Assembly (NCBI RefSeq): GCF_001886815.1
Contig: NZ_CP018099.1
Coordinates: 4,400,501 to 4,464,500 of the forward strand
Direction of reading: 5' to 3'
DNA from: Caldithrix abyssi DSM 13497
GTDB taxonomy: Bacteria > Calditrichota > Calditrichia > Calditrichales > Calditrichaceae
DNA length: 64,000 nucleotides
Part shown: positions 1-64,000 of the stretch, in pieces
How the letters are laid out: each line of letters starts with the position of its first letter
Numbering within the stretch: position 1 is the first letter of the stretch
Notes under the pieces: model-generated
Database searches by the model: none
Told to the model about the DNA's origin: nothing
What the model saw: only the letters and a program-made list of their open reading frames with translations
Translations under genes and position numbers: made by a program

Positions 1-679
1 CGGCCTGCGCCCGGTCGATGTAGGTAACCTTGGGGCCAAAGTTGGAAATATTTGCGCCAACGCTTAAGCGATTGTCAAAAATTTCGTAACCCGGTCGCCA
101 CAAAACGCCCACGTCAACCGCAAAGCTGGTGGCGCGCCCGTCGCGGTCTTCGGAACCGACGGACACATCGCTTAAATTACTCTGAATAATTTTAGCGTTG
201 ACGCCAATGCCCAGGTTAGGCTTTAGTTTGGTGGCATAAGCCAGCGAAATGGCGTATTCAAAAGAATCGAACGTCCCCAGCTCCGCGCCGGTTTCATCCG
301 TCCACACATTTTTCCCCAGGTTCAAAAAGGTAATACTGGCGCCGAACATGCCAATTCCTTCAACGTAGTAACGACCGGCGGCAAAATCGTAGAACAGATC
401 GCTAAAGTTGAACTGCGGCAACCAGCGCGAGTGCATCAACGAGAGTTGACGCGGCCTGTCCACGGCCGGGTCTTCATATTGAAACGCCAGTCCGGCAGGA
501 TTCCAGTAGATCGCCGTGGCGTCATTTACCAACGCAACGCCTGCTTCGCCTAAACCGCCATTACGGGCGCCGGGCGCGATTAACAAGAACGGAACGGCCG
601 CCTCGCCCTGAGCGTAAAGGTCCTGTCCGAGCATGGAAACCATTAAAACGGCAAGCAGAATGATTGCAAACTTTTTCAT
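1..679 (-). CDS. PorV/PorQ-family outer membrane protein, 3' part beyond window
   Basis: The gene starts at ATG 679 behind a good ribosome binding site (GGAGGAATTAAT) and stays open to the window edge, giving about 226 residues. It begins with a signal peptide (hydrophobic stretch after MKK, then an AQG cleavage-like site). Next comes the PorV/PorQ-family N-terminal pattern: a Gly-rich 'PGARNGGLGEAGVAL' stretch, then 'NDATAIYWNPAGLA'. Alternating hydrophobic strands follow, as in the FadL-like barrels of this family. PorV works in type IX secretion, binding secreted proteins and delivering them to the PorU sortase. Other members of the family have unknown roles. A second family member lies at 22.1-23.1 kb beside the PorU-like gene, so this one may be a paralogue rather than the PorU partner. 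Confidence 0.85.
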   Translation of the reverse strand, partial: MKKFAIILLAVLMVSMLGQDLYAQGEAAVPFLLIAPGARNGGLGEAGVALVNDATAIYWNPAGLAFQYEDPAVDRPRQLSLMHSRWLPQFNFSDLFYDFAAGRYYVEGIGMFGASITFLNLGKNVWTDETGAELGTFDSFEYAISLAYATKLKPNLGIGVNAKIIQSNLSDVSVGSEDRDGRATSFAVDVGVLWRPGYEIFDNRLSVGANISNFGPKVTYIDRAQA

Positions 680-939
680 ATTAATTCCTCCAAAAATAAA
701 AAACCGGTTCATTTGGACAGCCTACCTTCACTTCCAAATAACCGGCATCTTTCTTTATGCCTATATACTGTTTGCTAAAGGTAGACTGCATCAACTATGT
801 CAACGAGATCCTGAAACCTCATTAAATTCCTTTAACAAACAGCTTATAGGCAAGTTCCTCTTTTAATTTTTATCCCTAATTCAAAGTACTTGAATTTAAT
901 CGCTTAAAACAAACAAGTCAAGAGATTTTCTCAGCGCCT

Positions 940-1104
940 CTAAAATTTTTGCGCCTCGTCAATCAGCATAATCGGAATACCATCCTCAATACGGAATATT
1001 AACCGGCAATGGTGGCATATCAGCTTATCTTCTTCTTTATCATACTCCAGTTCGCCCCTGCACTGGGGACAGGCTAAAATCTCCAATAACGACTCATCTA
1101 ACAT
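940..1104 (-). CDS. Trm112/YcaR-like small zinc-ribbon protein
   Basis: A 54-residue gene read from ATG 1104 to TAG 940. The protein begins 'MLDESLLEILACPQCRGEL' and contains a second Cys pair 'CHHC' followed by 'IEDGIPIMLIDEA'. This is the layout of the Trm112/UPF0434 (YcaR) family: two CxxC pairs making a zinc ribbon, then the conserved D/N-G-I-P-x-M motif. In eukaryotes and archaea Trm112 activates methyltransferases; the role of the bacterial members is poorly defined. It sits 42 bases downstream of the thioesterase gene on the same strand and may be co-transcribed with it. Confidence 0.9.
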   Translation of the reverse strand: MLDESLLEILACPQCRGELEYDKEEDKLICHHCRLIFRIEDGIPIMLIDEAQKF

Positions 1105-1146
1105 GTTAACCACTCCGCAATTAATTAAACTAAACGACTGCGCAAA

Positions 1147-1536
1147 TTATTTCCTGATTTTTTCCAGGAAAAATTGCGGCGGACGAACAGGGCGTCCGGC
1201 GCTGTTCATAAAAGCATGAACGCTGTATCCCTCACAAATGCGCTGTTCGTCTCTGTAAACCTGATAGTCAATGCGCAATCGGGCTTTCACAATTTCATTA
1301 AACCTGGCGCGTATCTGCAACAAGTCGTCAAAAAAAGCTGGCTTAAAGAATCGGGCGTTTACTTCCAGAACGGGCAAAAGCAACCCGTCTCTTTCCAATT
1401 GCGCGTATGACAGATCGATTTTTCGCAACAGCTCAATACGCGCCATCTCAAACCAGACAATGTACGCCGCATGGTGCGCAAATTTCATCTGATCTGTTTC
1501 GGCATAGCGCACGCGAAATTCAATCGTGCATTCCAT
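1147..1536 (-). CDS. YbgC/FadM-type acyl-CoA thioesterase (4HBT fold)
   Basis: A 129-residue hotdog-fold protein. The N-terminal motif 'RYAETDQMKFAHHAAY' (residues 10-25) is the 4HBT signature, in which Asp15 is the expected catalytic residue and the two His line the active site. The family hydrolyses acyl-CoA or acyl-ACP thioesters; the substrate cannot be read from sequence. Length is typical of YbgC. The start codon overlaps the stop of accA (TAATG), so translation is probably coupled, which also links the gene to fatty-acid metabolism. The tol-pal genes that accompany ybgC in proteobacteria are not seen here. Confidence 0.85.
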   Translation of the reverse strand: MECTIEFRVRYAETDQMKFAHHAAYIVWFEMARIELLRKIDLSYAQLERDGLLLPVLEVNARFFKPAFFDDLLQIRARFNEIVKARLRIDYQVYRDEQRICEGYSVHAFMNSAGRPVRPPQFFLEKIRK

Positions 1537-2504
1537 TACTCTTTCCAGGCGCCCATCTTTGCAAATTTTTCCAGACGTTGTTCCAGCAATTTATCTGTCG
1601 GAATTTTAATCAATTCCTTTAGATGCTTTAAGACGGCTTCTTTAACGAATCGGGCCGCCAGATCAGGATCGTTGTGCGCGCCGCCTTCCGGCTCCTTAAT
1701 AATTTCATCAATAATGCCAAAGCGCAGCAAATCGGGAGCGGTTACCTTCATGGCTTCGGCTGCCTGCGGGGCATGGGAGGCGTCTCTCCATAAAATGGCC
1801 GCGCAGCCTTCCGGACTGATGACCGAATACCAGCCATTTTCGGCCATTAAGATGCGATCGCCAACGCCAATGCCCAGCGCCCCTCCGGAAGCGCCCTCGC
1901 CGATTATTACATTAATGATCGGAACGGGCAAACGCGCCATACGCAACAAATTGTAGGCAATAGCCTCGGCCTGCCCGCGCTCTTCGGCGCCAATGCCCGG
2001 AAAGGCTCCCGGCGTGTCGATTAAAGTAATGATGGGTTTATTAAATTTGGCGGCCAATTCCATAATACGCAAAGCTTTACGGTAGCCCTCCGGATGGGGC
2101 ATGCCAAAGTTACGGTAAAGATTCTCTTTGGTGTCCCGCCCTTTTTGCTGCCCGACAATCACCACCGAAAAGTCATCTATTTTAGCCAGGCCGGCCACAA
2201 TGGCCTTATCATCTGAGAATCGACGATCTCCGTGCAACTCCTCAAAATAATCGCACATCCGTTCAATGTAATCCAACGAGTAAGGACGTTGTGGATGGCG
2301 GGCCAGTTGCACCCTTTGCCAGCGCGAGAGGTTCATGTAAATTTCACGACGCAATTCGGCCGCTTTCTTTTCAAGCCGTTTGATGTCTTCTTCCAGGTCT
2401 AAATGGCTGGCCGCAGCGTACTCGCGCATTTCTGCAATTTTTTGTTCAAGATTAACAATCGGTTTTTCAAATTCAAGTATAAAACGTTGCTTGGTCTTGG
2501 CCAT
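1536..2504 (-). CDS. accA: acetyl-CoA carboxylase carboxyltransferase subunit alpha
   Basis: 322 residues, the usual AccA length. The N-terminal helical section (residues 1-60) precedes a crotonase-like carboxyltransferase core with 'IDTPGAFPG' (about 162-170) and '[14 protein letters not shown]' (203-216), the Gly-rich loops that form the oxyanion hole and bind CoA. With AccD (not in this window) it transfers the carboxyl group from carboxybiotin to acetyl-CoA, the first committed step of fatty-acid synthesis. There is no zinc ribbon, as expected because that belongs to AccD. It starts at ATG 2504, ten bases after the glycosyltransferase gene, and ends overlapping the thioesterase start. Confidence 0.97.
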
Positions 2505-2513
2505 GGCTTTTTC

Positions 2514-3239
2514 CTATAATTTTTTTATTAAACTTAAAAAACGCAATTTCCAGACCAGAAAGACGGCTTCCCACATGATGCGCCTGGATAACTTAGACTC
2601 GCCAAAAACGCGATCAACAAAAATAATGGGGATTTCTTTAATTTTGAATCCCTTTTTCCAGGCCTTAACGTTTAATTCGATCTGGAATGCATAGCCATTG
2701 GATTTAATGCGGTCAAAGTCTATTGCCTGCAAAACTTCCTTACGAAAACACTTGTAACCGCCGGTGCAATCCTGAATGGGCACGCCGGTAATCACGCGCG
2801 TGTAAACATTGGCAAAATAACTTAACAACAATCGACGCAAAGGCCAGTTAATCACATTAACGCCTTTAATGTAGCGCGAGCCGATGACCAGGTCGTATTG
2901 CTGCATCTCCTTCAAAAAATTGGGCAGCTCTTTCGGGTCATGAGAAAAATCCGCGTCCATTTCGAACACATATTCAAAGCCCTTATCCAGCGCCACTTTA
3001 AAGCCCGCAATGTAGGCCCGACCCAGCCCTTCCTTTTTAGGTCGTTCCAGCAAAAGGATGCGCCGGTCGTCTTTTTGCATTTTTTTGATGATTTGCGCCG
3101 TGCCATCCGGCGAATTGTCATCCACAAAAAGAATCGAAACTTGCGGTACGTAACGATGTATTTCCTTTACCAACCGTTCTACATTTAAAGCTTCGTTGTA
3201 GGTTGGGATGACGATTACTGCTTTTTCAGGATCAACCAT
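2514..3239 (-). CDS. DPM1-like family 2 glycosyltransferase (polyprenol-phosphate mannosyl/glucosyl transferase type)
   Basis: 241 residues forming a GT-A domain without an obvious C-terminal membrane anchor. Motifs: 'IPTYNEALNV' (11-20), 'VDDNSPDGTA' (about 39-48) and the metal-binding 'DAD' at 95-97 followed by 'FSHDP'. The 'GRAYIAGF' and 'SRYIKG' motifs are those of dolichol/polyprenol-phosphate mannosyltransferases. The likely reaction is transfer of a hexose from a nucleotide sugar to a polyprenyl phosphate, giving a lipid-linked donor for glycosylation. It overlaps the end of the RmlD-like gene by 8 bases and shares a presumed operon with it and the PfkB kinase. The DUF2723 protein of this neighbourhood resembles acceptors of such donors, but that link is an inference. 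Confidence 0.9.
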   Translation of the reverse strand: MVDPEKAVIVIPTYNEALNVERLVKEIHRYVPQVSILFVDDNSPDGTAQIIKKMQKDDRRILLLERPKKEGLGRAYIAGFKVALDKGFEYVFEMDADFSHDPKELPNFLKEMQQYDLVIGSRYIKGVNVINWPLRRLLLSYFANVYTRVITGVPIQDCTGGYKCFRKEVLQAIDFDRIKSNGYAFQIELNVKAWKKGFKIKEIPIIFVDRVFGESKLSRRIMWEAVFLVWKLRFLSLIKKL

Positions 3240-4137
3240 CTACTACTGCCAATTCCTTTTTCATTAACTTTAAAGCTTCGTCCAGCGAATGCGGCTCCCA
3301 GCCGGAGTAATTGATCAATTTGTAAACTTTAAAGGCCGAATTCATGGGACGCGGCGCCTTTTGCTTCAGCTCTTTGCTGGTAATGCGCTCAATCAACGAA
3401 GCATCCAGCTCGAAAACCTGCGCAATTTTTACGGCAAAATCGTACCGTGAAATAATCTCCGCCCCCGAAACATGAAAAAGCCCAAACGCTTCACGCTCTA
3501 ACAGGCGATCAATGGCTTCACAAAAATCAGGCGCATACGTCGGCGTCCCGATCTGGTCATCAACGATACGAATTTTTTTATTGTTTGTCAATTGCTCGAT
3601 TACCCAGGTGACAAAATTGTGACGGACGCCGTTTGCCACGCCAAAAAGCACCTGCGTACGCGCAATAATGTATTCCAGATTGGAATTTTCCACCACATGT
3701 TCGGCGGCCAGTTTGCTACGCGCATAATTTCCGCGCGGATTGGGCTCATCCTCTTCGGAATAGGGGCCGTTTTCTCCGTCAAACACGTAGTCTGTTGATA
3801 CGTGAATAAAAATAGGGTTAAATGAACGACTGGCGTCAACCAGATACTCCACTCCGCGCACATTAACGCTCCAGCAGTGTTCCGGCTGTTCTTCGCAGGC
3901 GTCCACATTGGTAAAAGCCGCCGTATTGATGACAATGTCGGGTTTAATGGTTTGCAGAAAATCAATCACCGCTACACGATTGGTAATGTCCAGTTGTGTG
4001 TAGCTGTAAACATGGTCTGCTGGGAAAAACGGCTGTTCCTCAACAGAGGCCGCAAAAATCTGATGTTTTTTTCTGAATCGTTTTATGAGATTTTGGCCCA
4101 ATAACCCATTCGCGCCAACAACTATTAAACTCGCCAT
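3232..4137 (-). CDS. RmlD-like dTDP-4-dehydrorhamnose reductase family protein
   Basis: About 301 residues from ATG 4137. A TTG twelve bases upstream is also possible, but ATG has better spacing from GGTGAAAAG. It is an extended short-chain dehydrogenase. The NAD(P)-binding 'GANGLLG' lies at residues 8-14, the Ser/Thr-bearing 'STDYVF' at 114-119, and the catalytic Tyr138-x3-Lys142 in 'YARSK'. These are the RmlD features; RmlD reduces dTDP-4-keto-L-rhamnose to dTDP-L-rhamnose. No rmlA, rmlB or rmlC gene is nearby, so the exact sugar is uncertain. The start lies 4 bases after the stop of the PfkB gene. Confidence 0.85.
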   Translation of the reverse strand: MASLIVVGANGLLGQNLIKRFRKKHQIFAASVEEQPFFPADHVYSYTQLDITNRVAVIDFLQTIKPDIVINTAAFTNVDACEEQPEHCWSVNVRGVEYLVDASRSFNPIFIHVSTDYVFDGENGPYSEEDEPNPRGNYARSKLAAEHVVENSNLEYIIARTQVLFGVANGVRHNFVTWVIEQLTNNKKIRIVDDQIGTPTYAPDFCEAIDRLLEREAFGLFHVSGAEIISRYDFAVKIAQVFELDASLIERITSKELKQKAPRPMNSAFKVYKLINYSGWEPHSLDEALKLMKKELAVVDG

Positions 4138-4141
4138 CTTT

Positions 4142-5047
4142 TCACCCAACTAAATGATTAAATCCATCTCTTAATTCTTGCCACTCCAGTAACCCCTTTT
4201 TGCTCCCGGCCACGGCAGCCAGTGTATTTGCTTTTTCCGCAGCGCTTCGCACAGAATTTCCAGCCGAATAAAAATAAACGAATCCCGCTAAAAACACATC
4301 GCCGCAACCTGTCGGATCAATCACATTCACTCGTTGTTCGGCTCCGACCCAGATTTGCTCCACTTTCTCGCCATTCCGGTAAACATGCAAACTGCCACGT
4401 TTTCCAAAAGTTAAATTAACAATTTTCTTATGATTAAAGCAAAACAATTTATAAAAAGATTCCGGATTTAACTCTGTAATTTGTTGAAACTCTGTCTCGT
4501 TGCACTGAATAATTTTCGCGAATTCAATCCATGCTTCAATATTTTCTATTTTGCGTAAACGTCGGAAGCCCTCTTTGCTGCGTTCCAGCGTTAAGCTGTG
4601 CACATCCATCGCCACAAGCCCCTTAAAGCGCGATGCAAACTTTCTGAACTCCGTTAGTTGCGCTTCCCAGCCCGAGATAAAATTGGCCACAAAAAGATCG
4701 TAATCTAAAAAAGGTTTTAGCTGCTCAACGGTTAAAGAAGGCATGGGATGCAACGAACGCTCTTCGCGACGCTCCGTTGTTACATAGCGTAATTCAACGC
4801 AATTATTAAGACCGTCGTATAAAACCACACCGCTCAGGTCAATGCGCGCATCCTCTTTAAAATGAGCAAACACCTCTTCCTTAAAATCCCGTCCCACATA
4901 GCTAATCGGAGAAACCACATCGCCTTTTGCGCAAATAGCGCGCAACGCGTCTATGGTATAGAACAGGCCGCCCTTGCTTTCGGTAACCCGGCCATCCTGA
5001 TCAATAATTCGGTCTTTTAAAAACGTCCCCAGAACGGCAATGCGCAT
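4142..5047 (-). CDS. PfkB-family carbohydrate kinase
   Basis: 301 residues. The C-terminal PfkB signature 'DPTGCGDVFLAGF' starts at Asp244, with Asp250 as the catalytic base and the GxGD anion hole intact. The N-terminus lacks the clearest PfkB signature 1 but keeps 'GGLFYTIDAL'. Members phosphorylate sugars or nucleosides with ATP. The substrate cannot be told from sequence. It is first in a compact three-gene set with an RmlD-like reductase and a DPM1-like transferase, which suggests a sugar-activation role for envelope glycans. The region upstream, 5048-5157, is AT-rich and may hold the promoter. Confidence 0.85.
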   Translation of the reverse strand: MRIAVLGTFLKDRIIDQDGRVTESKGGLFYTIDALRAICAKGDVVSPISYVGRDFKEEVFAHFKEDARIDLSGVVLYDGLNNCVELRYVTTERREERSLHPMPSLTVEQLKPFLDYDLFVANFISGWEAQLTEFRKFASRFKGLVAMDVHSLTLERSKEGFRRLRKIENIEAWIEFAKIIQCNETEFQQITELNPESFYKLFCFNHKKIVNLTFGKRGSLHVYRNGEKVEQIWVGAEQRVNVIDPTGCGDVFLAGFVYFYSAGNSVRSAAEKANTLAAVAGSKKGLLEWQELRDGFNHLVG

Positions 5048-5157
5048 GTCCGGCGTCCCATCTCTTTTTCATTTCAATCACGCTTTTTGCTTATAAATTA
5101 TACGCGCGTTTTTTTATCTGTTTTTCGCCCTTTTTAAAAATGGAGCGCACAATCCTT

Positions 5158-6204
5158 TTAGCGCTGCCGTTCCTTTTTTGCCCGGCCTTTGATTTCAAAC
5201 GTTCGGGCAATAACCTCCAGTTGATCCAGATAAGGCTTTTTTAGAAGTCCGGGAGCCATGACGGCAATATCCACAAAATACAGCGCCGAGTCCTGTGGAT
5301 AATGAATGACATAAGTGCGAAACGGCCCGCCGATCAGTATGGAGTCGTTACGCCACAAGCCAACCATTTTATAGGTTGGTTGACCTTTAAAGTCCGTCTG
5401 GATCAGTTTTGTGTCCTCGCGGATCACATAGTCGCCCTCGTAATACTTGCGAGTAAAGCGGTCCCGAACATTGGCAATGGAATCGAGCGTAAACATGGAG
5501 CTGTCGCCTTTTATTTTCCAGATGGAAACCCAGCGATCGGGATCAAAGCGGCGCAACCATAAATAGGGCACCTGCGGCTCTTCGATGGCCACAAAGTAAT
5601 CGTGCTGAACGCGAATGGAGAAGTCGAAATTATTTTCAATGTACTCTTCGACCTTAAACTGCTCGCCCTTTTCAAACATCGATTTTTTAAGACGCGCGTA
5701 ATATTTCTGCTCAAAGGTATTGTAAATCTGCTTCTTCATTTCATCAAAATATTTAAGAAATGCTTTGCGATCTCTGGCAACCATAAAAAGCCCGATTTGA
5801 TCGCGGGCAAACAGATCGTCCTGAAACAGGTAAAAATAGCGGCCTTCTTCTACGCCTTTTTTGAATTCCTCCGGCAGAACGTTCTTTAAATATTGATTGA
5901 CTTCTCCGTTTTCATTCAGCACACCGATAAAGAAGATATTCATCCTTTTCTTAAATTCATTTAGCATCCTCAGGGGGATCCAGGTAAAATAAAATTTCTT
6001 TTCCGAAACCGGGGTCAGCACCTCGCCTTCGAACATATCGCTCACCGGTTGCTTAATATCTTCCCAGAGCAAAGAATCGGCCACGATAAAAATACGGTAC
6101 GGATAGCCCAGAGAAGACGGACGGTAGTCGCCGCATTTAATAATAAACACTCCCGCAAGAACAAGAAGGATAAATTTCAACTTAAATTTTTGCATCGAAA
6201 ACAT
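5158..6204 (-). CDS. DUF4837 family protein
   Basis: 348 residues. An N-terminal hydrophobic segment (about residues 9-24) ends in 'IIKCG', a poor lipobox, so the protein is exported and possibly a lipoprotein. The sequence 'GYPYRIFIVADS' shortly after, and the overall length, match DUF4837, a family found mostly in Bacteroidota and of unknown function. The start ATG 6204 lies inside the 3' end of the upstream membrane-protein gene, with GGAGG five bases before it, so the two are translationally linked. No catalytic motif is evident. Confidence 0.8.
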   Translation of the reverse strand: MFSMQKFKLKFILLVLAGVFIIKCGDYRPSSLGYPYRIFIVADSLLWEDIKQPVSDMFEGEVLTPVSEKKFYFTWIPLRMLNEFKKRMNIFFIGVLNENGEVNQYLKNVLPEEFKKGVEEGRYFYLFQDDLFARDQIGLFMVARDRKAFLKYFDEMKKQIYNTFEQKYYARLKKSMFEKGEQFKVEEYIENNFDFSIRVQHDYFVAIEEPQVPYLWLRRFDPDRWVSIWKIKGDSSMFTLDSIANVRDRFTRKYYEGDYVIREDTKLIQTDFKGQPTYKMVGLWRNDSILIGGPFRTYVIHYPQDSALYFVDIAVMAPGLLKKPYLDQLEVIARTFEIKGRAKKERQR

Positions 6205-7165
6205 TTTCGCCTCCAGGTATGGCTTTATTTTTTTGCAGCATGAACAACAAACCGCCGGCTGTAGAAATAACCATGGGGATGATTAAATTCAAAAAGCTCA
6301 GGGTTAAGGCTTCAGCCGTAGAAATGCCCACCTGCGCCAGCAGCCCGACAAATCCCAGGTCTCGAATGCCAATGCCGTTAATGGACGGCAACATGGTCAG
6401 AACAAACGAAATGGGCACCACCATCAACAGGTAACCAAAACTGACGGGAATGCTAAAGGCTACTGCCACCAGATAGTTCATGCTCACAATAAAAAACTGA
6501 GAAATAAACGAAAGCATAAAAACTTCCATTAAAACCATCCGCTTTTCCTGAAACAGATGGATGGCTTCAAACAACTTGTTGAATTTCTGGCCGATCCTAA
6601 AGATGGTGAATCGGTCAAAAATCTTTAAAATGATGTTAAAGGAGCGATCCCTTAAAATTAAAGTAAAAAAGACCATGATGGCTAAAAACATTACCACGGC
6701 GACAATCAGCAAGCGATTATCATGAAATTGCTGTGAGATGTAAATTAACGCGAAAATGGACATGAGCAAAGTGGCGGCAATGCCCATCAGGCGTTCAATA
6801 ATCACCGAGGCAAAGGCGCTGGTGCGATCGTCCGTTGCCGAAATTAGTTTGTAAATGCGCATGATGTCGCCGCCGATACTGGTGGGCAAAAAATTATTAA
6901 AGAACATGCCGATCAGGTAAAAGCCGAACAGTTGCGAGGTTTTTAAATGAAACCCGTAACTTTTTAGCAAAACTCTCCAGCGTAAAGCCAAAAAGAAAAC
7001 GGCCAGCAACATCAGCAAAAAAGCCGCCACCAAAAAAGCGACGCCATCTTTTTCCGTAATATTACTTAAAACAGAAATTAACCGGGCAGGTTCTGCCCGG
7101 TAAACCAGATATCCTAAAAGTCCCAGAGAAAATATAATCTTTAAGATATTCTGCACATGGCGCAT
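6182..7165 (-). CDS. LPG-synthase-TM / flippase-like domain membrane protein (UPF0104)
   Basis: 327 residues with about eight hydrophobic helices spread over the whole length. The 'NNFLPTSIGGDIMRIY' segment near residue 90-110 and 'LPSINGIGIRDLGFVG' near 260 are the conserved motifs of the lysylphosphatidylglycerol-synthase transmembrane (AglD/MprF flippase-like) family. Such proteins sit in the inner membrane and are thought to move lipids or lipid-linked sugars across it. No soluble synthase domain is attached. It lies 9 bases downstream of the DUF2723 gene and overlaps the DUF4837 gene by 23 bases. The context fits handling of lipid-linked glycans. Confidence 0.85.
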   Translation of the reverse strand: MRHVQNILKIIFSLGLLGYLVYRAEPARLISVLSNITEKDGVAFLVAAFLLMLLAVFFLALRWRVLLKSYGFHLKTSQLFGFYLIGMFFNNFLPTSIGGDIMRIYKLISATDDRTSAFASVIIERLMGIAATLLMSIFALIYISQQFHDNRLLIVAVVMFLAIMVFFTLILRDRSFNIILKIFDRFTIFRIGQKFNKLFEAIHLFQEKRMVLMEVFMLSFISQFFIVSMNYLVAVAFSIPVSFGYLLMVVPISFVLTMLPSINGIGIRDLGFVGLLAQVGISTAEALTLSFLNLIIPMVISTAGGLLFMLQKNKAIPGGENVFDAKI

Positions 7166-7174
7166 AGGCGGTCA

Positions 7175-9796
7175 TCATTCCTGTTTCTGATACGCATTCA
7201 ACATTCGACGGGCCGTTTGATCATCAGGAAACAGTTTGAGCCAGTTCTCCAGCGAACGAATGATCTTTTCGCGGTTGTTGGTCATCTGATAGGCGTTGAT
7301 TAACGTGGCCAACGTACGTGGATTGGTAGGCTCCAACTCGTAGGCCTTTTCCAGCAGCGGCAAGGCAACTTTCGGATTGCCCAGACGCATCACATGTTCT
7401 GCAATAACCGCCAAATCTTTGACGCGGCTGTCATCGGCCAGAAGACTGTCCACATAAGTTGAATCGGTTACAATGCGGAAGGCGTCCGTCACCAGATGCA
7501 TGGTGCGGTTGGTCCAGGGAATCACCTCCGGCGATATTTTCTGGTTCATGAATTCCAGAATCTCCCTGGCTTTTTCGTAGTTCCGTCGTTTGGCATAAAA
7601 ATCGGTCAATTGCAAAAATGCCGAGCGGTAATTTTGCAAGAGCGATTTGATATTCCAGTTAAAATAGACGTCCGGATTATTTAAATTCCGATACTTGTAT
7701 CTGGTCAAAAGATTCTTTTCCAGCTCGGGCGGCGACATTTGCCAGTTTTTAAAGGGCACCAGCTTCATGACCAGCCCGTCCATTCTAAAATAGTCGTACA
7801 GCTCGCCCAGCATATTGCTCTTGGGCACCGTCACGGCAAAATAGATGGGACGACGCCATTTATTGGCGGCAAGAATATTCATGATCATCCAATCCTGGGT
7901 GCGCAAATATCCGGTGCCGTCCGGAGCCCTTAACGGCGGAGTAACCTTGAATTTAATTTTATCCGGAATCTGAACATTGGAAAGCTGGAACTCTTCCTGA
8001 AAGCGCTTGGCCTCCTTCATGGCATAATCTTTAGGCACCGGAAGCTCAAAAGTGTTTCCATCCATGCGCCGCACGCCAACCCGTTCTATCTCAAAATCGC
8101 TCATGCGCATGGGTACTCTGGGCTCCCAGTCGCGTAATTGTTTAATGTACCAGTCTGTGTTCAACAGGCTCAAATTCACAATCCGCACGTCTTTTCGGAC
8201 ATGTTCCACCTCCTGCAAATACCAGAGCGGAAAGGTGTCGTTATCGCCATTGGTAAACAGGATGGCATCGGGTTCGCAGGAGATCAACATATTGTATGAA
8301 TAATCCCAGGCCACATAATTACCGGATCGATCGTGGGTTTCGTAATTTTTGGCCAGCATGTGCGCCGGCACAATCAACATGAGCACAAGGAATACGGCCA
8401 CCTTCCACTTTTCGGCCTTATCTTTAAAGGCCTCTTTAAGCAGCTCCATAACGCCGGCGTAGCCCAATCCAACCCATAGCGAAAAAGCGAAAAAACTGCC
8501 CACATAACTGTAGTCCCTTTCTCGGGGCTGGGGGTCCGGTTGGTTTAGATAGAGCACAATGGCAATGCCGGTCATAAAGAACAGGGCAAAAACAGCCAGC
8601 GCTCGTTTCGGATCGCGCCGGGCATGCCAGTAAACACCGATTAAACCCAATAACAGAGGCAATCCTAAAAATTGTCGGGGATCCACGCTCGCTTCGTCCT
8701 CGCCCATGCCCACAAACTGCCATAAAAAGTAACGGTTGTACATTTTGTTGATCTGGTATTTCCAGAAAAAGTCCCAGGCGCTGTCATATTGCCGACTGTT
8801 TTGCGAGTTTTTCCAGACTTCTGTTCGGTCAAAGGTGTGCTCGCCGTATTGTTCGCGCTTCATGTAATAGATAAAACGCTCTACCGTTTCCGGATCGTTT
8901 TCATCGATCGCCGGATCAAGCCCGGAACGGATGTAGATCATTGAATAAGTGGAATAGCCAATCATTATTAATAACATGGAGGAAAAGATAAGGCTGGCCA
9001 CATGCTTATGATTGCGGATGGCCCAGTAACTGGCGACCATTACGGCCACAAACACAACGCCCAGTCCTAAAAACCCAAAAGAAAGAGCGATTTGCGGCAG
9101 ATAGATGACCATGCCCGGATAAATGGCCAGAATGATTGCGGCAGAAATAACCGACACCGCAATAAAATTTTTGATATTCAGCTCATAGTGTTTGTAAAAG
9201 AAAATAAGCGCCACAAAAGGAATAGCCAGCACGTTTAGCAGGTGCACGCCGATAGCCAGACCGATGATGTAGGCGATCAACAATAAATAACGTTCGTTTC
9301 CCGGCTCGTCGGCTTTGGTTGACCACACAAGAATTAACCAGACGACCAGTGCGGTAAACAACATGGAAGCGGCGTAAACTTCGGTTTCCACGGCGTTAAA
9401 CCAGAAGCTATGCGTAAAAGCAAAAGTAAATGCGCCGATCAAACCGGAAAAGATGGCCAGATACCAGTCCGAATCCTCTTTTAATTCGCCCTTCCACTGA
9501 CGCACCAGATGCACAATAATTAAATAGGTGAGCATCACCGTAACACCGCTGGAAAGAACGGAGATCAAGTTGAGCTTCCAGCCCGGATCGCCAAAGGGTA
9601 TAAAAGTAAACAGGTGACCTACAAGCAAAAACAACGGCGAGCCCGGCGGATGCGGCACGCCCAGAATATAACTGCAGGCGATAAACTCCCCGCAATCCCA
9701 AAACGACATGGTCGGGGCCATGGTGAGCAAATAGATAAAAGTCGAAACGACAAAGGCAATTGCCGCTGCCAGTCGATGTACTGTTTTAACTTGCAT
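7175..9796 (-). CDS. DUF2723 membrane protein with C-terminal TPR-like repeats
   Basis: 873 residues. The first ~470 residues hold some ten hydrophobic helices. The N-terminus carries the DUF2723 hallmark: 'APTMSFWDCGEF' followed by 'GVPHPPGSP', with an acidic Asp-Cys-Gly-Glu after the first helix as in GT-C glycosyltransferases such as protein O-mannosyltransferases. A soluble region follows, and the last ~110 residues ('ALPLLEKAYELEPTNPRTLATLI') look like tetratricopeptide repeats. DUF2723 proteins are thought to be polyprenyl-phosphate-dependent glycosyltransferases; this is inference from fold. The DPM1-like enzyme 4 kb downstream could supply the donor lipid. Confidence 0.85.
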   Translation of the reverse strand: MQVKTVHRLAAAIAFVVSTFIYLLTMAPTMSFWDCGEFIACSYILGVPHPPGSPLFLLVGHLFTFIPFGDPGWKLNLISVLSSGVTVMLTYLIIVHLVRQWKGELKEDSDWYLAIFSGLIGAFTFAFTHSFWFNAVETEVYAASMLFTALVVWLILVWSTKADEPGNERYLLLIAYIIGLAIGVHLLNVLAIPFVALIFFYKHYELNIKNFIAVSVISAAIILAIYPGMVIYLPQIALSFGFLGLGVVFVAVMVASYWAIRNHKHVASLIFSSMLLIMIGYSTYSMIYIRSGLDPAIDENDPETVERFIYYMKREQYGEHTFDRTEVWKNSQNSRQYDSAWDFFWKYQINKMYNRYFLWQFVGMGEDEASVDPRQFLGLPLLLGLIGVYWHARRDPKRALAVFALFFMTGIAIVLYLNQPDPQPRERDYSYVGSFFAFSLWVGLGYAGVMELLKEAFKDKAEKWKVAVFLVLMLIVPAHMLAKNYETHDRSGNYVAWDYSYNMLISCEPDAILFTNGDNDTFPLWYLQEVEHVRKDVRIVNLSLLNTDWYIKQLRDWEPRVPMRMSDFEIERVGVRRMDGNTFELPVPKDYAMKEAKRFQEEFQLSNVQIPDKIKFKVTPPLRAPDGTGYLRTQDWMIMNILAANKWRRPIYFAVTVPKSNMLGELYDYFRMDGLVMKLVPFKNWQMSPPELEKNLLTRYKYRNLNNPDVYFNWNIKSLLQNYRSAFLQLTDFYAKRRNYEKAREILEFMNQKISPEVIPWTNRTMHLVTDAFRIVTDSTYVDSLLADDSRVKDLAVIAEHVMRLGNPKVALPLLEKAYELEPTNPRTLATLINAYQMTNNREKIIRSLENWLKLFPDDQTARRMLNAYQKQE

Positions 9797-9862
9797 GATC
9801 TTTTCCTCTATTTAAATTTCAAAAGTTTAAAAGCTACTCAAATTAAACATTCTTAGCAAGTT

Positions 9863-9939
9863 GATTTTATTTCCGCTGAATGTCCCCCAACTTTTTAAGT
9901 TTACAATATTTTTTCTAAGATCATTTTTACAACTCACCC
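9863..9939. repeat. imperfect direct repeat, copy 1
   Basis: This copy begins GATTTTATTTCCGCTGAATG and ends ATTTTTACAACTCACCC. Copy 2 at 10114-10175 starts and ends the same way, with a shorter middle. The function is unknown; it may be a duplicated untranslated leader or a dispersed repeat. Confidence 0.7.
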
Positions 9940-10113
9940 CTTAACCTCATACTTACTAACACGTTAGGGATGCTCTTGTCCCCCTCTCTTTGCAAAAAGA
10001 CTCACAGAGCAAGGCGGGGGAATGAGGTGAGTTTTTCATACATTCAGCTAATGTATTCTCTTAAATATCAATCGATTATAAGGTCTTTGTTTGAAATTTC
10101 GGGGGACATTCAA

Positions 10114-10175
10114 GATTTTATTTCCGCTCTGAATGTCCTCAATATTTTTTCTAATTCCATTTTTACAACTCACCC
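10114..10175. repeat. imperfect direct repeat, copy 2
   Basis: Second copy of the 9863-9939 sequence, with the same ends (GATTTTATTTCCGCT... and ...TTTTTACAACTCACCC) and about 15 bases missing from the middle. It lies between the two flanking genes and close to the 3' end of the glycosyltransferase gene. Confidence 0.7.
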
Positions 10176-10191
10176 TCTTTAGAACGAACCC

Positions 10192-10257
10192 ATTCGTAAT
10201 TCATAATTCGTAATTCGTAATTCTTAATTCATAATTCATAATCCATAATTCGTAATT
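10192..10257. repeat. simple repeat of ATTCGTA / ATTCATA units
   Basis: About nine consecutive 7-base units of the type ATTCGTA, ATTCATA or ATTCTTA, slightly diverged. A shorter tract of the same motif occurs at 43597-43629, next to the end of addA. Both tracts sit just beyond the 3' end of a minus-strand gene. Confidence 0.85.
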
Positions 10258-10284
10258 AAACTTCTTTTCTAACAAAAAGTTTTT

Positions 10285-11331
10285 CTACTTGCGAAACTTT
10301 TTCACACACTGGTATGGTAGATATTTTCGCAAAAAATGGTCAATCACCACGCTGCCCGGATACATGTTTTTGATGATCGCCCGGTCCGACACTTTTCGTA
10401 ATTTTTGAACGGCGTGCCTTTTTTTCCAGATTTTCAGCGGATGCGTAAAGATGTAAAATAAAGCCTGCAACACGGCCTTGCCCCGTTTTCCTTCCCACAA
10501 AATGGAATCGGCCACCACCGTGGCCATTTCGAACAATACGCGAATGGGAAGCACCAGCAATAACGCCGGAAGGGAAAAGTTCTTAATAAGCATGATTAAG
10601 TTATTGCGATGGTTAAGGTACATTTTGCGTTGATTATCCTGCCGCAGCGTGTAGCCAGAATAGTGGTAAATAAAGGTATCGGTCACCACCATATTTTGAT
10701 AGCCGGCAATTTGCGCGCGCCAGTTCAAATCGATCTCTTCTTGATGGGCAAAAAAATCTTCATCCAGATATCCGATTTTCTCCACCACACTTTTGCGCAA
10801 AATCAGCGCACAGCCCGACGTCCAGAACACCTGACGGGTTAAATGATTGTACTGCCCCTTGTCTTTTTCCACCGTGTCAAAAATTCTTCCGCGGGCAAAG
10901 GGATAGCCGAGCAAATCCATTTCGCCGCCGGCTCCGCCGGAATAATCAAAAAACTGCGGATCCTGGATAGAAAGAATTTTGGGCTGAGCCATTGCCGCCT
11001 GACGATGGCCGTCCATGGCGCCAACCAGGGCCTGTAAAAAATTAACCGGACACACCGTATCATTGTTCAGTAGCAGCACGTATTCGCTGCGGGCCAGCTC
11101 AATCCCCTGATTGCAGGCGCCCGCATATCCGCGGTTTTCCTCATTTTGAATTAATTTTACCTGCGGATACTTTTCTTTGACCATTTGCTGGCTGCCGTCG
11201 GTGGAGCCGTTGTCGATCACAAGAACTAAAAAATCTTTGAACGTGTTCTTAAATAAACTTTCCAGACAGTCATCCAAAATTTGCAAGCCGTTATAGTGGG
11301 GAATAACGATTGTTACCCTGGGATTTGCCAT
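10285..11331 (-). CDS. family 2 glycosyltransferase, rhamnosyltransferase-like (WbbL type)
   Basis: 348 residues. The N-terminal GT-A domain carries 'IPHYNGLQILDDCL' (10-23), 'VIDNGSTDGS' (about 39-48), 'NEENRGYAGACNQGI' and the metal site 'LLNNDT', which is the pattern of WbbL/GT2 rhamnosyltransferase-like enzymes. A short hydrophobic stretch ('SLPALLLVLPIRVLFEMATVV') in the C-terminal third could attach it to the membrane. It probably adds a sugar to lipopolysaccharide or another surface glycan. It starts at ATG 11331, 12 bases after the recG stop, so it may be the last gene of the lysS-lolCE-lolD-recG group. Confidence 0.88.
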   Translation of the reverse strand: MANPRVTIVIPHYNGLQILDDCLESLFKNTFKDFLVLVIDNGSTDGSQQMVKEKYPQVKLIQNEENRGYAGACNQGIELARSEYVLLLNNDTVCPVNFLQALVGAMDGHRQAAMAQPKILSIQDPQFFDYSGGAGGEMDLLGYPFARGRIFDTVEKDKGQYNHLTRQVFWTSGCALILRKSVVEKIGYLDEDFFAHQEEIDLNWRAQIAGYQNMVVTDTFIYHYSGYTLRQDNQRKMYLNHRNNLIMLIKNFSLPALLLVLPIRVLFEMATVVADSILWEGKRGKAVLQALFYIFTHPLKIWKKRHAVQKLRKVSDRAIIKNMYPGSVVIDHFLRKYLPYQCVKKFRK

Positions 11332-11343
11332 ATTGTACTCCGC

Positions 11344-13437
11344 TCAGCTAATATTGATTAAATCCATGCGTTCTTTAAGATGTTTCCGTAAATATTCCAG
11401 CAGCCTTTTATGTTCCGCTTTTCTTAAAAAGGGATCTTCTTTCACCAGTTTAAAGGCGTCTTCTCTGGCCTCTTCCAGAATTGGCCGATCGGTAATGGGA
11501 TTGGCAATTTTAAAATCGGGCATGCCGCTCTGCCGCGTGCCAAAAAAATCGCCCCAGCCGCGCAACTCAAGGTCTTTCTCGGCGATGATAAATCCGTCCT
11601 GTGTTTCGGTCATGATTTTCATCCGTTGCTGGGCAATTTCGCCAATATTGTACGGCGTTTTTAAGATACAGTAAGATTTGCTTTTGCCCCGTCCGATTCT
11701 TCCCCGCAATTGATGCAACTGGGACAGGCCAAAACGCTCTGCATGCTCGATTAACATGATGGTGGCATTGGGCACATCAATGCCCACCTCGATGACCGTG
11801 GTGGAAACCAGCACCTGAATTTCATTTTTGACAAACGCCTTCATTATTTCGTCTTTTTCGGCCGCCCGCATGCGCCCGTACAACAAACCGACCCTGTAAT
11901 TTTTGAACTCCGTACTTTTTAAATGTTCATAGGCCTCGGTGGCCGCTTTCAAATCCATTTTCTCGCTCTCTTCGACCAGCGGGTAGATGATGTAGGCCTG
12001 CTCGCCCATCTCCAGATGTTCGCGGATAAAACGGTAGATTTTAGCGGCGGTATTGTCAAAACGCCAGATGGTTGTAATCGGTTTGCGGTTGGGCGGCAGT
12101 TCGTCAATAATAGAAACGTCCAGACTGCCGTATGCGGTCAGGGCCAGGGTGCGCGGAATGGGCGTGGCCGTCATCACTAAAACGTCGGGCTGCCGACCTT
12201 TTTCGATCAGTTTTGCCCGCTGCATCACGCCAAAGCGGTGTTGTTCGTCAATAATGATCAGGCCCAGGTTGGGCATTTCGGCTTCGTTGTAGATTAGCGC
12301 ATGGGTTCCAATGATGATCTGCGGCGCGCCGCTGCCCAGCGTTTCATTAATCCTGCGGCGTTCTTTTACGCCCGTGCTGCCGGTAAGCAGGTTGATTTCG
12401 ACATCCAGACCTTCGAGCATGCGTGTAAGATTAAAATAGTGTTGTTCGGCCAGGATTTCGGTGGGCACCATCAGCGCCGCCTGGTAGCCATTGTCCAGCG
12501 CAATGAGCATGGCCATTAAAGCGACCAGGGTTTTGCCCGCTCCCACATCGCCCTGCAACAGACGGTTCATGGGCGTTGGCTCTCGCATATCTTTGCGGAT
12601 TTCGCGCACCACGCGTTTTTGCGCTTCAGTCATTTTAAATGGCAGACGATAGTAGAGCTTTTCCAGTCGCTCGCTTTTTTTGGGGAAGGAAATACCCACC
12701 GGTTTGCTCTTTAAGTGGGCGCGCTGCAGGGCAAGCATCAATTGCAGATTAAAAAACTCTTCATATTTAAAGCGATAAATGGCTTTTTCCAGAATTTTTC
12801 CGTCTTCGGGCAGATGCATCTGATAATAGGCTCGGTCGCGCGGCAACAGTTGCCTTTGGCCCATAACCTTCGGCGGCAAATATTCCTGCACATTAACCGT
12901 CATGTTTTTAAAGAGAAAATAAAAAATCTTGCGAAAGGTGTAGGAATTCAACCCCACGCGTTTAAAAGCTTCTGTGCCCGGGTAAAAGGCCAGTATTTTA
13001 CCGGTATTGAGCATATTATCCAGCTCACCTTCGCCCAGCCGGTCAAATTCCGGATGTGTCATTTGAAATCCCCGATAAAATTGCACCTTACCGGAAAACG
13101 AGACCCATTCGCCCACTTTAAATTGATTTTTAAAATACTCAATGCCGTTAAACCAGACGGCTTCTAAAATGCCCTTTCCGTCGCTGATCACCACATATAA
13201 AAAACGGCGGCGGCCATGGCGGATGCCCACCGCTTCAATTTTTCCCACCACGGTAACTTCCTGATCTGGTTGCAACAGATTAAGATCGACGATATGGCTG
13301 CGGTCAACATATTTGCGCGGAAAGAAATTAATCAGATCTTCCAGCGTGGCAATGCCCTGGCGCTGCAACACTGCGGCGCGCTTTGGGCCAATTCCCTTAA
13401 GATATTGTAAGGGATTTGTCTTTTTTTCTTCGGACAT
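11344..13437 (-). CDS. recG: ATP-dependent DNA helicase RecG
   Basis: 697 residues, standard for RecG. The N-terminus has a helix-hairpin-helix-like 'LKGIGPKRAAVLQ' (13-25), then the OB-fold wedge domain (about 55-150). The helicase core follows, with Walker A 'GDVGAGKT' at 296-303, Walker B 'DEQH' at 397-400, 'TATPIPRTLAL' (motif III) and 'QLRGRIGRG' (motif VI). The RecG-type C-terminal TRG region is present ('LRGWGDFFGTRQSG'). RecG drives fork regression and remodels branched DNA at stalled forks. It starts 9 bases after the stop of lolD. Confidence 0.97.
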   Translation of the reverse strand: MSEEKKTNPLQYLKGIGPKRAAVLQRQGIATLEDLINFFPRKYVDRSHIVDLNLLQPDQEVTVVGKIEAVGIRHGRRRFLYVVISDGKGILEAVWFNGIEYFKNQFKVGEWVSFSGKVQFYRGFQMTHPEFDRLGEGELDNMLNTGKILAFYPGTEAFKRVGLNSYTFRKIFYFLFKNMTVNVQEYLPPKVMGQRQLLPRDRAYYQMHLPEDGKILEKAIYRFKYEEFFNLQLMLALQRAHLKSKPVGISFPKKSERLEKLYYRLPFKMTEAQKRVVREIRKDMREPTPMNRLLQGDVGAGKTLVALMAMLIALDNGYQAALMVPTEILAEQHYFNLTRMLEGLDVEINLLTGSTGVKERRRINETLGSGAPQIIIGTHALIYNEAEMPNLGLIIIDEQHRFGVMQRAKLIEKGRQPDVLVMTATPIPRTLALTAYGSLDVSIIDELPPNRKPITTIWRFDNTAAKIYRFIREHLEMGEQAYIIYPLVEESEKMDLKAATEAYEHLKSTEFKNYRVGLLYGRMRAAEKDEIMKAFVKNEIQVLVSTTVIEVGIDVPNATIMLIEHAERFGLSQLHQLRGRIGRGKSKSYCILKTPYNIGEIAQQRMKIMTETQDGFIIAEKDLELRGWGDFFGTRQSGMPDFKIANPITDRPILEEAREDAFKLVKEDPFLRKAEHKRLLEYLRKHLKERMDLINIS

Positions 13438-13446
13438 TTTGGGTGA

Positions 13447-14136
13447 TCAATTGCGCTTGATTTCGTTTACAATTTTGCCATCATCCAGCTCGATTATGCG
13501 GCTGGCCTTTAATGTCATGTGTTCATCGTGGGTAACGATGACCAGGGTTTGATTGAATTTTTTATTGAGACTCAACATCAAATCATAGAGCATTTCGCTA
13601 TTTTTACGATCCAGATTGCCGGTGGGTTCATCGGCCAGCAGCACTTTGGGTTTGTTGACCAAAGCGCGGGCCACGGCCACACGTTGCTGCTCGCCGCCCG
13701 AAAGCTCATTGGGCTTGTGTTGCAAACGGTGCGATAGCCCTACTTCTTCTAACAAATAGCGGGCGTAATCTTCTTTTTCCTCAGTCAACGGCTCGTGCAT
13801 GATAGAGGGAATCAGCACGTTTTCGAACGCCGTAAATTCAGGCAACAGGTGATGAAACTGAAACACAAAGCCCACCGCCTTATTCCTGAAGCGCGCCAAC
13901 GCGCTGTTGGACAGATCATTGATGTTCTGTCCATCCAGCCACACGCTTCCGGAGGTTGGCAAATCCAGAGCGCCCATAATGTGCAGCAGGGTGCTCTTAC
14001 CCACACCAGAAGGGCCCATAATCACCACCACTTCCGCCGGTTTTACAGAAAAGGTCAGTCCTTTTAAAACTTCTACTTTCTGCGGGCCGCTATCATAAAT
14101 TTTTACCAGGTTTTCAACTTTAATTATTGCTTTCAT
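13447..14136 (-). CDS. lolD: LolD-type ABC transporter ATP-binding protein
   Basis: 229 residues, one ABC domain. Walker A 'GPSGVGKST' lies at 41-49, signature 'LSGGEQQR' at 145-152, Walker B 'VLLADEP' at about 165-171, and a switch His in 'IVTHDE'. It falls in the LolD/MacB/FtsE subgroup. The neighbouring permease gene, 3 bases away, is of LolC/E type, so the pair most likely forms the machine that releases lipoproteins from the inner membrane to the LolA carrier. No lolA gene is in the window. Confidence 0.92.
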
Positions 14137-14139
14137 GGA

Positions 14140-15375
14140 TCACTCATATCTTATTGCTTCAACAGGAATTAATTTAGACGCCCGATAGGCCGGATACAGC
14201 GAGGCCAGCAGGCTCAGTAAAATGGAAACGCTGGCAATCGCCGCAAAATCTCCCCATTTCATCACCACCGGTAGCGAACTGATCAAATACACATCGGGCG
14301 GCAGGGAGATCACCTGAAACTTCAATTGAATAAATCCGGCCGTGTAGCCAATTAAACAGCCCAGCACAGTTCCAATGATTCCGACCAGCAACCCCTCGTA
14401 CAAAAAGATTTTTAGAATGGATCTGGACGAGGCCCCCATGGATTTCAGGATGCCAATCTCCCGTGTTTTTTCCATAACCACCATGATCAACGAACTGATA
14501 ATATTAAAAGCGGCCACCATGATGATCAGGCTGAGGATGACAAAAGCGCCCCACTTTTCGATTTCCATCCAGGAGTAGAGGGAGCGATTGAGCTGGAACC
14601 AGGTTTCGGTGGTGTAAGGAAAGCCCAGCATATCTTCTATTTGCTGCGCCACCTGGCCCGCCTTATTGTAATCGTCCAGTTTTAGTTCTATCCAGGTTAC
14701 GCCTTTTACGCCGAACAATTGCCTGGCGTCTTCCAATGACATGTAGGAAAGGGTTTTATCATATTCGTAGTAACCGATTTCCACCAGCCCGGCCACATAA
14801 AACTGTTTTACGCGCGGCTGGCTAAAAATGCCGCCCTCTTTTGGCATGGTCCACACCGTTACAATGTCGCCGATGTGCGTGGCATACAGGGCGTCTGCCA
14901 GATAGCGCCCCAACACAATGCCCGGCAGCATTTTGCCGTGGTACAGTTTAGGCGTAAAATCCAGCTGCCCTAAAACAAGGTGTTTTTTCAGATCGACCAC
15001 TTTGTTCGCCAGCTCCGGATCGATGGCCTTTACCACCGTGGCGTACTGCCGTTCCTTACCCGAAATCATCCCTTTGTCCATAATGACGGGCGAGGCGCCA
15101 ATGACATGGGGCAGTTTGTTGGCCAGCTTAAGCAAAGAATCGGTGCGCGTAATGGGCTCCATGTAAAATTTTCGTACGCGCACGTGCGCATCGGCATCGA
15201 GCAGGCGAGATCGCACCTCCTGCTCAAATCCATTCATCACGCTTAAAACAAGAATTAAGGCCGTAACGCCGATCATCACGCCGCCGATGGAAACGTAAGT
15301 GATGATCGAAATAAAGCCGGTGCGCCTTTTGGCTTTGAAATAGCGTTTTGCAATAAAAAATTCAAACGATTTCAT
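14140..15375 (-). CDS. LolC/LolE-family lipoprotein-releasing permease
   Basis: 411 residues in the LolC/E layout. It has one N-terminal transmembrane helix ('[30 protein letters not shown]', about 21-50), a ~220-residue periplasmic domain, and three C-terminal helices in an FtsX-type permease domain. The '[16 protein letters not shown]' segment and the terminal '[18 protein letters not shown]' are typical. Many bacteria use one LolC/E hybrid as a homodimer (LolF); only one gene is seen here, so that is plausible. It overlaps the lysS stop by 4 bases (ATGA). Confidence 0.92.
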
Positions 15376-16865
15376 TTATTCTCCGGTCGCATTTGAGGAA
15401 ATAAAATGACATCCCTGATGCTTGGCTGATCGGTAATCAACATCACCAGGCGGTCGATGCCAATGCCCAGGCCTGCTGTGGGCGGCATGCCGTATTCCAG
15501 CGCCCGGATGTAATCTTCGTCCATCATCTGGGCTTCTTCATCGCCGCGCTCACGCAGTTTTAATTGTTCTAAAAAGCGTTCTTTTTGATCGATGGGGTCG
15601 TTCAGTTCGCTAAAGGCGTTGGCCACCTCTTTACCGGCGATGATCGGCTCAAAGCGCTCCACCAGGCCGGACTTTTCGCGGTGTTTTTTGGCCAGCGGCG
15701 ACATTTCGATGGGATAATCGTAAATAAAGGTCGGCTGAATTAATTTAGGCTCCACGTGCTCGCCGAAGATTTCGTCAATAATCTTACCGGAGCCCATTTC
15801 AGGCGTCACTTCTACCTTTAGCTTTTCCGCCACTTCGCGCAGTTGTTTTTCATCCATATCCGAAATATTCACACCGGTGAACTTTTCGATCGCTTCGTAC
15901 ATGGTCAACCGCTGCCACGGCGGGCTTAAATCGATTTCGTGCCCGCTAAAGCGGATTTTTGTCGTTCCTAACACCGTTTGCGCCACATGAGCGAACAGCT
16001 GCTCCACAAAATCCATCATCCACTTGTAATCTTTGTAGGCCACATAAAGTTCCAGCAAAGTAAACTCCGGATTGTGGAAGCGATCCATGCCCTCATTACG
16101 GAAGTCCTTGGCAAACTCGTACACGCGTTCAAAACCGCCAACGATCAGCCGTTTTAAATACAGTTCGTTGGCAATACGCAAATACAATTTACGGTCAAGC
16201 GCATTGTGGTGCGTTACAAAGGGCCGGGCCGTGGCGCCGCCGTAAATCGGTTGTAAAATGGGCGTTTCCACTTCCAGAAAACCGCGTTCATCTAAAAAGG
16301 CGCGAATGGCGCGAATAATCTGCGTTCGTTTTACAAAAACCTCTTTGACCTCGGGATTCACAATGAGATCCACATATCGCTGACGATAGCGCATCTCCTT
16401 ATCGGCAAACTGATCGTACACAATACGTTTGCCGTCTTCTTCCTTTTCTTTGACAATGGGCAGAGGACGCAGCGATTTGGCCAGCAATTTGAACTCTCGG
16501 GCAAATACGGAAATTTCACCGGTGCGCGTTTTAAAAACCTCGCCCTTAAAACCGACGAGATCGCCGATATCCAGCATTTTAAAAATTTCAAAATCCTGCT
16601 CGCCGATTTCGTTTTTGCGAACATAAATCTGGATGCGACCCTGCTCGTCCTGAATATCGCAAAAAGCCGCCTTGCCCATCAGGCGCACGGTCATCATGCG
16701 TCCAGCCACCGAAACGATCTGTTTTTCCAGCTTTTCGAAATTCTCTTTAATTTCTCTGGACTTATGCGTTTGCGGATATTCATAGGGATAGGGATTAATC
16801 CCCAGCTCACGTAATCTATTTAATTTCTCGAAGCGAACTTTCATTAACTGGTTAAACTCTTCCAA
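15372..16865 (-). CDS. lysS: lysyl-tRNA synthetase, class II
   Basis: 497 residues. It has an N-terminal OB-fold anticodon-binding domain (about 50-160) and a class II catalytic domain. Motif 1 is around '[11 protein letters not shown]', motif 2 '[15 protein letters not shown]', and motif 3 '[12 protein letters not shown]' near the end. The LysRS-specific 'YGGATARPF' is present. The start is taken as TTG 16865 because AAGGAG lies eight bases before it; an ATG 21 bases inside would cut into the N-terminal helix. It is the first gene of a run that continues into lolC/E, lolD and recG. Confidence 0.97.
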
Positions 16866-16989
16866 GGTCGTTTCTCCTTCCCAATGTATTTGACTCAGAA
16901 TAAATGATTTTTTGGTCGCTGACCGTTGTTTTCATTTTAATCAATTTGCACAATTTTGCCCGACTATTCAATTTTAGCTGCCAGGTCTT

Positions 16990-18094
16990 TTAGCCCTGCC
17001 CCCCAAATTGCACAAGATATTTTTCAATAAAGGGATAGATATCGCCATCCATCACCTGTTGCACATTACTGGTTTCATAGTTGGTACGGTGATCCTTCAC
17101 CATATTGTACGGATGAAAAACATAGGATCGGATCTGGCTTCCCCAGGCAATATCGCGCTTGGACTCTTCATATTCTTTCTTTTTGGCAAGCTGTTCTTCC
17201 AGCTTAAGTTGATAAAGACGGGCGGCCAGAATTTTTAAGGCATTGGCCTTATTTTTGTGTTGCGACCGCTCGTTCTGACACTGCACTACGATGCCCGTCG
17301 GAAGGTGCGTAATGCGAATGGCGGAATCGGTCTTATTTACATGCTGTCCGCCGGCTCCGCTGGCCCGATAGGTATCGATCCTTAAATCCGATGGATTGAT
17401 TTCCACATCGATATTTTCATCGATCTCCGGAATAACAAACACCGAAGCAAAGGACGTGTGACGGCGCTTGTTGGCGTCAAAAGGCGAAATGCGCACCAGT
17501 CGATGAACGCCATTTTCGGCCTTCAGGTAGCCGTAAGCGTAATTGCCTTTAACTTCAATGGTTACGCTTTTAATGCCGGCTTCTTCACCGGGCTGGTAAT
17601 CCATGATCTCCGTTTCAAAGCCCTGACGCTCGGCAAAGCGCAAATACATGCGCATTAACATGGAGGCCCAGTCCTGGCTTTCGGTTCCGCCTGCGCCGGG
17701 ATGAATGGTTAAAATGGCATTTTTCGGATCATCCCGACCGCTCAACATCCTTTTGAATTCCAGGGCGTTGATCTCTTTTTCCATCTTTTTAAAATGGCTG
17801 ACCAGTTCGTCTTTTAACGCTTCCGATTCGTCTTCGGCCAGCATTTCTATCAATATTTTAGCCTCTTCCAGCAAGTTGTTTACGCTTTGCCAGGCGTCCA
17901 CCCATTCCTTATGCCGATTGATCTGTTTTAAAACTTTCTGGGCTTTTTCCTGATCATTCCAGAAGCCATCTTCTCCGGTTTTTTCTTCCAACCTCTTAAT
18001 CTGTTCGGTTCGATTATCAATGTCAAAGATAACCTCGTAACTCTTTAACTCGTTGTTCAAGCTCTTCTAAACGTTGTAAATATTCGCGTTCCAT
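16990..18094 (-). CDS. prfB: peptide chain release factor 2, expressed by programmed +1 frameshift
   Basis: The gene reads from ATG 18094 (GGAGAAAAGA before it) for 23 codons to CTT, then meets an in-frame TGA at 18023-18025. A +1 shift on CTT-TGA-C continues into the long frame and gives a 367-residue protein, the normal RF2 length. The shifted product has the SPF tripeptide at 203-205, which recognises UGA/UAA, and GGQ at 248-250 for peptide release. Both are almost exactly where E. coli RF2 has them. RF2 that is scarce fails to read this UGA, so frameshifting rises; this is the classic autoregulation. Reading from the internal TTG at 18060 would give a false N-terminus. Confidence 0.97.
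18022..18035 (-). promoter_or_regulatory. prfB: prfB programmed +1 frameshift site
   Basis: On the minus strand the sequence is AGGTTATCTTTGAC. It has the slippery CTT codon, the in-frame TGA stop followed by C (the weak termination context), and an AGG Shine-Dalgarno-like element a few bases upstream. The E. coli site has the same CTTTGAC core with a longer AGGGGG element, so the stimulatory element here is shorter. Confidence 0.95.
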
Positions 18095-18295
18095 TTCTTT
18101 TCTCCGTTTGGTTTTAACCTGACTTTTTCCGTCTTCATCGCTTAAACCGCCGGGCTAAACTTTACGTATTCCAGAGGGATAAAGTTCCCTGACTCCCGAC
18201 GATCTGTGATTAACCGTTGTAAATAATAAAAAGCAAATTTAAGGGCAATGCGCTATGAAGGCAAATTGGAGGGCAATAAGATTTGTATCTAAAAA

Positions 18296-18330
18296 TTTAA
18301 AGCCCCGCTACCTGGCAACGGGGCTTTAAA
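18296..18330 (-). terminator. strong intrinsic terminator after the T9SS-associated gene run
   Basis: A perfect 12-bp stem (TTTAAAGCCCCG / CGGGGCTTTAAA) with an 11-base loop, followed on the minus strand by a short T-rich stretch. It lies 9 bases beyond the stop of the barrel gene at 18339 and faces the end of a nine-gene run. It also separates that run from prfB. Confidence 0.85.
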
Positions 18331-18338
18331 AAATGCTG

Positions 18339-19478
18339 TTACTTTTCTTCCTGCAAAATTTGTTTCAACTCTTCCAGTTCCTTTTCGGCCTGTTCACGTT
18401 CTTTTTTCAGGCGTTCCAGCTCTTCTTGCACGTCTTTGGTGCGATCACGCTCCTGAACGATTTTTTCGAAAAACTCAACACGTTTTTTGAATTTTTCGCG
18501 CTCCAGCTCAGCGCTGCTCAATCTACGCGTAGCTAAAGGCCATATCTGTACATTGACGCCCATGTGCACGCGCCAGGAACAGTAATTGGGAAGGTTGTAA
18601 TCCGGGTTGGCCAGCGCCGCCACCTTGGTAAAATCCGTGGTATTTTTATCCGCCGAAATACGAATATCAATACCCAGATCGGCAGAAATCCACGACATGG
18701 GTTTGTAGCGAATACTGGGCGTGATGTAGGTATAATTTTCACGGCTGTAAACAAATTCATCCGGTTCCTTAATATACGCAATACCCATTAATTCCAGACG
18801 GTAATCAAACATATCTGTAGGATATACCAGTCCAAAGGCATATTGCAGTTCTTGAGAATTTCTCGTCGCGTCATATTTTTTGCCTCTGTAATCATAAACC
18901 GTTCTTCCCGCTTCATTATGGTTCCACCAGCCCAGGTTCAAATGCAGGCTAAGGGAACGATCGGGTAGATAGGGATCAAAAAAGTACGACCACATGCCGG
19001 TAAAGGCGTATTCCACCGCGCCGCTGGCATATTCAACGAACGGATAGTTGTGTTTTTCTCCAACCGGAAAACGAAAGGTTAAAGCGCCCGCCATGTTCAA
19101 CTTTCTTTCCAGAAAGGCAAAATTACCTAATTTTAAGGTCGTAAAAATATCGCCCGGCAAATTGTATTCATTGGAATAGTGCGTGTCCTGATAAATCCGC
19201 GGCGAAACAATAAGATCCAGATTATCTAAAATTCCCCAGCTCAGGTAAATCTGACCGACCACCAGCCAGTAATTTGCCGCTCTAAAATTCTGAGGCGATT
19301 GCGACCCCACAAATTCCGTGGCGCGCGTAAAAAAATTCATGTCAGAATACAACGTCAGCACACTCTTGCCCAGCGTTTGAGCGCTGTGCGTGTGTAACAT
19401 ACTTTTGCTTCCTATTGGCGGCTGGCTATAAACTAAGGAAATACTCAAAACCAACAGGATCAGGCTGACTTTTCTCAT
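18339..19478 (-). CDS. exported beta-barrel-like protein with C-terminal coiled coil, paralogue 1
   Basis: 379 residues, not recognised as a named family. A signal peptide (residues 1-18, ending near YSQ) precedes about 300 residues of alternating aromatic/hydrophobic strands. These include 'NYWLVVGQIYLSWGILDNLD', 'RIYQDTHYSNEYNLPGDIF' and 'FPVGEKHNYPFVEYASGAVEYAF', consistent with an outer-membrane barrel. The last ~55 residues, from 'RRLSSAELEREKFKKR', are charged heptads forming a coiled coil. The next gene upstream is a clear paralogue with the same blocks in the same order. The coiled coil could reach into the periplasm and bind a partner or peptidoglycan; that is inference. It is the last gene before a strong terminator. 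Confidence 0.8.
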   Translation of the reverse strand: MRKVSLILLVLSISLVYSQPPIGSKSMLHTHSAQTLGKSVLTLYSDMNFFTRATEFVGSQSPQNFRAANYWLVVGQIYLSWGILDNLDLIVSPRIYQDTHYSNEYNLPGDIFTTLKLGNFAFLERKLNMAGALTFRFPVGEKHNYPFVEYASGAVEYAFTGMWSYFFDPYLPDRSLSLHLNLGWWNHNEAGRTVYDYRGKKYDATRNSQELQYAFGLVYPTDMFDYRLELMGIAYIKEPDEFVYSRENYTYITPSIRYKPMSWISADLGIDIRISADKNTTDFTKVAALANPDYNLPNYCSWRVHMGVNVQIWPLATRRLSSAELEREKFKKRVEFFEKIVQERDRTKDVQEELERLKKEREQAEKELEELKQILQEEK

Positions 19479-19550
19479 TTCAACCTCCCAGAAACGATTT
19501 TATTTTGCTAAAACTTTTCGACTTCATATCGATTTAAAATATAAAACTTT

Positions 19551-20735
19551 TTAATCTTCTTCCAATAATTTTTTCAATTCCTTAATTTCCTGCTCCGTCT
19601 CTTTGCGCAATTTTTTCAGGCTTTCAATTTCAGACTGAATATCCTGAGATCTTTCTTTTTCGCGCAATACGGCGTCAAAATATTCTCTGCTCTGCTTTAA
19701 TTGTTCGCGCTCGTACAAATCTTCGGCTTTTTGTACGCCGCTCTTTAATATTTTTAGATTTAGATTTGCGCCAAGGTGAATTCGCCACGAAGGGTAGTTT
19801 TTAGGTAAATCAAGGGTTTCAGAAATGTCGGGTATGATGGGATTGGTCCATTGCCGCACCGCTGGAGACAGACGAAAATCAGCGCCCAGGTCAAACGACG
19901 CCCACTCAACCGGTTTGTATCGAATGCTCGGAGATAAAAAGGCCCACTCTTCGGCGCTGTAAACAAAGGCATCGGGTTTTTGCAGGTACAGGATGCCCGA
20001 CAACTCCACCCGGAAATCAAACATGTCCGTGGGGAAAACCGCGGCCAGGGCCATGCGTAAATCTACCGAATTTCTGGTTCCTATTAACTCCTCGCCTTTT
20101 AAATGAAGTACGCCCTGCGGATCTCGATAGTTTCTCTCGTAGGTGTAAACCGTTCGCCCTTTTTCATTGTGATTCCAGATGCCAATATTGTAATGGAAAC
20201 TCAAGGCCCGATCCGGGAAATAGGGGTCGAGATAAAAGGAAAGCGCGGTCATAAAACTGTATTCAAAAGCGCCGCTGGCATATTCAGCAAATGGATAATT
20301 ATGCTTTTCACCGGTGGGAATGCGAAAGCTGGTTATAAAAGCGGCGTTAAAGTGGCCATAACCAAAAGCAAAAGAGCCTGCGCGCAAAGTTAGAAAAAGA
20401 TCGTCCGGCAAATTGAACTCATTGCTGTAATGCGTATCCTGGTACACGCGGATACCCAGACTGGCGTCAAAATGTTCGCCCACGCCGTAGGTAAAAACCG
20501 TATTGCCTGCCACCAGCCAATAATTTGCCGCCCGAAAATCTTGTGGCTTTAAATTCCCCACAAAATCGGCCACTTTGGTGTAAAAGTTCATCTCGTTGTA
20601 AACAAACAAACGACCGGGCTCAACGGTACGGCCTGTTTGCGTGTACATCAAAGTGCGGTCAGAGTTAGGCAACTGCCCGAAAACAAATTGACTGCAGAGT
20701 AAAAGAACGATTGGAATAAAAAATAATTTTTTCAT
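19551..20735 (-). CDS. exported beta-barrel-like protein with C-terminal coiled coil, paralogue 2
   Basis: 394 residues with a signal peptide cleaved near 'VFGQ' (about residue 20). The body shares long blocks with the gene at 18339-19478: 'QDFRAANYWLVAGNTVF', 'RVYQDTHYSNEFNLPDDLF', 'PTGEKHNYPFAEYASGAFEYSF' and 'PSWRIHLGANLNLK'. The final ~60 residues are again a charged coiled coil ('QDIQSEIESLKKLRKETEQEI'). The two genes are tandem duplicates 72 bases apart. The middle segment differs, with an insertion around 'NYRDPQGVLHLKGEE'. Function unknown; outer-membrane location inferred from the strand pattern. Confidence 0.8.
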   Translation of the reverse strand: MKKLFFIPIVLLLCSQFVFGQLPNSDRTLMYTQTGRTVEPGRLFVYNEMNFYTKVADFVGNLKPQDFRAANYWLVAGNTVFTYGVGEHFDASLGIRVYQDTHYSNEFNLPDDLFLTLRAGSFAFGYGHFNAAFITSFRIPTGEKHNYPFAEYASGAFEYSFMTALSFYLDPYFPDRALSFHYNIGIWNHNEKGRTVYTYERNYRDPQGVLHLKGEELIGTRNSVDLRMALAAVFPTDMFDFRVELSGILYLQKPDAFVYSAEEWAFLSPSIRYKPVEWASFDLGADFRLSPAVRQWTNPIIPDISETLDLPKNYPSWRIHLGANLNLKILKSGVQKAEDLYEREQLKQSREYFDAVLREKERSQDIQSEIESLKKLRKETEQEIKELKKLLEED

Positions 20736-20808
20736 GGCGCTCTCCCAAACCAGATTCTTGGCTTTTCTGATTTGATTTAGTTAAAGATAGACAAAAAATT
20801 TTGTTTTT

Positions 20809-21309
20809 TCAATTATTTACTCTCGACGCTAAGACAAAAACGTTTACAATTATTGCCAGATCTCGAAAGATGGCCACCATCTTGGTAAAGACATCCTGAA
20901 TGCTGCCGGATACAATAATCGTATCGCCAGGCTGCAGCGTCGGCAAAGATGAAGCATCCCCCGTCTTCAGGAATTTTTCGAGATTCACTTTAATAACTTC
21001 CTGGTTTTTGCGAACCACTCGAACATCATTTAAACGAGCCGTGCTAAGCGGACCGCCGGCCGAAGAGATCAGATCGATTAAGGAGTAGGAACTGGGCACG
21101 CTGTAAATGCCGGGTTTTAACACATGGCCCCACAAATTGACCGTCACCAGCAACACGTCGCCGTTGCCCAATATGTATTGCGCGGCGCGATTGGGTTGCT
21201 GCATCATCTGTTGTTTTTTGGAAAACATCTCGTTATAATTCTGCGCATTTGAAAAAACAGGAAGCAAAAAAAAGCTCAAACCTATGATCAAAATTGCCAA
21301 TCGTTTCAT
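20809..21309 (-). CDS. SLBB-domain exported protein (polysaccharide-export-like)
   Basis: About 166 residues from ATG 21309, which overlaps the stop of the upstream lipoprotein gene (TGATG). A signal peptide ends near 'SNAQ'. The segment 'YILGNGDVLLVTVNLWGHVLKPGIYSVPSSYSLIDLISSAGG' (about 47-88) is an SLBB (soluble ligand-binding beta-grasp) domain like those of Wza-type export proteins. A second conserved part reads 'LQPGDTIIVSGS'. It ends in a hydrophobic stretch that may be a membrane anchor. It lacks the large channel domain of Wza. In this neighbourhood it may bind a glycan or the neighbouring barrels; not proven. Confidence 0.82.
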   Translation of the reverse strand: MKRLAILIIGLSFFLLPVFSNAQNYNEMFSKKQQMMQQPNRAAQYILGNGDVLLVTVNLWGHVLKPGIYSVPSSYSLIDLISSAGGPLSTARLNDVRVVRKNQEVIKVNLEKFLKTGDASSLPTLQPGDTIIVSGSIQDVFTKMVAIFRDLAIIVNVFVLASRVNN

Positions 21310-22088
21310 CAATCATTCCATCTGATTTTAAATAACTGCCAATTGGATTCAGAACCTTCAAAATATTGATTTACCACGTCTTCTCGTCCCACGCAATCGA
21401 TTCTCCAGCGATAGTCGCCATTGGGGAAAAGCGATTTGAGCTCGTTGCCTTCCAGCCGAAACGTCTGCGGCGTCTGATAATTGGAACGGATCATGCGCAC
21501 AAAGGCCAGCGGATGAAAATCAGCGCTCACAAATCTTTCAATCCGCAAAATGTATTGATCCGGCGTATTACCCGATTGAATCCACCATTCGAATTCCATC
21601 ACAGGTTCGCTCACCACGCTGGCGTTTCCGTTCAAAGACAGCTTAACGGCCTTTTCCAGCAACCTGTAAGAGACCGTATCCGAAGGTAAACTCTCTTTTC
21701 CCGTATGGCCAACCGCCGTAACATAGTAGTAGTATCGTACATTATTACTCAAATCTTGAGTGTCATAATACACGGAATCCACTTTGCCCGACACATTGGC
21801 CGGAACCTCTCCGACCACTCGATAATTTTTGATCCCCTGCGGATCTGCGCTGCGGTACACCAAAAATCTGTCCAGATTATTAATTTGATGGTGTCGATAC
21901 CATTGAATTTGTATCTTATTCGGCTCATTTTCCGGAGTGGGCACGGCGTCAATCCCGGGTTCACCGGCCAGCGTGTCGGCTCCCGCCGGTCGTAAAACCA
22001 TACGAACAGGATCCGGCTGAAAAACCTGTTCGCCGGTCGGTTGTTGACATGCAGTCAATAAAATAATGAAAATTATAATCCAATACAT
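21309..22088 (-). CDS. lipoprotein with Fn3-like domain
   Basis: 259 residues. The N-terminus 'IIIFIILLTACQQP' is a lipoprotein signal with lipobox LTAC, so the mature protein should be lipidated at Cys14. From about residue 55 a fibronectin type III-like fold is suggested by 'IQIQWYRHHQINNLDRFLVYRS' and 'RYYYYVTAVGHTGKES'. A second beta-rich domain follows ('MEFEWWIQSGNTPDQYILRI', 'NGDYRWRIDC'). It starts 7 bases after the PorV-like gene and overlaps the SLBB gene, so it is co-transcribed with both. No enzyme motif is visible; an adaptor role at the outer membrane is possible. Confidence 0.75.
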   Translation of the reverse strand: MYWIIIFIILLTACQQPTGEQVFQPDPVRMVLRPAGADTLAGEPGIDAVPTPENEPNKIQIQWYRHHQINNLDRFLVYRSADPQGIKNYRVVGEVPANVSGKVDSVYYDTQDLSNNVRYYYYVTAVGHTGKESLPSDTVSYRLLEKAVKLSLNGNASVVSEPVMEFEWWIQSGNTPDQYILRIERFVSADFHPLAFVRMIRSNYQTPQTFRLEGNELKSLFPNGDYRWRIDCVGREDVVNQYFEGSESNWQLFKIRWND

Positions 22089-22095
22089 ATTTTTT

Positions 22096-23106
22096 TTAAA
22101 AAACCAAAGTTAGTGAAACTCGATGTGAATTCCCAAGATCGTGCCCCTGGAAGGCATAGTTTACGCGGAACCTCCAGAGCAGCACTCCGGCGCCGGCGGT
22201 AAGATGACCAAAATTGCTGCCCACTCTCAGGGCAAATAACGATTTGATTAATAATTCCGCGCCAAGATGCGTATTGCCATCGTATTTGGTGTTAACATCA
22301 TAAGCCAGGATCAAATCGCTGTCTAAAAAGGCCAGCGGCTGGCTGTACTGCACGCCATATTTAAAATTTCGTTTTAAACGATCTACATGCCTGGATTCGG
22401 TATCCCAGACCATGCGCGTTTCGGCTAAGTCCTGAACATTCAAGCCAAAATTCAAAGCGCCGTAATATTCTCCGGCAAAGATATCGTTCAGGTTCAGGCT
22501 CATTAACCATCCGATATCGATCCCTATGCCCGTCGCTTTGTTACGATCCAGTTGCTGGCTGATGTATTTCAGATTTAACCCAAAGCCGAATTTAACGGGA
22601 ATTTCAAAATATTGCCAGCCCAGGTCAAACTTTGTGGGGATCAGGCGAGCAAAGGTAAAAATAAAGACATCGTTCTGATTGGAAAAATAATCGACCGGGC
22701 CATAGGTCAACTGCTGAGCCTGGCCATGCAGCCTCTGATAGGCGGTTATGGGGCTGTCTTCATCAAAATCGTAGCGCGGAATTTCATCAATGCTCAAACG
22801 CATCCACGAAATGCCCACTACCGAATTTTTCATCACGGGCAAAACAAAACCAAAGTAGCTTTGCTGTTCCAGCTTGTTAAAAAGATTGGCGTACATACTG
22901 CCGGCTTGCAGGCGCTCAACCATGGCCAGACCTGCCGGATTCCAGAAAGGCGCCGTCACCTGCCCGGTGGCCGCAACGCCCGCGCTACCCATTCCCATGG
23001 TGCGCGCCCCCACGCCAAGCTCCAGAAAAGAGGCCGCATACCTGCCGGATTGCGCAAACACTAGTTGGATCAGAAAAACGAATATTAAAATTCCTTTTGT
23101 CTTCAT
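22096..23106 (-). CDS. PorV/PorQ-family outer membrane protein, partner candidate of PorU
   Basis: 336 residues. A signal peptide (residues 1-18, 'FAQS') is followed by 'GRYAASFLELGVGARTMGMGSAGVAAT' and 'APFWNPAGLA', the N-terminal signature of the PorV/PorQ barrel family. Alternating strands run to the end, which closes with 'HRVSLTLVF', a terminal aromatic as barrel proteins often have. Its ATG overlaps the stop of the PorU-like gene (ATGA). In Bacteroidota porU and porV are also adjacent and their products form the surface attachment complex, so this copy is the better PorV candidate of the two in the window. Naming it porV rests on neighbourhood. Confidence 0.85.
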   Translation of the reverse strand: MKTKGILIFVFLIQLVFAQSGRYAASFLELGVGARTMGMGSAGVAATGQVTAPFWNPAGLAMVERLQAGSMYANLFNKLEQQSYFGFVLPVMKNSVVGISWMRLSIDEIPRYDFDEDSPITAYQRLHGQAQQLTYGPVDYFSNQNDVFIFTFARLIPTKFDLGWQYFEIPVKFGFGLNLKYISQQLDRNKATGIGIDIGWLMSLNLNDIFAGEYYGALNFGLNVQDLAETRMVWDTESRHVDRLKRNFKYGVQYSQPLAFLDSDLILAYDVNTKYDGNTHLGAELLIKSLFALRVGSNFGHLTAGAGVLLWRFRVNYAFQGHDLGNSHRVSLTLVF

Positions 23107-26100
23107 TGTAATCTTGCCATTTTTAATACATGCTTTACTGTTTTACCACGATATTTAGCTTTAATCACCGCAAAGTAAACGCCGTTGGCCACCTGGTTTC
23201 CGTCGTCATCCGTGCCGTCCCAGATCAGCTCATGGTAGTTGGGCTCTAACAGATTGTCGTCTAAAATGGTTGGATCCAGGTCCAGCATTCTGGAACGAAT
23301 TAATCGGCCGGAAGTGGTGTAAATCTTAATATCCAGATCATCGATCTCTTCATTGCTCTCGATATAATAGGCAATAATCGTGCGATCTTTAAAAGGATTG
23401 GGATAGTTACCGTACACGATGAGGTTAAACCCTTCCGCCACCGTAAAAGGTACGACGGCGCGGGCCACGTTGCCGTTAACATCCGATACTTCCAGAAACA
23501 ATTCATGCTCTCCGGGCGCCAATTCCGGATTGAAGATGATTTGAATATTTTTAGCCTCTCGACCGCTGTCCGGCAATGTTACGCTTTTGTCCAGCAATTG
23601 ACCGTTCTTAATCACGTAATCATCATCGATCTTTAAGTTCAGGGTGCGATTAAAGTCCACCCCGTTCACATCCTGCAGTAAAATGCCTAAAGTCGGGCGA
23701 TGCGGAATGAGCATGTGGCCCACCAGCGGGCGGCCGTTAACCGAAATTTCTAGTAGCGGCTCGCTCTCGTCTGTGGTGTAAAACGGGGCGTAAATTCCCG
23801 GCGCAGAAACCGTAGTTTGCAACTCGTTGCCCGACCATTCGCCGGGCAGAGCCGACCAGGCGTTTAAAAGCGGATCGAAGCGGTAAATGGAAATTTTATC
23901 CCTGGGATAACCATTTTTAATGGAATCCAGGCGCACCGCTAATTTTCCGTTAAAATTAGCTCCGCTTTCGAGGGTAAAACTTAACTTAAGGCCCAGCGTG
24001 TCGGCCTGATTAAGCGCCTGCACAAATTTTAAATCTTTTTGATCTGTCTGGCGGATCAAATCGGAAATTTGCTGACTTTCAAAACCAAAAAGGAATGGCG
24101 CGGCAACCGTCTGCGGGGCTACCTCGAACGACCAGTTTTGATAAAGCTGTATTTTTTGGTGGTTTTCACCATCCAGAGAAGTTCCCAGCTCCGGCGAAAT
24201 CACCACATAGTTCTGAAAAAGCGTCACGCTTACATGATTGTTCTGTTCGTCCCTTTCTTCATACACAGAATCGACATCCACCACGATCCTGATCTGATGA
24301 TAGGGTTGATAGGCCAGATTGTCCGGCAGGGGCGCTTCCACGGGCATCTCTTTTTTACCGTTAAAAGCCACCTCCAGCACGGCAAGCGGCTCGCTTTCCG
24401 AAACGACATTGTCAAAACAGGCCACGCGCACCCTGTCCACGGGCTGATCCGAGTTATTGAGTACTTTAAAAACAAGCGCCAGTTTTGTCTGACCGCCCCA
24501 GGCAATGCTGGCCGGGTCAACCAACAGGTCCGGCCTCGGGTCGTTTACATACACTTTATTCCAGTGCTGGGTGATGGTTTTCCCTTCGTCCGTTGTAACC
24601 TGCACGTCAAAAATCTTAGTTCCGCCCCTGCCAAAGCCGCTAAAAGCCTGGCTGACAAACATCGTATCGTTCACAGCCGCTAATGGCAAATTGACATTGT
24701 AATTTTCATAGCTCATTTCATCAAACAGATTAATGATGCGCGCTTCCCGGATGGGTTGATCGGTCTTTAAAATCGCCTTAAAAACAATGGGCTGGTTGAT
24801 CGTTGGGTCAGACGGCTCGGTCCATATTTTTTTAACCAGCGGCTGATTAACCGCCAGTTTAAGAAAGCCGTTTGCGCTTTGCGCCTGGTTAGTGGCAAAC
24901 ACCTTAACGCGCAGCTCCTGCGGCTTTATTTCGTCCGGCAACCGAAAACCTGTTTCAAAAGGAGCGCTTGCATTAACATAGTCTCCTTTAAACAGCGGAT
25001 AATTCTCTTCATCCGTCACCTGCACAAATAGCGAAGCCGGCTCAGGGAAATCGGACATTTTAATGCGCAGCGAATCGCCGGGAAGCAAGACCTCCGGAGT
25101 GGCCGTAAGCGACAATTTTGCTTTTGCAAACGGTATTTTTAGAGACGGATCCCCTAAAAGGTTGTATTGAGAGACCTGAGAATGGCTGAGACTGCCGTAG
25201 CCAAAGGTGTAAAATCTCCCCTCTTCGGTGTAGTAAAACGGGCTGGCCAGGTAAAACATTTTCATCAAATCGATTGCTTCTCCAATGGTGAATTGACCGT
25301 CCCACAAAAAATCCGGCAGGCTCCAGGCAATGGCAAAATCGTTGTAAATCCAGCCCACGCCCGAAGAGCCCAGAAATCCAATTGCCCCTTTTTGTTCGCT
25401 TAACACCAGTTTTTCGCCCAGCGAATGGCGCCCGGCATTGGCAAAGCTGGCGGTAAAACAGGTCAGGCTGCTAATAAACGGCAACCTGTAACCGTTTTCC
25501 AGCCGCTCCACATCTTCCAGCCCCATCAAGCCGGCGTCGGCCCAGATCGCCCCGCCGCCATGGCCGACAAAGTTGATAAATGAAAGTCCGCGATTAAAAG
25601 CATTAATCACATCCTGGCTGCTACCAAAATGGGGGTCCGGCTGGATGGCTTTGTTTTCAATAGAATTGATCTGATCGGCGAATAAAGCCTGCGGCAGCTT
25701 ATGATTGATCAGCCGTAAATTTTGCGCCCGAAAAACCGGCTTATTGGTCAAATATTCCCGCGTTCCGTCATAACCGGCGATAAACAGGGTTTGGTTGATC
25801 CAGCGGCCGTTCGGGTCTTCCGGGAAATGTTCGATTTTATCAATGTAGTTTTGTAATTCATAAACCGTACTAACCGGCAGTCGGGCCACAATCACTTCCG
25901 GCAGGTAGTCTTCGCCTTCCAGCAGCGCATATTGATAATCGCTTTCCGCCGCCCCGAACTTAACGGTGTTGTAAAAAATGGTGGGCACCAGGTCGGCCGA
26001 GGAGCGATAATTAAGCGAAGCGTCGCCAACCAGCAGCACATATTCCAGCGGCCCGCTCTGATCCCATTCTTTGTAAGCGTACCTCAAAAACTCTTTGATA

Positions 26101-28160
26101 GCCAGCGGCGATTTAATTCCGTAGTTAAACAGATCGTAAATATCGCGCACCGTCACTACTTCCGGCAAAAAGCCCTGGCTGGTTTTCACCTCCCGCAATC
26201 TTTGACATTCCTGAATAAAAAGATCATGGGTGATGATCAGATAGTTTGACCTGTTGGTTTTATTTAACAGCGAGGCCTGCGCGTCTTCTGCCTTCCAGGG
26301 ACGATAAGCCTCAATGCCGTCCACTTTTTTCTTCTGATCCTGGGTTAAGGCGACATATTTTATCGAAGGATTTACCACCTCGTCCTGAAAACTAATCCCG
26401 AAAGAAAAGCGGCCGGTCTCTTCGTCTGTTACGGGTTTAATATCCACGTTGGTAATTTTGCTGATACCGATTTTGTACACATCAACATCTTTATTGGAAA
26501 AGCCGTCAATATTAAATTGAATGCGATCGCCTAATTTTACAAAACGGCCGTCAAAAAAATCACGATCCACATGAAACTTCAAATAGTCATTATGAGCGCG
26601 GTACTTTCTTAAATAACTCAATTCAAACCAGTTGAGCACCACAATATCGGTAACGCCCGTCTGGAACATGTCCACTTCCAGACGGTTTGTTCCGTTATTT
26701 AAAGCCGTTTGATCGATCTTCACCGCCGAATCGGCATTGGTAATTACCCAGCTTTGCTGATCTTTCCAGCCGTCGTTGGGATTAACCGTACCCACCAGAT
26801 GCGCCACATTTCCTTTGCCGCGCAGTTTTAAGGTCACTTTGTGCCCCATTAGCGGGTTGGTTTGATAATCAAAAAACGATTTGCCGCGGAACATGGCTTT
26901 AACCACCACCTCTGCGCCGTAGTCGGCCGGATCCGGAACTTCAAAATCGTAGCCCACTCCGCCGGGCGCGGAAACGCCGCCGTCAAAATAGTAATTGTCA
27001 ATTTCGTAGGCCGGTCGATTTAACAGCTCCGGCGTGTGACCAAATTTATGGGCCACAGCGTTCCGTTCGATATGGAGCGTGTCGCGAAAGGCAAAAGGGC
27101 TGATGACCAGTTGATTGGCCGCCGTATTAATTCCGCCGCTTTCTTCAAGCAAACGATATCCGCGATCGTCTTGATAGACCAACCAGTACACATTGGCGTC
27201 GCTGAACGGATCAGAATACAGCTCCGGAAACTGCTTTTGAAAGGTTCGTTTGTTGCTTTCGCCCCAGAATTCAAAATAATCTTCCAGATCGAAGGTGTGA
27301 TCCTGTTCGCCCTTAAAATAAATGGGAATCTCTTTGCCTTTATTGTACAGGTGTAAATTTTGCGGGTCAACCCGATTCAGCGGAAAGCCGGCTTTTAGCA
27401 GATCTTCGTAGGTAACCTGATAGATTCCGTCTTCGGTTACGGTTAACTTGAAAACGATCTCATTTTGCAGAACGCTCTGCCAGCGCATCAACTGTTTGAG
27501 GCGCGTATTGTCTTCTGTAAGAGTTTTGTTGGCGGCTGAGGCCAGCGGAAACAGCTGTCGTCCGCCGTTTAACGCCACCGCTTTTAAAATTCTGGACACC
27601 GGCGTGGCAGGTTCTTTGGTGTACAATGGCACATTCTGGTTTTCGCCCAGAGCTTTGCCGATTTTTACCTCGATTGATTTCAACAGAGTAACGGTCTGAT
27701 GATCTGCGGCAACGCGCACCGGGAATATTTGCAGGGCAAAAACCGGATAATTGCCCATTAAGCCAAGATATTTCAGCTCTACCCAGGGCTTGCTATCTTT
27801 ACGCGGCATGTTTTCATCTGTGCCGCTTACATGCAGGTAGCGCTCCACGCTCGTGGTTTGAGTTTTGAGCGAACCAACGGTCAACGGCGGCATCGTGCTA
27901 TCGCTCAAATTCAAGAACTTTACAATAACCGGCACGTAGTTTTGATGAATGTCCTGCGTAAAAGAAGCTTGCCGATAGGCGGCATAAACGCTGCTTCCCT
28001 CTTCGATCCACTGCGGCTGCGCCAGAGAAATTTTCAAATGCACAAACCGATCGGTCTGTTGAAGGATTTTAATTTGAACTTCCGAGGCCCACAACCCCGC
28101 GCTCATGATAAAGACAATCGCTAAAATTCTTTTAATCCACATCGTTACACTCATAACCAC
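23103..28160 (-). CDS. porU: PorU-like gingipain-family (C25) protein with T9SS sorting tail
   Basis: Up to 1685 residues; the exact start is unclear (GTG 28160, ATG 28154 or ATG 28142, the last directly before the signal peptide 'IKRILAIVFIMSAGLWA'). Around residues 650-1010 lies a C25 peptidase domain: 'YLIITHDLF', 'VLLVGDAS', 'INFVGHGGG' with His867, and 'SLTCFTASF' with Cys901. The 34-residue spacing matches the His-Cys pair of gingipains. Beta-sandwich domains follow, and the last ~100 residues are a type A sorting domain ('YGNYPNPFKDRTIIAYYI' ... 'WDGTDDDGNQVANGVYFAVI'). PorU is the T9SS sortase that cleaves these tails and joins cargo to lipid. This one is some 500 residues longer than the Porphyromonas enzyme, so a secreted protease is the alternative. 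The PorV-like gene directly after it favours PorU. Confidence 0.88.
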   Translation of the reverse strand: MVMSVTMWIKRILAIVFIMSAGLWASEVQIKILQQTDRFVHLKISLAQPQWIEEGSSVYAAYRQASFTQDIHQNYVPVIVKFLNLSDSTMPPLTVGSLKTQTTSVERYLHVSGTDENMPRKDSKPWVELKYLGLMGNYPVFALQIFPVRVAADHQTVTLLKSIEVKIGKALGENQNVPLYTKEPATPVSRILKAVALNGGRQLFPLASAANKTLTEDNTRLKQLMRWQSVLQNEIVFKLTVTEDGIYQVTYEDLLKAGFPLNRVDPQNLHLYNKGKEIPIYFKGEQDHTFDLEDYFEFWGESNKRTFQKQFPELYSDPFSDANVYWLVYQDDRGYRLLEESGGINTAANQLVISPFAFRDTLHIERNAVAHKFGHTPELLNRPAYEIDNYYFDGGVSAPGGVGYDFEVPDPADYGAEVVVKAMFRGKSFFDYQTNPLMGHKVTLKLRGKGNVAHLVGTVNPNDGWKDQQSWVITNADSAVKIDQTALNNGTNRLEVDMFQTGVTDIVVLNWFELSYLRKYRAHNDYLKFHVDRDFFDGRFVKLGDRIQFNIDGFSNKDVDVYKIGISKITNVDIKPVTDEETGRFSFGISFQDEVVNPSIKYVALTQDQKKKVDGIEAYRPWKAEDAQASLLNKTNRSNYLIITHDLFIQECQRLREVKTSQGFLPEVVTVRDIYDLFNYGIKSPLAIKEFLRYAYKEWDQSGPLEYVLLVGDASLNYRSSADLVPTIFYNTVKFGAAESDYQYALLEGEDYLPEVIVARLPVSTVYELQNYIDKIEHFPEDPNGRWINQTLFIAGYDGTREYLTNKPVFRAQNLRLINHKLPQALFADQINSIENKAIQPDPHFGSSQDVINAFNRGLSFINFVGHGGGAIWADAGLMGLEDVERLENGYRLPFISSLTCFTASFANAGRHSLGEKLVLSEQKGAIGFLGSSGVGWIYNDFAIAWSLPDFLWDGQFTIGEAIDLMKMFYLASPFYYTEEGRFYTFGYGSLSHSQVSQYNLLGDPSLKIPFAKAKLSLTATPEVLLPGDSLRIKMSDFPEPASLFVQVTDEENYPLFKGDYVNASAPFETGFRLPDEIKPQELRVKVFATNQAQSANGFLKLAVNQPLVKKIWTEPSDPTINQPIVFKAILKTDQPIREARIINLFDEMSYENYNVNLPLAAVNDTMFVSQAFSGFGRGGTKIFDVQVTTDEGKTITQHWNKVYVNDPRPDLLVDPASIAWGGQTKLALVFKVLNNSDQPVDRVRVACFDNVVSESEPLAVLEVAFNGKKEMPVEAPLPDNLAYQPYHQIRIVVDVDSVYEERDEQNNHVSVTLFQNYVVISPELGTSLDGENHQKIQLYQNWSFEVAPQTVAAPFLFGFESQQISDLIRQTDQKDLKFVQALNQADTLGLKLSFTLESGANFNGKLAVRLDSIKNGYPRDKISIYRFDPLLNAWSALPGEWSGNELQTTVSAPGIYAPFYTTDESEPLLEISVNGRPLVGHMLIPHRPTLGILLQDVNGVDFNRTLNLKIDDDYVIKNGQLLDKSVTLPDSGREAKNIQIIFNPELAPGEHELFLEVSDVNGNVARAVVPFTVAEGFNLIVYGNYPNPFKDRTIIAYYIESNEEIDDLDIKIYTTSGRLIRSRMLDLDPTILDDNLLEPNYHELIWDGTDDDGNQVANGVYFAVIKAKYRGKTVKHVLKMARLQ

Positions 28161-28175
28161 CTTTACACTCTAATC

Positions 28176-28979
28176 CTAATCTGTTGATAATGAGAAGAAT
28201 CGGGTTATTTTGCCCTGAGGTTTAGGCGTAAAAACTTCATTCAATTTTTTACGCAGCATGCTTTCCGTTAATCCGCGCACCAGTTTTCCATTTTCCGCAT
28301 AGGAAATCATCCCCGTTTCTTCCGACACGACGATAATCAGGGCATCTGTCTGTTCAGAAAGCCCGATAGCCGCTCTGTGCCGCATGCCCAGAGCCGGATC
28401 CAGCGACGGATTTTGCGAAAGCGGCAGCACCGTTTTGGCCGCCACCAGAATATCGTTTTGAATGACCAGCCCTCCATCGTGCAGCGGCGAACGCGGATTA
28501 AAAACCGAACTGATCAACTGCTTGGAAACCTTGGCCTGCAGAGTTATTCCCGTTTCAATGATCGATTTTAAGCTCATGTCTCGCTCGATGATGATCAATG
28601 CTCCAAAATTTTTGCGCGATAATTCCATCACCGCCTGGACAATCTCGTCAATAAAATGCAAATCGCCGACCTTCACAATTTTACGGATCAAACGGCTTTG
28701 CCCGATAAAAACCAGCAGGCGGCGCAATTCCGGTTGAAATAAAATCACGAATGCCAGCACCCACACCGTCTTTAAGCTGGACATAATCCAGGTCAGGGCG
28801 CTCATGCCCAGCAGCTCACCGACCATCGAAACGACGATAATCACCAGCAAACCGGTGAACATGCGAATGGCCACACTGCCTTTTAAAAATTGATACAATT
28901 GATAAAAGATCGTGGTAACGATGGCAATATCAATCAGATCAATTATGGTTACCGGAATAAATCCTATTTTAAATAACAT
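28176..28979 (-). CDS. cdaA: diadenylate cyclase CdaA (c-di-AMP synthase)
   Basis: 267 residues from ATG 28979, which overlaps the folP stop (TGATG). Three N-terminal helices (about 9-30, 36-58, 62-82) are followed by a DAC domain with 'LHDGG' at 166-170 and 'RHR' at 200-202, the two motifs that bind and join ATP into c-di-AMP. Usual CdaA carries DGA; Gly in the third position occurs in some relatives. CdaA is membrane bound and controls turgor and cell-wall balance in many bacteria. No cdaR or glmM gene is adjacent. It sits between folP and the PorU-like gene, 15 bases before the latter. Confidence 0.93.
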   Translation of the reverse strand: MLFKIGFIPVTIIDLIDIAIVTTIFYQLYQFLKGSVAIRMFTGLLVIIVVSMVGELLGMSALTWIMSSLKTVWVLAFVILFQPELRRLLVFIGQSRLIRKIVKVGDLHFIDEIVQAVMELSRKNFGALIIIERDMSLKSIIETGITLQAKVSKQLISSVFNPRSPLHDGGLVIQNDILVAAKTVLPLSQNPSLDPALGMRHRAAIGLSEQTDALIIVVSEETGMISYAENGKLVRGLTESMLRKKLNEVFTPKPQGKITRFFSLSTD

Positions 28980-30133
28980 CAATCCGTCTCAAAATATTGC
29001 ACTGCTTTTAGAATTTTTAAAGCGTCCTGCGTGGCCTGCACATCATGGACGCGCACAATGTTCGCCCCGTTTTGAACGGCCAGAATTTGCGTGGCCAGGC
29101 TGCCGTAAATTCTTTCGTCCACCTCTTTATTCAAAATTTTACCGATAAACGATTTGCGCGACGTGCCCATTAAAATCGGGCGTTGTAAAAAGGTAAAATC
29201 TTTCAGGTCTCTAAGCAAGTGTAAATTATCTTCCAGGCGTTTGCCGAAGCCGATACCCGGATCGATAATAATTTTGCCGATCCCCGCGCGCTCCAGTCGT
29301 TCAATCCGCTCTTCAAAATAATGATAGACCTCTTCTACCACATCTTCGTAATACGGATTGTTCTGCATATTTTGGGGCGTCCCTTTAATATGCATGATGA
29401 TAATCGGGCAGTCGAAATCGCGCACCACCTCAATCATTTTATCATCAAATTGCGCCGCGCTGATGTCGTTAACTATATCTGCGCCGGCTTTTAGCGCCGC
29501 CCGGGCAATACTGCTTTTGTAGGTATCCACCGAAATCAAAACATCCGATTTACTGCGTAATTTTTCAATGACCGGGATCACTCGCCGCAGTTCTTCTTCT
29601 TCAGGGACGGGCTCTGCGCCGGGACGCGTGGATTCGCCGCCAATATCGATCAGTAAGGCGCCTTCCGCTTCCATCTGCAGGGCGCGCTCAACCGCTCTGT
29701 CCCTCTCGTAAAAACGACCGCCGTCGCTGAAGGAATCGGGCGTAACATTCAAGATGCCCATGATCAACGGCCCGCGATTAAAATCGAGCGTTTTGTGGTT
29801 CACCGTCCATACCGGAGCGGAATTGTCAAATCGGGCTCTGATCATTTCCTGCAAACGCAACGGCAGGTCGCGCCCCCCATTCCTTTCGCTCAATTGACTG
29901 AAGCGCATTTCGTCCGGAACGATCAAAGTTTCATTACGCTGCGCATCATGACGAAAAAAGTAAAAAGCTCCATTGCGCTGCAGCTGTTTTAGCTGCTCCA
30001 GCTCAAACGGTTCTGCGTCATTTATTTTAAAGAACAAGCTCCCTGTAAACTCTGCCGTCAGTTTCAAATTGAATTTTTCATTAATCTCTTTGATGCGTTG
30101 ACGACTGTTTAGAAGAATCGGCCTTAGCTGCAA
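28979..30133 (-). CDS. folP: dihydropteroate synthase with N-terminal extension
   Basis: 384 residues from TTG 30133, which has GGAGG nine bases upstream. The C-terminal ~265 residues are a normal DHPS TIM barrel: 'MGILNVTPDSFSDGG' (125-139), 'DIGGESTRPGA', 'DIVNDISA', 'IIIDPGIGFGK' and the terminal 'IVRVHDVQATQDAL'. It condenses 4-aminobenzoate with dihydropterin pyrophosphate in folate synthesis. An extra ~115 residues precede the barrel; such an extension occurs in some bacterial lineages and is of unknown role. The gene overlaps the TPR gene by 53 bases and cdaA by 1 base. Confidence 0.94.
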   Translation of the reverse strand: MQLRPILLNSRQRIKEINEKFNLKLTAEFTGSLFFKINDAEPFELEQLKQLQRNGAFYFFRHDAQRNETLIVPDEMRFSQLSERNGGRDLPLRLQEMIRARFDNSAPVWTVNHKTLDFNRGPLIMGILNVTPDSFSDGGRFYERDRAVERALQMEAEGALLIDIGGESTRPGAEPVPEEEELRRVIPVIEKLRSKSDVLISVDTYKSSIARAALKAGADIVNDISAAQFDDKMIEVVRDFDCPIIIMHIKGTPQNMQNNPYYEDVVEEVYHYFEERIERLERAGIGKIIIDPGIGFGKRLEDNLHLLRDLKDFTFLQRPILMGTSRKSFIGKILNKEVDERIYGSLATQILAVQNGANIVRVHDVQATQDALKILKAVQYFETD

Positions 30134-31682
30134 TCTTTTCTTCCTCCATTTGAATTAAAACGCTGCGAATCCCGGCCATGGCTTCTTTTGCGTACGTATC
30201 GTCGTCTCCGGTTTTACGGGCAACGCGTTCGCGAAAATACTTAAGCGCAGAATCCAGCTTGCCCATTTTTCTGTAGATCATGCCCACGTAAAGATACGAA
30301 TCCAGATGGCGATCCATCTCGATGGCCTTGAGAAAATACGGCAAGGCGGTGTTGTACTCATCCAGCATGTAGTAACATACGCCTAAATTGTAATAAGAAT
30401 CCGAATCATCGGGGAATTCTTCAAACAACGCTTTGTAAATGGGCAGGGCCTTTTTTACATAATTTGTTTTAATGTACAGGGTTCCCAGCAAACTGAGCAT
30501 CTCCGGATCTCCAGGATGAATTTCTAAAAATCGGTTAATGATATTAATCGCTTCCTGAATAGAGCCCAGTGTGCCTCTGCCGGAAAGATAGATTTCGTTG
30601 GCCAGTTGATAAACCGCGTCGCGATAACCGGGGTCCAGATAAATAGCCCTTTTTAAAATTTGCACGCGGCTGTTGTAGCCGATGTCTTTTAAACGGTCGG
30701 GGAGCAAAAAGCTTAAATTAAAATGTACGCGGCTGTTTTCCGGATCTTCCACGTAGGCCTTTTTTAAAAACATTTCAGCCGCGGTGTATTCTTTTTCGCG
30801 AATCAACATGCGTCCCATCAGCAAATCGATTTCCGGAGTGTTTTTACGCTGTTTGACAATCGGCACCAGAATCTGTTTGGCCTTTTCAAAATCGGGATTT
30901 TTAATGGGCACATATTTGGCGCGTTCCTGATCCACATCGACCTGCAGCCCTTTTTCAATTAAAACGGCCGCTTTTAAAGTTCTGGCCGGAATATCTTCGC
31001 GACCTTCAACAAGGGCCAAAACACGCGCGTAATCTTTATTGTACAATGCCAGACGCGCCGCCAGAATGGTGCGATCAATTTGCGGGATACTCGGCGTGTC
31101 TTTAAACAGGCCTAACTCACCATCCACCCGCCGGATGAACCAGCCCACTCCCTGCTCTTTTTTCCCCGCAATCTGCACGCGCTTATTCTTTTTCACATCC
31201 AGAACCAGGCATGTCATTTGTCCATTTTCAATGCGCGATTCCACAATAAAACGGGGGCGCAAGGCTCTGGCCGTTCTTTGCCATTCCGCATATTGGCTCC
31301 TCTGGCGCGGCTTAATGGTTTCGAAAAGCCATTCCCAGCGATGCACCAAATAGCGATCGTTCGTATTGTTCAGCGCCGCTTTTTCAAACGTTTCCGTTAA
31401 CAAAAATTCTTCAGGAGTTAAAGACAGGGTGTCTGATATTTGAGTAGGCAAAACGACAACACGTTCCTGGGGCTTTGGCGGCTGGGTAATGAACCAGAGG
31501 GCTGCATAAAAAAGAAAGGCGGCAAGATTTAAAGTAATCAGATTTTTCTTCCATGTCGCCGGACTCATCAGTTCGGAGTTTTTCAGAAAGAAGAGCGAAA
31601 GGTTGATGACAAACAATACAATGAACAGTAAAAAAATCCCCCCCGGAATGCCGGAGGAAAGAAAAGAAATCAGCTCGCCCAT
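30081..31682 (-). CDS. membrane-anchored tetratricopeptide-repeat protein
   Basis: 533 residues. Two hydrophobic helices near the N-terminus (about 13-32 and 48-66) are followed by a ~150-residue domain with no recognised motif. From about residue 215 to 510 come repeated helix pairs of TPR type: 'AEMFLKKAYVEDPENSRVHFNLSF', 'ALPIYKALFEEFPDDSDSYYNLGVCYYMLDEYNTALPYFLKAIEMDRH' and 'ALKYFRERVARK'. TPRs mediate protein binding, so an inner-membrane scaffold is likely. It starts the run TPR-folP-cdaA-porU; its upstream gap (31683-32164) is the most likely place for the promoter. Confidence 0.85.
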   Translation of the reverse strand: MGELISFLSSGIPGGIFLLFIVLFVINLSLFFLKNSELMSPATWKKNLITLNLAAFLFYAALWFITQPPKPQERVVVLPTQISDTLSLTPEEFLLTETFEKAALNNTNDRYLVHRWEWLFETIKPRQRSQYAEWQRTARALRPRFIVESRIENGQMTCLVLDVKKNKRVQIAGKKEQGVGWFIRRVDGELGLFKDTPSIPQIDRTILAARLALYNKDYARVLALVEGREDIPARTLKAAVLIEKGLQVDVDQERAKYVPIKNPDFEKAKQILVPIVKQRKNTPEIDLLMGRMLIREKEYTAAEMFLKKAYVEDPENSRVHFNLSFLLPDRLKDIGYNSRVQILKRAIYLDPGYRDAVYQLANEIYLSGRGTLGSIQEAINIINRFLEIHPGDPEMLSLLGTLYIKTNYVKKALPIYKALFEEFPDDSDSYYNLGVCYYMLDEYNTALPYFLKAIEMDRHLDSYLYVGMIYRKMGKLDSALKYFRERVARKTGDDDTYAKEAMAGIRSVLIQMEEEKIAAKADSSKQSSTHQRD

Positions 31683-32164
31683 GGTTACACCTCAGCTTTT
31701 AATCCTTTGTTTTCCCGCTATGCTTGATGCGTTCACGCAAAAAGGTTTACGCGCTTTATACCGCCATTAGCTGATCGGCAACGAATCCGAAAATTCTGCC
31801 AGAACAATCCGCTTCGCTGCCGCCCATTTTGCATGAACGCCGCTCTTTTTCTGCGCGATGCAGCATCTGGTTTAAAATCGGCCATTTTTCACATTTCTGC
31901 AGTTTTTTCTGTCCGCTTCTGATTTCTTCCTCCGCCTGCAAACCTGCGGCCATTACCGCCAAACAGATGCCGGTTATTGAAAAAGGGCTGTTTTTCCGCC
32001 CGCTTTGCTCTGGCAGGTTACCGGACGCCATGCTCAACATCCTTAATAAAGCATTATGGCGGAATTATCACAATCCCGCCATAATGCAAAAATGAAATCC
32101 AGTTGGTCGGCGCCCGGCAGTCGGGCAAAACATCAAAACGTTTGCCGAAAAATGCCCTCTGCCG
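31683..32164. other. gap between ftsH and the TPR gene; no convincing gene
   Basis: 482 bases. A 94-residue minus frame (31756-32040) and an 88-residue plus frame (31829-32095) are open. Neither has a ribosome binding site I would trust, and neither resembles a family I know. The right part holds the hairpin that likely ends ftsH transcription (32051-32087), and the left part should hold the promoter of the TPR gene run. The composition is coding-like, so a decayed or unrecognised small gene remains possible. Confidence 0.5.
32051..32087 (-). terminator. hairpin after ftsH, probable terminator
   Basis: Perfect 12-bp inverted repeat (GCATTATGGCGG / CCGCCATAATGC) with a 13-base loop, about 80 bases beyond the ftsH stop. 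On the minus strand it is followed by TTTATTAAGG, so the T-run is short. Confidence 0.65.
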
Positions 32165-34249
32165 TTATGCTTTTTTATCTTCCGAATCCGAAGAAGAGTC
32201 GTCCTTGTTTTCGTTTTGCTCAGGCTGCGCCTTACTTTCCTCCTGGGGTAGATTGGCTGCTTCCGCTTCCGGCGTCTTCTTTTTGCGCCTTCTTCTGGGT
32301 TTGGCCATGGTGTCTTCGTCTTTGGCGGCAAAGGCCTGTTTTTTTATTTTTTCGCCCTTTAACACCAGATCGATCTGCTCGCCGTCTAAAATTTCAAATT
32401 CGAGCAGTGCTTTGGCCAGGGCGTGTAATTTGTCGATATTTTCTTTCAACAAGGTTTCCGCCCGTTCTTCGGCTTCACGAACGATTCTGCGCACTTCCTG
32501 ATCGATTTCCTGAGCGGTGCGTTCGCTGTAATCTCGATGCTGGGTGATTTCTCTTCCTAAAAAGATTTCCTGTTCTTTTTTCCCGAAGGTGATGGGCCCT
32601 AATTTTTCGCTCATGCCCCATTCGCACACCATTTTACGTGCCAGATCGGTCGCTCGTTCGATGTCGTTGCCTGCGCCGGTGGTCAATTGTTCGAAAACCA
32701 GCTTTTCTGCGCAGCGACCGCCCAAAAGCTGGGTCAACATGCCTTCCAGATATTCTCTGGAATAGGTGTGTCGTTCGTCCAGCGGCAGGTAGGCGGTAAC
32801 GCCCAGCGCCCGTCCGCGCGGAATAATGGTCACCTTGTGTACCGGGTCCGTTCCCGGCGTTAATTTGCCAACCAGCACGTGCCCGGATTCGTGGTAGGCG
32901 GTTACCTTTTTTTCTTCTTCACTGATCAGGATGGACTTGCGTTCCATACCCATCATGATTTTGTCTTTGGCCTCTTCAAAATCGGCCATGGTTACCTTCT
33001 GGCGATTTTTGCGGGCGGCCAGCAGCGCCGCTTCGTTGACCAGATTGGCCAGGTCCGCTCCGGACAGGCCGGGCGTACCCCGCGCCAGCGCTTCCAGGTC
33101 CACCGAGCTATCCAGCGGCACCTTGCGCGTGTGCACCTTTAAAATGCCTTCTCGTCCGCGCACATCCGGCCGGTCAACTACGATCTGCCGGTCGAATCGT
33201 CCCGGGCGCAGCAAAGCAGAATCCAGCACATCCGGACGATTGGTGGCGGCAATCAAAATAACGCCTTCCTGGGTGTCAAAGCCGTCCATTTCCACCAATA
33301 GCTGATTTAAGGTTTGTTCGCGTTCGTCGTGTCCGCCGCCAAGACCGGCGCCGCGATGGCGGCCCACCGCATCAATCTCATCAATAAAAATAATACACGG
33401 CGCATTCTTACGGCCGATCTCAAACAGGTCGCGTACGCGGCTGGCGCCCACGCCCACAAACATTTCCACAAAGTCGGCGCCGCTCATGCTAAAAAAGGGC
33501 ACGCCTGCCTCGCCGGCCACGGCTTTGGCCAGCAACGTTTTGCCGGTTCCCGGCGGACCCAAAAGTAAGGCGCCCTTGGGTATTTTACCACCCAGACGCG
33601 TGAATTTTTGCGGGTCCTTTAAAAATTCAATTATCTCCTGCAGTTCCATTTTGGCTTCGTCGCAGCCGGCCACATCGTCAAAGGTGATGTTTATTTTATC
33701 TTTGGTTAACAACTTGGCCTTGCTCTTGCCAAAATTAAAGATGCCGCGCGAACCGCCTCCGCCGCCCTGCATGCGCTTGGCAAAAAACACCCACACGCCA
33801 ATAATCAAAATCCATGGCAAAATATTAATCAGCAAAATTGTCCAGTCGTTTGGCGGCTCCACAAAACTGATTTTGACATCGTTTTCTTCCCACTCCTTAA
33901 TCACATCGCTGTCCACAAAAGGCAGTATCGTTCTAATGTAACGCGCGCTGCGTATCCCGCCGTTTACGCTTCTTACCTCGGTTTGATCCACCAGCACTCC
34001 ACGGAATCGGTTGTCTTTTAGCGTAACCTCACCGCTGCGGATCATTTTACTGCGCAAAAGCCGCATATATTCATTGTAAGGCACCTCGACCTCATTGGGG
34101 CGATTATCGGGCCACAGCGTACTGAAGGCGATGGCGGCCAACAAAATCAAAATCCAGATTAACCCCGTTTTAGAGGCTTTTTTCCACTGAAATTCATCAT
34201 TATTTTGCGGCTGCTTTTTATGGTCTGAGTTTTTGTTTTTATTTTCCAT
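32165..34249 (-). CDS. ftsH: ATP-dependent zinc metalloprotease FtsH
   Basis: About 694 residues from ATG 34249; a TTG nine bases upstream is possible but lies too close to the AGGA. Two transmembrane helices (about 29-46 and 136-157) flank a periplasmic domain. The AAA+ domain has Walker A 'GPPGTGKT' (231-238), Walker B 'IIFIDEIDA', and the second region of homology '[20 protein letters not shown]'. The zinc site 'HESGH' lies at 453-457. FtsH degrades membrane and short-lived cytosolic proteins. The tail is Lys/Arg-rich and then acidic ('[12 protein letters not shown]'). It follows hpt by 15 to 25 bases, in the tilS-hpt-ftsH order common in bacteria. Confidence 0.97.
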
Positions 34250-34273
34250 ATTCCTCAATAATCCTTTCTCAAC

Positions 34274-34825
34274 CTACTCAATAAAATAAATGGATCGGAG
34301 ATTTCTTTTCAACTGCGCGTCATCCAGTCCGTAACCCACCACAAATTTGTCTTCAATCTCGAAGCCAATATAATCAATATGCACCTCAACAATATTTTTG
34401 GAAGGTTTATTCAACAGGGTTACAAATTTTAATTCCACCGGATTAAAGGCAGACAGCATGCGTTCCAGAAATTGTACCGAAAGACCGGAATCCACAATAT
34501 CCTCAACCACAATCACCGAGCGGCCGTTAATATCTGCGCTTAAGGGTTTTAAAATTTTAATATGACCGGACGACTCGCGCCCGTCTCCATAACTGGATAT
34601 TCTCAAAAAGTCCACTTCCACATCGATGTCCAGATTACGAATCAAATCGGCCAAAAAGATAAAACTGCCATTCAAAATCCCAATCAAAATCGGTTTTTTA
34701 CCGCGAAAATCTCTGCTGATTTGCTGCCCCAATTCTTTCAATCTGCTTTCAATGGTCGCTTCGGGAATCAAAATATGATAATTTTCCGGAACGATTTCCG
34801 ACTGATCGTTAAATGTTCTTTTCAT
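34274..34825 (-). CDS. hpt: hypoxanthine phosphoribosyltransferase
   Basis: 183 residues, the usual length. The PRPP-binding motif 'VVEDIVDSGLS' is at 106-116 and the N-terminal 'ILNGSFIFLADL' loop is present. It salvages hypoxanthine and guanine to IMP and GMP. The start overlaps the end of tilS by 17 bases, and ftsH follows. Confidence 0.95.
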   Translation of the reverse strand: MKRTFNDQSEIVPENYHILIPEATIESRLKELGQQISRDFRGKKPILIGILNGSFIFLADLIRNLDIDVEVDFLRISSYGDGRESSGHIKILKPLSADINGRSVIVVEDIVDSGLSVQFLERMLSAFNPVELKFVTLLNKPSKNIVEVHIDYIGFEIEDKFVVGYGLDDAQLKRNLRSIYFIE

Positions 34826-36185
34826 TTAAGACGTTCTCCATTTTTTTAATTTCCAGCTTAAACACCGACCTACAGGATTCTGTAACCCGATACCGATGAT
34901 CTAATCTTAAACCGCAAAGCCACACAATTTCTTCCCCATTCAACAAAATAGGGATGTTGTGTTTTTGGAAACGGTCGATCTTTGCATCAACAAAAAAATC
35001 TTTCAACTTTTTACTTTTGCCCAGACCAAGCGGGTAAAAACGATCTCCTTTTTGCCAGCGGCGGACGCTCAGAGGAAATCTTAAGTTATCGCCACAAATA
35101 TATTCAACCGACGCGCGGTCTTCAAACTCTATTGCTCTTTTTTCAACTTCCTGAATGGTAATTTCCCACTCGCCGAATGTCACCGATCCGTTTTTGTTCA
35201 ACTCTAATACGGTTTTCGTCCGCTCAGGTTCCCGCGTAAATCGCAGCCGCTTTCTTTCTTTAATCAAAATCAGGTCTCCGATTACCGAAAAGCGAGCGCC
35301 TGTTTGCGCCGTCCGGGCAAACGTTTCAAGAACGGCTGCCTTGCGTTCCGAAAGATTGTAATTTAACGGATAATAAGCAGAAACACAATAAGTTAGAATT
35401 TGTCGTCGATACAGAGGGTGCAAACCGTTGAAATCGGCTTTGTCAATAAGCAGCGACGCCCCCTCTTTTTTTACCAGTCGCTCAAAACGTTTTTTACTTT
35501 CGGCCTCAAATAAGCGATAATATTCCGCAAGCTGTTCCACGCTTTTGGCAATGGACGGCAAAACAGCCTCGCCAAAAACATCCATGAAAGCCGGCATTAA
35601 ACGAAGGCGAATCCGGTTACGTAAATAGCGAACATCGGCGTTGGTAGAATCTTTTACAAAAGGAATCTGATTTTCCTCAACAAACGCTTCAACTTCCCGA
35701 CGCGTCAAAAACAAAAAAGGCCGGATGTAAAGACCGCGCCGCGCCGGTATTCCGCCAAGACCTTTTAAAGAAGAGCCCTTTGCCAGCCGCATCAAAAACG
35801 TTTCCACATTATCGTCCAGCGTGTGAGCGGTGGCCAGCTTTGCCCCGGGAAAATCTTTTAAAACTGCTTCAAATTCTCGGTAACGGGCGTTCCGTAAAGT
35901 TTGCTCGTCCATTTTTTTTAACGACTCAATACGGCGCACAATCAACGGAACGGACAACGCCTGGCAGTGAGCGCGCACCATCTGCTCATCGCGCTCTGCT
36001 TCTGCGCCGCGAATGCCATGATTAACGTGCAAAGCGTGAATCTGAAGATCGAATTCCTGCCGGATGGCAAGAAAGGCATGCAATAAAGCCATCGAATCCA
36101 TTCCGCCCGAAAGAGCAACAACAATTAAATCGTGGGGAGAAATTAGCCGGTTGGTTAAACAAAAGGATTTAAAGCGTTTGATCAA
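34809..36185 (-). CDS. tilS: tRNA(Ile)-lysidine synthase TilS
   Basis: 458 residues from TTG 36185, the first plausible start after the tRNA gene; an open frame reaching 36248 runs into the tRNA and is not a real N-terminus. The PP-loop 'SGGMDS' is at 26-31, 'VNHGIRGAEAERDE' follows, and the C-terminal TilS domain has 'RRWQKGDRFYPLG'. TilS changes C34 of the CAU-anticodon isoleucine tRNA to lysidine so that it reads AUA. Two CAT-anticodon tRNA genes lie directly upstream. It overlaps hpt. Confidence 0.95.
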   Translation of the reverse strand: MIKRFKSFCLTNRLISPHDLIVVALSGGMDSMALLHAFLAIRQEFDLQIHALHVNHGIRGAEAERDEQMVRAHCQALSVPLIVRRIESLKKMDEQTLRNARYREFEAVLKDFPGAKLATAHTLDDNVETFLMRLAKGSSLKGLGGIPARRGLYIRPFLFLTRREVEAFVEENQIPFVKDSTNADVRYLRNRIRLRLMPAFMDVFGEAVLPSIAKSVEQLAEYYRLFEAESKKRFERLVKKEGASLLIDKADFNGLHPLYRRQILTYCVSAYYPLNYNLSERKAAVLETFARTAQTGARFSVIGDLILIKERKRLRFTREPERTKTVLELNKNGSVTFGEWEITIQEVEKRAIEFEDRASVEYICGDNLRFPLSVRRWQKGDRFYPLGLGKSKKLKDFFVDAKIDRFQKHNIPILLNGEEIVWLCGLRLDHRYRVTESCRSVFKLEIKKMENVLNEKNI

Positions 36186-36218
36186 TGTTTTTCTCAGGAT
36201 TATCCCAATAAAAAAAAG

Positions 36219-36291
36219 TAGCGGCGCAGGGACTTGAACCCCGGACACGAGGATTATGATTCCTCTGCTCTGCCAACTGAGCTACGCCGCC
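36219..36291 (-). tRNA. tRNA with CAT anticodon (elongator Met, or Ile2)
   Basis: A full cloverleaf can be drawn. The acceptor GGCGGCG pairs with CGCCGCT (first pair G-U), the D arm is GCTC/GAGC, and the anticodon stem is GAGGA/TCCTC with loop ATCATAA (anticodon CAT). The T arm is CGGGG/CCCTG and the discriminator A. CCA is not encoded. Position 32 is A, which is uncommon. With a CAT anticodon it may be elongator methionine tRNA or the isoleucine tRNA modified by TilS; sequence alone does not settle this. The other CAT tRNA next door is clearly the initiator. Confidence 0.93.
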
Positions 36292-36331
36292 ATCAAAAAA
36301 TAAGGGTAAACCACGTTCACCCTTTTGTTAG

Positions 36332-36405
<74 letters not shown>

Positions 36406-36416
36406 ATCAAAATTGA

Positions 36417-37472
36417 TTAACTAATATAATAAGATTTTAATTTTTTGTCAATAGTTTTTTCGATCGCTTTAATCAGGAACTCTTCCTGAACCGCAAGGGC
36501 ATGGGCAAGGGCAACGATTTTTATTCCTTGCAGATTTTTGTCACCGTTTTGATCAATGATTTCGCTAATTTTCATTAAATCCTTTTCCGTGCAAATCAAA
36601 TATTTTAACTTTTCCTGCCGGCAAATGTTTCCCATTCTCAGCAGGTCATTTTCGGTAAAACGATGATGATCGCCAAAAGCAAACGTTCTTTTAACCGCCA
36701 TGTTCATTTTTGCCAGCGCCTCAAAAAACGATTGCGGATCGGCAATGCCGGCAAAAGCCGCTACAGGCACATCCTTTAAATCCTCTGGCGCCAGGCAGGC
36801 CTGTAAATGCAAATCCACCAACGGCCCGCTCATTGTTTGCACATGAAACTGCTTGCGCAAGGGAATAAAAGGCAGCTTACCTTGCGCGGCAAGGCCCACA
36901 TAGTGCGCGCGACTGACGCGATGGGGAAATTCGCGCCAGGTACCGGTAGGCAGCATAAAATTGCGCCAGAATTGCTGCGGCTTTTTAAACAGCACAATAT
37001 CCACATCGCGCTGCACGTAACGGTGTTGAAAACCGTCATCCAGCACAATCACCTCAGCCGCCTGGTGCTGTTCGATCCACTGCACTGCGCTGCGCCTTTT
37101 TTCGGAAACTAAAACCGTGGCCGCCGGAACTTTTTTGGCCATTAACAGCGGTTCGTCTCCGGCCTGTTCGGCGCTGAGCAAAATACTGCCGTTCTGCGCC
37201 ACAATTTGCAGCCCCTTACTCTCGCGCCCATAACCGCGACTGACGATGGCCACGCGGTAGCGCTTTGCAAGTTGCGCGGCCAGCCAGATGGTAAAGGGCG
37301 TTTTGCCCGTTCCACCCGCCACCAGGTTGCCCACCGAAATGACTGGCAAACGCGACGCGTAAACCGGTAAAATCTTTAAATCAAATAGAATGTTTCTGAC
37401 TTCCATCGCCAGCCCGTACAAAAGGGAGAAAGGCAGCAAAAGCAACCGAGCCAGCATACGCAAAAACCTCAT
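36417..37472 (-). CDS. lpxK: tetraacyldisaccharide 4'-kinase LpxK
   Basis: About 351 residues from ATG 37472, whose ATGA overlaps the stop of the flippase gene; a longer open frame upstream is read-through. An N-terminal hydrophobic helix (about 7-22) anchors the protein. The P-loop segment 'VGNLVAGGTGKTPF' is at 47-60, and 'SRGYG' and 'VLDDGFQHR' are the other LpxK motifs. It phosphorylates the disaccharide precursor of lipid A, so this organism makes a lipid A type outer membrane. Confidence 0.94.
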   Translation of the reverse strand: MRFLRMLARLLLLPFSLLYGLAMEVRNILFDLKILPVYASRLPVISVGNLVAGGTGKTPFTIWLAAQLAKRYRVAIVSRGYGRESKGLQIVAQNGSILLSAEQAGDEPLLMAKKVPAATVLVSEKRRSAVQWIEQHQAAEVIVLDDGFQHRYVQRDVDIVLFKKPQQFWRNFMLPTGTWREFPHRVSRAHYVGLAAQGKLPFIPLRKQFHVQTMSGPLVDLHLQACLAPEDLKDVPVAAFAGIADPQSFFEALAKMNMAVKRTFAFGDHHRFTENDLLRMGNICRQEKLKYLICTEKDLMKISEIIDQNGDKNLQGIKIVALAHALAVQEEFLIKAIEKTIDKKLKSYYIS

Positions 37473-38938
37473 CGGCCGCTTCCTCCGGCCGTTTTTACAA
37501 TGCGCAGCAGGTAATTCAACTCTTCCGGGCGTAAAAAGCGAAAAACGTAAAACAGCGCCGGCGAAAAAGCGACCAGGGCCACACGCCAATACCAGGCCGG
37601 CGAAAAACCGTACAACACGGCAAGCATGGCCGAAAGGTAGAGTAAAATAAAAGCCACGCGTCCGTATTCGTACGGCACGGGGTAAATTTTTTGATTGGCA
37701 ATAAAAATAGTCAGAGCCATCACCAGGTAGCTGAGCAGAGTGGCCACGGCCGCGCCCATGATCCCGTAATGAGGCATCAGGTAAAAATTGCTGCCCACAT
37801 TGGTCAACGCCGCCAGTCCGGTAAAAATAAACATCAACTTTGTTTTTTTGCGGATGTAAACGCCCACTGTTAAATTTACGTAAATGCCGTAAAACAGATA
37901 GGAAGTAAGTACGATGGGAATGATTTTAATACCTTCCCAGTAAGGCGCATTCATAATGTGGCGGCTGGCGCCCAGCGGAACTTTAAGAAGATATTCGACA
38001 AAGTAGCTGGCGCCAATAATCAAAAAAGCGGCAATGAGCGTAAAATAGGTTAAAACGCGGGCGTAAATTTGCTTGGCGTTGGCTTCTCTGGCAATCTTCA
38101 AAAAAAACGGCTGCCAGGCGTTGCGAAAGGCAATGACCACCAACAGCAAAATGGAGCCGAATTTGTAATTGGCGCTGTAAAGGCCCAGCAAATCTTTGTT
38201 CAGTAAAAAGCGCATTAAAAACTTGTCGCTCACCTCCACCGTTAAATAGGCCACGCCATTGGGGATCATTGGCAGGCCAAACCACAGCAACGTTTTTAAA
38301 ACATTCCAGTCCCATGCACGCCGCAAATACTTTTTCTGGAAGGGCAACATGGCCAGCAAATTAATCACCGAAGCGATGGCATTGGCGTACAAAATACCGA
38401 GAACGCCCTGTTTCAGAAAAACCACAAACACGATGTTTAAAATCAATTCCAATAAAAACCGACCGATGCGAAAGGCGGAAAAATGAATCGACTTTTCTTC
38501 GGCGCGCAACACCAGGTAAGGCAGGTTGCCCACCGAATCGAAGAACAAAATGACCGCCGTCAGTTTGATTAAAACATCGTATTGCGAGCCGCCAAAAACG
38601 AGCTGCCCCAGATGCGGCGCAAAAAAGAAAATACCCGCCGAAAGCAGCAGCGCATTGGCCAGCACCGCCCAGAAGCCCGTGGAGTAAACCTCTTCTCGTT
38701 TATACCTGCCCAGAAAAAAATAGCGTAAAATAGCCGCGTCCATGCCGTAGAGATAGAGGATGGTCATAAAGGCCGTAAAGGTGTAAACCAGCGTCAGATC
38801 GCCATATTCGCTGCGCGAAGCCAGATAGGTCGGATCGGTGTAAATGGGCAGCATGACAAAACCAAGCGCCCGTTGCACAAAGGTGCTAACGGTGTAAACC
38901 GAAGAATGGCGAGCCAGGTTTTTGATGTGATTTAGCAT
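37469..38938 (-). CDS. Wzx/MVF-type polysaccharide flippase
   Basis: 489 residues with about 12-14 hydrophobic helices over the full length. The start 'LARHSSVYTVSTFVQRALGFVMLPIYT' is typical of polysaccharide biosynthesis flippases in the MATE/MVF superfamily ('oligosaccharide flippase'). It probably moves lipid-linked oligosaccharide across the inner membrane, as in O-antigen or capsule export. It overlaps lpxK by 4 bases, so the two are translated together, and it follows aroQ by 9 bases. Confidence 0.88.
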   Translation of the reverse strand: MLNHIKNLARHSSVYTVSTFVQRALGFVMLPIYTDPTYLASRSEYGDLTLVYTFTAFMTILYLYGMDAAILRYFFLGRYKREEVYSTGFWAVLANALLLSAGIFFFAPHLGQLVFGGSQYDVLIKLTAVILFFDSVGNLPYLVLRAEEKSIHFSAFRIGRFLLELILNIVFVVFLKQGVLGILYANAIASVINLLAMLPFQKKYLRRAWDWNVLKTLLWFGLPMIPNGVAYLTVEVSDKFLMRFLLNKDLLGLYSANYKFGSILLLVVIAFRNAWQPFFLKIAREANAKQIYARVLTYFTLIAAFLIIGASYFVEYLLKVPLGASRHIMNAPYWEGIKIIPIVLTSYLFYGIYVNLTVGVYIRKKTKLMFIFTGLAALTNVGSNFYLMPHYGIMGAAVATLLSYLVMALTIFIANQKIYPVPYEYGRVAFILLYLSAMLAVLYGFSPAWYWRVALVAFSPALFYVFRFLRPEELNYLLRIVKTAGGSGR

Positions 38939-38947
38939 TTTAAGGGA

Positions 38948-39376
38948 TCACTGTTTTAAATGTTCTTTTAGCGCTTCCACCCCCAGCAAATAACTGTGCG
39001 CCCCAAAACCGCTGACGGTTCCCAGGCAAACCTCGGAAATTACGGAATTTTTGCGGAAGGATTCCCTGGCGAAAATATTGCTCAAATGCACCTCCACCAC
39101 CGGCAGAGGCGTTGCCTCAATGGCGTCGCGCAGACTGTAGGAATAGTGGGTTAAGGCGCCGGCGTTAATCACTATGCCGTCGCTCGCCTCGCGGGCCAGG
39201 TGAATTCTGTCGATGATCTGACCTTCGTGGTTGCTCTGAAAAAACTCAAATTCCAGCTCTGGAAAATGGTTTTTGATTTTTTGATTTAACTGCTCCAGGG
39301 TAAACGTCCCGTAAATCTCGGGATTTCGCTGCCCCAGCAGATTAAGGTTCGGGCCGTGAATGACAAGAATTTTCAT
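38948..39376 (-). CDS. aroQ: 3-dehydroquinate dehydratase, type II
   Basis: 142 residues. The signature 'IHGPNLNLLGQRNPEIYG' contains the lid Arg and the catalytic Tyr22. 'QSNHEGQIIDRI' and 'EVHLSNIFARE' supply the anion-binding and His residues. It forms 3-dehydroshikimate in the shikimate pathway. Neighbours aroB and aroK, with one hydrolase gene between, act in the same pathway. Confidence 0.97.
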   Translation of the reverse strand: MKILVIHGPNLNLLGQRNPEIYGTFTLEQLNQKIKNHFPELEFEFFQSNHEGQIIDRIHLAREASDGIVINAGALTHYSYSLRDAIEATPLPVVEVHLSNIFARESFRKNSVISEVCLGTVSGFGAHSYLLGVEALKEHLKQ

Positions 39377-39389
39377 TGGTTACGCTCCT

Positions 39390-40157
39390 TTACTCTAAAT
39401 CCAGAATCAGGCCGTCATAGGCAAAGGCCATGTTTTCCGGCAATTGTTGGCTGTGACGTTCATGATCGATGATGTGATTCATGTGCGTGAAATAGGTTTT
39501 TCGCGCGCCGATCTTCTGCGCCTCCTGAATGGCTTCGTCCAGCGACATGTGCGAAGGATGCGGTTTTTCGCGCAGGGCGTCCAGCACCAGCACATCCAGA
39601 TTTTTAAGCAGCGCATAGCTCTCCGGCGGAATGGTTTTGACGTCTGTGCAGTAGGCAAAGTTACCGATACGATAGCCATAGGTAAGGCTGTCTCCATGTC
39701 TTAGGGTAATCGGCGTAACCAAAACACCTTCCACCTTTGTAGAGCCTTCCATAAGATGGGCGCTTAAGTTGGGGATGCCGGGCTGAAGGCTTCCCCCGTC
39801 ATTCTGAAAGGCGTAATCAAAAATCTTAGTCAGGCGCCGTAACGTTTCTTTATTTGCGTACGCCGGAATACGCTTTTTAAGCAGATAATTAAAGCGCCGC
39901 ACTTCATCCAAACCGTAAATATGGTCGGCGTGACCGTGCGTGTACAAAATGGCGTCAATTTTGGGGAAGGGATGGCGCAAAAATTGCTCGCGCATATCCA
40001 TGGACGTATCGATTAAAAGATGTTTGCCATCGACTTCAATCATCACCGAACAGCGCAGCCGTTTGTTTTTAGGATTGGTTGAACGGCACACAGCGCAATC
40101 ACAATTAATCACCGGAACGCCGCCCGATGTGCCGGTTCCCAGAAACGTAACACGCAT
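39390..40157 (-). CDS. PhnP-like metallo-beta-lactamase fold hydrolase
   Basis: 255 residues from ATG 40157, which overlaps the aroB stop (TGATG). The N-terminal 'GTGTSGGVPVINCDCAVC' and 'HGHADH' (residues 74-79) are the PhnP/RNase Z-like pattern. The Cys19-x-Cys21-x2-Cys24 triplet is the extra structural zinc site of PhnP-type enzymes. A second metal ligand lies in 'THMNHIIDH' near the C-terminus. PhnP cleaves cyclic phosphodiesters; no phn genes are nearby, so the true substrate is unknown. It is embedded in the shikimate gene group. Confidence 0.9.
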   Translation of the reverse strand: MRVTFLGTGTSGGVPVINCDCAVCRSTNPKNKRLRCSVMIEVDGKHLLIDTSMDMREQFLRHPFPKIDAILYTHGHADHIYGLDEVRRFNYLLKKRIPAYANKETLRRLTKIFDYAFQNDGGSLQPGIPNLSAHLMEGSTKVEGVLVTPITLRHGDSLTYGYRIGNFAYCTDVKTIPPESYALLKNLDVLVLDALREKPHPSHMSLDEAIQEAQKIGARKTYFTHMNHIIDHERHSQQLPENMAFAYDGLILDLE

Positions 40158-41245
40158 CACTTTCCCTCTGTCAAAATTTCAAAAGCCTGTTTTAAAAGAC
40201 GCTGATCTTCCACCTGATAAAAAAGATGCCGGCCGATTTCTTTAATCAGCACCAGACGAATCTTGCCGTCTTTCACCTTTTTGTCCAGGGTCATTCGTTG
40301 CACCAGGCGCTGTAAATCAAGCCCTTTTCCGTCAAAAGCAATGGGCACCTGATTCAGCAGTCGCAAACCGCGCTCAAAATCTTCACGTTGCAAAATACCG
40401 TTCTGAACGGCAAACTGCAAGGCGCATTTCATGCCCAGAATCACCGCCTCGCCATGTTTTAAAGAAGCGAACTTAAAATCGGCTTCCAGCGCATGACCAA
40501 AGGTATGGCCAAAATTCAACACCATGCGTAAATTACTCTCTTTTTCGTCCTGCATAACGATATCGGCCTTGATTCGCGCCGATTCGTTGATCAGGTAACT
40601 TAGAACGGCGACATCCTTATTTAACGCCGCCGGTAATTTTTTTTCAAGATACTCAAACAGGGCTTTGTCCAGCGACAGCCCGTACTTGATCACCTCGCCC
40701 AGGCCGCAGCGTATCTCTTCGTCGGGCAGGGTTTGTAACAGTTGCGCGTCGCTAAAAACAAACAACGGTTGCTTAAAAGCGCCGATCAAATTTTTGCCCA
40801 GGGGATGGTTGATGCCCACCTTGCCGCCGATGCTGCTATCGACCTGAGCCAGAAGCGTGGTGGGATATTGCACAAAAGGCACGCCGCGCAAAAAGGTGGC
40901 CGCCACAAAACCGGCCAGATCGCCCACCACCCCGCCGCCAAAACCGATGATCAGAGCGCCGCGTTCAAAGCGACGACTTAAAAGCTCCGTGTAAAGCCGC
41001 TGCAATTCTTCAAAAGATTTGGCCTGTTCGCTGTCCGGAACAAACAGCACGGCTTTTTCGGCCTGCTTCGGGAGCTGGCTTTCCAGTTTATCGCCATGCA
41101 AACGCCAGACGCGTTCGTTGGTTATCACGACAATCTGCCGACCGCCATAAAATTGGTTTAGCGCCTCTCCAAAGCGGCGCCAGATGCCATTTCCCACAAA
41201 GATCGGATAGGAGGTGTGCGCTAACTTTACGTCAATTTTTTCCAT
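40157..41245 (-). CDS. aroB: 3-dehydroquinate synthase
   Basis: 362 residues from ATG 41245; an earlier start would extend inside the aroK end without conserved sequence. The Gly-rich NAD-binding 'GGGVVGDLAGFVAATFLRGV' and 'PTTLLAQVDSSIGGKVGIN' carry the conserved Asp/Lys, and zinc ligands include Glu in 'CGLGEVIKYG' and His in 'NFGHTFGH'. It overlaps the 3' end of aroK by 14 bases. Confidence 0.97.
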   Translation of the reverse strand: MEKIDVKLAHTSYPIFVGNGIWRRFGEALNQFYGGRQIVVITNERVWRLHGDKLESQLPKQAEKAVLFVPDSEQAKSFEELQRLYTELLSRRFERGALIIGFGGGVVGDLAGFVAATFLRGVPFVQYPTTLLAQVDSSIGGKVGINHPLGKNLIGAFKQPLFVFSDAQLLQTLPDEEIRCGLGEVIKYGLSLDKALFEYLEKKLPAALNKDVAVLSYLINESARIKADIVMQDEKESNLRMVLNFGHTFGHALEADFKFASLKHGEAVILGMKCALQFAVQNGILQREDFERGLRLLNQVPIAFDGKGLDLQRLVQRMTLDKKVKDGKIRLVLIKEIGRHLFYQVEDQRLLKQAFEILTEGK

Positions 41246-41792
41246 GATGTTCTTTCCGGTAAAGTTCAATCAGAATTAACAATTTTTCGGCCACCTGTTC
41301 AGCTTCCAGGCCGTCGCGATCGATGATGATGTCCGCCTGCAGGTAAAGTCCTTCCCTCTTTTGCAGTAAATCTTCAATCCGTTTTACCAAAATGGCTTCA
41401 CGATCCGGCGCCTCATCCACATCTAACAGAGGCCGTTTGCGCGAATGGGCCACGCGTTTAAAAATTGCCTCAGGCGCGCTCTTCAGGTAAATCACTATGC
41501 CCGAACGGTGAATGTTTTCCAGGCTGCGGCTGTCGTTCAGGGCGCCGCCGCCCAGAGCTACCACGCGGGGCGCGGGATGCTGGCTCACCTGTCGAACGAT
41601 TTCGGCTTCCTGTTTACGAAAAAAGGCCTCGCCCTCTTCTTCAAAAATCCGGCGTACCGTTTTGCCGACCATCTTTTCAATTTCCTGGTCTGTATCTACA
41701 AACGGCAGGTTCAGCAAGTCTGCCAGATGTCTGCCAATACGCGATTTACCGGCGCCCATAAAGCCGGTCAGATAAATATGTCTCTTTTTCAT
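41232..41792 (-). CDS. aroK: shikimate kinase
   Basis: 186 residues. Walker A 'GFMGAGKS' is at 10-17, 'DTDQEIE' binds shikimate, and 'ALGGGALND' is the substrate-binding loop. It phosphorylates shikimate with ATP. It overlaps aroB by 14 bases and follows rnhB by 14. Confidence 0.96.
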   Translation of the reverse strand: MKKRHIYLTGFMGAGKSRIGRHLADLLNLPFVDTDQEIEKMVGKTVRRIFEEEGEAFFRKQEAEIVRQVSQHPAPRVVALGGGALNDSRSLENIHRSGIVIYLKSAPEAIFKRVAHSRKRPLLDVDEAPDREAILVKRIEDLLQKREGLYLQADIIIDRDGLEAEQVAEKLLILIELYRKEHHGKN

Positions 41793-41806
41793 TCTCCCCT
41801 GCCATG

Positions 41807-42481
41807 TTAGCGATCGAACAGGTTGGTTTGTTTTTCCAGCAATTTACGCAAAAACGACGGGCGATGAATGGCGCAGGGCCCGTACTTTAAAATTTTTTCC
41901 TGATGCTCCCTCGTGCCATAACCTTTGTGTTTTTCGAAACCGTACTGCGGAAACTGCGCCGCGTACTCTTCCATCAGGCTGTCGCGATGCACTTTGGCCA
42001 GGATGCTGGCCGCAGCGATGACCTGCGAGCGGCGGTCGCCGCCAACCACAGCCTGTCCCTTTAAGGCCTGGCCGCATCCATTAATAAAAAGCGCAGGGAA
42101 ATCCCGCCCGTCAATCAGCAGATAATCCGGTCTGATTTCTAAACGCTGCACGGCGCGCTGCATGGCCAGAAAGGTGGCTTTTAAAATATTCATTTGCTGG
42201 ATTTCCTGCGCCGTGGCCAGGCCAATGCCGTAAGCAAGAGCTTTTTCTTTAATCTGCAGAGCCAGTCGTTCGCGCTGCCCGGCGTTTAACTTTTTGGAAT
42301 CGTTAATCTCCGCCATTTTTAGATCAGGATTAAAAATTACGGCAGCGGCCACCACCGGCCCGGCCAGCGGCCCGCGTCCGGCCTCGTCTATCCCGCAAAG
42401 GTATTGAATGCCCGCCTGCCAGAACTGTTGATCGTAGCAGAACAGGGCATCGCTCGTTTCCGATTTAATTTTTCTTTTCAA
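41807..42481 (-). CDS. rnhB: ribonuclease HII
   Basis: 224 residues. The catalytic 'GIDEAGRGPLAGPV' starts at Gly30, with Asp32 and Glu33 as metal ligands; 'YLLIDG' and 'HKGYGTREH' complete the family pattern. It cuts RNA in RNA-DNA hybrids, including single ribonucleotides. The start is TTG 42481 (reading MKRKIK) with no clear ribosome binding site; no ATG lies upstream before a stop. Confidence 0.94.
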   Translation of the reverse strand: MKRKIKSETSDALFCYDQQFWQAGIQYLCGIDEAGRGPLAGPVVAAAVIFNPDLKMAEINDSKKLNAGQRERLALQIKEKALAYGIGLATAQEIQQMNILKATFLAMQRAVQRLEIRPDYLLIDGRDFPALFINGCGQALKGQAVVGGDRRSQVIAAASILAKVHRDSLMEEYAAQFPQYGFEKHKGYGTREHQEKILKYGPCAIHRPSFLRKLLEKQTNLFDR

Positions 42482-42655
42482 AATAGGCGCCCGTGCTAAA
42501 GATTCTTTAATTGCAAGGTTAATTTAAAGGTCAGGCGCATTTTTTTCAACCGCAGGTCAAAAAAAATGGATTTTTGTATTTGCTGTCGGTGTGCGCTTTT
42601 TAAGAAAGTGAAATTTGAATTCGGCTACAGGGGGAAGGGAGGAAAAGCGTAAGAG

Positions 42656-43420
42656 GGCGAGACAAAGACAGTCAAAGGGGGAACGCATTGAATTACAAAA
42701 GGCAGTCTCCCATGTCATTTCGACGAGCCCGTCCTACAATCCTCTCCTGTCATTTCGACGAGCCCGTCCCACGGGCGAGGAGAAATCTTTTCAAAACTTT
42801 CCGCGAATAAGATTTCTCATCTCCCGCCACGGCGAGACAAAGACAGTCAAGGGGGAAGCGCATTGAATGACAAAAGGCAGTCTCCCATGTCATTTCGACG
42901 AACCCCATCCGCAATCCTCCCATGTCATTTCGACGAGCCCGTCCCACAATCCTCTCCTGTCATTTCGACGAGCCCGTCCCACGGGCGAGGAGAAATCTTT
43001 TCAAAACTTTCCCTGAATAAGATTTCTCATCTCCCGCCACGGCGAGACAAAGACAGTCAAGGGGGAACGCATTGAATTACAAAAGGCAGTCTCCCATGTC
43101 ATTTCGACGAGCTCGTCCTACAATCCTCCCATGTCATTTCGACGAGCCCGTCCCACGGGCGAGGAGAAATCTTTTCAAAACTTTCCGCGAATAAGATTTC
43201 TCATCTCCCGCCACGGCGAGACAAAGACAGTCAAGGGGGAAGCGCATTGAATGACAAAAGGCAGTCTCCCATGTCATTTCGACGAACCCCATCCGCAATC
43301 CTCCCATGTCATTTCGACGAGCACGTCCCACAATCCTCTCCTGTCATTTCGACGAGCCCGTCCTACGGGCGAGGAGAAATCTTTTCAAAACTTTCCGCGA
43401 ATAAGATTTCTCATCTCCAC
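42656..43420. repeat. tandem array of alternating 175- and 210-base units (A-B-A-B)
   Basis: Four units begin with GGCGAGACAAAGACAGTCAA at 42656, 42831, 43041 and 43215. Units 1 and 3 (about 175 bases) read GGGGGAACGCATTGAATTAC. Units 2 and 4 (about 210 bases) read GGGGGAAGCGCATTGAATGA and carry an extra TGTCATTTCGACGA module. So the array is a duplication of a ~385-base A-B dimer. Each unit ends with GAGGAGAAATCTTTTCAAAAC...AAGATTTCTCATCTC. This contains an inverted pair (GAGAAATCTT / AAGATTTCTC) that would fold into a hairpin. Confidence 0.92.
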
Positions 43421-43435
43421 CAGGGCAGGACTGAT

Positions 43436-43500
43436 CCCTTCGACTGCGCTCCCTTCGGCTACGCTCCCTTCGGCTACGCTCAGGGAGCGATAGGGAGCGG
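43436..43500. repeat. TTCGGCTACGCT-type short repeat with CAGGGAGCG end
   Basis: Three near-identical 16-base pieces (CTTCGACTGCGCTCCC, CTTCGGCTACGCTCCC, CTTCGGCTACGCTCAG) run into GGGAGCGATAGGGAGCG. The same modules occur at 52471-52630 and 54978-55002. It is a dispersed, hairpin-forming intergenic repeat. Confidence 0.85.
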
Positions 43501-43596
43501 GAAGGAAGGAAAACCGTCGGGGGCACCGGCGGCTTCTCTCCTGCATAAACTCCTGAACCACTAAACTCTTACACTACCCTCCGGCGCCCTGCAGAC

Positions 43597-43629
43597 AATT
43601 CGTAATTCGTAATTCGTAATTTTTAATTA
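43597..43629. repeat. short ATTCGTA tandem repeat
   Basis: Three to four units of AATTCGT followed by AATTTTTAATTA. It is the same motif as at 10192-10257 and lies just after the end of addA. Confidence 0.8.
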
Positions 43630-43632
43630 CTA

Positions 43633-46600
43633 TCATCCTCTTACCGGATACTTTGTCTTAATTTCTTCAATCAGGCTGGCAAATTCTGCGTATATTTTTT
43701 CAATTTCCGCTGACGTGTAGCAAATTTCGTGCAACTGGTCCGGATGCACAAAATAGAGCGCCACCGGAAAATGCTCCTGCTGAGGATAGAGCTTGCTTAA
43801 CAACAGGGCATAGCCTTTCATCTGCCATTCATACTGCCTGGCTAATTCGCGCACCTGAGCGGCGGAAATTCGATTGGTTTTGTAGTCCACCACCTGCCAC
43901 AATCCCTGTTTGTTTTTAATGATACGGTCAAGCGTTCCGGTGAAAAAGTCCTGTCCCAGGTGCATCATCACGGTTAACTCATTGCGCGCCTCTGCCGCCT
44001 GCAAAATTTGTAGTCCAATCGACGATTGAAAGATTTTTTCTTTTAAGGCCAGAATTTCGCCTTCCAGCTCGGCCCGTTTTTCGCCATCAAACACCTCAAA
44101 CTCAAAGAAAATACGATCCAGAAGCGCATCGTCGTCTCTTTCGTTTTCGGCAAGCAGATCCAGAAAACGGTGAAAAATCTTGCCTTTAACCAGCGAATCA
44201 TCCATCTGGTAGATATTGTCGGCAAAGAGCTGGTAATCGCTTTCAAAAAAACCGAGGTGGTAGCGCTGGTAGTAGTTTTGCGCGTCTTGCACGTAGGTCA
44301 TCAGTCGCGTGGCCGAAAAAATAATCGGCCCGGGGCGTTCCTGCAGCGGACGATAGAGCTGCAGCCTTTTTTCATCCACATCCAACGGTTTTTGCAATTC
44401 GCCCTTTAAATGCTCCAGGCCTTCAAAAAGACCTTTAATCTCTTCCCCTTCGCGGTTTTGCGGTTCATACCCGTAAACCAGGTGCAGCCGATAGTCCCCT
44501 GCTTCGAACAGCTCCGTTTGCCGGTCAAGCAAATCGACGCCGCGGCGGCTGAAAAATTCATTCAGCCATTCCAGCACAGAAGTGCGCTGAATAGCATCGT
44601 TTTTAATTCTGGCCGAAAGGAAGAGATGCTCGCTGGAACGCGTGGCGGCCACGTAAAAAATGCGTTTGGCCTCGGCCAGCTCGCGTTTTTGCTTTTCCGC
44701 CTTTAACAGATTGAGCAGACAAAAATCTTTCGACTGGTACGGACCGTCGGAACGAAAGGGCATGGCGATGCCGATCTCCGGTTCCATGAAAACGGCCTGG
44801 CGCACATTGTCCACATTTTTGGCGTTTAAATAGGGCACAAAAACCACCGGAAACTGCAATCCTTTGGCGGCGTGGATGGTCATTACCTTTACCGTTTCCC
44901 GGTCGTCTAAATTGAGCTGGGGTTCGCCCTCTTTCGAATCTTCTTCAATTAAAAGCTCAACCTGGCGGATTAATTCCAGCAGACCGTTCATGCCGCTTTT
45001 ATTAAAGCGCAGCACATGGTCGATAAATTTTTCGATGTTGGCCAGCAGTTGCTCGCCGTTGATCTGAGCAGAGATCAGCGTACGATACTTTAAATCGTCC
45101 AGCACCATGCGCAACAACTCGCCCAGCGGAATGGCATCGCGCACCTCAATCCAGCGCCGCAGCAGCGCACGGATGTCCAGCAACTTCTGCCTGTGGCCTT
45201 CGTCAAAGGGGCCGTCCAGTTCGCCCGAAAGCTTTTGCCAGTAATTTTCGCCCGGCTGCTGATTTAACAAAAAGAGAACGTGATCGGGCACGAGAAACAG
45301 TCTGGAGCGCAGCAACGCTACCAGGTAAAAATCGTTGGAAGGCGCCGCTAAAAAATGGAGCAGGTGGTAAAAATCGTAAATTTCTTGCTTTTGCCAGAAG
45401 CCGACGCCTTTTACGGTTTTAAACGGAATATTCCACCGGCGCAGGCTCTGTTCCACGGCCAGCAGGGCATTGCGGCTGCGCAACAAGATGGCGATATCGC
45501 CAAAAGTCAGCGGGCGCTCCACCTCTTCGTCGCCCTGTCTTTCATGGCATGTAACCTTTTCCTGCCGCACCAGCCGATCGATGGTTTGCGCCATGTACTC
45601 TTCTTCGTTAAGTCCGTCTTCTTCGCGCAGCAGGGCAAGTTCCAGGCGCCCTTTTTCCATGGCCGTTCGCTGCGCCACCAGCGGTTCGAACTCCACTTCA
45701 TACATATTATGCGCCTGCGGTTGCAGCAGATCGGCAAACAGATCATTGATAAAGGCATTCAAACGAGGCAAAAAGCGAAAGCTGTTTTTCAACACAACAT
45801 TGCCCGGGTATTCCGGCGCATTTTTTACGCCGGCGGCCAGCGCCAGTTTTTCTTTAACCGTTTTAAAGATGCGAATATCGGCGTTGCGAAAGCCGTAAAT
45901 AGATTGTTTGGGATCGCCCACCACAAAAATTTTGTGAGGCTGCAGGGCGCCGTCTTCCGTGGCCAGCAGTTCGATAATTTGCCACTGCAGGGCGTTGGTG
46001 TCCTGAAACTCATCGACCATGATGAATTCGTAACGGCGCACGAGCTCTTCTCGAATCTGCTCGTTGTTTTGCAACAGCCGCAGGGTTTTAATCAGCAGGT
46101 CTTCGAAGTCAACGCCGGGAATTTCCGTCTTCAGCTGTTCAAAAAATTCACGTGCCGCGCGGTACATTTCCAGAATGATTTTAAACAAATGGTAATAGCG
46201 GCGATCGGCTTGTTGCGGCGGCGGGCCCGGATCAAAGTTTTGCTTTAATTCTAACAAATGCGCGCTGTGCTCGCTGAGCTGCAAGATGGCTTCTTCGCTG
46301 CCGGCAACCCACGACTTTTTGCCGCCAAACTGTCTCAAACTGCCGTAAGCCTTGCCGCTGCTGGCCGTAAAAGCTTCAAGAGCTGCAATAATTTTGCGGA
46401 AATCTTCCAGCTCCAGCTCGGGTTTTGCAACCAGCGTCTTCAGGCTAACCATGTGTTGGTGTTTTTTAACGGCGTTGTTAGAGGCCCCGGGCAGCAAACG
46501 ATCGCTCAGATGTCCGGCCAGAGTCATAACCTGCCGCAAAGCTTGCTGCGGCCATAACTGGCGGATGGCGTTCAACCACAGTTCGGAGACAAAATCGAAA

Positions 46601-47208
46601 TAGGCCTGTTCGTCGGCAAACTGTTCAAAGCGTCGCACAATATGCGCCATTTCGAAGGGTTGCAGCAGCGCCCGCCGCAGCAGAACTTTCACCTTTTGCG
46701 GGTCAAAATGCTGGAAAAGCTCAAAATAGGCCGCGCGCTTCTCAGCATCCTGCTCGCCGTTCACCTGCTCGAACAGCTGATCGATGGCCCGGTTCATCAA
46801 CATGTTGGTTTGCATTTCGTCCAGTTCGCTAAAATCGGGCGGCAACCCCGCTTCGATGGGATACTCGCGCAAAACGCGAGCGCAAAAGGAATGGATGGTG
46901 GAAATGGCCACCGAATTTAACTGATCGCGAATGCCCAAAAGGTGCTGATAGGCGGCCGGGTCTTCGGCGTTTTTTAAGTGTTCTTCCACGGCCCGGGCGA
47001 TGCGCTCGCGCATTTCGCCGGCCGCCTTGTTGGTAAAGGTAATGGCCAGTATTTTACGCGCCAGACGCGGACGGCCATGGTACTTTTTTACGGCGATCTC
47101 CATGAAGCGCTCCACCAGCAGGCGCGTTTTACCGGCCCCCGCGCCGGCGGTAACGCTGATATTGCGCGAAAAATCCAGCGCGCGCTTTTGTTCCTCGGTT
47201 AACTGCAT
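43633..47208 (-). CDS. addA: AddA-type helicase-nuclease (UvrD-like helicase plus PD-(D/E)XK nuclease)
   Basis: 1191 residues. It has the UvrD-family Q motif, then Walker A 'AGAGAGKT' (21-28), 'DEFQDTNALQW' (motif II), 'GDPKQSIYGFRNAD' (III) and 'VMTIHAAKGLQFPVVF' (V). The C-terminal PD-(D/E)XK nuclease has 'GTLDRIIKN' and 'VVDYKTNR'. With AddB it processes double-strand breaks for RecA loading, the role of RecBCD elsewhere. It follows addB by 43 bases. Confidence 0.93.
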   Translation of the reverse strand: MQLTEEQKRALDFSRNISVTAGAGAGKTRLLVERFMEIAVKKYHGRPRLARKILAITFTNKAAGEMRERIARAVEEHLKNAEDPAAYQHLLGIRDQLNSVAISTIHSFCARVLREYPIEAGLPPDFSELDEMQTNMLMNRAIDQLFEQVNGEQDAEKRAAYFELFQHFDPQKVKVLLRRALLQPFEMAHIVRRFEQFADEQAYFDFVSELWLNAIRQLWPQQALRQVMTLAGHLSDRLLPGASNNAVKKHQHMVSLKTLVAKPELELEDFRKIIAALEAFTASSGKAYGSLRQFGGKKSWVAGSEEAILQLSEHSAHLLELKQNFDPGPPPQQADRRYYHLFKIILEMYRAAREFFEQLKTEIPGVDFEDLLIKTLRLLQNNEQIREELVRRYEFIMVDEFQDTNALQWQIIELLATEDGALQPHKIFVVGDPKQSIYGFRNADIRIFKTVKEKLALAAGVKNAPEYPGNVVLKNSFRFLPRLNAFINDLFADLLQPQAHNMYEVEFEPLVAQRTAMEKGRLELALLREEDGLNEEEYMAQTIDRLVRQEKVTCHERQGDEEVERPLTFGDIAILLRSRNALLAVEQSLRRWNIPFKTVKGVGFWQKQEIYDFYHLLHFLAAPSNDFYLVALLRSRLFLVPDHVLFLLNQQPGENYWQKLSGELDGPFDEGHRQKLLDIRALLRRWIEVRDAIPLGELLRMVLDDLKYRTLISAQINGEQLLANIEKFIDHVLRFNKSGMNGLLELIRQVELLIEEDSKEGEPQLNLDDRETVKVMTIHAAKGLQFPVVFVPYLNAKNVDNVRQAVFMEPEIGIAMPFRSDGPYQSKDFCLLNLLKAEKQKRELAEAKRIFYVAATRSSEHLFLSARIKNDAIQRTSVLEWLNEFFSRRGVDLLDRQTELFEAGDYRLHLVYGYEPQNREGEEIKGLFEGLEHLKGELQKPLDVDEKRLQLYRPLQERPGPIIFSATRLMTYVQDAQNYYQRYHLGFFESDYQLFADNIYQMDDSLVKGKIFHRFLDLLAENERDDDALLDRIFFEFEVFDGEKRAELEGEILALKEKIFQSSIGLQILQAAEARNELTVMMHLGQDFFTGTLDRIIKNKQGLWQVVDYKTNRISAAQVRELARQYEWQMKGYALLLSKLYPQQEHFPVALYFVHPDQLHEICYTSAEIEKIYAEFASLIEEIKTKYPVRG

Positions 47209-47251
47209 GGGCCCTGCATCCTTAATGATTCTTGCAAGTTTGTTCTACCTC

Positions 47252-50200
47252 TCATTCGCTTTCTCCGCCATTATTCTGCTGGACGGCCTCTGGCTTTTCT
47301 TTTTGCAAAGCGGCAATGCGTTCCAGTTTTCCTCTCACCTTTTGACACATACGCCGATATTCACAATAGCTCTCGCAAAAGCGGTCGCCGGGATTAAGGG
47401 TGTGATGAAACACGCCGTTTTGAATCTGCCCAATGTAAGCCAGAGCGAATGCAACGGAACGATTGAGCATCTCGTTAAATGTCAATTGATGCCCGTCGTT
47501 TTCATCTACCAGGTTTTTGTTGGGCAAAAAGGCCCGAGTGCTGGAATCATGCAGAGATGGGCAGTTGCGGTCGGCCACTGCCGCTTTCAATTGCACTTCA
47601 TCGCTCGATTTTAAAGAGTAAAGTCCGCCGTAAACCGGGGTGCACTTCGGCAAAATTTGCGGGAGCGCCGCCAGGTAAAGGGGAATTTGCAAAAGGCGCC
47701 CCTCATTAATTTCGTTGATCAGGCCGCTGCCCACCGAACCTGTTTTGTAATCGATGATCGCCGCATGACCATGCTCATCCAGGTCAACGCGATCGATTCG
47801 GCCCTGCAAACGCAGCGTTTGATCTCCGCTTTTCAAAAGCACAGCCTCTTTGATCGACTGCGGGTCCGCCGGAAAATCGCCGCTGTAACCAAAAGACAGT
47901 TCAAAGTTCTGCGGTAAAAAGGGCATGGAAGCGGCGCGTTCTTCCTCTTTTTCCAGGAAAGCCGGCAAAATGCCTTTCAGCCGCTCGTTGCCTGAAAAAC
48001 GCAGTTTTTCCATCTCCCAGAACAGACCGCTGTAAGGCAGGGCGGCAAATTCCTCCAGAGCAATGGCCAATAAACGATCGGCAAAACGCCAGGGCTGATC
48101 CTGCTGGCCGATTTCTTTAAGCTCCGAGTAAAAGCGGAACAAAATCGTGTGCAATAGCTGACCGCGTTCCAGCGGGGTTAGCTCTTCTTCCATTCCGGCC
48201 GGCGCTTCGATCTTTAAAACATAGCGTAAAAAGAACTGCATGGGGCAGCGGGCGTAAGTTTCCAGGCGACTGACCGACCAGGTGTGGCGCGCGTATTTTT
48301 GCCTTAACGCGTCGGTCACTACGGTAAAGAGGGACAAGTTGCCTTCATATTCTGAAAAAGCGCCGCCCATGGAACGCGCCAGACTGATGCGAATTTGATC
48401 GATTAAATTTTTTAAAAGCGTTTCGTTTTGCGGCTGCAGGGCGCGCAACAAACGCAAATTTTCTATTGCCCCCTGCCGCAGCTCCGGATTAGCGATCCAC
48501 TGCAGGTTAAGACCAAATTCCTTCCACAATTTTTGTTCGTTTTCAAAAAGCGGATCATCGTCGGCGGGCTGTTGCCAATCGACCAGCGCCACATCCTGCA
48601 GATCGGCCAGAAAAGAAGAAGGCACCAGCGCCTCTTCCTGCTGGTATTGCGGATAGGTCAAATAAACCTGACTGGCGCCGCCATCCAGCAACTGGTAGAA
48701 CAAGAAACGGTCCTGATCCAGCAATTCTTCGCTGGCCACCAGCCCCAGCTCGTATCGCACGCGATCGTTAAAAAAGATATCTTTAACCGAAGCGCGCGGA
48801 AAATCGCCGTCCACCAGTCCGCCCAAAAAAAGCGCCTCGAAATCGACGGACAAAATTTCCAGACGGGGCATGATTTGTACGCCATAATCGGGCCATTCAG
48901 TAAGGTTGTAGGTAGCGGTTAACACGGCGCGTTGCAGGCTTTCCATCAACTGCCTGCTTTTAAAAGACGTCTTGCCGTAAATCAAAGAAAGCGTCCACAA
49001 GCTGCGTTCAAAAACCTTGACAAAGCGGTTGTAAGCCCGAAAGTTGTGCTCCTTCTGGCGCTCCGTAAGGCGGGGATTCTCTGCTTCGTACCACCTCAAT
49101 AAGCCCAGACGTTCGCAAAGTTCCAGGTATTTTTTACGGAACGCGTCGGCCGCCGCCTCGCGCGGAAAGGCAAACAGCGGCTGCAAAAGCGTTTTTAATA
49201 GCTCAACCTGCTCCAGCGCCTTTTCCTGGTTCCAGCCGTTTTCTTCATCTGCCCGGGCCTGCAGCGGGATAAAGCGTTTTAAGGCTTCAAGACTTCTTTC
49301 GTTCAGGGCGCGGACACGCGCCTTAACGATGATGCTTTTCAACAGATCAAAATCGATTTCTTCAGGCTTTTGCACAAATTGATTTTGTAAAAAGGCCAGG
49401 GTCTGCTCCGCCGGGAAATCCTCTTCGATGATGGTCAACACATCTAAAAAAGCGGAGATCAACGGCGAGCGGATCAGTTCAAAGCCGGTGGAAAGATTAA
49501 ACGGAATGCCGAAATCTTCAAATACCTGGCGGATGGTTTGCGCGTACTTTTCCAGATGGCTGAAGGTGACAGCTATTTTGTGCAACGGAACGCCCTGCGC
49601 ATTTAACTGTCTTATTTTTCCCGCAATAAAAGCCACTTCTCGTTCTCGACTGCTCAACCCCACCACATGAATGCGCTGGCTGAGATCGTGCTTTTGGGGG
49701 CGATCCTTGCGATTGAACAGAAAACGCGCCAGAAAGGAAGGCGTCGATTTGTGTTCGATCCGGGCGCCGATCAGCTTAAATTTTTCCAGCGCCTGGAGCG
49801 TGTGCCGAAACAGTTCTTGATTGGCCTGCAAAAAGTCCAGCTGCACATGCACTGGCAGCCACTGCCCCACGCGTTTGATAAAATCGATCATGGGCGGACT
49901 GAACAAACCGTAACCGCTAATGTAAAGCGCCTTAACCTGCGGAAACAATTTTTCGAACTGCTGGCGCGTAACCTGGCGCGCGGCCGTGGTCCTGGCAAAG
50001 GGTTCGTCAATAAATTCCGCGCCCAACTTTTCTTCGATCTTCTCCAGTAACCGCACAAAGTCGGTAAATTTTTCGGGATGCACTTCCAGCTCCTGCGGGT
50101 CTTTGCCGGCCAGCTCGGTAGAAGTAAAGCCAAAACTGCGCAGCTCTCCGGTCATTTCCCAAACGCGGTTAACCAAACCGCCCTTCACCTGCTGCCCGCG

Positions 50201-50524
50201 CGTTAAATATTGAAACGCTTCCGCCTGCTGTTCAAGAATTTCCTGGATCAACACCAGCATGGTGTCGGCGGGCAGCAATCTCGCCGGATGGGGCAAATGC
50301 TGGTAAATGTGCAGCAATAGCCGGTCAAAAGTAAACACCGGCGGATCAATCAAAGCGCGTTTGCCGGCCAGGTTGGTCAGGGTGCGCTTTAAACGACGCA
50401 CGGCGCGGTTTACCGGCACAATTACCAGCGCCGTTAAATGATTCTGCTCAAGGTGTTCGCTGATTTGATCCTGAAAAGCAAAATAAGAGCCCGGCGCCCT
50501 GCAGGTAACGTAAATATGATTCAT
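47252..50524 (-). CDS. addB: AddB-type nuclease subunit
   Basis: 1090 residues. The C-terminal nuclease has 'GRIDRVDLDEHG' and 'AIIDYKTGSVG'. One Cys in 'ARCPMQFF' plus 'CESYCEYRRMC' near the end form the four-Cys iron-sulfur site of AddB nucleases. The N-terminal helicase-like part has no Walker A (it reads 'TALVIVPVNRAVRRL' there), so this half is probably not an active ATPase. Bacillus AddB keeps a Walker A; loss of it is known in some lineages. It is divergent from the transglutaminase gene, with a 204-base gap between the starts. Confidence 0.9.
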   Translation of the reverse strand: MNHIYVTCRAPGSYFAFQDQISEHLEQNHLTALVIVPVNRAVRRLKRTLTNLAGKRALIDPPVFTFDRLLLHIYQHLPHPARLLPADTMLVLIQEILEQQAEAFQYLTRGQQVKGGLVNRVWEMTGELRSFGFTSTELAGKDPQELEVHPEKFTDFVRLLEKIEEKLGAEFIDEPFARTTAARQVTRQQFEKLFPQVKALYISGYGLFSPPMIDFIKRVGQWLPVHVQLDFLQANQELFRHTLQALEKFKLIGARIEHKSTPSFLARFLFNRKDRPQKHDLSQRIHVVGLSSREREVAFIAGKIRQLNAQGVPLHKIAVTFSHLEKYAQTIRQVFEDFGIPFNLSTGFELIRSPLISAFLDVLTIIEEDFPAEQTLAFLQNQFVQKPEEIDFDLLKSIIVKARVRALNERSLEALKRFIPLQARADEENGWNQEKALEQVELLKTLLQPLFAFPREAAADAFRKKYLELCERLGLLRWYEAENPRLTERQKEHNFRAYNRFVKVFERSLWTLSLIYGKTSFKSRQLMESLQRAVLTATYNLTEWPDYGVQIMPRLEILSVDFEALFLGGLVDGDFPRASVKDIFFNDRVRYELGLVASEELLDQDRFLFYQLLDGGASQVYLTYPQYQQEEALVPSSFLADLQDVALVDWQQPADDDPLFENEQKLWKEFGLNLQWIANPELRQGAIENLRLLRALQPQNETLLKNLIDQIRISLARSMGGAFSEYEGNLSLFTVVTDALRQKYARHTWSVSRLETYARCPMQFFLRYVLKIEAPAGMEEELTPLERGQLLHTILFRFYSELKEIGQQDQPWRFADRLLAIALEEFAALPYSGLFWEMEKLRFSGNERLKGILPAFLEKEEERAASMPFLPQNFELSFGYSGDFPADPQSIKEAVLLKSGDQTLRLQGRIDRVDLDEHGHAAIIDYKTGSVGSGLINEINEGRLLQIPLYLAALPQILPKCTPVYGGLYSLKSSDEVQLKAAVADRNCPSLHDSSTRAFLPNKNLVDENDGHQLTFNEMLNRSVAFALAYIGQIQNGVFHHTLNPGDRFCESYCEYRRMCQKVRGKLERIAALQKEKPEAVQQNNGGESE

Positions 50525-50728
50525 GATAAGGTTTCATTAATTGTACTCAAGTACACCAAATTTAGACCTTTTGGATTTTCAATTCAAAAAAATATTGCAA
50601 GACGCATTGGAAGAACAGCGCTTGTTCTTTTATTACCGGACAGAATTCCTCTCTTTAAATGGATTTATTCTGCAGAATCCACTAAATTTAGGGGCGGAAC
50701 AACTTTTGGACAAAATGGAGGTGCTGTC

Positions 50729-52318
50729 ATGCGCTTGTTAAACAGTGTTTTAATCTTGTTGGTTGCGTTGACCGTAACCTGGAGCTATCCGGGGAAGATG
50801 CTTAAAAAAATTGCAACGCCGGGTAAATTTTGCACGGGACTGACCTTTGACGGAAAATTTTTATGGGTGGCCGATTACAAAGCGGATCAGATTTTTAAGA
50901 TTGATCCTGAAAGCGGGAAGGTTGTGCACCAGATTCCCTCGCCGGGTTTTTGGCCCATGGGGCTGGCCTGGGACGGGAAACACCTGTGGAATGTGGACGC
51001 CAAAGCCAAAAAGATTTATAAACTGGATGCGCAGTCCGGCCAGATTTTAACAGCGCTTGATGCCCCTTCCGCTGATCCGCAGGGGCTGACCTGGGACGGC
51101 CAGACACTATGGATCAGCGATGCGCGTAAAAACCGCATTATGAGTCTTGATTTAAGCGACGGTACGGCGGTTAAACGCTACAAAGGGCCGGCAAAACGCG
51201 TAAATGGCCTTACCTTCGACGGAAAATATTTGTGGGCCAGCGATCGATTGCAAAACGAAATTTACATGATCGATCCGCAAAACGGTGAAATCATTCTGAT
51301 CATTGACGCGCCCGGCCCCTATGCGCGCGGTCTGGCCTTTGACGGCAAAAATCTGTGGTGTGTGGACTACCAGAACGATCAGCTTTATCAACTGGTGCGC
51401 AAGGACGACGAAAAGTTCCGCTTAAAAGACAAGCGGCACGCCCGCATTACCCTGACCGATCAGGTAAACGCTTACGGAAGCGGAAGCATCCACAGCCTGG
51501 AATTTTACATTGCCGTGCCACAGGAGCTGCCAAATCAGAAGATTCTCAAAAAATCCTTTACGCCCCAACGGTTTAAAATGGTTCAGGATCAGTGGAATCA
51601 ACCGGTGGCATTGTTTCATTTTCAGGACATCCAGGCTAATGCAAAAGTGGAAGTGCAGATGACCGTTGAAGCTGAAATTTACGCCATCGATTATTTTATC
51701 TTCCCGGAAGATGTCGGCTCTTTACAGGATATCCCCACAGAAATCCGCCAGCGCTACACGGCCGACGGCGGCAAATATTTGTTGAATGATCCTTACATTC
51801 AAAAAACCGCCAGAGAAATTATCGGAAACGAACGGCATCCTTACTGGATGGCGCGTAAAATATTCGATTTTGTCAGAAATCAACTGGAATACAAGCTGGA
51901 GGGAGGCTGGAATGCGGCGCCGGTGGTTCTACAGCGCCAGACCGGTTCATGTTCGGAATACACCTTTAGTTTTATCGCTCTTTGTCGGGCCGTTGGTTTG
52001 CCGGCGCGTTATGTGGGCGCCATTGTGGTGCGCGGCGACGACGCCAGCATGGATGAAGTGTTCCACCGCTGGCCGCAGGTTTACCTGCCCAATTACGGCT
52101 GGGTACACATCGATCCTCAGGGCGGCGACAAACCAGTGGCGCGCGACAGGGCCATGAACATCGGGCACCTGAGTAACCGCTTTTTAATCACCACCCTCAA
52201 CGGCGGCGATTCGAAATATCTGGGCTGGTATTACAATTACAACCAGATTTACCAATGCGATCCGCAATTAAAGATCGAAATCGAAACGTTTGCCGAGTGG
52301 GAGCCGCTGGAAAATTAG
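50729..52318 (+). CDS. exported beta-propeller plus transglutaminase-like protein
   Basis: 529 residues from ATG 50729, with GGAGGTG nine bases before it; the frame is open upstream but without a signal peptide. A signal peptide (1-20) is followed by five repeats of the form 'GLTFDGKFLWVADYKADQIF' (about 37-240), giving a YWTD/SMP30-like propeller. A linker beta domain follows, then a transglutaminase-like domain with Cys408 ('GSCSEY'), His446 ('FHRWPQVYL') and Asp462 ('HIDPQGG'), the full catalytic triad. Such domains cut or join amide bonds. The target is unknown; it is presumably periplasmic or extracellular. It is the only clear plus-strand gene in the window. Confidence 0.88.
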   Translation: MRLLNSVLILLVALTVTWSYPGKMLKKIATPGKFCTGLTFDGKFLWVADYKADQIFKIDPESGKVVHQIPSPGFWPMGLAWDGKHLWNVDAKAKKIYKLDAQSGQILTALDAPSADPQGLTWDGQTLWISDARKNRIMSLDLSDGTAVKRYKGPAKRVNGLTFDGKYLWASDRLQNEIYMIDPQNGEIILIIDAPGPYARGLAFDGKNLWCVDYQNDQLYQLVRKDDEKFRLKDKRHARITLTDQVNAYGSGSIHSLEFYIAVPQELPNQKILKKSFTPQRFKMVQDQWNQPVALFHFQDIQANAKVEVQMTVEAEIYAIDYFIFPEDVGSLQDIPTEIRQRYTADGGKYLLNDPYIQKTAREIIGNERHPYWMARKIFDFVRNQLEYKLEGGWNAAPVVLQRQTGSCSEYTFSFIALCRAVGLPARYVGAIVVRGDDASMDEVFHRWPQVYLPNYGWVHIDPQGGDKPVARDRAMNIGHLSNRFLITTLNGGDSKYLGWYYNYNQIYQCDPQLKIEIETFAEWEPLEN

Positions 52319-52470
52319 CGCACGCCGTAGCAAAACTGTTCAGGGAAAACCTTCGCCCTTACGAGTACGGCAATTCTCTTCCTATTTTACGGATAAGGGC
52401 CAGTAAAAAAAATTGCACTGGCCATTATTCCCACGAAGGTGTGGTTTTTACACGCGCTCGTTTCGATACG

Positions 52471-52630
52471 TCCCGCTCCCCTTCGGCTGCGCTCCCTTCG
52501 ACTCCGCTCAGGGAGCGGAGTGGTACGGTTGTTGAGCGAAGTCGAAATAACCGTTGATTGTGAAGGAACTTTCATCGACGGCGCTCCCCCTTCGACTACG
52601 CTCCCTTCGATTGCGCTCAGGGAGCGGTGA
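52471..52630. repeat. dispersed hairpin repeats of CTTCGGCTGCGCT / CAGGGAGCG type
   Basis: Two copies of the module occur: 52471-52520 (CCCCTTCGGCTGCGCTCCC then TCAGGGAGCGGAG) and about 52589-52627 (CCCCCTTCGACTACGCTCCC then CAGGGAGCGG). They are related to 43436-43500. Between them is GTTGAGCGAAGTCGAAATAA, the usual partner arm of this kind of repeat. Confidence 0.8.
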
Positions 52631-52682
52631 AAAAGCGAGCGGTTTCAGCCCGCGTTCTTTGTGAAGGATTGATTCACAGCTT

Positions 52683-52720
52683 AAAAGGCCTCCGGCTGAA
52701 AATTGCCAGAGACCTTTTTG
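52683..52720 (-). terminator. imperfect terminator-like hairpin
   Basis: AAAAGGCCTCCGGC and GCCAGAGACCTTTT can pair with two bulges around an 8-base loop. On the minus strand it lies just after the stop of the T9SS-tail remnant, as if it once ended that gene. Confidence 0.5.
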
Positions 52721-52727
52721 TTTGAGT

Positions 52728-52850
52728 TTACTTAATCAACATCATCTTTTTCGACTGCGCAAAGCCTTTATCCGTGGTCAGGCGGTAGATGTACACGCCA
52801 AAGGAAAGGTTTTGAACCGGGAATAATAGGATTGAAGGATGGACTTGATT
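52728..52850 (-). pseudogene. remnant of a T9SS-secreted protein: C-terminal sorting-domain end
   Basis: On the minus strand the frame ending at TAA 52728 reads 'GVYIYRLTTDKGFAQSKKMM' and then LIK. That is the last beta strands of a type A T9SS sorting domain ('NGVYFYRLT...SKKMLLLK' type). Upstream the frame is stopped at 52851, with no start codon and no further domain similarity. The body of the gene is lost or was cut away. A terminator-like hairpin follows at 52683-52720. Confidence 0.75.
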
Positions 52851-52916
52851 TTAATGGCTCAAAGAAAGGTAATTTTAAAAATTAGGAGCATATTTTCGAC
52901 ATCAAAAAAGCTTAAT

Positions 52917-52951
52917 CTTGTTAATCTTGTAATCAAGAAAATCATGGTTCA
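52917..52951. repeat. 35-base dispersed repeat, copy 1
   Basis: CTTGTTAATCTTGTAATCAA then GAAAATCATGGTTCA. A second copy at 60652-60686 differs at two positions. It lies between the two secreted-protein remnants, as if inserted there. Confidence 0.8.
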
Positions 52952-52966
52952 GAACAATTTGCCCTG

Positions 52967-53167
52967 TCACAACACCGCCCGTGCTTCGGCGCCGTCGGCG
53001 TGGAAAACGACCGCTGTTTTAATGCTATCGGAATACTCAAAGTCAACATCCGTACCATCCCAGTACTGAAAATAACCGATAATATTTTGCCCGTGGGCGG
53101 TAAAGGTTTGCTGGGCCTCGGCTTTGACGGAGTAATAGGGATTACTGTGTATTAAGATTTTGTTCAA
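52967..53167 (-). pseudogene. fragment of a secreted repeat-domain protein
   Basis: A 66-residue open frame containing 'YYSVKAEAQQTFTAHGQNII' and 'YFQYWDGTDVDFEYSDSI' and ending at '...ARAVL'. The pattern (a short sandwich strand, 'F.YWDGTDV', then a strand) resembles the small repeat domains in front of T9SS tails in secreted proteins. The fragment has no signal peptide and no convincing ribosome binding site. It probably comes from the same lost gene as 52728-52850. Confidence 0.5.
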
Positions 53168-53291
53168 TCTAACCTAACCTGATTATTACAGTTTAAGTTT
53201 TCGTATCATTAAATATCAAGAAAATTATAATTATCATTTTTAATATATGAATATTTCTTCTTAACATTTCTCTCTCCTCTCTTTAATAAAA

Positions 53292-54620
53292 TTATCTAAT
53301 TCCCATATAAATGATTGCCTTACGGTTCATAAGCCATCCAACGGCTACGATTAAATCTCTTTTAATACTTATTTCGTTTAAGTTCCCACTTATTTGAGGT
53401 AACTCTTTACCGTAATAATGCTTCCAATTTAAACCATTAAAATGAGATAGATGACCATAACCACCACATAATACAATATCATTCAGACTCTGTCCTCTAA
53501 TACCTGAAATATACAATAACGGTTGACTTTTATCTTCTTGCCATGAAGCATTTATTCCATAACTCTCAAATAGTCCAGCACCACCTATATAATATTTTCG
53601 TTCAGGCTTAAACCAGATTGCGGCTAAAGACATGTCAAGTTCGGAATCATTTAAATATTTTACCGTATTATTTTGAATTAAAAGAAGTTTTTTTCCTTGT
53701 GGTATTTGACCTCCATTTGAAGCAAGAGCGATTATTTGAAATTTATTATTTTCTGTTTTTGCTCCCCAAATATCACGAATATTTATCTGAATACCACTCT
53801 CAATCCGCTGCCACTTTTTCCCGTCGTAATGCGCAATTAAACCGCTATTGCCCACAACGTACAAATCCGAACTCGAGGTGCCCCAGATTTTGTTAATGGA
53901 ACCATTTATTTGCTTAATAAAACTGCAGTCATTAACAAAATTAGCACCATTATATTTAGTAATACTGGCGTCGATATGTCCAAAAACAATATTATTCTTA
54001 GAAAAAGCAAATACCGTTTTAATAGGAGGATAATCTACACCGCCACAAGCATTTGTTTTTATCTTTCTCAACTCCCATTTCTCCCCATCCCAGTGTGCGG
54101 CGTTGTACTTGTCGTTTGCCGTGTAAATCTCGCCCACGGCCCAGATGTCGTTCTCATCAATAATGGCCACGTCGTAAAAGCTGCTGCTGCCGCCTTCGCC
54201 GCCAAATTCAAAGGTTTGCCAGGTAAAATCGTGACTGGTGGTGTCCATGGTGGTGGCAGTTACCGTGGCGCTTTTAGTCAGCAACTCAGCGCCGTCATAA
54301 ACCGCCGCCTTAAAAGAGTAGTCGGTGTTGGGCCACAGGCCGTCCACGTACAACAGGCTGTCTTCAGCGCTCAGGGGCTTTTCCATAATCAATTTGTCGT
54401 CTTTAAACATCTTGAGCGTTTTGGTCAGGTAATCGTTTTTCGCTTGCAGGCTCAGCCAGGCTTCGGTGCAGGAAACGTCCAATACTTGCAGCTGCAGGTT
54501 TTGTGGGTTGTAAACGGGTTCGGTGCTTTTTTTGCAAGATGAAAGATTAAAGATTAAAGATGAAAGAAGGAAAAAAGACAAAAGACAAAAGACAAAAGAA
54601 TTAATTTTTCTGGTTTGCAT
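53292..54620 (-). CDS. lipoprotein with Fn3-like domain and propeller-type repeats
   Basis: 442 residues. The signal peptide ends in 'FNLSSC', so the protein is lipidated at about Cys29. A beta domain (about 40-125, 'NLQLQVLDVSCTEAWLSLQA') resembles fibronectin type III. It is followed by repeats such as 'IWAVGEIYTANDKYNAAHWDG', 'LYVVGNSGLIAHYDGKKWQR' and 'IVLCGGYGHLSHFNGLNWKH'. These have the 'G..G.I.HYDG..W' form of a surface beta-propeller family common in this kind of organism. No function is known. The start ATG 54620 has AGGAG seven bases before it. The signal-peptide codons lie in heptanucleotide repeats. Confidence 0.8.
   Translation of the reverse strand: MQTRKINSFVFCLLSFFLLSSLIFNLSSCKKSTEPVYNPQNLQLQVLDVSCTEAWLSLQAKNDYLTKTLKMFKDDKLIMEKPLSAEDSLLYVDGLWPNTDYSFKAAVYDGAELLTKSATVTATTMDTTSHDFTWQTFEFGGEGGSSSFYDVAIIDENDIWAVGEIYTANDKYNAAHWDGEKWELRKIKTNACGGVDYPPIKTVFAFSKNNIVFGHIDASITKYNGANFVNDCSFIKQINGSINKIWGTSSSDLYVVGNSGLIAHYDGKKWQRIESGIQINIRDIWGAKTENNKFQIIALASNGGQIPQGKKLLLIQNNTVKYLNDSELDMSLAAIWFKPERKYYIGGAGLFESYGINASWQEDKSQPLLYISGIRGQSLNDIVLCGGYGHLSHFNGLNWKHYYGKELPQISGNLNEISIKRDLIVAVGWLMNRKAIIYMGIR
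54542..54600. repeat. heptanucleotide repeats inside a signal-peptide coding region
   Basis: Plus strand: three AAAGATT/AAAGATG units, a short AAGG spacer, then four AAAAGAC/AAAAGAA units. They encode the hydrophobic core of the lipoprotein signal on the minus strand. Loss or gain of one unit would shift the frame. Confidence 0.85.
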
Positions 54621-55159
54621 GGTTTTGCTCCTGTTGTTTTGTACGGTTGTAGGTATTGGTAATTTACGGTGGGGAGCGCAAAAAATAAATAAAAATCGTT
54701 CGTTTATGGATTAAGGATGGTCGCTCTAAATTGGCCCAAATTCGGGGGGGGATACGCATGTACACCATTTTTTCTTCTACAAAAATTTTCAAAAGGATAA
54801 CCATCTTCATGGTTCAGTCCCTTATTTTAAATTTAAAAAAATCCTTTTAAAGAGATGAACCGTCCGTGGAGGTAAGTTAACTAATCAAAAATAAGATATG
54901 AAAAAATAAATTTCAAATGAAATTGGTTGGTTTTTGGTTTAGGGGTTTAGGGGGTTTAGGGGAGAGTGGCCACTCGCTCCCCTTCGGCTGCGCTGAGGGA
55001 GCGGTTTTTATCTCTGTGGCTGATAGGTCCCACCAGTGGATGAATTCTACGCGTTAAATTTTGCATGTAAGCTGATTCGTGGTTTAGCGGCAGGTAATCT
55101 CTCATTTAATAAAAGCGCGATTTCAGACCGGAGATGAAATCGCGCTTTTGAGGTTGGAA
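54621..55159. other. gene-free region: G-run repeat, short dispersed repeat, cysC terminator
   Basis: No gene is supported. The part next to 54621 should hold the promoter of the propeller lipoprotein. At 54937-54962 lies a run of GGTTTAGGGG-type units. At 54978-55002 is a CTTCGGCTGCGCT/GAGGGAGCG repeat. The right end carries the terminator of cysC. Confidence 0.7.
55111..55149 (-). terminator. intrinsic terminator after cysC
   Basis: A perfect 15-bp stem (AAAAGCGCGATTTCA / TGAAATCGCGCTTTT) with a 9-base loop, 10 bases past the cysC stop. The arms themselves supply A and T runs, so the hairpin could act in both directions. Confidence 0.88.
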
Positions 55160-55765
55160 TCAGATGATTTTCTTTTCTTTCAGATAATCGATGACCATCT
55201 GCGCGCTATCTTTTAACGACAATTTACTGGTATCGATCACCAGCTCCGGATTGAGCGGTTCTTCGTAAGGCGCGTCGATGCCCGTAAATTCTTTGATCTC
55301 GCCGGCGCGCGCTTTTTTGTAAAGGCCTTTGGGATCGCGCTCTTCTGCCACTTCCAGCGGCACTTTAACAAACACTTCGATAAATTCGCCGTCGTTTAAC
55401 AGAGCGCGGGCGTTGTCGCGGTCTTTTCGGTAAGGCGAAATAAAGGCGGTCATGGTAATAACGCCGGCCTGAGCAAACAGTTTGGCTACCTCGCCAATAC
55501 GCCGGATATTTTCTTCGCGGTCTTCCGGTGAAAAACCAAGGTTTTTATTTAAACCGTGGCGAATATTATCGCCATCCAGTACAAAGGTTAAATGTCCCAT
55601 TTTGTAAAGCATCTCTTCCACGGCATGGGCCAGGGTGGACTTCCCGGAGCCGGAAAGGCCGGTAAACCAGATGACGCAGCCTTTTTGTTTTAACAGTTTT
55701 TCACGGTCTTCTTTGGTAATCAAAGAAGGATGCCAGACAATATTGGTTGCTTTTTGAACGGTCAT
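55160..55765 (-). CDS. cysC: adenylylsulfate kinase
   Basis: 201 residues. Walker A 'GLSGSGKST' is at 36-44, 'DGDNIRHGL' binds substrate, and '[10 protein letters not shown]' is the APS-kinase motif. It phosphorylates adenylyl sulfate to PAPS with ATP. It follows sat by 19 bases, so the two steps of sulfate activation are made together; a terminator ends the pair. Confidence 0.96.
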
Positions 55766-55784
55766 GTATTGTTCTCCCTGAATT

Positions 55785-56957
55785 TTATCCGTTATTTTTG
55801 TAGTAGTCCATTAATATTTCAACCACTTCCGGTCGGCTAAATTCTTTTGGCGGTCGCTCGCCCTTGGAAAGCATTTCGCGCAATTTGGTGCCGCTGATCA
55901 ACAGGCGATCTTCTTTACCGTGCGGACAGGTTTTCATGGAAGCCATGCCGTCGCACTTGTAGCACCAGAACGTCCAGTCGATCATCAAGGGCTGGATGTG
56001 TAATTTGCCGGCGGGGATCTCTTCAAATATCTTCTGAGCGTCAAACGGACCGTAATAGTTGCCCACCCCGGCGTGATCGCGGCCGATGATCAGGTGCGTA
56101 CAGCCGAAGTTTTGACGAAAAATAGCATGGAGTACGGCTTCGCGCGGTCCGCCGTAACGCATTTCCATGGGGTAAACTTTTAAAACCACATGATCGCGCG
56201 GGTAATATTTGTCAAGCAGCACTTCGTAGCACTTCATGCGCACGTCTGCCGGAATGTCGCCCGGTTTCAGTTTGCCCACCAGCGGATGGATGAACAGACC
56301 GTCGATGATTTCCAGCGCGATTTTTGTTACAAACTCGTGGGAGCGGTGGATTGGGTTCCGCGTTTGAAAACCGGCGATGGTTTTCCAGCCTTTTTCGGCA
56401 AAAATTTTACGCGTTTCGGCCGGACGTGCGTAATAGGCGCCGAACTCATCTGCGTAGTGTAATTCGCTAAAAACTTTAACCGGCCCGGCCAGATAGATAT
56501 CGTGTTGGGCGTAAACTTTAGCCACGCCAGGATGCGCTTCATCATCGGTGCGAAATACGTTAAGCGCTTCGTGTTTTTTGTCGTAAGCGTACTTTTCTTC
56601 AACCACCATGGAGCCCATCAATTCGCCGCTCTCGTCGTCAACCAGAGCCACCTCGTCGCCTTCTTTCAGCGCGTCGGCCTGTTCCTGTGAGACGGAAAGT
56701 GTGATGGGAATTGGCCACAACGTTCCATCGGCCATTAACATGTCGGTTACCACCGTTTTGTAGTCTTTTTGGCGCATAAAGCCATCCAGCGGGCTAAAGG
56801 CGCCCATGCCCAGCATGATCAAATCGGAAGTTTCCCGCGAGCTGAGGCGCACCTGCGGCAGTGATTGGGCTTTTTCTTTTGCTTCTTTAAGAGCCTGTCC
56901 TTCAAGCATTAACGGCTTCAATTCACCTCCGTGTGGAGGAACTAATTTCGTACTCAT
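55785..56957 (-). CDS. sat: sulfate adenylyltransferase
   Basis: 390 residues, monofunctional ATP sulfurylase of the Sat (not CysDN) type. The active-site '[11 protein letters not shown]' and '[12 protein letters not shown]' are intact. The C-terminal part has '[16 protein letters not shown]', a Cys-rich zinc site known from thermophile and sulfate-reducer enzymes. It makes adenylyl sulfate from ATP and sulfate. The ribosome binding site GGAGAGGTCG precedes ATG 56957. No reductase gene (apr, cysH) is in view, so assimilation versus sulfation cannot be decided. Confidence 0.95.
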
Positions 56958-57118
56958 CGACCTCTCCTGTTTTCATTCATTGATCTTTAAATAAGAATAA
57001 TCAAGGGGCAAATATAAGAAAAAAATTGTTTTAATGTGTGATTAGTTTGGCAGAAAGGGAAAAAGATCATTAAAAAACTAAAAGCGGCCAGCCCGGCGGA
57101 GGTGAATTGGATCGCTTT

Positions 57119-58084
57119 TTATTTGCGCAACCGGGCTAACTCGCGAAACAGTTGTTTTTCTTTTTCACTCAGGTTTTGCGGAATTTGCACATTTAGCTTA
57201 ATGTACAAATCGCCAAAACGTGTTTTACTGGCGTCTTTGGGCATGCCCAGACCTGGCAGACGAATGATCTTGCCGTTGTTGCTCTCGGCCGGGATGTTGA
57301 CTTTTACTTTGCCTTTAAGAGTTTGAATTTGTGCGCTGCCGCCTAAAACCGCCGTGTAGAGATCGATCGGCAGCTCCATGTGCAAATCATCGCCCGAACG
57401 CGTAAAAACCGGATGCGGTTTCAATCGCACAGTGATCAGTAAGTCGCCGTTGGGCCCGCCGTTAATGCCCGGGTTTCCCTTGCCTTTTAGTTTTAAAATC
57501 TGGCCGTCTTTTGTGCCGGGTTTTATTTTCAGCTTAATCGTCTGGTCATTAATTTTGAACAGCCTGGTTGTGCCGTGATACGCTTCTTCCAGAGAAATTT
57601 CAAGCTCGGCATGCACATCCTGACCCGGCATTGCATAGGATTGGGCATAGTCCGACCCGAATGGAGAGCGCTTTCTGCCGCCAAAAAAGGCGCCGAAAAT
57701 GTCATCCCCAAAGCCGCCTCCAAAGGCGTCGCCAAAGATGTCGCCAAAGGCAAATTCATAATGGCCATTATTATCCGAGCCAGCAAAGTTGTAGTGCTGC
57801 TGTTGCTGATACTGCTGGTACTTTTCGTACTGCTGGCGCGTCTTCTCATCCATTTGTTCAAATTGTTTCCAGTTTTCTCCATAGCGATCGTACAATTTTC
57901 GTTTCTCGGGGTCTGTTAAAACAGAATGGGCCTCATTGATCTGTTTAAACATCTCCTCCGCCTGCTTATCGCCAGGATTTTTATCCGGATGATATTTTGC
58001 CGCCAGCTTTCGATAGGCTTTTTTAATCTCTTCGGCGCTGGCCGTCTTGCTCACTCCTAATATTTCGTAGTAATCTTTTTTCAT
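57119..58084 (-). CDS. cbpA: CbpA-type J-domain co-chaperone
   Basis: About 321 residues from ATG 58084, with AGGAGG ten bases before it; a TTG six bases earlier is too close. The J domain (1-68) has 'HPDK' at 32-35. A Gly/Phe-rich linker follows ('[15 protein letters not shown]'), then two DnaJ C-terminal beta domains ('[19 protein letters not shown]', '[19 protein letters not shown]'). There is no Cys-rich zinc domain, so it is a class II J-protein like CbpA. It works with DnaK. It lies next to three small heat-shock genes and a mobile miniature repeat. Confidence 0.92.
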
Positions 58085-58116
58085 TTCCAATTCACCTCCT
58101 TACTTTTTTTCTCTCC

Positions 58117-58260
58117 TAGAGTTCTGCAAAATGCACATACATGTCATTTCGAATTCCGATTTATCGGGATGAGAAATCTTCTAACTTCAACAAAAACAAA
58201 AGATTTCTCGTCGCTCCGCTCCTCGAAATGACACTAAAATTTACATTTTGCAGAACTCTA
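58117..58260. mobile_element. miniature inverted-repeat element, 144 bases, with target duplication
   Basis: The ends are perfect 17-bp inverted repeats (TAGAGTTCTGCAAAATG / CATTTTGCAGAACTCTA). It is flanked on both sides by the same 11 bases, TTTTTCTCTCC (58106-58116 and 58261-58271), which looks like a target-site duplication. Inside lie inner inverted arms TGTCATTTCGA... / ...TCGAAATGACA and GAGAAATCTT / AAGATTTCTC. It has no coding capacity, so it would need a transposase in trans. A shorter relative is at 63694-63790. Confidence 0.88.
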
Positions 58261-58280
58261 TTTTTCTCTCCTGCAAATAT

Positions 58281-58312
58281 GCAAAAGGCCGACTGAGCTG
58301 CCGGCCTTTTGC
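58281..58312 (-). terminator. terminator after the hsp20 genes
   Basis: Perfect 11-bp stem GCAAAAGGCCG / CGGCCTTTTGC with a 10-base loop, 29 bases past the stop of the last hsp20 gene. Confidence 0.8.
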
Positions 58313-58341
58313 TTAATGAGGAGGAGTATGTGCGTTTTTAA

Positions 58342-58845
58342 TTATTTGGTTTTAACCTCAATCTTTTTGGCCTTCCGTTCCGATTCCGGTTTTTTCGGTA
58401 AGCGCACTTTTAGCACGCCGCGTTTGAATTCGGCTTCCACCTTATCCGGATCAATCTCTGCCGGTAGAGGAATATCGCGATGGAAACTGCCGTAAGAGCA
58501 TTCACGACGATAGAAGTTACCTTCTTTTTCCTCTTTTTCTTCTCTCTTTTCGCCGCGCAAAGTCAACACGTCGTCAGAAATGTTGATTTCAATATCCTCG
58601 GCATCCATGCCCGGCAGCTCTGCCGTAACGATGATCTCTTTGTCCTTTTCCTTTACATCCACGCTGGGGACAAAAGAACCGCTCACATCGCCGAAAAAGC
58701 GATCCGAAGTAATTTCGTTAAAAAAGTTGTCAAAGATGCGGTTTATCTCTTTTTGCAAGCTGTAAAATGGGCTAATCCATTCTTCGCGACGCACAGGCAC
58801 ATTCTTTTTCAGAAAATTGCCCTGAATCAGATCACGAATTGCCAT
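58342..58845 (-). CDS. Hsp20/alpha-crystallin small heat-shock protein
   Basis: 167 residues. The alpha-crystallin domain runs from about residue 55 to 150, with 'TAELPGMDAEDIEI' and the conserved 'GVLKVRLPK' near the end. The N-terminal arm ('EEWISPFYSLQKEINRIFDNFF') and the short charged tail ('ERKAKKIEVKTK') are typical of oligomer contacts, though the tail has no clear IxI motif. Such proteins hold unfolding proteins in solution. The start has AGGAGG eight bases upstream. Last of three tandem hsp20 genes. Confidence 0.95.
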   Translation of the reverse strand: MAIRDLIQGNFLKKNVPVRREEWISPFYSLQKEINRIFDNFFNEITSDRFFGDVSGSFVPSVDVKEKDKEIIVTAELPGMDAEDIEINISDDVLTLRGEKREEKEEKEGNFYRRECSYGSFHRDIPLPAEIDPDKVEAEFKRGVLKVRLPKKPESERKAKKIEVKTK

Positions 58846-58871
58846 AACTCCTCACCTCCTTTCACTGCAGG

Positions 58872-59273
58872 TTATTTAACCTTAACCTGAACTTTTTTAG
58901 CTTTCACCGGTTCAGCCTTCGGCAAGGTCACGGTCAGAACACCATTGTGATATTCTGCTTCAATCTTGTCCACGTCGATGTATTCGTTTACCGTAAAAGA
59001 ACGTTCGTAATCGCCCAGATCGTATTCGTTGTAAACCAGTTCGTAACCTTCGGGAATATCGTAGTTTACCTGACCACGCAAGGTCAGCACATCATTGTCC
59101 AGCGTTACATCAATGGTCTTCTCATCCACGCCCGGCATTTCGGCTACCAGAATAATGGCCTCGTTGGTTTCATAAATATCCACTGCCGGGGCGAACACTT
59201 TGCGATCACGGGTTCTTTCAACTTTTTCTAATTTATCGCTTTCACGTTTTTGCAGTGTTTTTTTGTCTGCCAT
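58872..59273 (-). CDS. Hsp20/alpha-crystallin small heat-shock protein
   Basis: 133 residues from ATG 59273, whose AGGAGG lies eight bases upstream; an ATG nine bases earlier overlaps that site and is unlikely. It has an alpha-crystallin core with 'LVAEMPGVDEKTIDVTLD' and ends in 'GVLTVTLPKAEP'. The N-terminal arm is short and very charged. It is the most diverged of the three, with 'YDIPEGYELVYNEYDLGDYERSF' in place of the usual loop. Middle gene of the trio. Confidence 0.94.
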   Translation of the reverse strand: MADKKTLQKRESDKLEKVERTRDRKVFAPAVDIYETNEAIILVAEMPGVDEKTIDVTLDNDVLTLRGQVNYDIPEGYELVYNEYDLGDYERSFTVNEYIDVDKIEAEYHNGVLTVTLPKAEPVKAKKVQVKVK

Positions 59274-59295
59274 AGTCCTCACCTCCTTTCATTAA

Positions 59296-59730
59296 TTATT
59301 TGCTTTTTACCTGAATTTTGCGCGGTTTGTCGGCTTCAGCGCGCGGTAAAACGATGGTCAGAACGCCTTTTTCAAAATTGGCTTCTACTTTGTCGTTTTC
59401 TACCGCATAAGGCAACGAGATGGTGCGCTGAAAGCTATCCACATCGATTTCCTTACGATGGAAGGTAACATCCTTTTCAGGTTCAGGCAGTTTACGTTCT
59501 CCCTTGATGTGTAATTCGTCATTCAGCACGGTAATCTCCAGTTTATCCGGATCGAAACCGGGTAATTCGGCCGTAACAATCGCCTGGTCGTCTTTAACCC
59601 ACATGTTGATGGCCGGATAGCGACGAACGGCAACACGGCTGAATGTATCACGGAACAGACGGTTCATCTCGTCATGAATGCGATCCAATTCGCGCCATGG
59701 ATCTACCTGCCACATTCTTGCTAAGGTCAT
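59296..59730 (-). CDS. Hsp20/alpha-crystallin small heat-shock protein
   Basis: 144 residues. The N-terminal arm 'WQVDPWRELDRIHDEMNRLF' leads into an alpha-crystallin domain (about 40-135) with 'TAELPGFDPDKLEI' and 'GVLTIVLPRAE'. First gene of the three. It has a good AGGAGG site and a candidate promoter about 50 bases upstream. Together with CbpA it points to a heat-protection cluster, as might be expected of a thermophile, though the three proteins do not prove that. Confidence 0.95.
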   Translation of the reverse strand: MTLARMWQVDPWRELDRIHDEMNRLFRDTFSRVAVRRYPAINMWVKDDQAIVTAELPGFDPDKLEITVLNDELHIKGERKLPEPEKDVTFHRKEIDVDSFQRTISLPYAVENDKVEANFEKGVLTIVLPRAEADKPRKIQVKSK

Positions 59731-59777
59731 GGTTCATCCCTCCTTTCTTGATTGTTTTCGTTTTCGCCTTTTAACAA

Positions 59778-59793
59778 TACAAACCTCGTGCCA
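59778..59793 (-). promoter_or_regulatory. sigma-54-like promoter candidate before the hsp20 trio
   Basis: The minus strand reads TGGCACGAGGTTTGTA. It matches the sigma-54 pattern TGGCACG-N4-TTGCW except for T in place of C in the -12 element. It lies 48 bases before the first hsp20 start. The spacing of the GG and TG pairs is right. No upstream activator site was identified, and a sigma-70 promoter close by cannot be excluded. Confidence 0.4.
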
Positions 59794-60404
59794 CAACCGT
59801 TAATTTCTGTATTATCAACAAGTTCTAAGTTTTTTTAAAATATTAGAGCTAATTGAGCGCTTGACAATATGACAGCGATTTTGCAAAAATTAAAGAAAGG
59901 TGTGAAAATATGACAAGTCGGAGACGGGGGGGAATAATGTAAGAGTTTAAGAGTTTATGGGTTTAGAAGTTTAGGATACTTCCTTCAAAAAATGTAATGT
60001 CTTAGCGTGCGAAATTTTTTGTGCTGCTGTATTGGTTGAATAGTTAATTAGTTGAATGGTTGAATAGAAATTTATAAATGCGCAAATATTGAACATCATT
60101 GGAGAAAAATTTCCAACGAACAGTTCTTCCTACTCTCCCAGACTCTTTTTCTTGGAAAGGGGGTGAGGGAAAGAAAAACTTTATAAAAATACATTGTCTT
60201 TGACTTCTGGGACAGCCCCAGAGAGCAGGGGGGCAATTGAAACTATTTTTAACTTAAAACATTCTTTGTGCCTTTTGTGAATTTTCTGTGCGCTCTGTGG
60301 TTGTTTAAATTCCTGCGGGAATGTTTTTGTTTGCTGGTATGCTTTACTACAATTAAAAATTATCACACGAAGTGGGAGGCTGTGCCCGAATTACGGATTA
60401 CGAA

Positions 60405-60532
60405 TAGTAGAGTGCCGGTTTGCTTAGCTTGCGTCTTAAATGTTAAATAATTTTCAGCGATTATTGGCGTAATCTGCGAGAAAATTACTTTGCGCACGTT
60501 GCGGTTGATTTTGGTTGCGGCTACGCTGCCTT
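60405..60532. repeat. dispersed ~155-base repeat, copy 1 (inner 130 bases)
   Basis: Shares GCGTAATCTGCGAGAAAATT and ACTTTGCGCACGTTGCGGTT and TGATTTTGGTTGCGGCTACG with 61751-61904. A related end piece (GGGACAGCCCCAGAGAGC) lies at 60209, so this copy seems split by about 190 bases. Confidence 0.85.
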
Positions 60533-60651
60533 AGGGGTAATTTTTGAACCTTGATTAGTCGGATTGTTGGATTGCCTTGATTCAGTGCTGTGCGCCATAA
60601 AAAACTTACACACAATTGTAAAAAGAAATTTTCAAAGTAAAAACGTTAACT

Positions 60652-60686
60652 CTTGTTAATCCTGTAATCACGAAAATCATGGTTCA
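60652..60686. repeat. 35-base dispersed repeat, copy 2
   Basis: CTTGTTAATCCTGTAATCAC then GAAAATCATGGTTCA; 33 of 35 bases match the copy at 52917-52951. Confidence 0.8.
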
Positions 60687-60782
60687 AAAGGGCGGTTTGA
60701 GATCAGCCGACTGTTTAGCTGTGGAGCTGCTAATCATGCCTGCCCGGGTAGAGTGGGCGCCGCTTTAAAAGCTTAATCGCCA

Positions 60783-61196
60783 TTAAAAGAAAAAATCATC
60801 ATCAAAGAATCGGCGCAACAGGTAACGACGCAGCCTTTCAAAATATCGTAGTTCTTCCTCCAGAATCGAATCAAAATTCCCGGCCCCTGTCTCCTTTCTG
60901 GGAATAAGTGGTTCTGGCCTGCCTCGCCATGTACTCTTCATACTCTTTTTACCGGATTTATCGTAACCTACCACGTTCACTTTTATTGTTTCCCCTAAGT
61001 TTTCATTGTAGGTTTTACGCTTTTGCGGATCGATTAACGTATGGTATGCTTCATTGATCTCCTTAATCTGTTCATCTTCTTCACAGCGCCCGGTCTTATC
61101 AGGGTGGTGTCTCTTTACCAGGTCGCGGTATGCCGATTTTATTTCCCGCGTTGTTGCCGTTCTTTTTACGCCCAGTATTTTGTAATAGTCCTTCAT
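60783..61196 (-). CDS. small J-domain protein
   Basis: 137 residues from ATG 61196 (reading MKDYYKILGVKRT). The J domain (1-66) keeps 'HPDK' at 31-34. The rest has no C-terminal chaperone domain; it is basic ('GYDKSGKKSMKSTWRGRPEP') and ends in an odd 'RRYLLRRFFDDDFFF' tail. It probably stimulates DnaK for one client or site. It stands alone between two copies of the dispersed repeat, with no partner gene. Confidence 0.85.
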   Translation of the reverse strand: MKDYYKILGVKRTATTREIKSAYRDLVKRHHPDKTGRCEEDEQIKEINEAYHTLIDPQKRKTYNENLGETIKVNVVGYDKSGKKSMKSTWRGRPEPLIPRKETGAGNFDSILEEELRYFERLRRYLLRRFFDDDFFF

Positions 61197-61220
61197 TTTT
61201 AATCCCGCGATTCTTCCCAT

Positions 61221-61912
61221 TCCTTTTATTAATATAGATATGAGCCATTCCCCTTAAAGTTACATTAAATCGGCCCTTTCATACCTTAAGAAAACTTTTC
61301 TCTTAAAACACAAAATAAAAAATACCTAAAAAATTTTCCTGCCAAAAGACTGCCGCGCTTTTATTTAGCAAAATTTTTATTCTGCCTACAGAATACTGCA
61401 TGCCTAATAGGTGTCCGGCATAGAGGTATTATTCGGAGTTGAAATTTTATTAACGTTAACTTATTTCCCTACCGCTTTACCCATTCCCAATTTGGTTGCC
61501 CTGTGGGCCTGCCCTGGTGGCGTGTTTTTTAGAATAATTCCTTCGTAGCATCTAGTCCCGCCCTTTCGGGATTCGAAAATTTTTGTGCCGCAGAAATGGT
61601 TGATTAGTTGATTAGTTGAATGGTTGAATGGCAACTGTCCACGTTCAGCGTTAATCTCTCCCAGACTATTATTCTGGAAGAAGGGGGGGGGCGGGGAGTG
61701 AGGGCTATTGTAAAATTTTTCCTATTTTTTTATAAACATTCATTTAATATCGCTTTTAGGACAGCCCCGGGAGCAATTGGATTTGCTTAACTTTTCTCTC
61801 AAAATAATTTGTTTAATCTTTTTCTGCGATTATTTTCGTAATCTGCGAGAAAATTACTTTGCGCACGTTACGGTTGATTTTGGTTGCGGCTAGGCTGCCT
61901 TAGTTGATTAAA
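61221..61912. other. gene-free region with AT-rich DNA and a dispersed-repeat copy
   Basis: AT-rich for about 250 bases, then a TTGATTAGTTGATTAGTTGA tract (61600-61630) related to 60031-60066. A C/G-rich stretch and the repeat copy at 61751-61904 follow. A short piece near 61249 (CCCCTTAAAGTTACATTAAA) matches one at 63818. No gene is supported. Confidence 0.75.
61751..61904. repeat. dispersed ~155-base repeat, copy 2 (forward)
   Basis: Starts CGCTTTTAGGACAGCC and ends GGCTAGGCTGCCTTAG. It is an intact forward copy and lies 8 bases beyond the stop of the glycosyltransferase gene. The copy at 63841-64000 is the same sequence inverted. Confidence 0.9.
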
Positions 61913-62755
61913 TCAAAGATTTTCTTTTAGTGAAATTAATTGTTCCCTGTACCTGCGCCATTTTTCTTCTAATTGGAAATTACGCCTGCCGCGCTTCTGG
62001 TAACCGGAAATTAAAACCTGCAGCTTTTTTAAAACCTCCTCCAGAGCGGCCTGCCGCAAATCTGGCGGCAGGTTGTTTTCTTTTAAATGTTTTTCGATAG
62101 CCAATACACGATAGTAGTCCATACCCCAATATTTTCTGGACAATTGATCTTCGTGTCCGCCATACTTTACGATGCCCGGCCTGGAATCGAGCCCAATCGG
62201 GAACAGGCGCGCCACACGCAACCACAAATCGTAATCTTCGCAAACAGGAAAATTCTCGTCAAACAAACCGACCTTTTTAAAAACGGATTGATGAATGACC
62301 ACCGCCGACGGTGAAACAATGCACAGCGGAAGGGACTGCCTGAAGATCCAACCACCGTATTTTTGATGCTTCTTTTTGGGATTCACCCGCTTGCCATGCC
62401 GAATCCAGATTTCCTGTGATTGAAAAATCAAATATTGGGGATGGCTCTCATGGAATTCGCGGGCCATGGCCAGCTTTTCAGGCAGCCACTCATCATCGCT
62501 ATCCAGCAGGGCAATCCACTCTCCCCGGGCCAGCCGAATACCGGTGTTGCGCGCAGCCGATACCCCTTTGTGCGGCTGATTAACGACGGTGATCCGCGTG
62601 CCAAACTTCTCCAGAATGCGGGGCGTTTCATCGGTTGAGCCATCGTTAATCACCAGAATTTCATGGGCGGCTTCCGTTTGCGCCAGCACCGATTCGATGG
62701 CGCGCTTCACCATTTGTGGTCGGTTGTAAACCGGAATGATTACGGATATTTTCAT
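61913..62755 (-). CDS. family 2 glycosyltransferase
   Basis: 280 residues. 'VIIPVYNRPQMVKRAIESVLAQT' (5-27), 'VINDGSTDETPRIL' and the metal site 'LLDSDDEW' mark a GT-A fold with the usual order. 'CEDYDLWLRV' is the acceptor-side motif. It likely adds a sugar to a surface glycan. Its ATG overlaps the stop of the nucleosidase-like gene (ATGA), so the two are made together. Copies of a dispersed repeat flank the pair. Confidence 0.9.
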   Translation of the reverse strand: MKISVIIPVYNRPQMVKRAIESVLAQTEAAHEILVINDGSTDETPRILEKFGTRITVVNQPHKGVSAARNTGIRLARGEWIALLDSDDEWLPEKLAMAREFHESHPQYLIFQSQEIWIRHGKRVNPKKKHQKYGGWIFRQSLPLCIVSPSAVVIHQSVFKKVGLFDENFPVCEDYDLWLRVARLFPIGLDSRPGIVKYGGHEDQLSRKYWGMDYYRVLAIEKHLKENNLPPDLRQAALEEVLKKLQVLISGYQKRGRRNFQLEEKWRRYREQLISLKENL

Positions 62756-63351
62756 TTTTCAATTTGTAAAATGGATTTTAGTGTTTCGAATAAAATTAGA
62801 CTCACGCTTTTAAAATTCTTTTTAAACTGCATATTGGCCGCGCTATCGGCCAGGTCGCTTACGCCTTTAAGCGCAAAGCACTCGATGTGCCGCTCATGGC
62901 AAAGCGCTGCCAGGTAAAAACTTTCCATATCCACCAGGTCGGTTTTAAACTGTTCCCGAAATTTGTTTTTTTCTCCACCGTCGGTCAGGGCTTTGGCAAC
63001 CGTTAACAAACTGGCCCGCGCAAGGCGCCCAAAAGTCTCCGGTACGGGGAGCGCCAGTGTTTGTGAACTGCCGGCATGAATAATTTTTTCAATCGCAAAA
63101 ACCTGGCCAATGCTGACTTGCGCATTTAGTGCGCCGGCAAAGCCCATCAATACAACCTGCGACGGCCGATACCGTTCAAGATACGCTTTAAAAGATTGAA
63201 CGGCGCGCTGTTCCCCGACTCCCACACGCAAAAGATCAAAATGCCTGTAGCGCCGCAGCGATCCTGCCCCGCAGGGCAAGGCTTCAACCCGCGGCATGGC
63301 ATGGATGATCGGTTCTGTTTCTGCGCGTAACGCGCTGACAATGGTTAACAT
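62752..63351 (-). CDS. MTA/SAH nucleosidase-like phosphorylase-superfamily protein
   Basis: 199 residues, slightly short for the MTAN group. 'VVLMGFAGALN' and 'VDMESFYLAALCHE' carry the Gly-rich loop and the ribose-binding Met-Glu pair, and 'ALKGVSDLAD' holds the usual purine-side Asp. It should split a nucleoside into base and sugar. The family includes MTA/SAH nucleosidase, futalosine hydrolase and hopanoid-linked enzymes; I cannot pick among them. It overlaps the glycosyltransferase gene downstream. Confidence 0.8.
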   Translation of the reverse strand: MLTIVSALRAETEPIIHAMPRVEALPCGAGSLRRYRHFDLLRVGVGEQRAVQSFKAYLERYRPSQVVLMGFAGALNAQVSIGQVFAIEKIIHAGSSQTLALPVPETFGRLARASLLTVAKALTDGGEKNKFREQFKTDLVDMESFYLAALCHERHIECFALKGVSDLADSAANMQFKKNFKSVSLILFETLKSILQIEK

Positions 63352-63503
63352 GTAAAGAAATTAGGCTGGCTAAAGGTGGAATGCAATAGAAGAACAAAAA
63401 AGTGAGTAAATCTTTATTTAAATATATGGGGTCAAAAGATTTCTCTCTTCGTTCGAAATGACAAATCACGCTTTAATGACAAATTAACCTTTTTAGAGAG
63501 AAT

Positions 63504-63665
63504 TCATTGATAAAACATCTGTAAAATTCCCTGTAAAATGGGGCGGCCTTTCCTGGCCACTATTTCCTTCATCTGCTTTAAAATATCTCTGGCCACATCA
63601 TACGCCATGTAAACAAAAGGAATGGCCATCAGCACAAAAATCAGGGTCGAAAAGAATGTTTTCAT
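63504..63665 (-). CDS. small single-pass membrane protein, unknown function
   Basis: 53 residues from ATG 63665, preceded by GGAGGATCGTG, a strong ribosome binding site. A hydrophobic helix runs from about residue 4 to 20 ('FFSTLIFVLMAIPFVYMAY'). A charged, amphipathic helix follows ('RDILKQMKEIVARKGRP') and a hydrophobic end. A longer reading would start inside a miniature repeat element and is not credible. No family recognised. Confidence 0.65.
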   Translation of the reverse strand: MKTFFSTLIFVLMAIPFVYMAYDVARDILKQMKEIVARKGRPILQGILQMFYQ

Positions 63666-63693
63666 CACGATCCTCCATATATTTTTAAATGCA

Positions 63694-63790
63694 AGACTTC
63701 TGCAAAACGAAAATTTTTGCGTCATTTCGAAAATCCCGTCATGCTAATTCGGGATTCGAAATGGCATGTATGTGTATTTTGCAAAACTCT
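63694..63790. mobile_element. shorter relative of the miniature element at 58117, inverted
   Basis: Read on the minus strand it starts AGAGTTTTGCAAAATACACA and goes on TACATGCCATTTCGAATC, close to the 58117 element in sequence and order. The two ends (AGACTTCTGCAAAA / TTTTGCAAAACTCT) are now imperfect inverted repeats. The GAGAAATC inner arms are missing. It sits about 30 bases before the start of the small membrane-protein gene. Confidence 0.8.
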
Positions 63791-63840
63791 GTTTAAGTGA
63801 CATGTACGCAACCAATTCCCCTAAAGTTGCATTTAAAATT

Positions 63841-64000
63841 CCAAGGCAACAAAGCCTCACCCAAAACCAACCGCAACGCGCGCAAAGTAATTTTTTCGCT
63901 GTTTACGCCAATCATCGCAGAAAAATGATTAAACAAATTATTTTGAGAGAAAAGTTAAGCAAATCGGCACTAATTACGCCAGAGGCTGTCCCAAAAGCGA
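63841..64000. repeat. dispersed ~155-base repeat, copy 3 (inverted), reaching the window edge
   Basis: Its reverse complement starts TCGCTTTTGGGACAGCC and continues TTTGCTTAACTTTTCTCTCA and AAATTACTTTGCGCGCGTTG, about 80% like 61751-61904. The gene group 61913-63665 thus lies between facing copies. Confidence 0.9.

Follow-up and report, generated by a model that had tools for sequence, protein, structure and literature searches.

A conserved operon of Caldithrix abyssi pairs a second PorU-type enzyme with an OPX-like SLBB protein and is a candidate type IX attachment module coupled to polysaccharide export

By what route the anchoring glycan of type IX secretion system (T9SS) cargo gets to the outer surface is an open question. 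In Porphyromonas gingivalis PorZ passes A-LPS to PorU, with an Lpt-independent route proposed for that A-LPS pool (PMC8545088), and the chain-length protein WzzP shapes A-LPS (PMC3684754). The question arises at a locus of Caldithrix abyssi DSM 13497 at which a PorU-related gene lies in one gene run with an SLBB protein and two outer membrane barrels, and which we analysed within a window of 64,000 nucleotides (NZ_CP018099.1, positions 4,400,501 to 4,464,500). An earlier note on this DNA had described nine minus-strand genes, and all nine open reading frames are present, from 31682 down to 18339 (Table 1). The junctions are as tight as claimed, with overlaps at TPR/folP, folP/cdaA, PorU/PorV and lipoprotein/SLBB and short gaps between cdaA and PorU (15 bp) and between PorV and the lipoprotein gene (7 bp); the last two gaps, put at about 73 bases, measure 73 bp between SLBB and barrel-2 and 72 bp between the two barrels. 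The 12-bp perfect terminator was also recovered (stem TTTAAAGCCCCG / CGGGGCTTTAAA at 18330-18296, then a T tail) and, with the strong hairpin at 32087-32051, brackets the run at both ends; terminator-like matches in the region as a whole are at chance level (23 observed, 23.9 expected).

Table 1. Features of the gene run and its boundaries (window coordinates)
Feature	Coordinates	Strand	Remarks
TPR protein, hydrophobic N-terminal segments	30081..31682	(-)	TPR families; conserved neighbour, precedes folP in several relatives
folP, dihydropteroate synthase	28979..30133	(-)	TIGR01496 353.7 bits; conserved neighbour
cdaA, diadenylate cyclase	28176..28982	(-)	TIGR00159 233.5 bits; conserved upstream neighbour
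long PorU paralogue, 1685 aa	23103..28160	(-)	C25 (gingipain/PorU-type) cysteine peptidase and PorU-like C-terminal domain
PorV/PorQ-family outer membrane barrel (shuttle/anchor type)	22096..23106	(-)	NF033709; adjoins long PorU in relatives
lipoprotein, fn3-like and Ig-like regions	21309..22088	(-)	lipobox Cys14 invariant
short SLBB protein, OPX-like	20809..21312	(-)	PF22461; C-terminal hydrophobic helix 139-165
barrel-2, outer membrane barrel, predicted 12-stranded	19551..20735	(-)	AlphaFold2 model
barrel-1, tandem paralogue of barrel-2	18339..19478	(-)	46% identical to barrel-2
intrinsic terminator closing the nine-gene run	18296..18330	(-)	perfect 12-bp stem
terminator-like hairpin between ftsH and TPR gene	32051..32087	(-)	17 pairs
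promoter-like element before barrel-2	20784..20812	(-)	TTGAAA...TATCTT[T]; TTG-N19-TAnnTTT fits too

Inside the run, TTG-N17..20-TAnnTTT elements occur in both of the 72-73 bp gaps, and the one before barrel-2 is kept in two congeners (L041 and L042), so that a single uninterrupted nine-gene transcript is not established. This putative promoter argues against one simple transcript and would allow the barrels to be expressed alone. Of the single run proposed earlier, gene order and junctions hold, but its unit comprises fewer genes, and is more ancient, than the earlier note supposed.

The PorU-like protein contains a C25 peptidase domain (E=6.5e-82) with an intact dyad, His867/Cys901, which is aligned and invariant in 61 of 61 PorU sequences. 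Against NF033707, the equivalog model of the T9SS sortase PorU, it reaches 294 bits, below the cut-off of 420, whereas a gene elsewhere in the chromosome (genome position 4539630-4542899) scores 789 bits and encodes the canonical PorU. In a midpoint-rooted tree the 27 canonical and 34 long sequences form two sister clades with support of 1.0 and 0.81, and the motifs that flank the dyad differ between the types in most members (GHGGG/TCFTG versus GHGSP or GHGDP/ATCD). We therefore rejected the window protein as canonical PorU: the earlier assignment is right in that it is a C25 PorU-type enzyme and wrong in so far as it implied the canonical sortase, of which it is a paralogue. Nor do the window proteins belong to the NCBIfam models for putative PorU2 and PorV2, which likewise describe a PorU-related peptidase and a PorV-related barrel, since the long PorU reaches 222.7 bits against NF052324 (cut-off 450) and the PorV-like protein 98.7 bits against NF052325 (cut-off 325); the latter does score above the cut-off of the PorV/PorQ family NF033709 (99.3 bits, cut-off 90). 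Two PorU lineages coexist in Calditrichota, most of which carry both types, and in other phyla, as seen in 15 of the 19 genomes outside Calditrichota that match the lipoprotein marker described below (16 with a truncated one at 416.8 bits).

The order long PorU-PorV-lipoprotein-SLBB-barrel was found in 26 of the 27 Calditrichota loci with enough contig, and PorU-PorV-lipoprotein-SLBB recurs in seven families outside that phylum (L147-L150, L153, L155, L156, L158, L159, L162 and L171). The earlier note had named lack of co-occurrence with porU/porV as grounds for its own dismissal; co-occurrence is instead strong, and the core operon is old and widely conserved. Export signals can be read from its protein sequences. 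In the lipoprotein, the lipobox cysteine, Cys14, is invariant in 20 sequences (alignment A3) and the fn3 match is weak (E=0.0019, under the gathering score). Outside Calditrichota the lipoprotein marker (match at E<1e-20) is confined, in our sample, to SprA-bearing genomes: SprA is present in 19 of 19 carriers compared with 75 of 345 genomes overall (Fisher p=3e-14, relatedness uncorrected), and in 19 of 22 SLBB carriers (p=3e-11, again uncorrected for relatedness). A search for GldM in the C. abyssi genome gave no match, a control query likewise matching nowhere. The window operon resembles the T9SS attachment complex PorU-PorV-PorQ-PorZ of P. gingivalis in its C25 sortase-type enzyme with a PorU-like C-terminal domain, its PorV-family barrel and the SprA translocon of its genome, where a PorZ-like protein also scores 187 bits (cut-off 260). 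It differs in that the enzyme is a longer paralogue coexisting with canonical PorU, and in that an SLBB protein, this lipoprotein and coiled-coil barrels have not been described as members of that complex. We lean towards the reading that long PorU-PorV-lipoprotein-SLBB-barrel constitutes a second, ancient T9SS attachment module, beside the canonical one, which is coupled to polysaccharide export.

A link to polysaccharide export comes from the SLBB protein, in which the SLBB domain is clear (PF22461, 41.9 bits, E=1.1e-10; PF10531, 37.8 bits; cut-off 27). Its fold matches Wza (2j58), class-3 OPX (9n9a) and 7xff, the matches including the class-3 OPX WzaB; a further match, to the repeat protein Tako8, was discarded as a repeat artefact. 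For Poly_export (PF02563) the match, at E=0.14, covers 18 of the 77 positions, and among 16 family members none has a significant match and just two show even one of this kind, for which reason we rejected the protein as a true OPX. A gene for a Wzc-type polysaccharide co-polymerase (PCP) directly follows SLBB within the PorU operon at four loci (L155, L158, L162 and L171). In Calditrichota the SLBB gene adjoins the barrel, not Wzc, and a PCP gene is absent from the window locus; the C. abyssi Wzc lies 0.7 Mb from the window, beside an SLBB paralogue (L076). Among known systems, the locus recalls class-3 OPX proteins and the composite OPX-beta-barrel translocons EpsY-EpsX and WzaB-WzpB of Myxococcus, with which the window system shares a small exported SLBB protein, a PCP/Wzc neighbour in its relatives and an outer membrane barrel neighbour at the window itself. 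Unlike those, it lacks Poly_export in its SLBB protein, its barrel is predicted to be 12-stranded rather than 18-stranded and a T9SS-type sortase is coupled to it.

It could be that only long PorU, PorV and the lipoprotein form a T9SS module, and that SLBB and barrel are a separate polysaccharide-export pathway merely sharing the operon. The 73-bp gap with its genus-conserved promoter-like element would fit such a division, as would SLBB relatives that stand alone with Wzc (L152, L160, L161, L163, L165, L166 and the second C. abyssi copy) and two outside operons, L172 and L173, which carry PorU-PorV-lipoprotein with no SLBB nearby. We consider it rather unlikely, given that the PorV-lipoprotein-SLBB junctions overlap or span a few bases in much of Calditrichota, and that SLBB stays with PorU-PorV-lipoprotein in seven outside families, where the next gene varies between a barrel, Wzc and an Lrp-type regulator.

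The barrels are less readily placed. The family is present in 38 of 40 Calditrichota genomes, as a tandem pair only in families f1-f3 and in one copy in f4-f6. The AlphaFold2 model of barrel-2 (mean pLDDT 80.9, pTM 0.71) has 12 strands and a 57-residue C-terminal helix, a predicted coiled coil, to which the matches of a PDB sequence search were restricted. Its fold is closest to FapF, with NanC and COG4313 at similar scores and identities of 8-10% over the best alignments; these channels share a barrel of similar fold and size, and the window barrel differs in that its coiled coil is C-terminal. FapF is likewise reported to have a coiled coil. Relationship to PorV/PorQ was rejected (hhalign probability 0.9%), as was an EpsX/Wzp-type 18-stranded OPX partner, on the strand count. 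PADLOC gave no defence-system match for five of the proteins. Of the earlier suggestion that SLBB and barrels handle the glycan side, the SLBB part is supported by its Wza/OPX-like fold and by relatives beside Wzc, whereas the barrel part, with 12 predicted strands where the partners of known short OPX proteins have 18, is not supported in that form. The likeness to FapF, a functional-amyloid secretion channel, the coiled coil of the barrel itself and the fact that C25 includes plain proteases such as the gingipains could be taken to mean that long PorU is a surface protease and the barrels polypeptide channels, the operon exporting or maturing a surface protein polymer. This seems improbable to us, because NanC and COG4313 match the barrel fold about as well, the PorU-like C-terminal domain and the PorV partner indicate a T9SS surface, and SLBB and Wzc indicate glycans.

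Under the attachment-module reading, cargo would leave through the SprA translocon and be delivered or anchored by the PorV-family barrel. Long PorU, probably a sortase rather than a plain protease, would use its His-Cys dyad to cut the C-terminal signal domain from the cargo and move the cargo onto a surface glycan. Docked on an inner-membrane Wzc/PCP, the OPX-like SLBB protein would conduct this glycan across the periplasm, the outer membrane might be crossed through the 12-stranded barrel or by the C-terminal helix of SLBB, and the lipoprotein may bridge the sortase and glycan parts. In several lineages the operon that encodes a PorU-type enzyme also encodes an OPX-like protein together with either a barrel or Wzc. 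These proteins are concrete candidates for the glycan route, and the operon hints at a way in which the sugar anchor of secreted proteins may be delivered in bacteria of this kind. Our more specific proposal is tentative: a Wzx/Wzy-type polysaccharide might pass through the Poly_export-less OPX-like protein and the barrel straight to the second PorU sortase, so that in several phyla part of the T9SS cargo would sit on a capsule-like polymer, not on LPS, beside the canonical attachment complex. Our literature searches found no paper linking PorU with SLBB or Caldithrix with type IX secretion, and the word "secretion" is absent from the published C. abyssi genome analysis.

Unrelated housekeeping genes are also kept together in this region, which could make some of the synteny inert. 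That the envelope genes stay together only because the housekeeping stretch around them (ftsH-TPR-folP-cdaA ... prfB-lysS) rearranges slowly is nonetheless very improbable, for although the same flanking genes recur in Calditrichota and at L156 and L159 of other lineages, the core order survives loss of the housekeeping neighbours at L148, L153, L158, L162 and L171. The CdaA assignment is secure (TIGR00159 cut-off 188.8; CdaA_N, PF19293, 47.3 bits), the dihydropteroate synthase also scores above its cut-off, and the TPR gene, folP and cdaA are conserved neighbours of the core rather than established parts of it. A literature search combining cdaA, folP, c-di-AMP and Bacteroid found no paper. 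The cdaA gene lies upstream of PorU throughout Calditrichota and, beyond the phylum, in five families (L156, L159, L167, L172 and L173); the tie to c-di-AMP, described from the outset as positional, is still just that, though conserved across phyla and ancient.

The nine open reading frames on the minus strand and the terminator that closes the run, all stated in the earlier note, were confirmed by an ORF and hairpin scan of the window (G000:C1:4400501-4464500; the host genome is one contig of 4.98 Mb), and a hairpin 3' of ftsH brackets the other end. The host's relatives at genus, family and class level are Calditrichota MAGs. The order PorU-PorV-lipoprotein-SLBB-barrel is kept, with all five genes, in 26 Calditrichota loci with enough contig (in L062 and L067 the lipoprotein was detected by tblastn or the lipoprotein profile alone). 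The sole exception is genome G039 (locus L060), in which PorU is located elsewhere. The junctions from PorU to SLBB are mostly overlaps or few-base gaps. An SLBB-specific profile matches 37 of the 40 Calditrichota genomes at E<1e-20 and the barrel protein is found in 38; two barrel genes lie in tandem in families f1-f3, against a single one in f4-f6. Gaps of 72-73 bp precede both barrel genes of the window, each containing a TTG-N17..20-TAnnTTT element; that 5' of barrel-2 is also present in two congeners, and the element occurs in 7 of 34 Calditrichota SLBB-barrel gaps, versus 1.9 expected from base composition. In many relatives cdaA and PorU are separated by a large gene, absent in the window, whose product bears a T9SS C-terminal domain; four of these proteins (1100-1670 aa; see table) are possible cargo. 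In the named genome collection, search patterns derived from Calditrichota, which could miss distant forms, returned 34 loci with the window-type SLBB, nearly all labelled Calditrichota or Caldithrix, and a few carrying another phylum label or none.

The window PorU (1685 aa) scores 294 bits against NF033707 as a protein and 225.6 in the genome scan, and the canonical PorU scores 789 bits. The two types form separate clades in a midpoint-rooted tree of 61 sequences, across whose alignment the His867/Cys901 dyad is invariant; these residues align with the GHGS and AC positions of gingipain R. At least one NF033707 match above the cut-off is present in 36/40 Calditrichota genomes, most of which also have the long PorU. 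Besides the canonical PorU, the host carries SprA (2108 aa frame), 34 PorV-family matches and a PorZ-like protein that scores 187 bits, short of the cut-off; a canonical attachment system thus exists alongside the window operon. The best PorV-family match (312 bits) overlaps the window's left edge (1-601). Outside Calditrichota, in counts that ignore relatedness, SprA is present in 75/345 genomes, in 19/19 with a lipoprotein match at E<1e-20 and in 19/22 with the SLBB family; canonical PorU exceeds the cut-off in 15 of those 19 lipoprotein-bearing genomes, with one further truncated match (416.8 bits). One of the 19, G183 (L174), has no PorU nearby, and its lipoprotein match may be a different gene.

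Across 385 genomes searched by profile, 22 from outside Calditrichota carry the SLBB family (E<1e-20). PorU(long)-PorV-lipoprotein-SLBB is present in outside loci L147-L150, L153, L155, L156, L158, L159, L162 and L171, spanning families f57, f13, f158, f123, f60, f244 and f146 (in L147, ~4 kb separates PorU from PorV), and L151 (f86) has PorV-lipoprotein-SLBB. The core is cohesive without the housekeeping neighbours in L148, L153, L158, L162 and L171. A Wzc-type PCP/tyrosine autokinase is the next gene after the core in L162 and L158 (called by Pfam or NCBIfam) and in L155 and L171 (by profile match). SLBB-Wzc pairs without adjoining PorU occur in L152, L160, L161, L163, L165 and L166, and the host's second short SLBB gene (L076) adjoins a Wzc-type match of 788 aa. 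In a midpoint-rooted SLBB tree (158 columns), the Calditrichota, L147-L150 and L153 sequences form one group with support 1.0, all from PorU operons and most with the barrel next. SLBBs from PorU-Wzc operons fall among those tied to Wzc alone, a pattern suggesting repeated recruitment of a Wzc-partner SLBB into PorU operons, or repeated exchange with them.

The SLBB model (mean pLDDT 71.8, pTM 0.47) has a predicted beta-grasp and C-terminal helix 139-165, and its closest folds are Wza 2j58, 7xff and the class-3 OPX WzaB 9n9a. Poly_export matched the SLBB protein at E=0.14, over the first 18 positions of the domain only, speculatively a domain remnant. The barrel-2 model (mean pLDDT 80.9, pTM 0.71; predicted helix 337-393) has 12 barrel strands by manual count of the listed elements and is closest to FapF, NanC and COG4313. 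Since OPX proteins are defined by Poly_export plus SLBB, and short ones partner with 18-stranded barrels (PMC9603273, PMC9601211), neither protein qualifies as a member, yet the pair may work similarly. In the proposed mechanism, PorU homology and the retained dyad are the grounds for the sortase step, and fold together with Wzc adjacency those for the glycan step. Its strongest rival holds that the PorU-side and glycan-side halves have just an operon in common.

We treat TPR, folP and cdaA as neighbours of the module and the c-di-AMP tie as positional. The position of cdaA is kept well beyond the host's genus, directly upstream of PorU in outside loci L156, L159, L167, L172 and L173. At L154 (G229), PorU and PorV were not found; cdaA, SLBB and barrel are present, with just a lipoprotein-like fragment of ~70 codons between cdaA and SLBB. 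An Lrp/AsnC-type regulator lies between SLBB and prfB in two outside loci. The window's prfB has an apparently typical programmed frameshift region (GAGGTTATCTTTGAC), and its listed ORF begins downstream of the upstream ATG, in a different frame.

Coordinates of features in the window, the host genome and compared loci
Feature	Coordinates	Remark
Hairpin 3' of ftsH	window 32087-32051	
prfB frameshift region	window 18110-17960	
Canonical PorU	genome 4539630-4542899	
Best PorV-family match	genome 4400091-4401101	
Second SLBB locus, Wzc-type match	L076:7556-10440	genome ~3693555-3696439
T9SS C-terminal-domain protein	L046:12575-16831	G8 domain
T9SS C-terminal-domain protein	L047:2389-6468	
T9SS C-terminal-domain protein	L058:11569-16572	
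T9SS C-terminal-domain protein	L063:12354-15737	
Lrp/AsnC-type regulator	L156:10364-10855	
Lrp/AsnC-type regulator	L159:10371-10841
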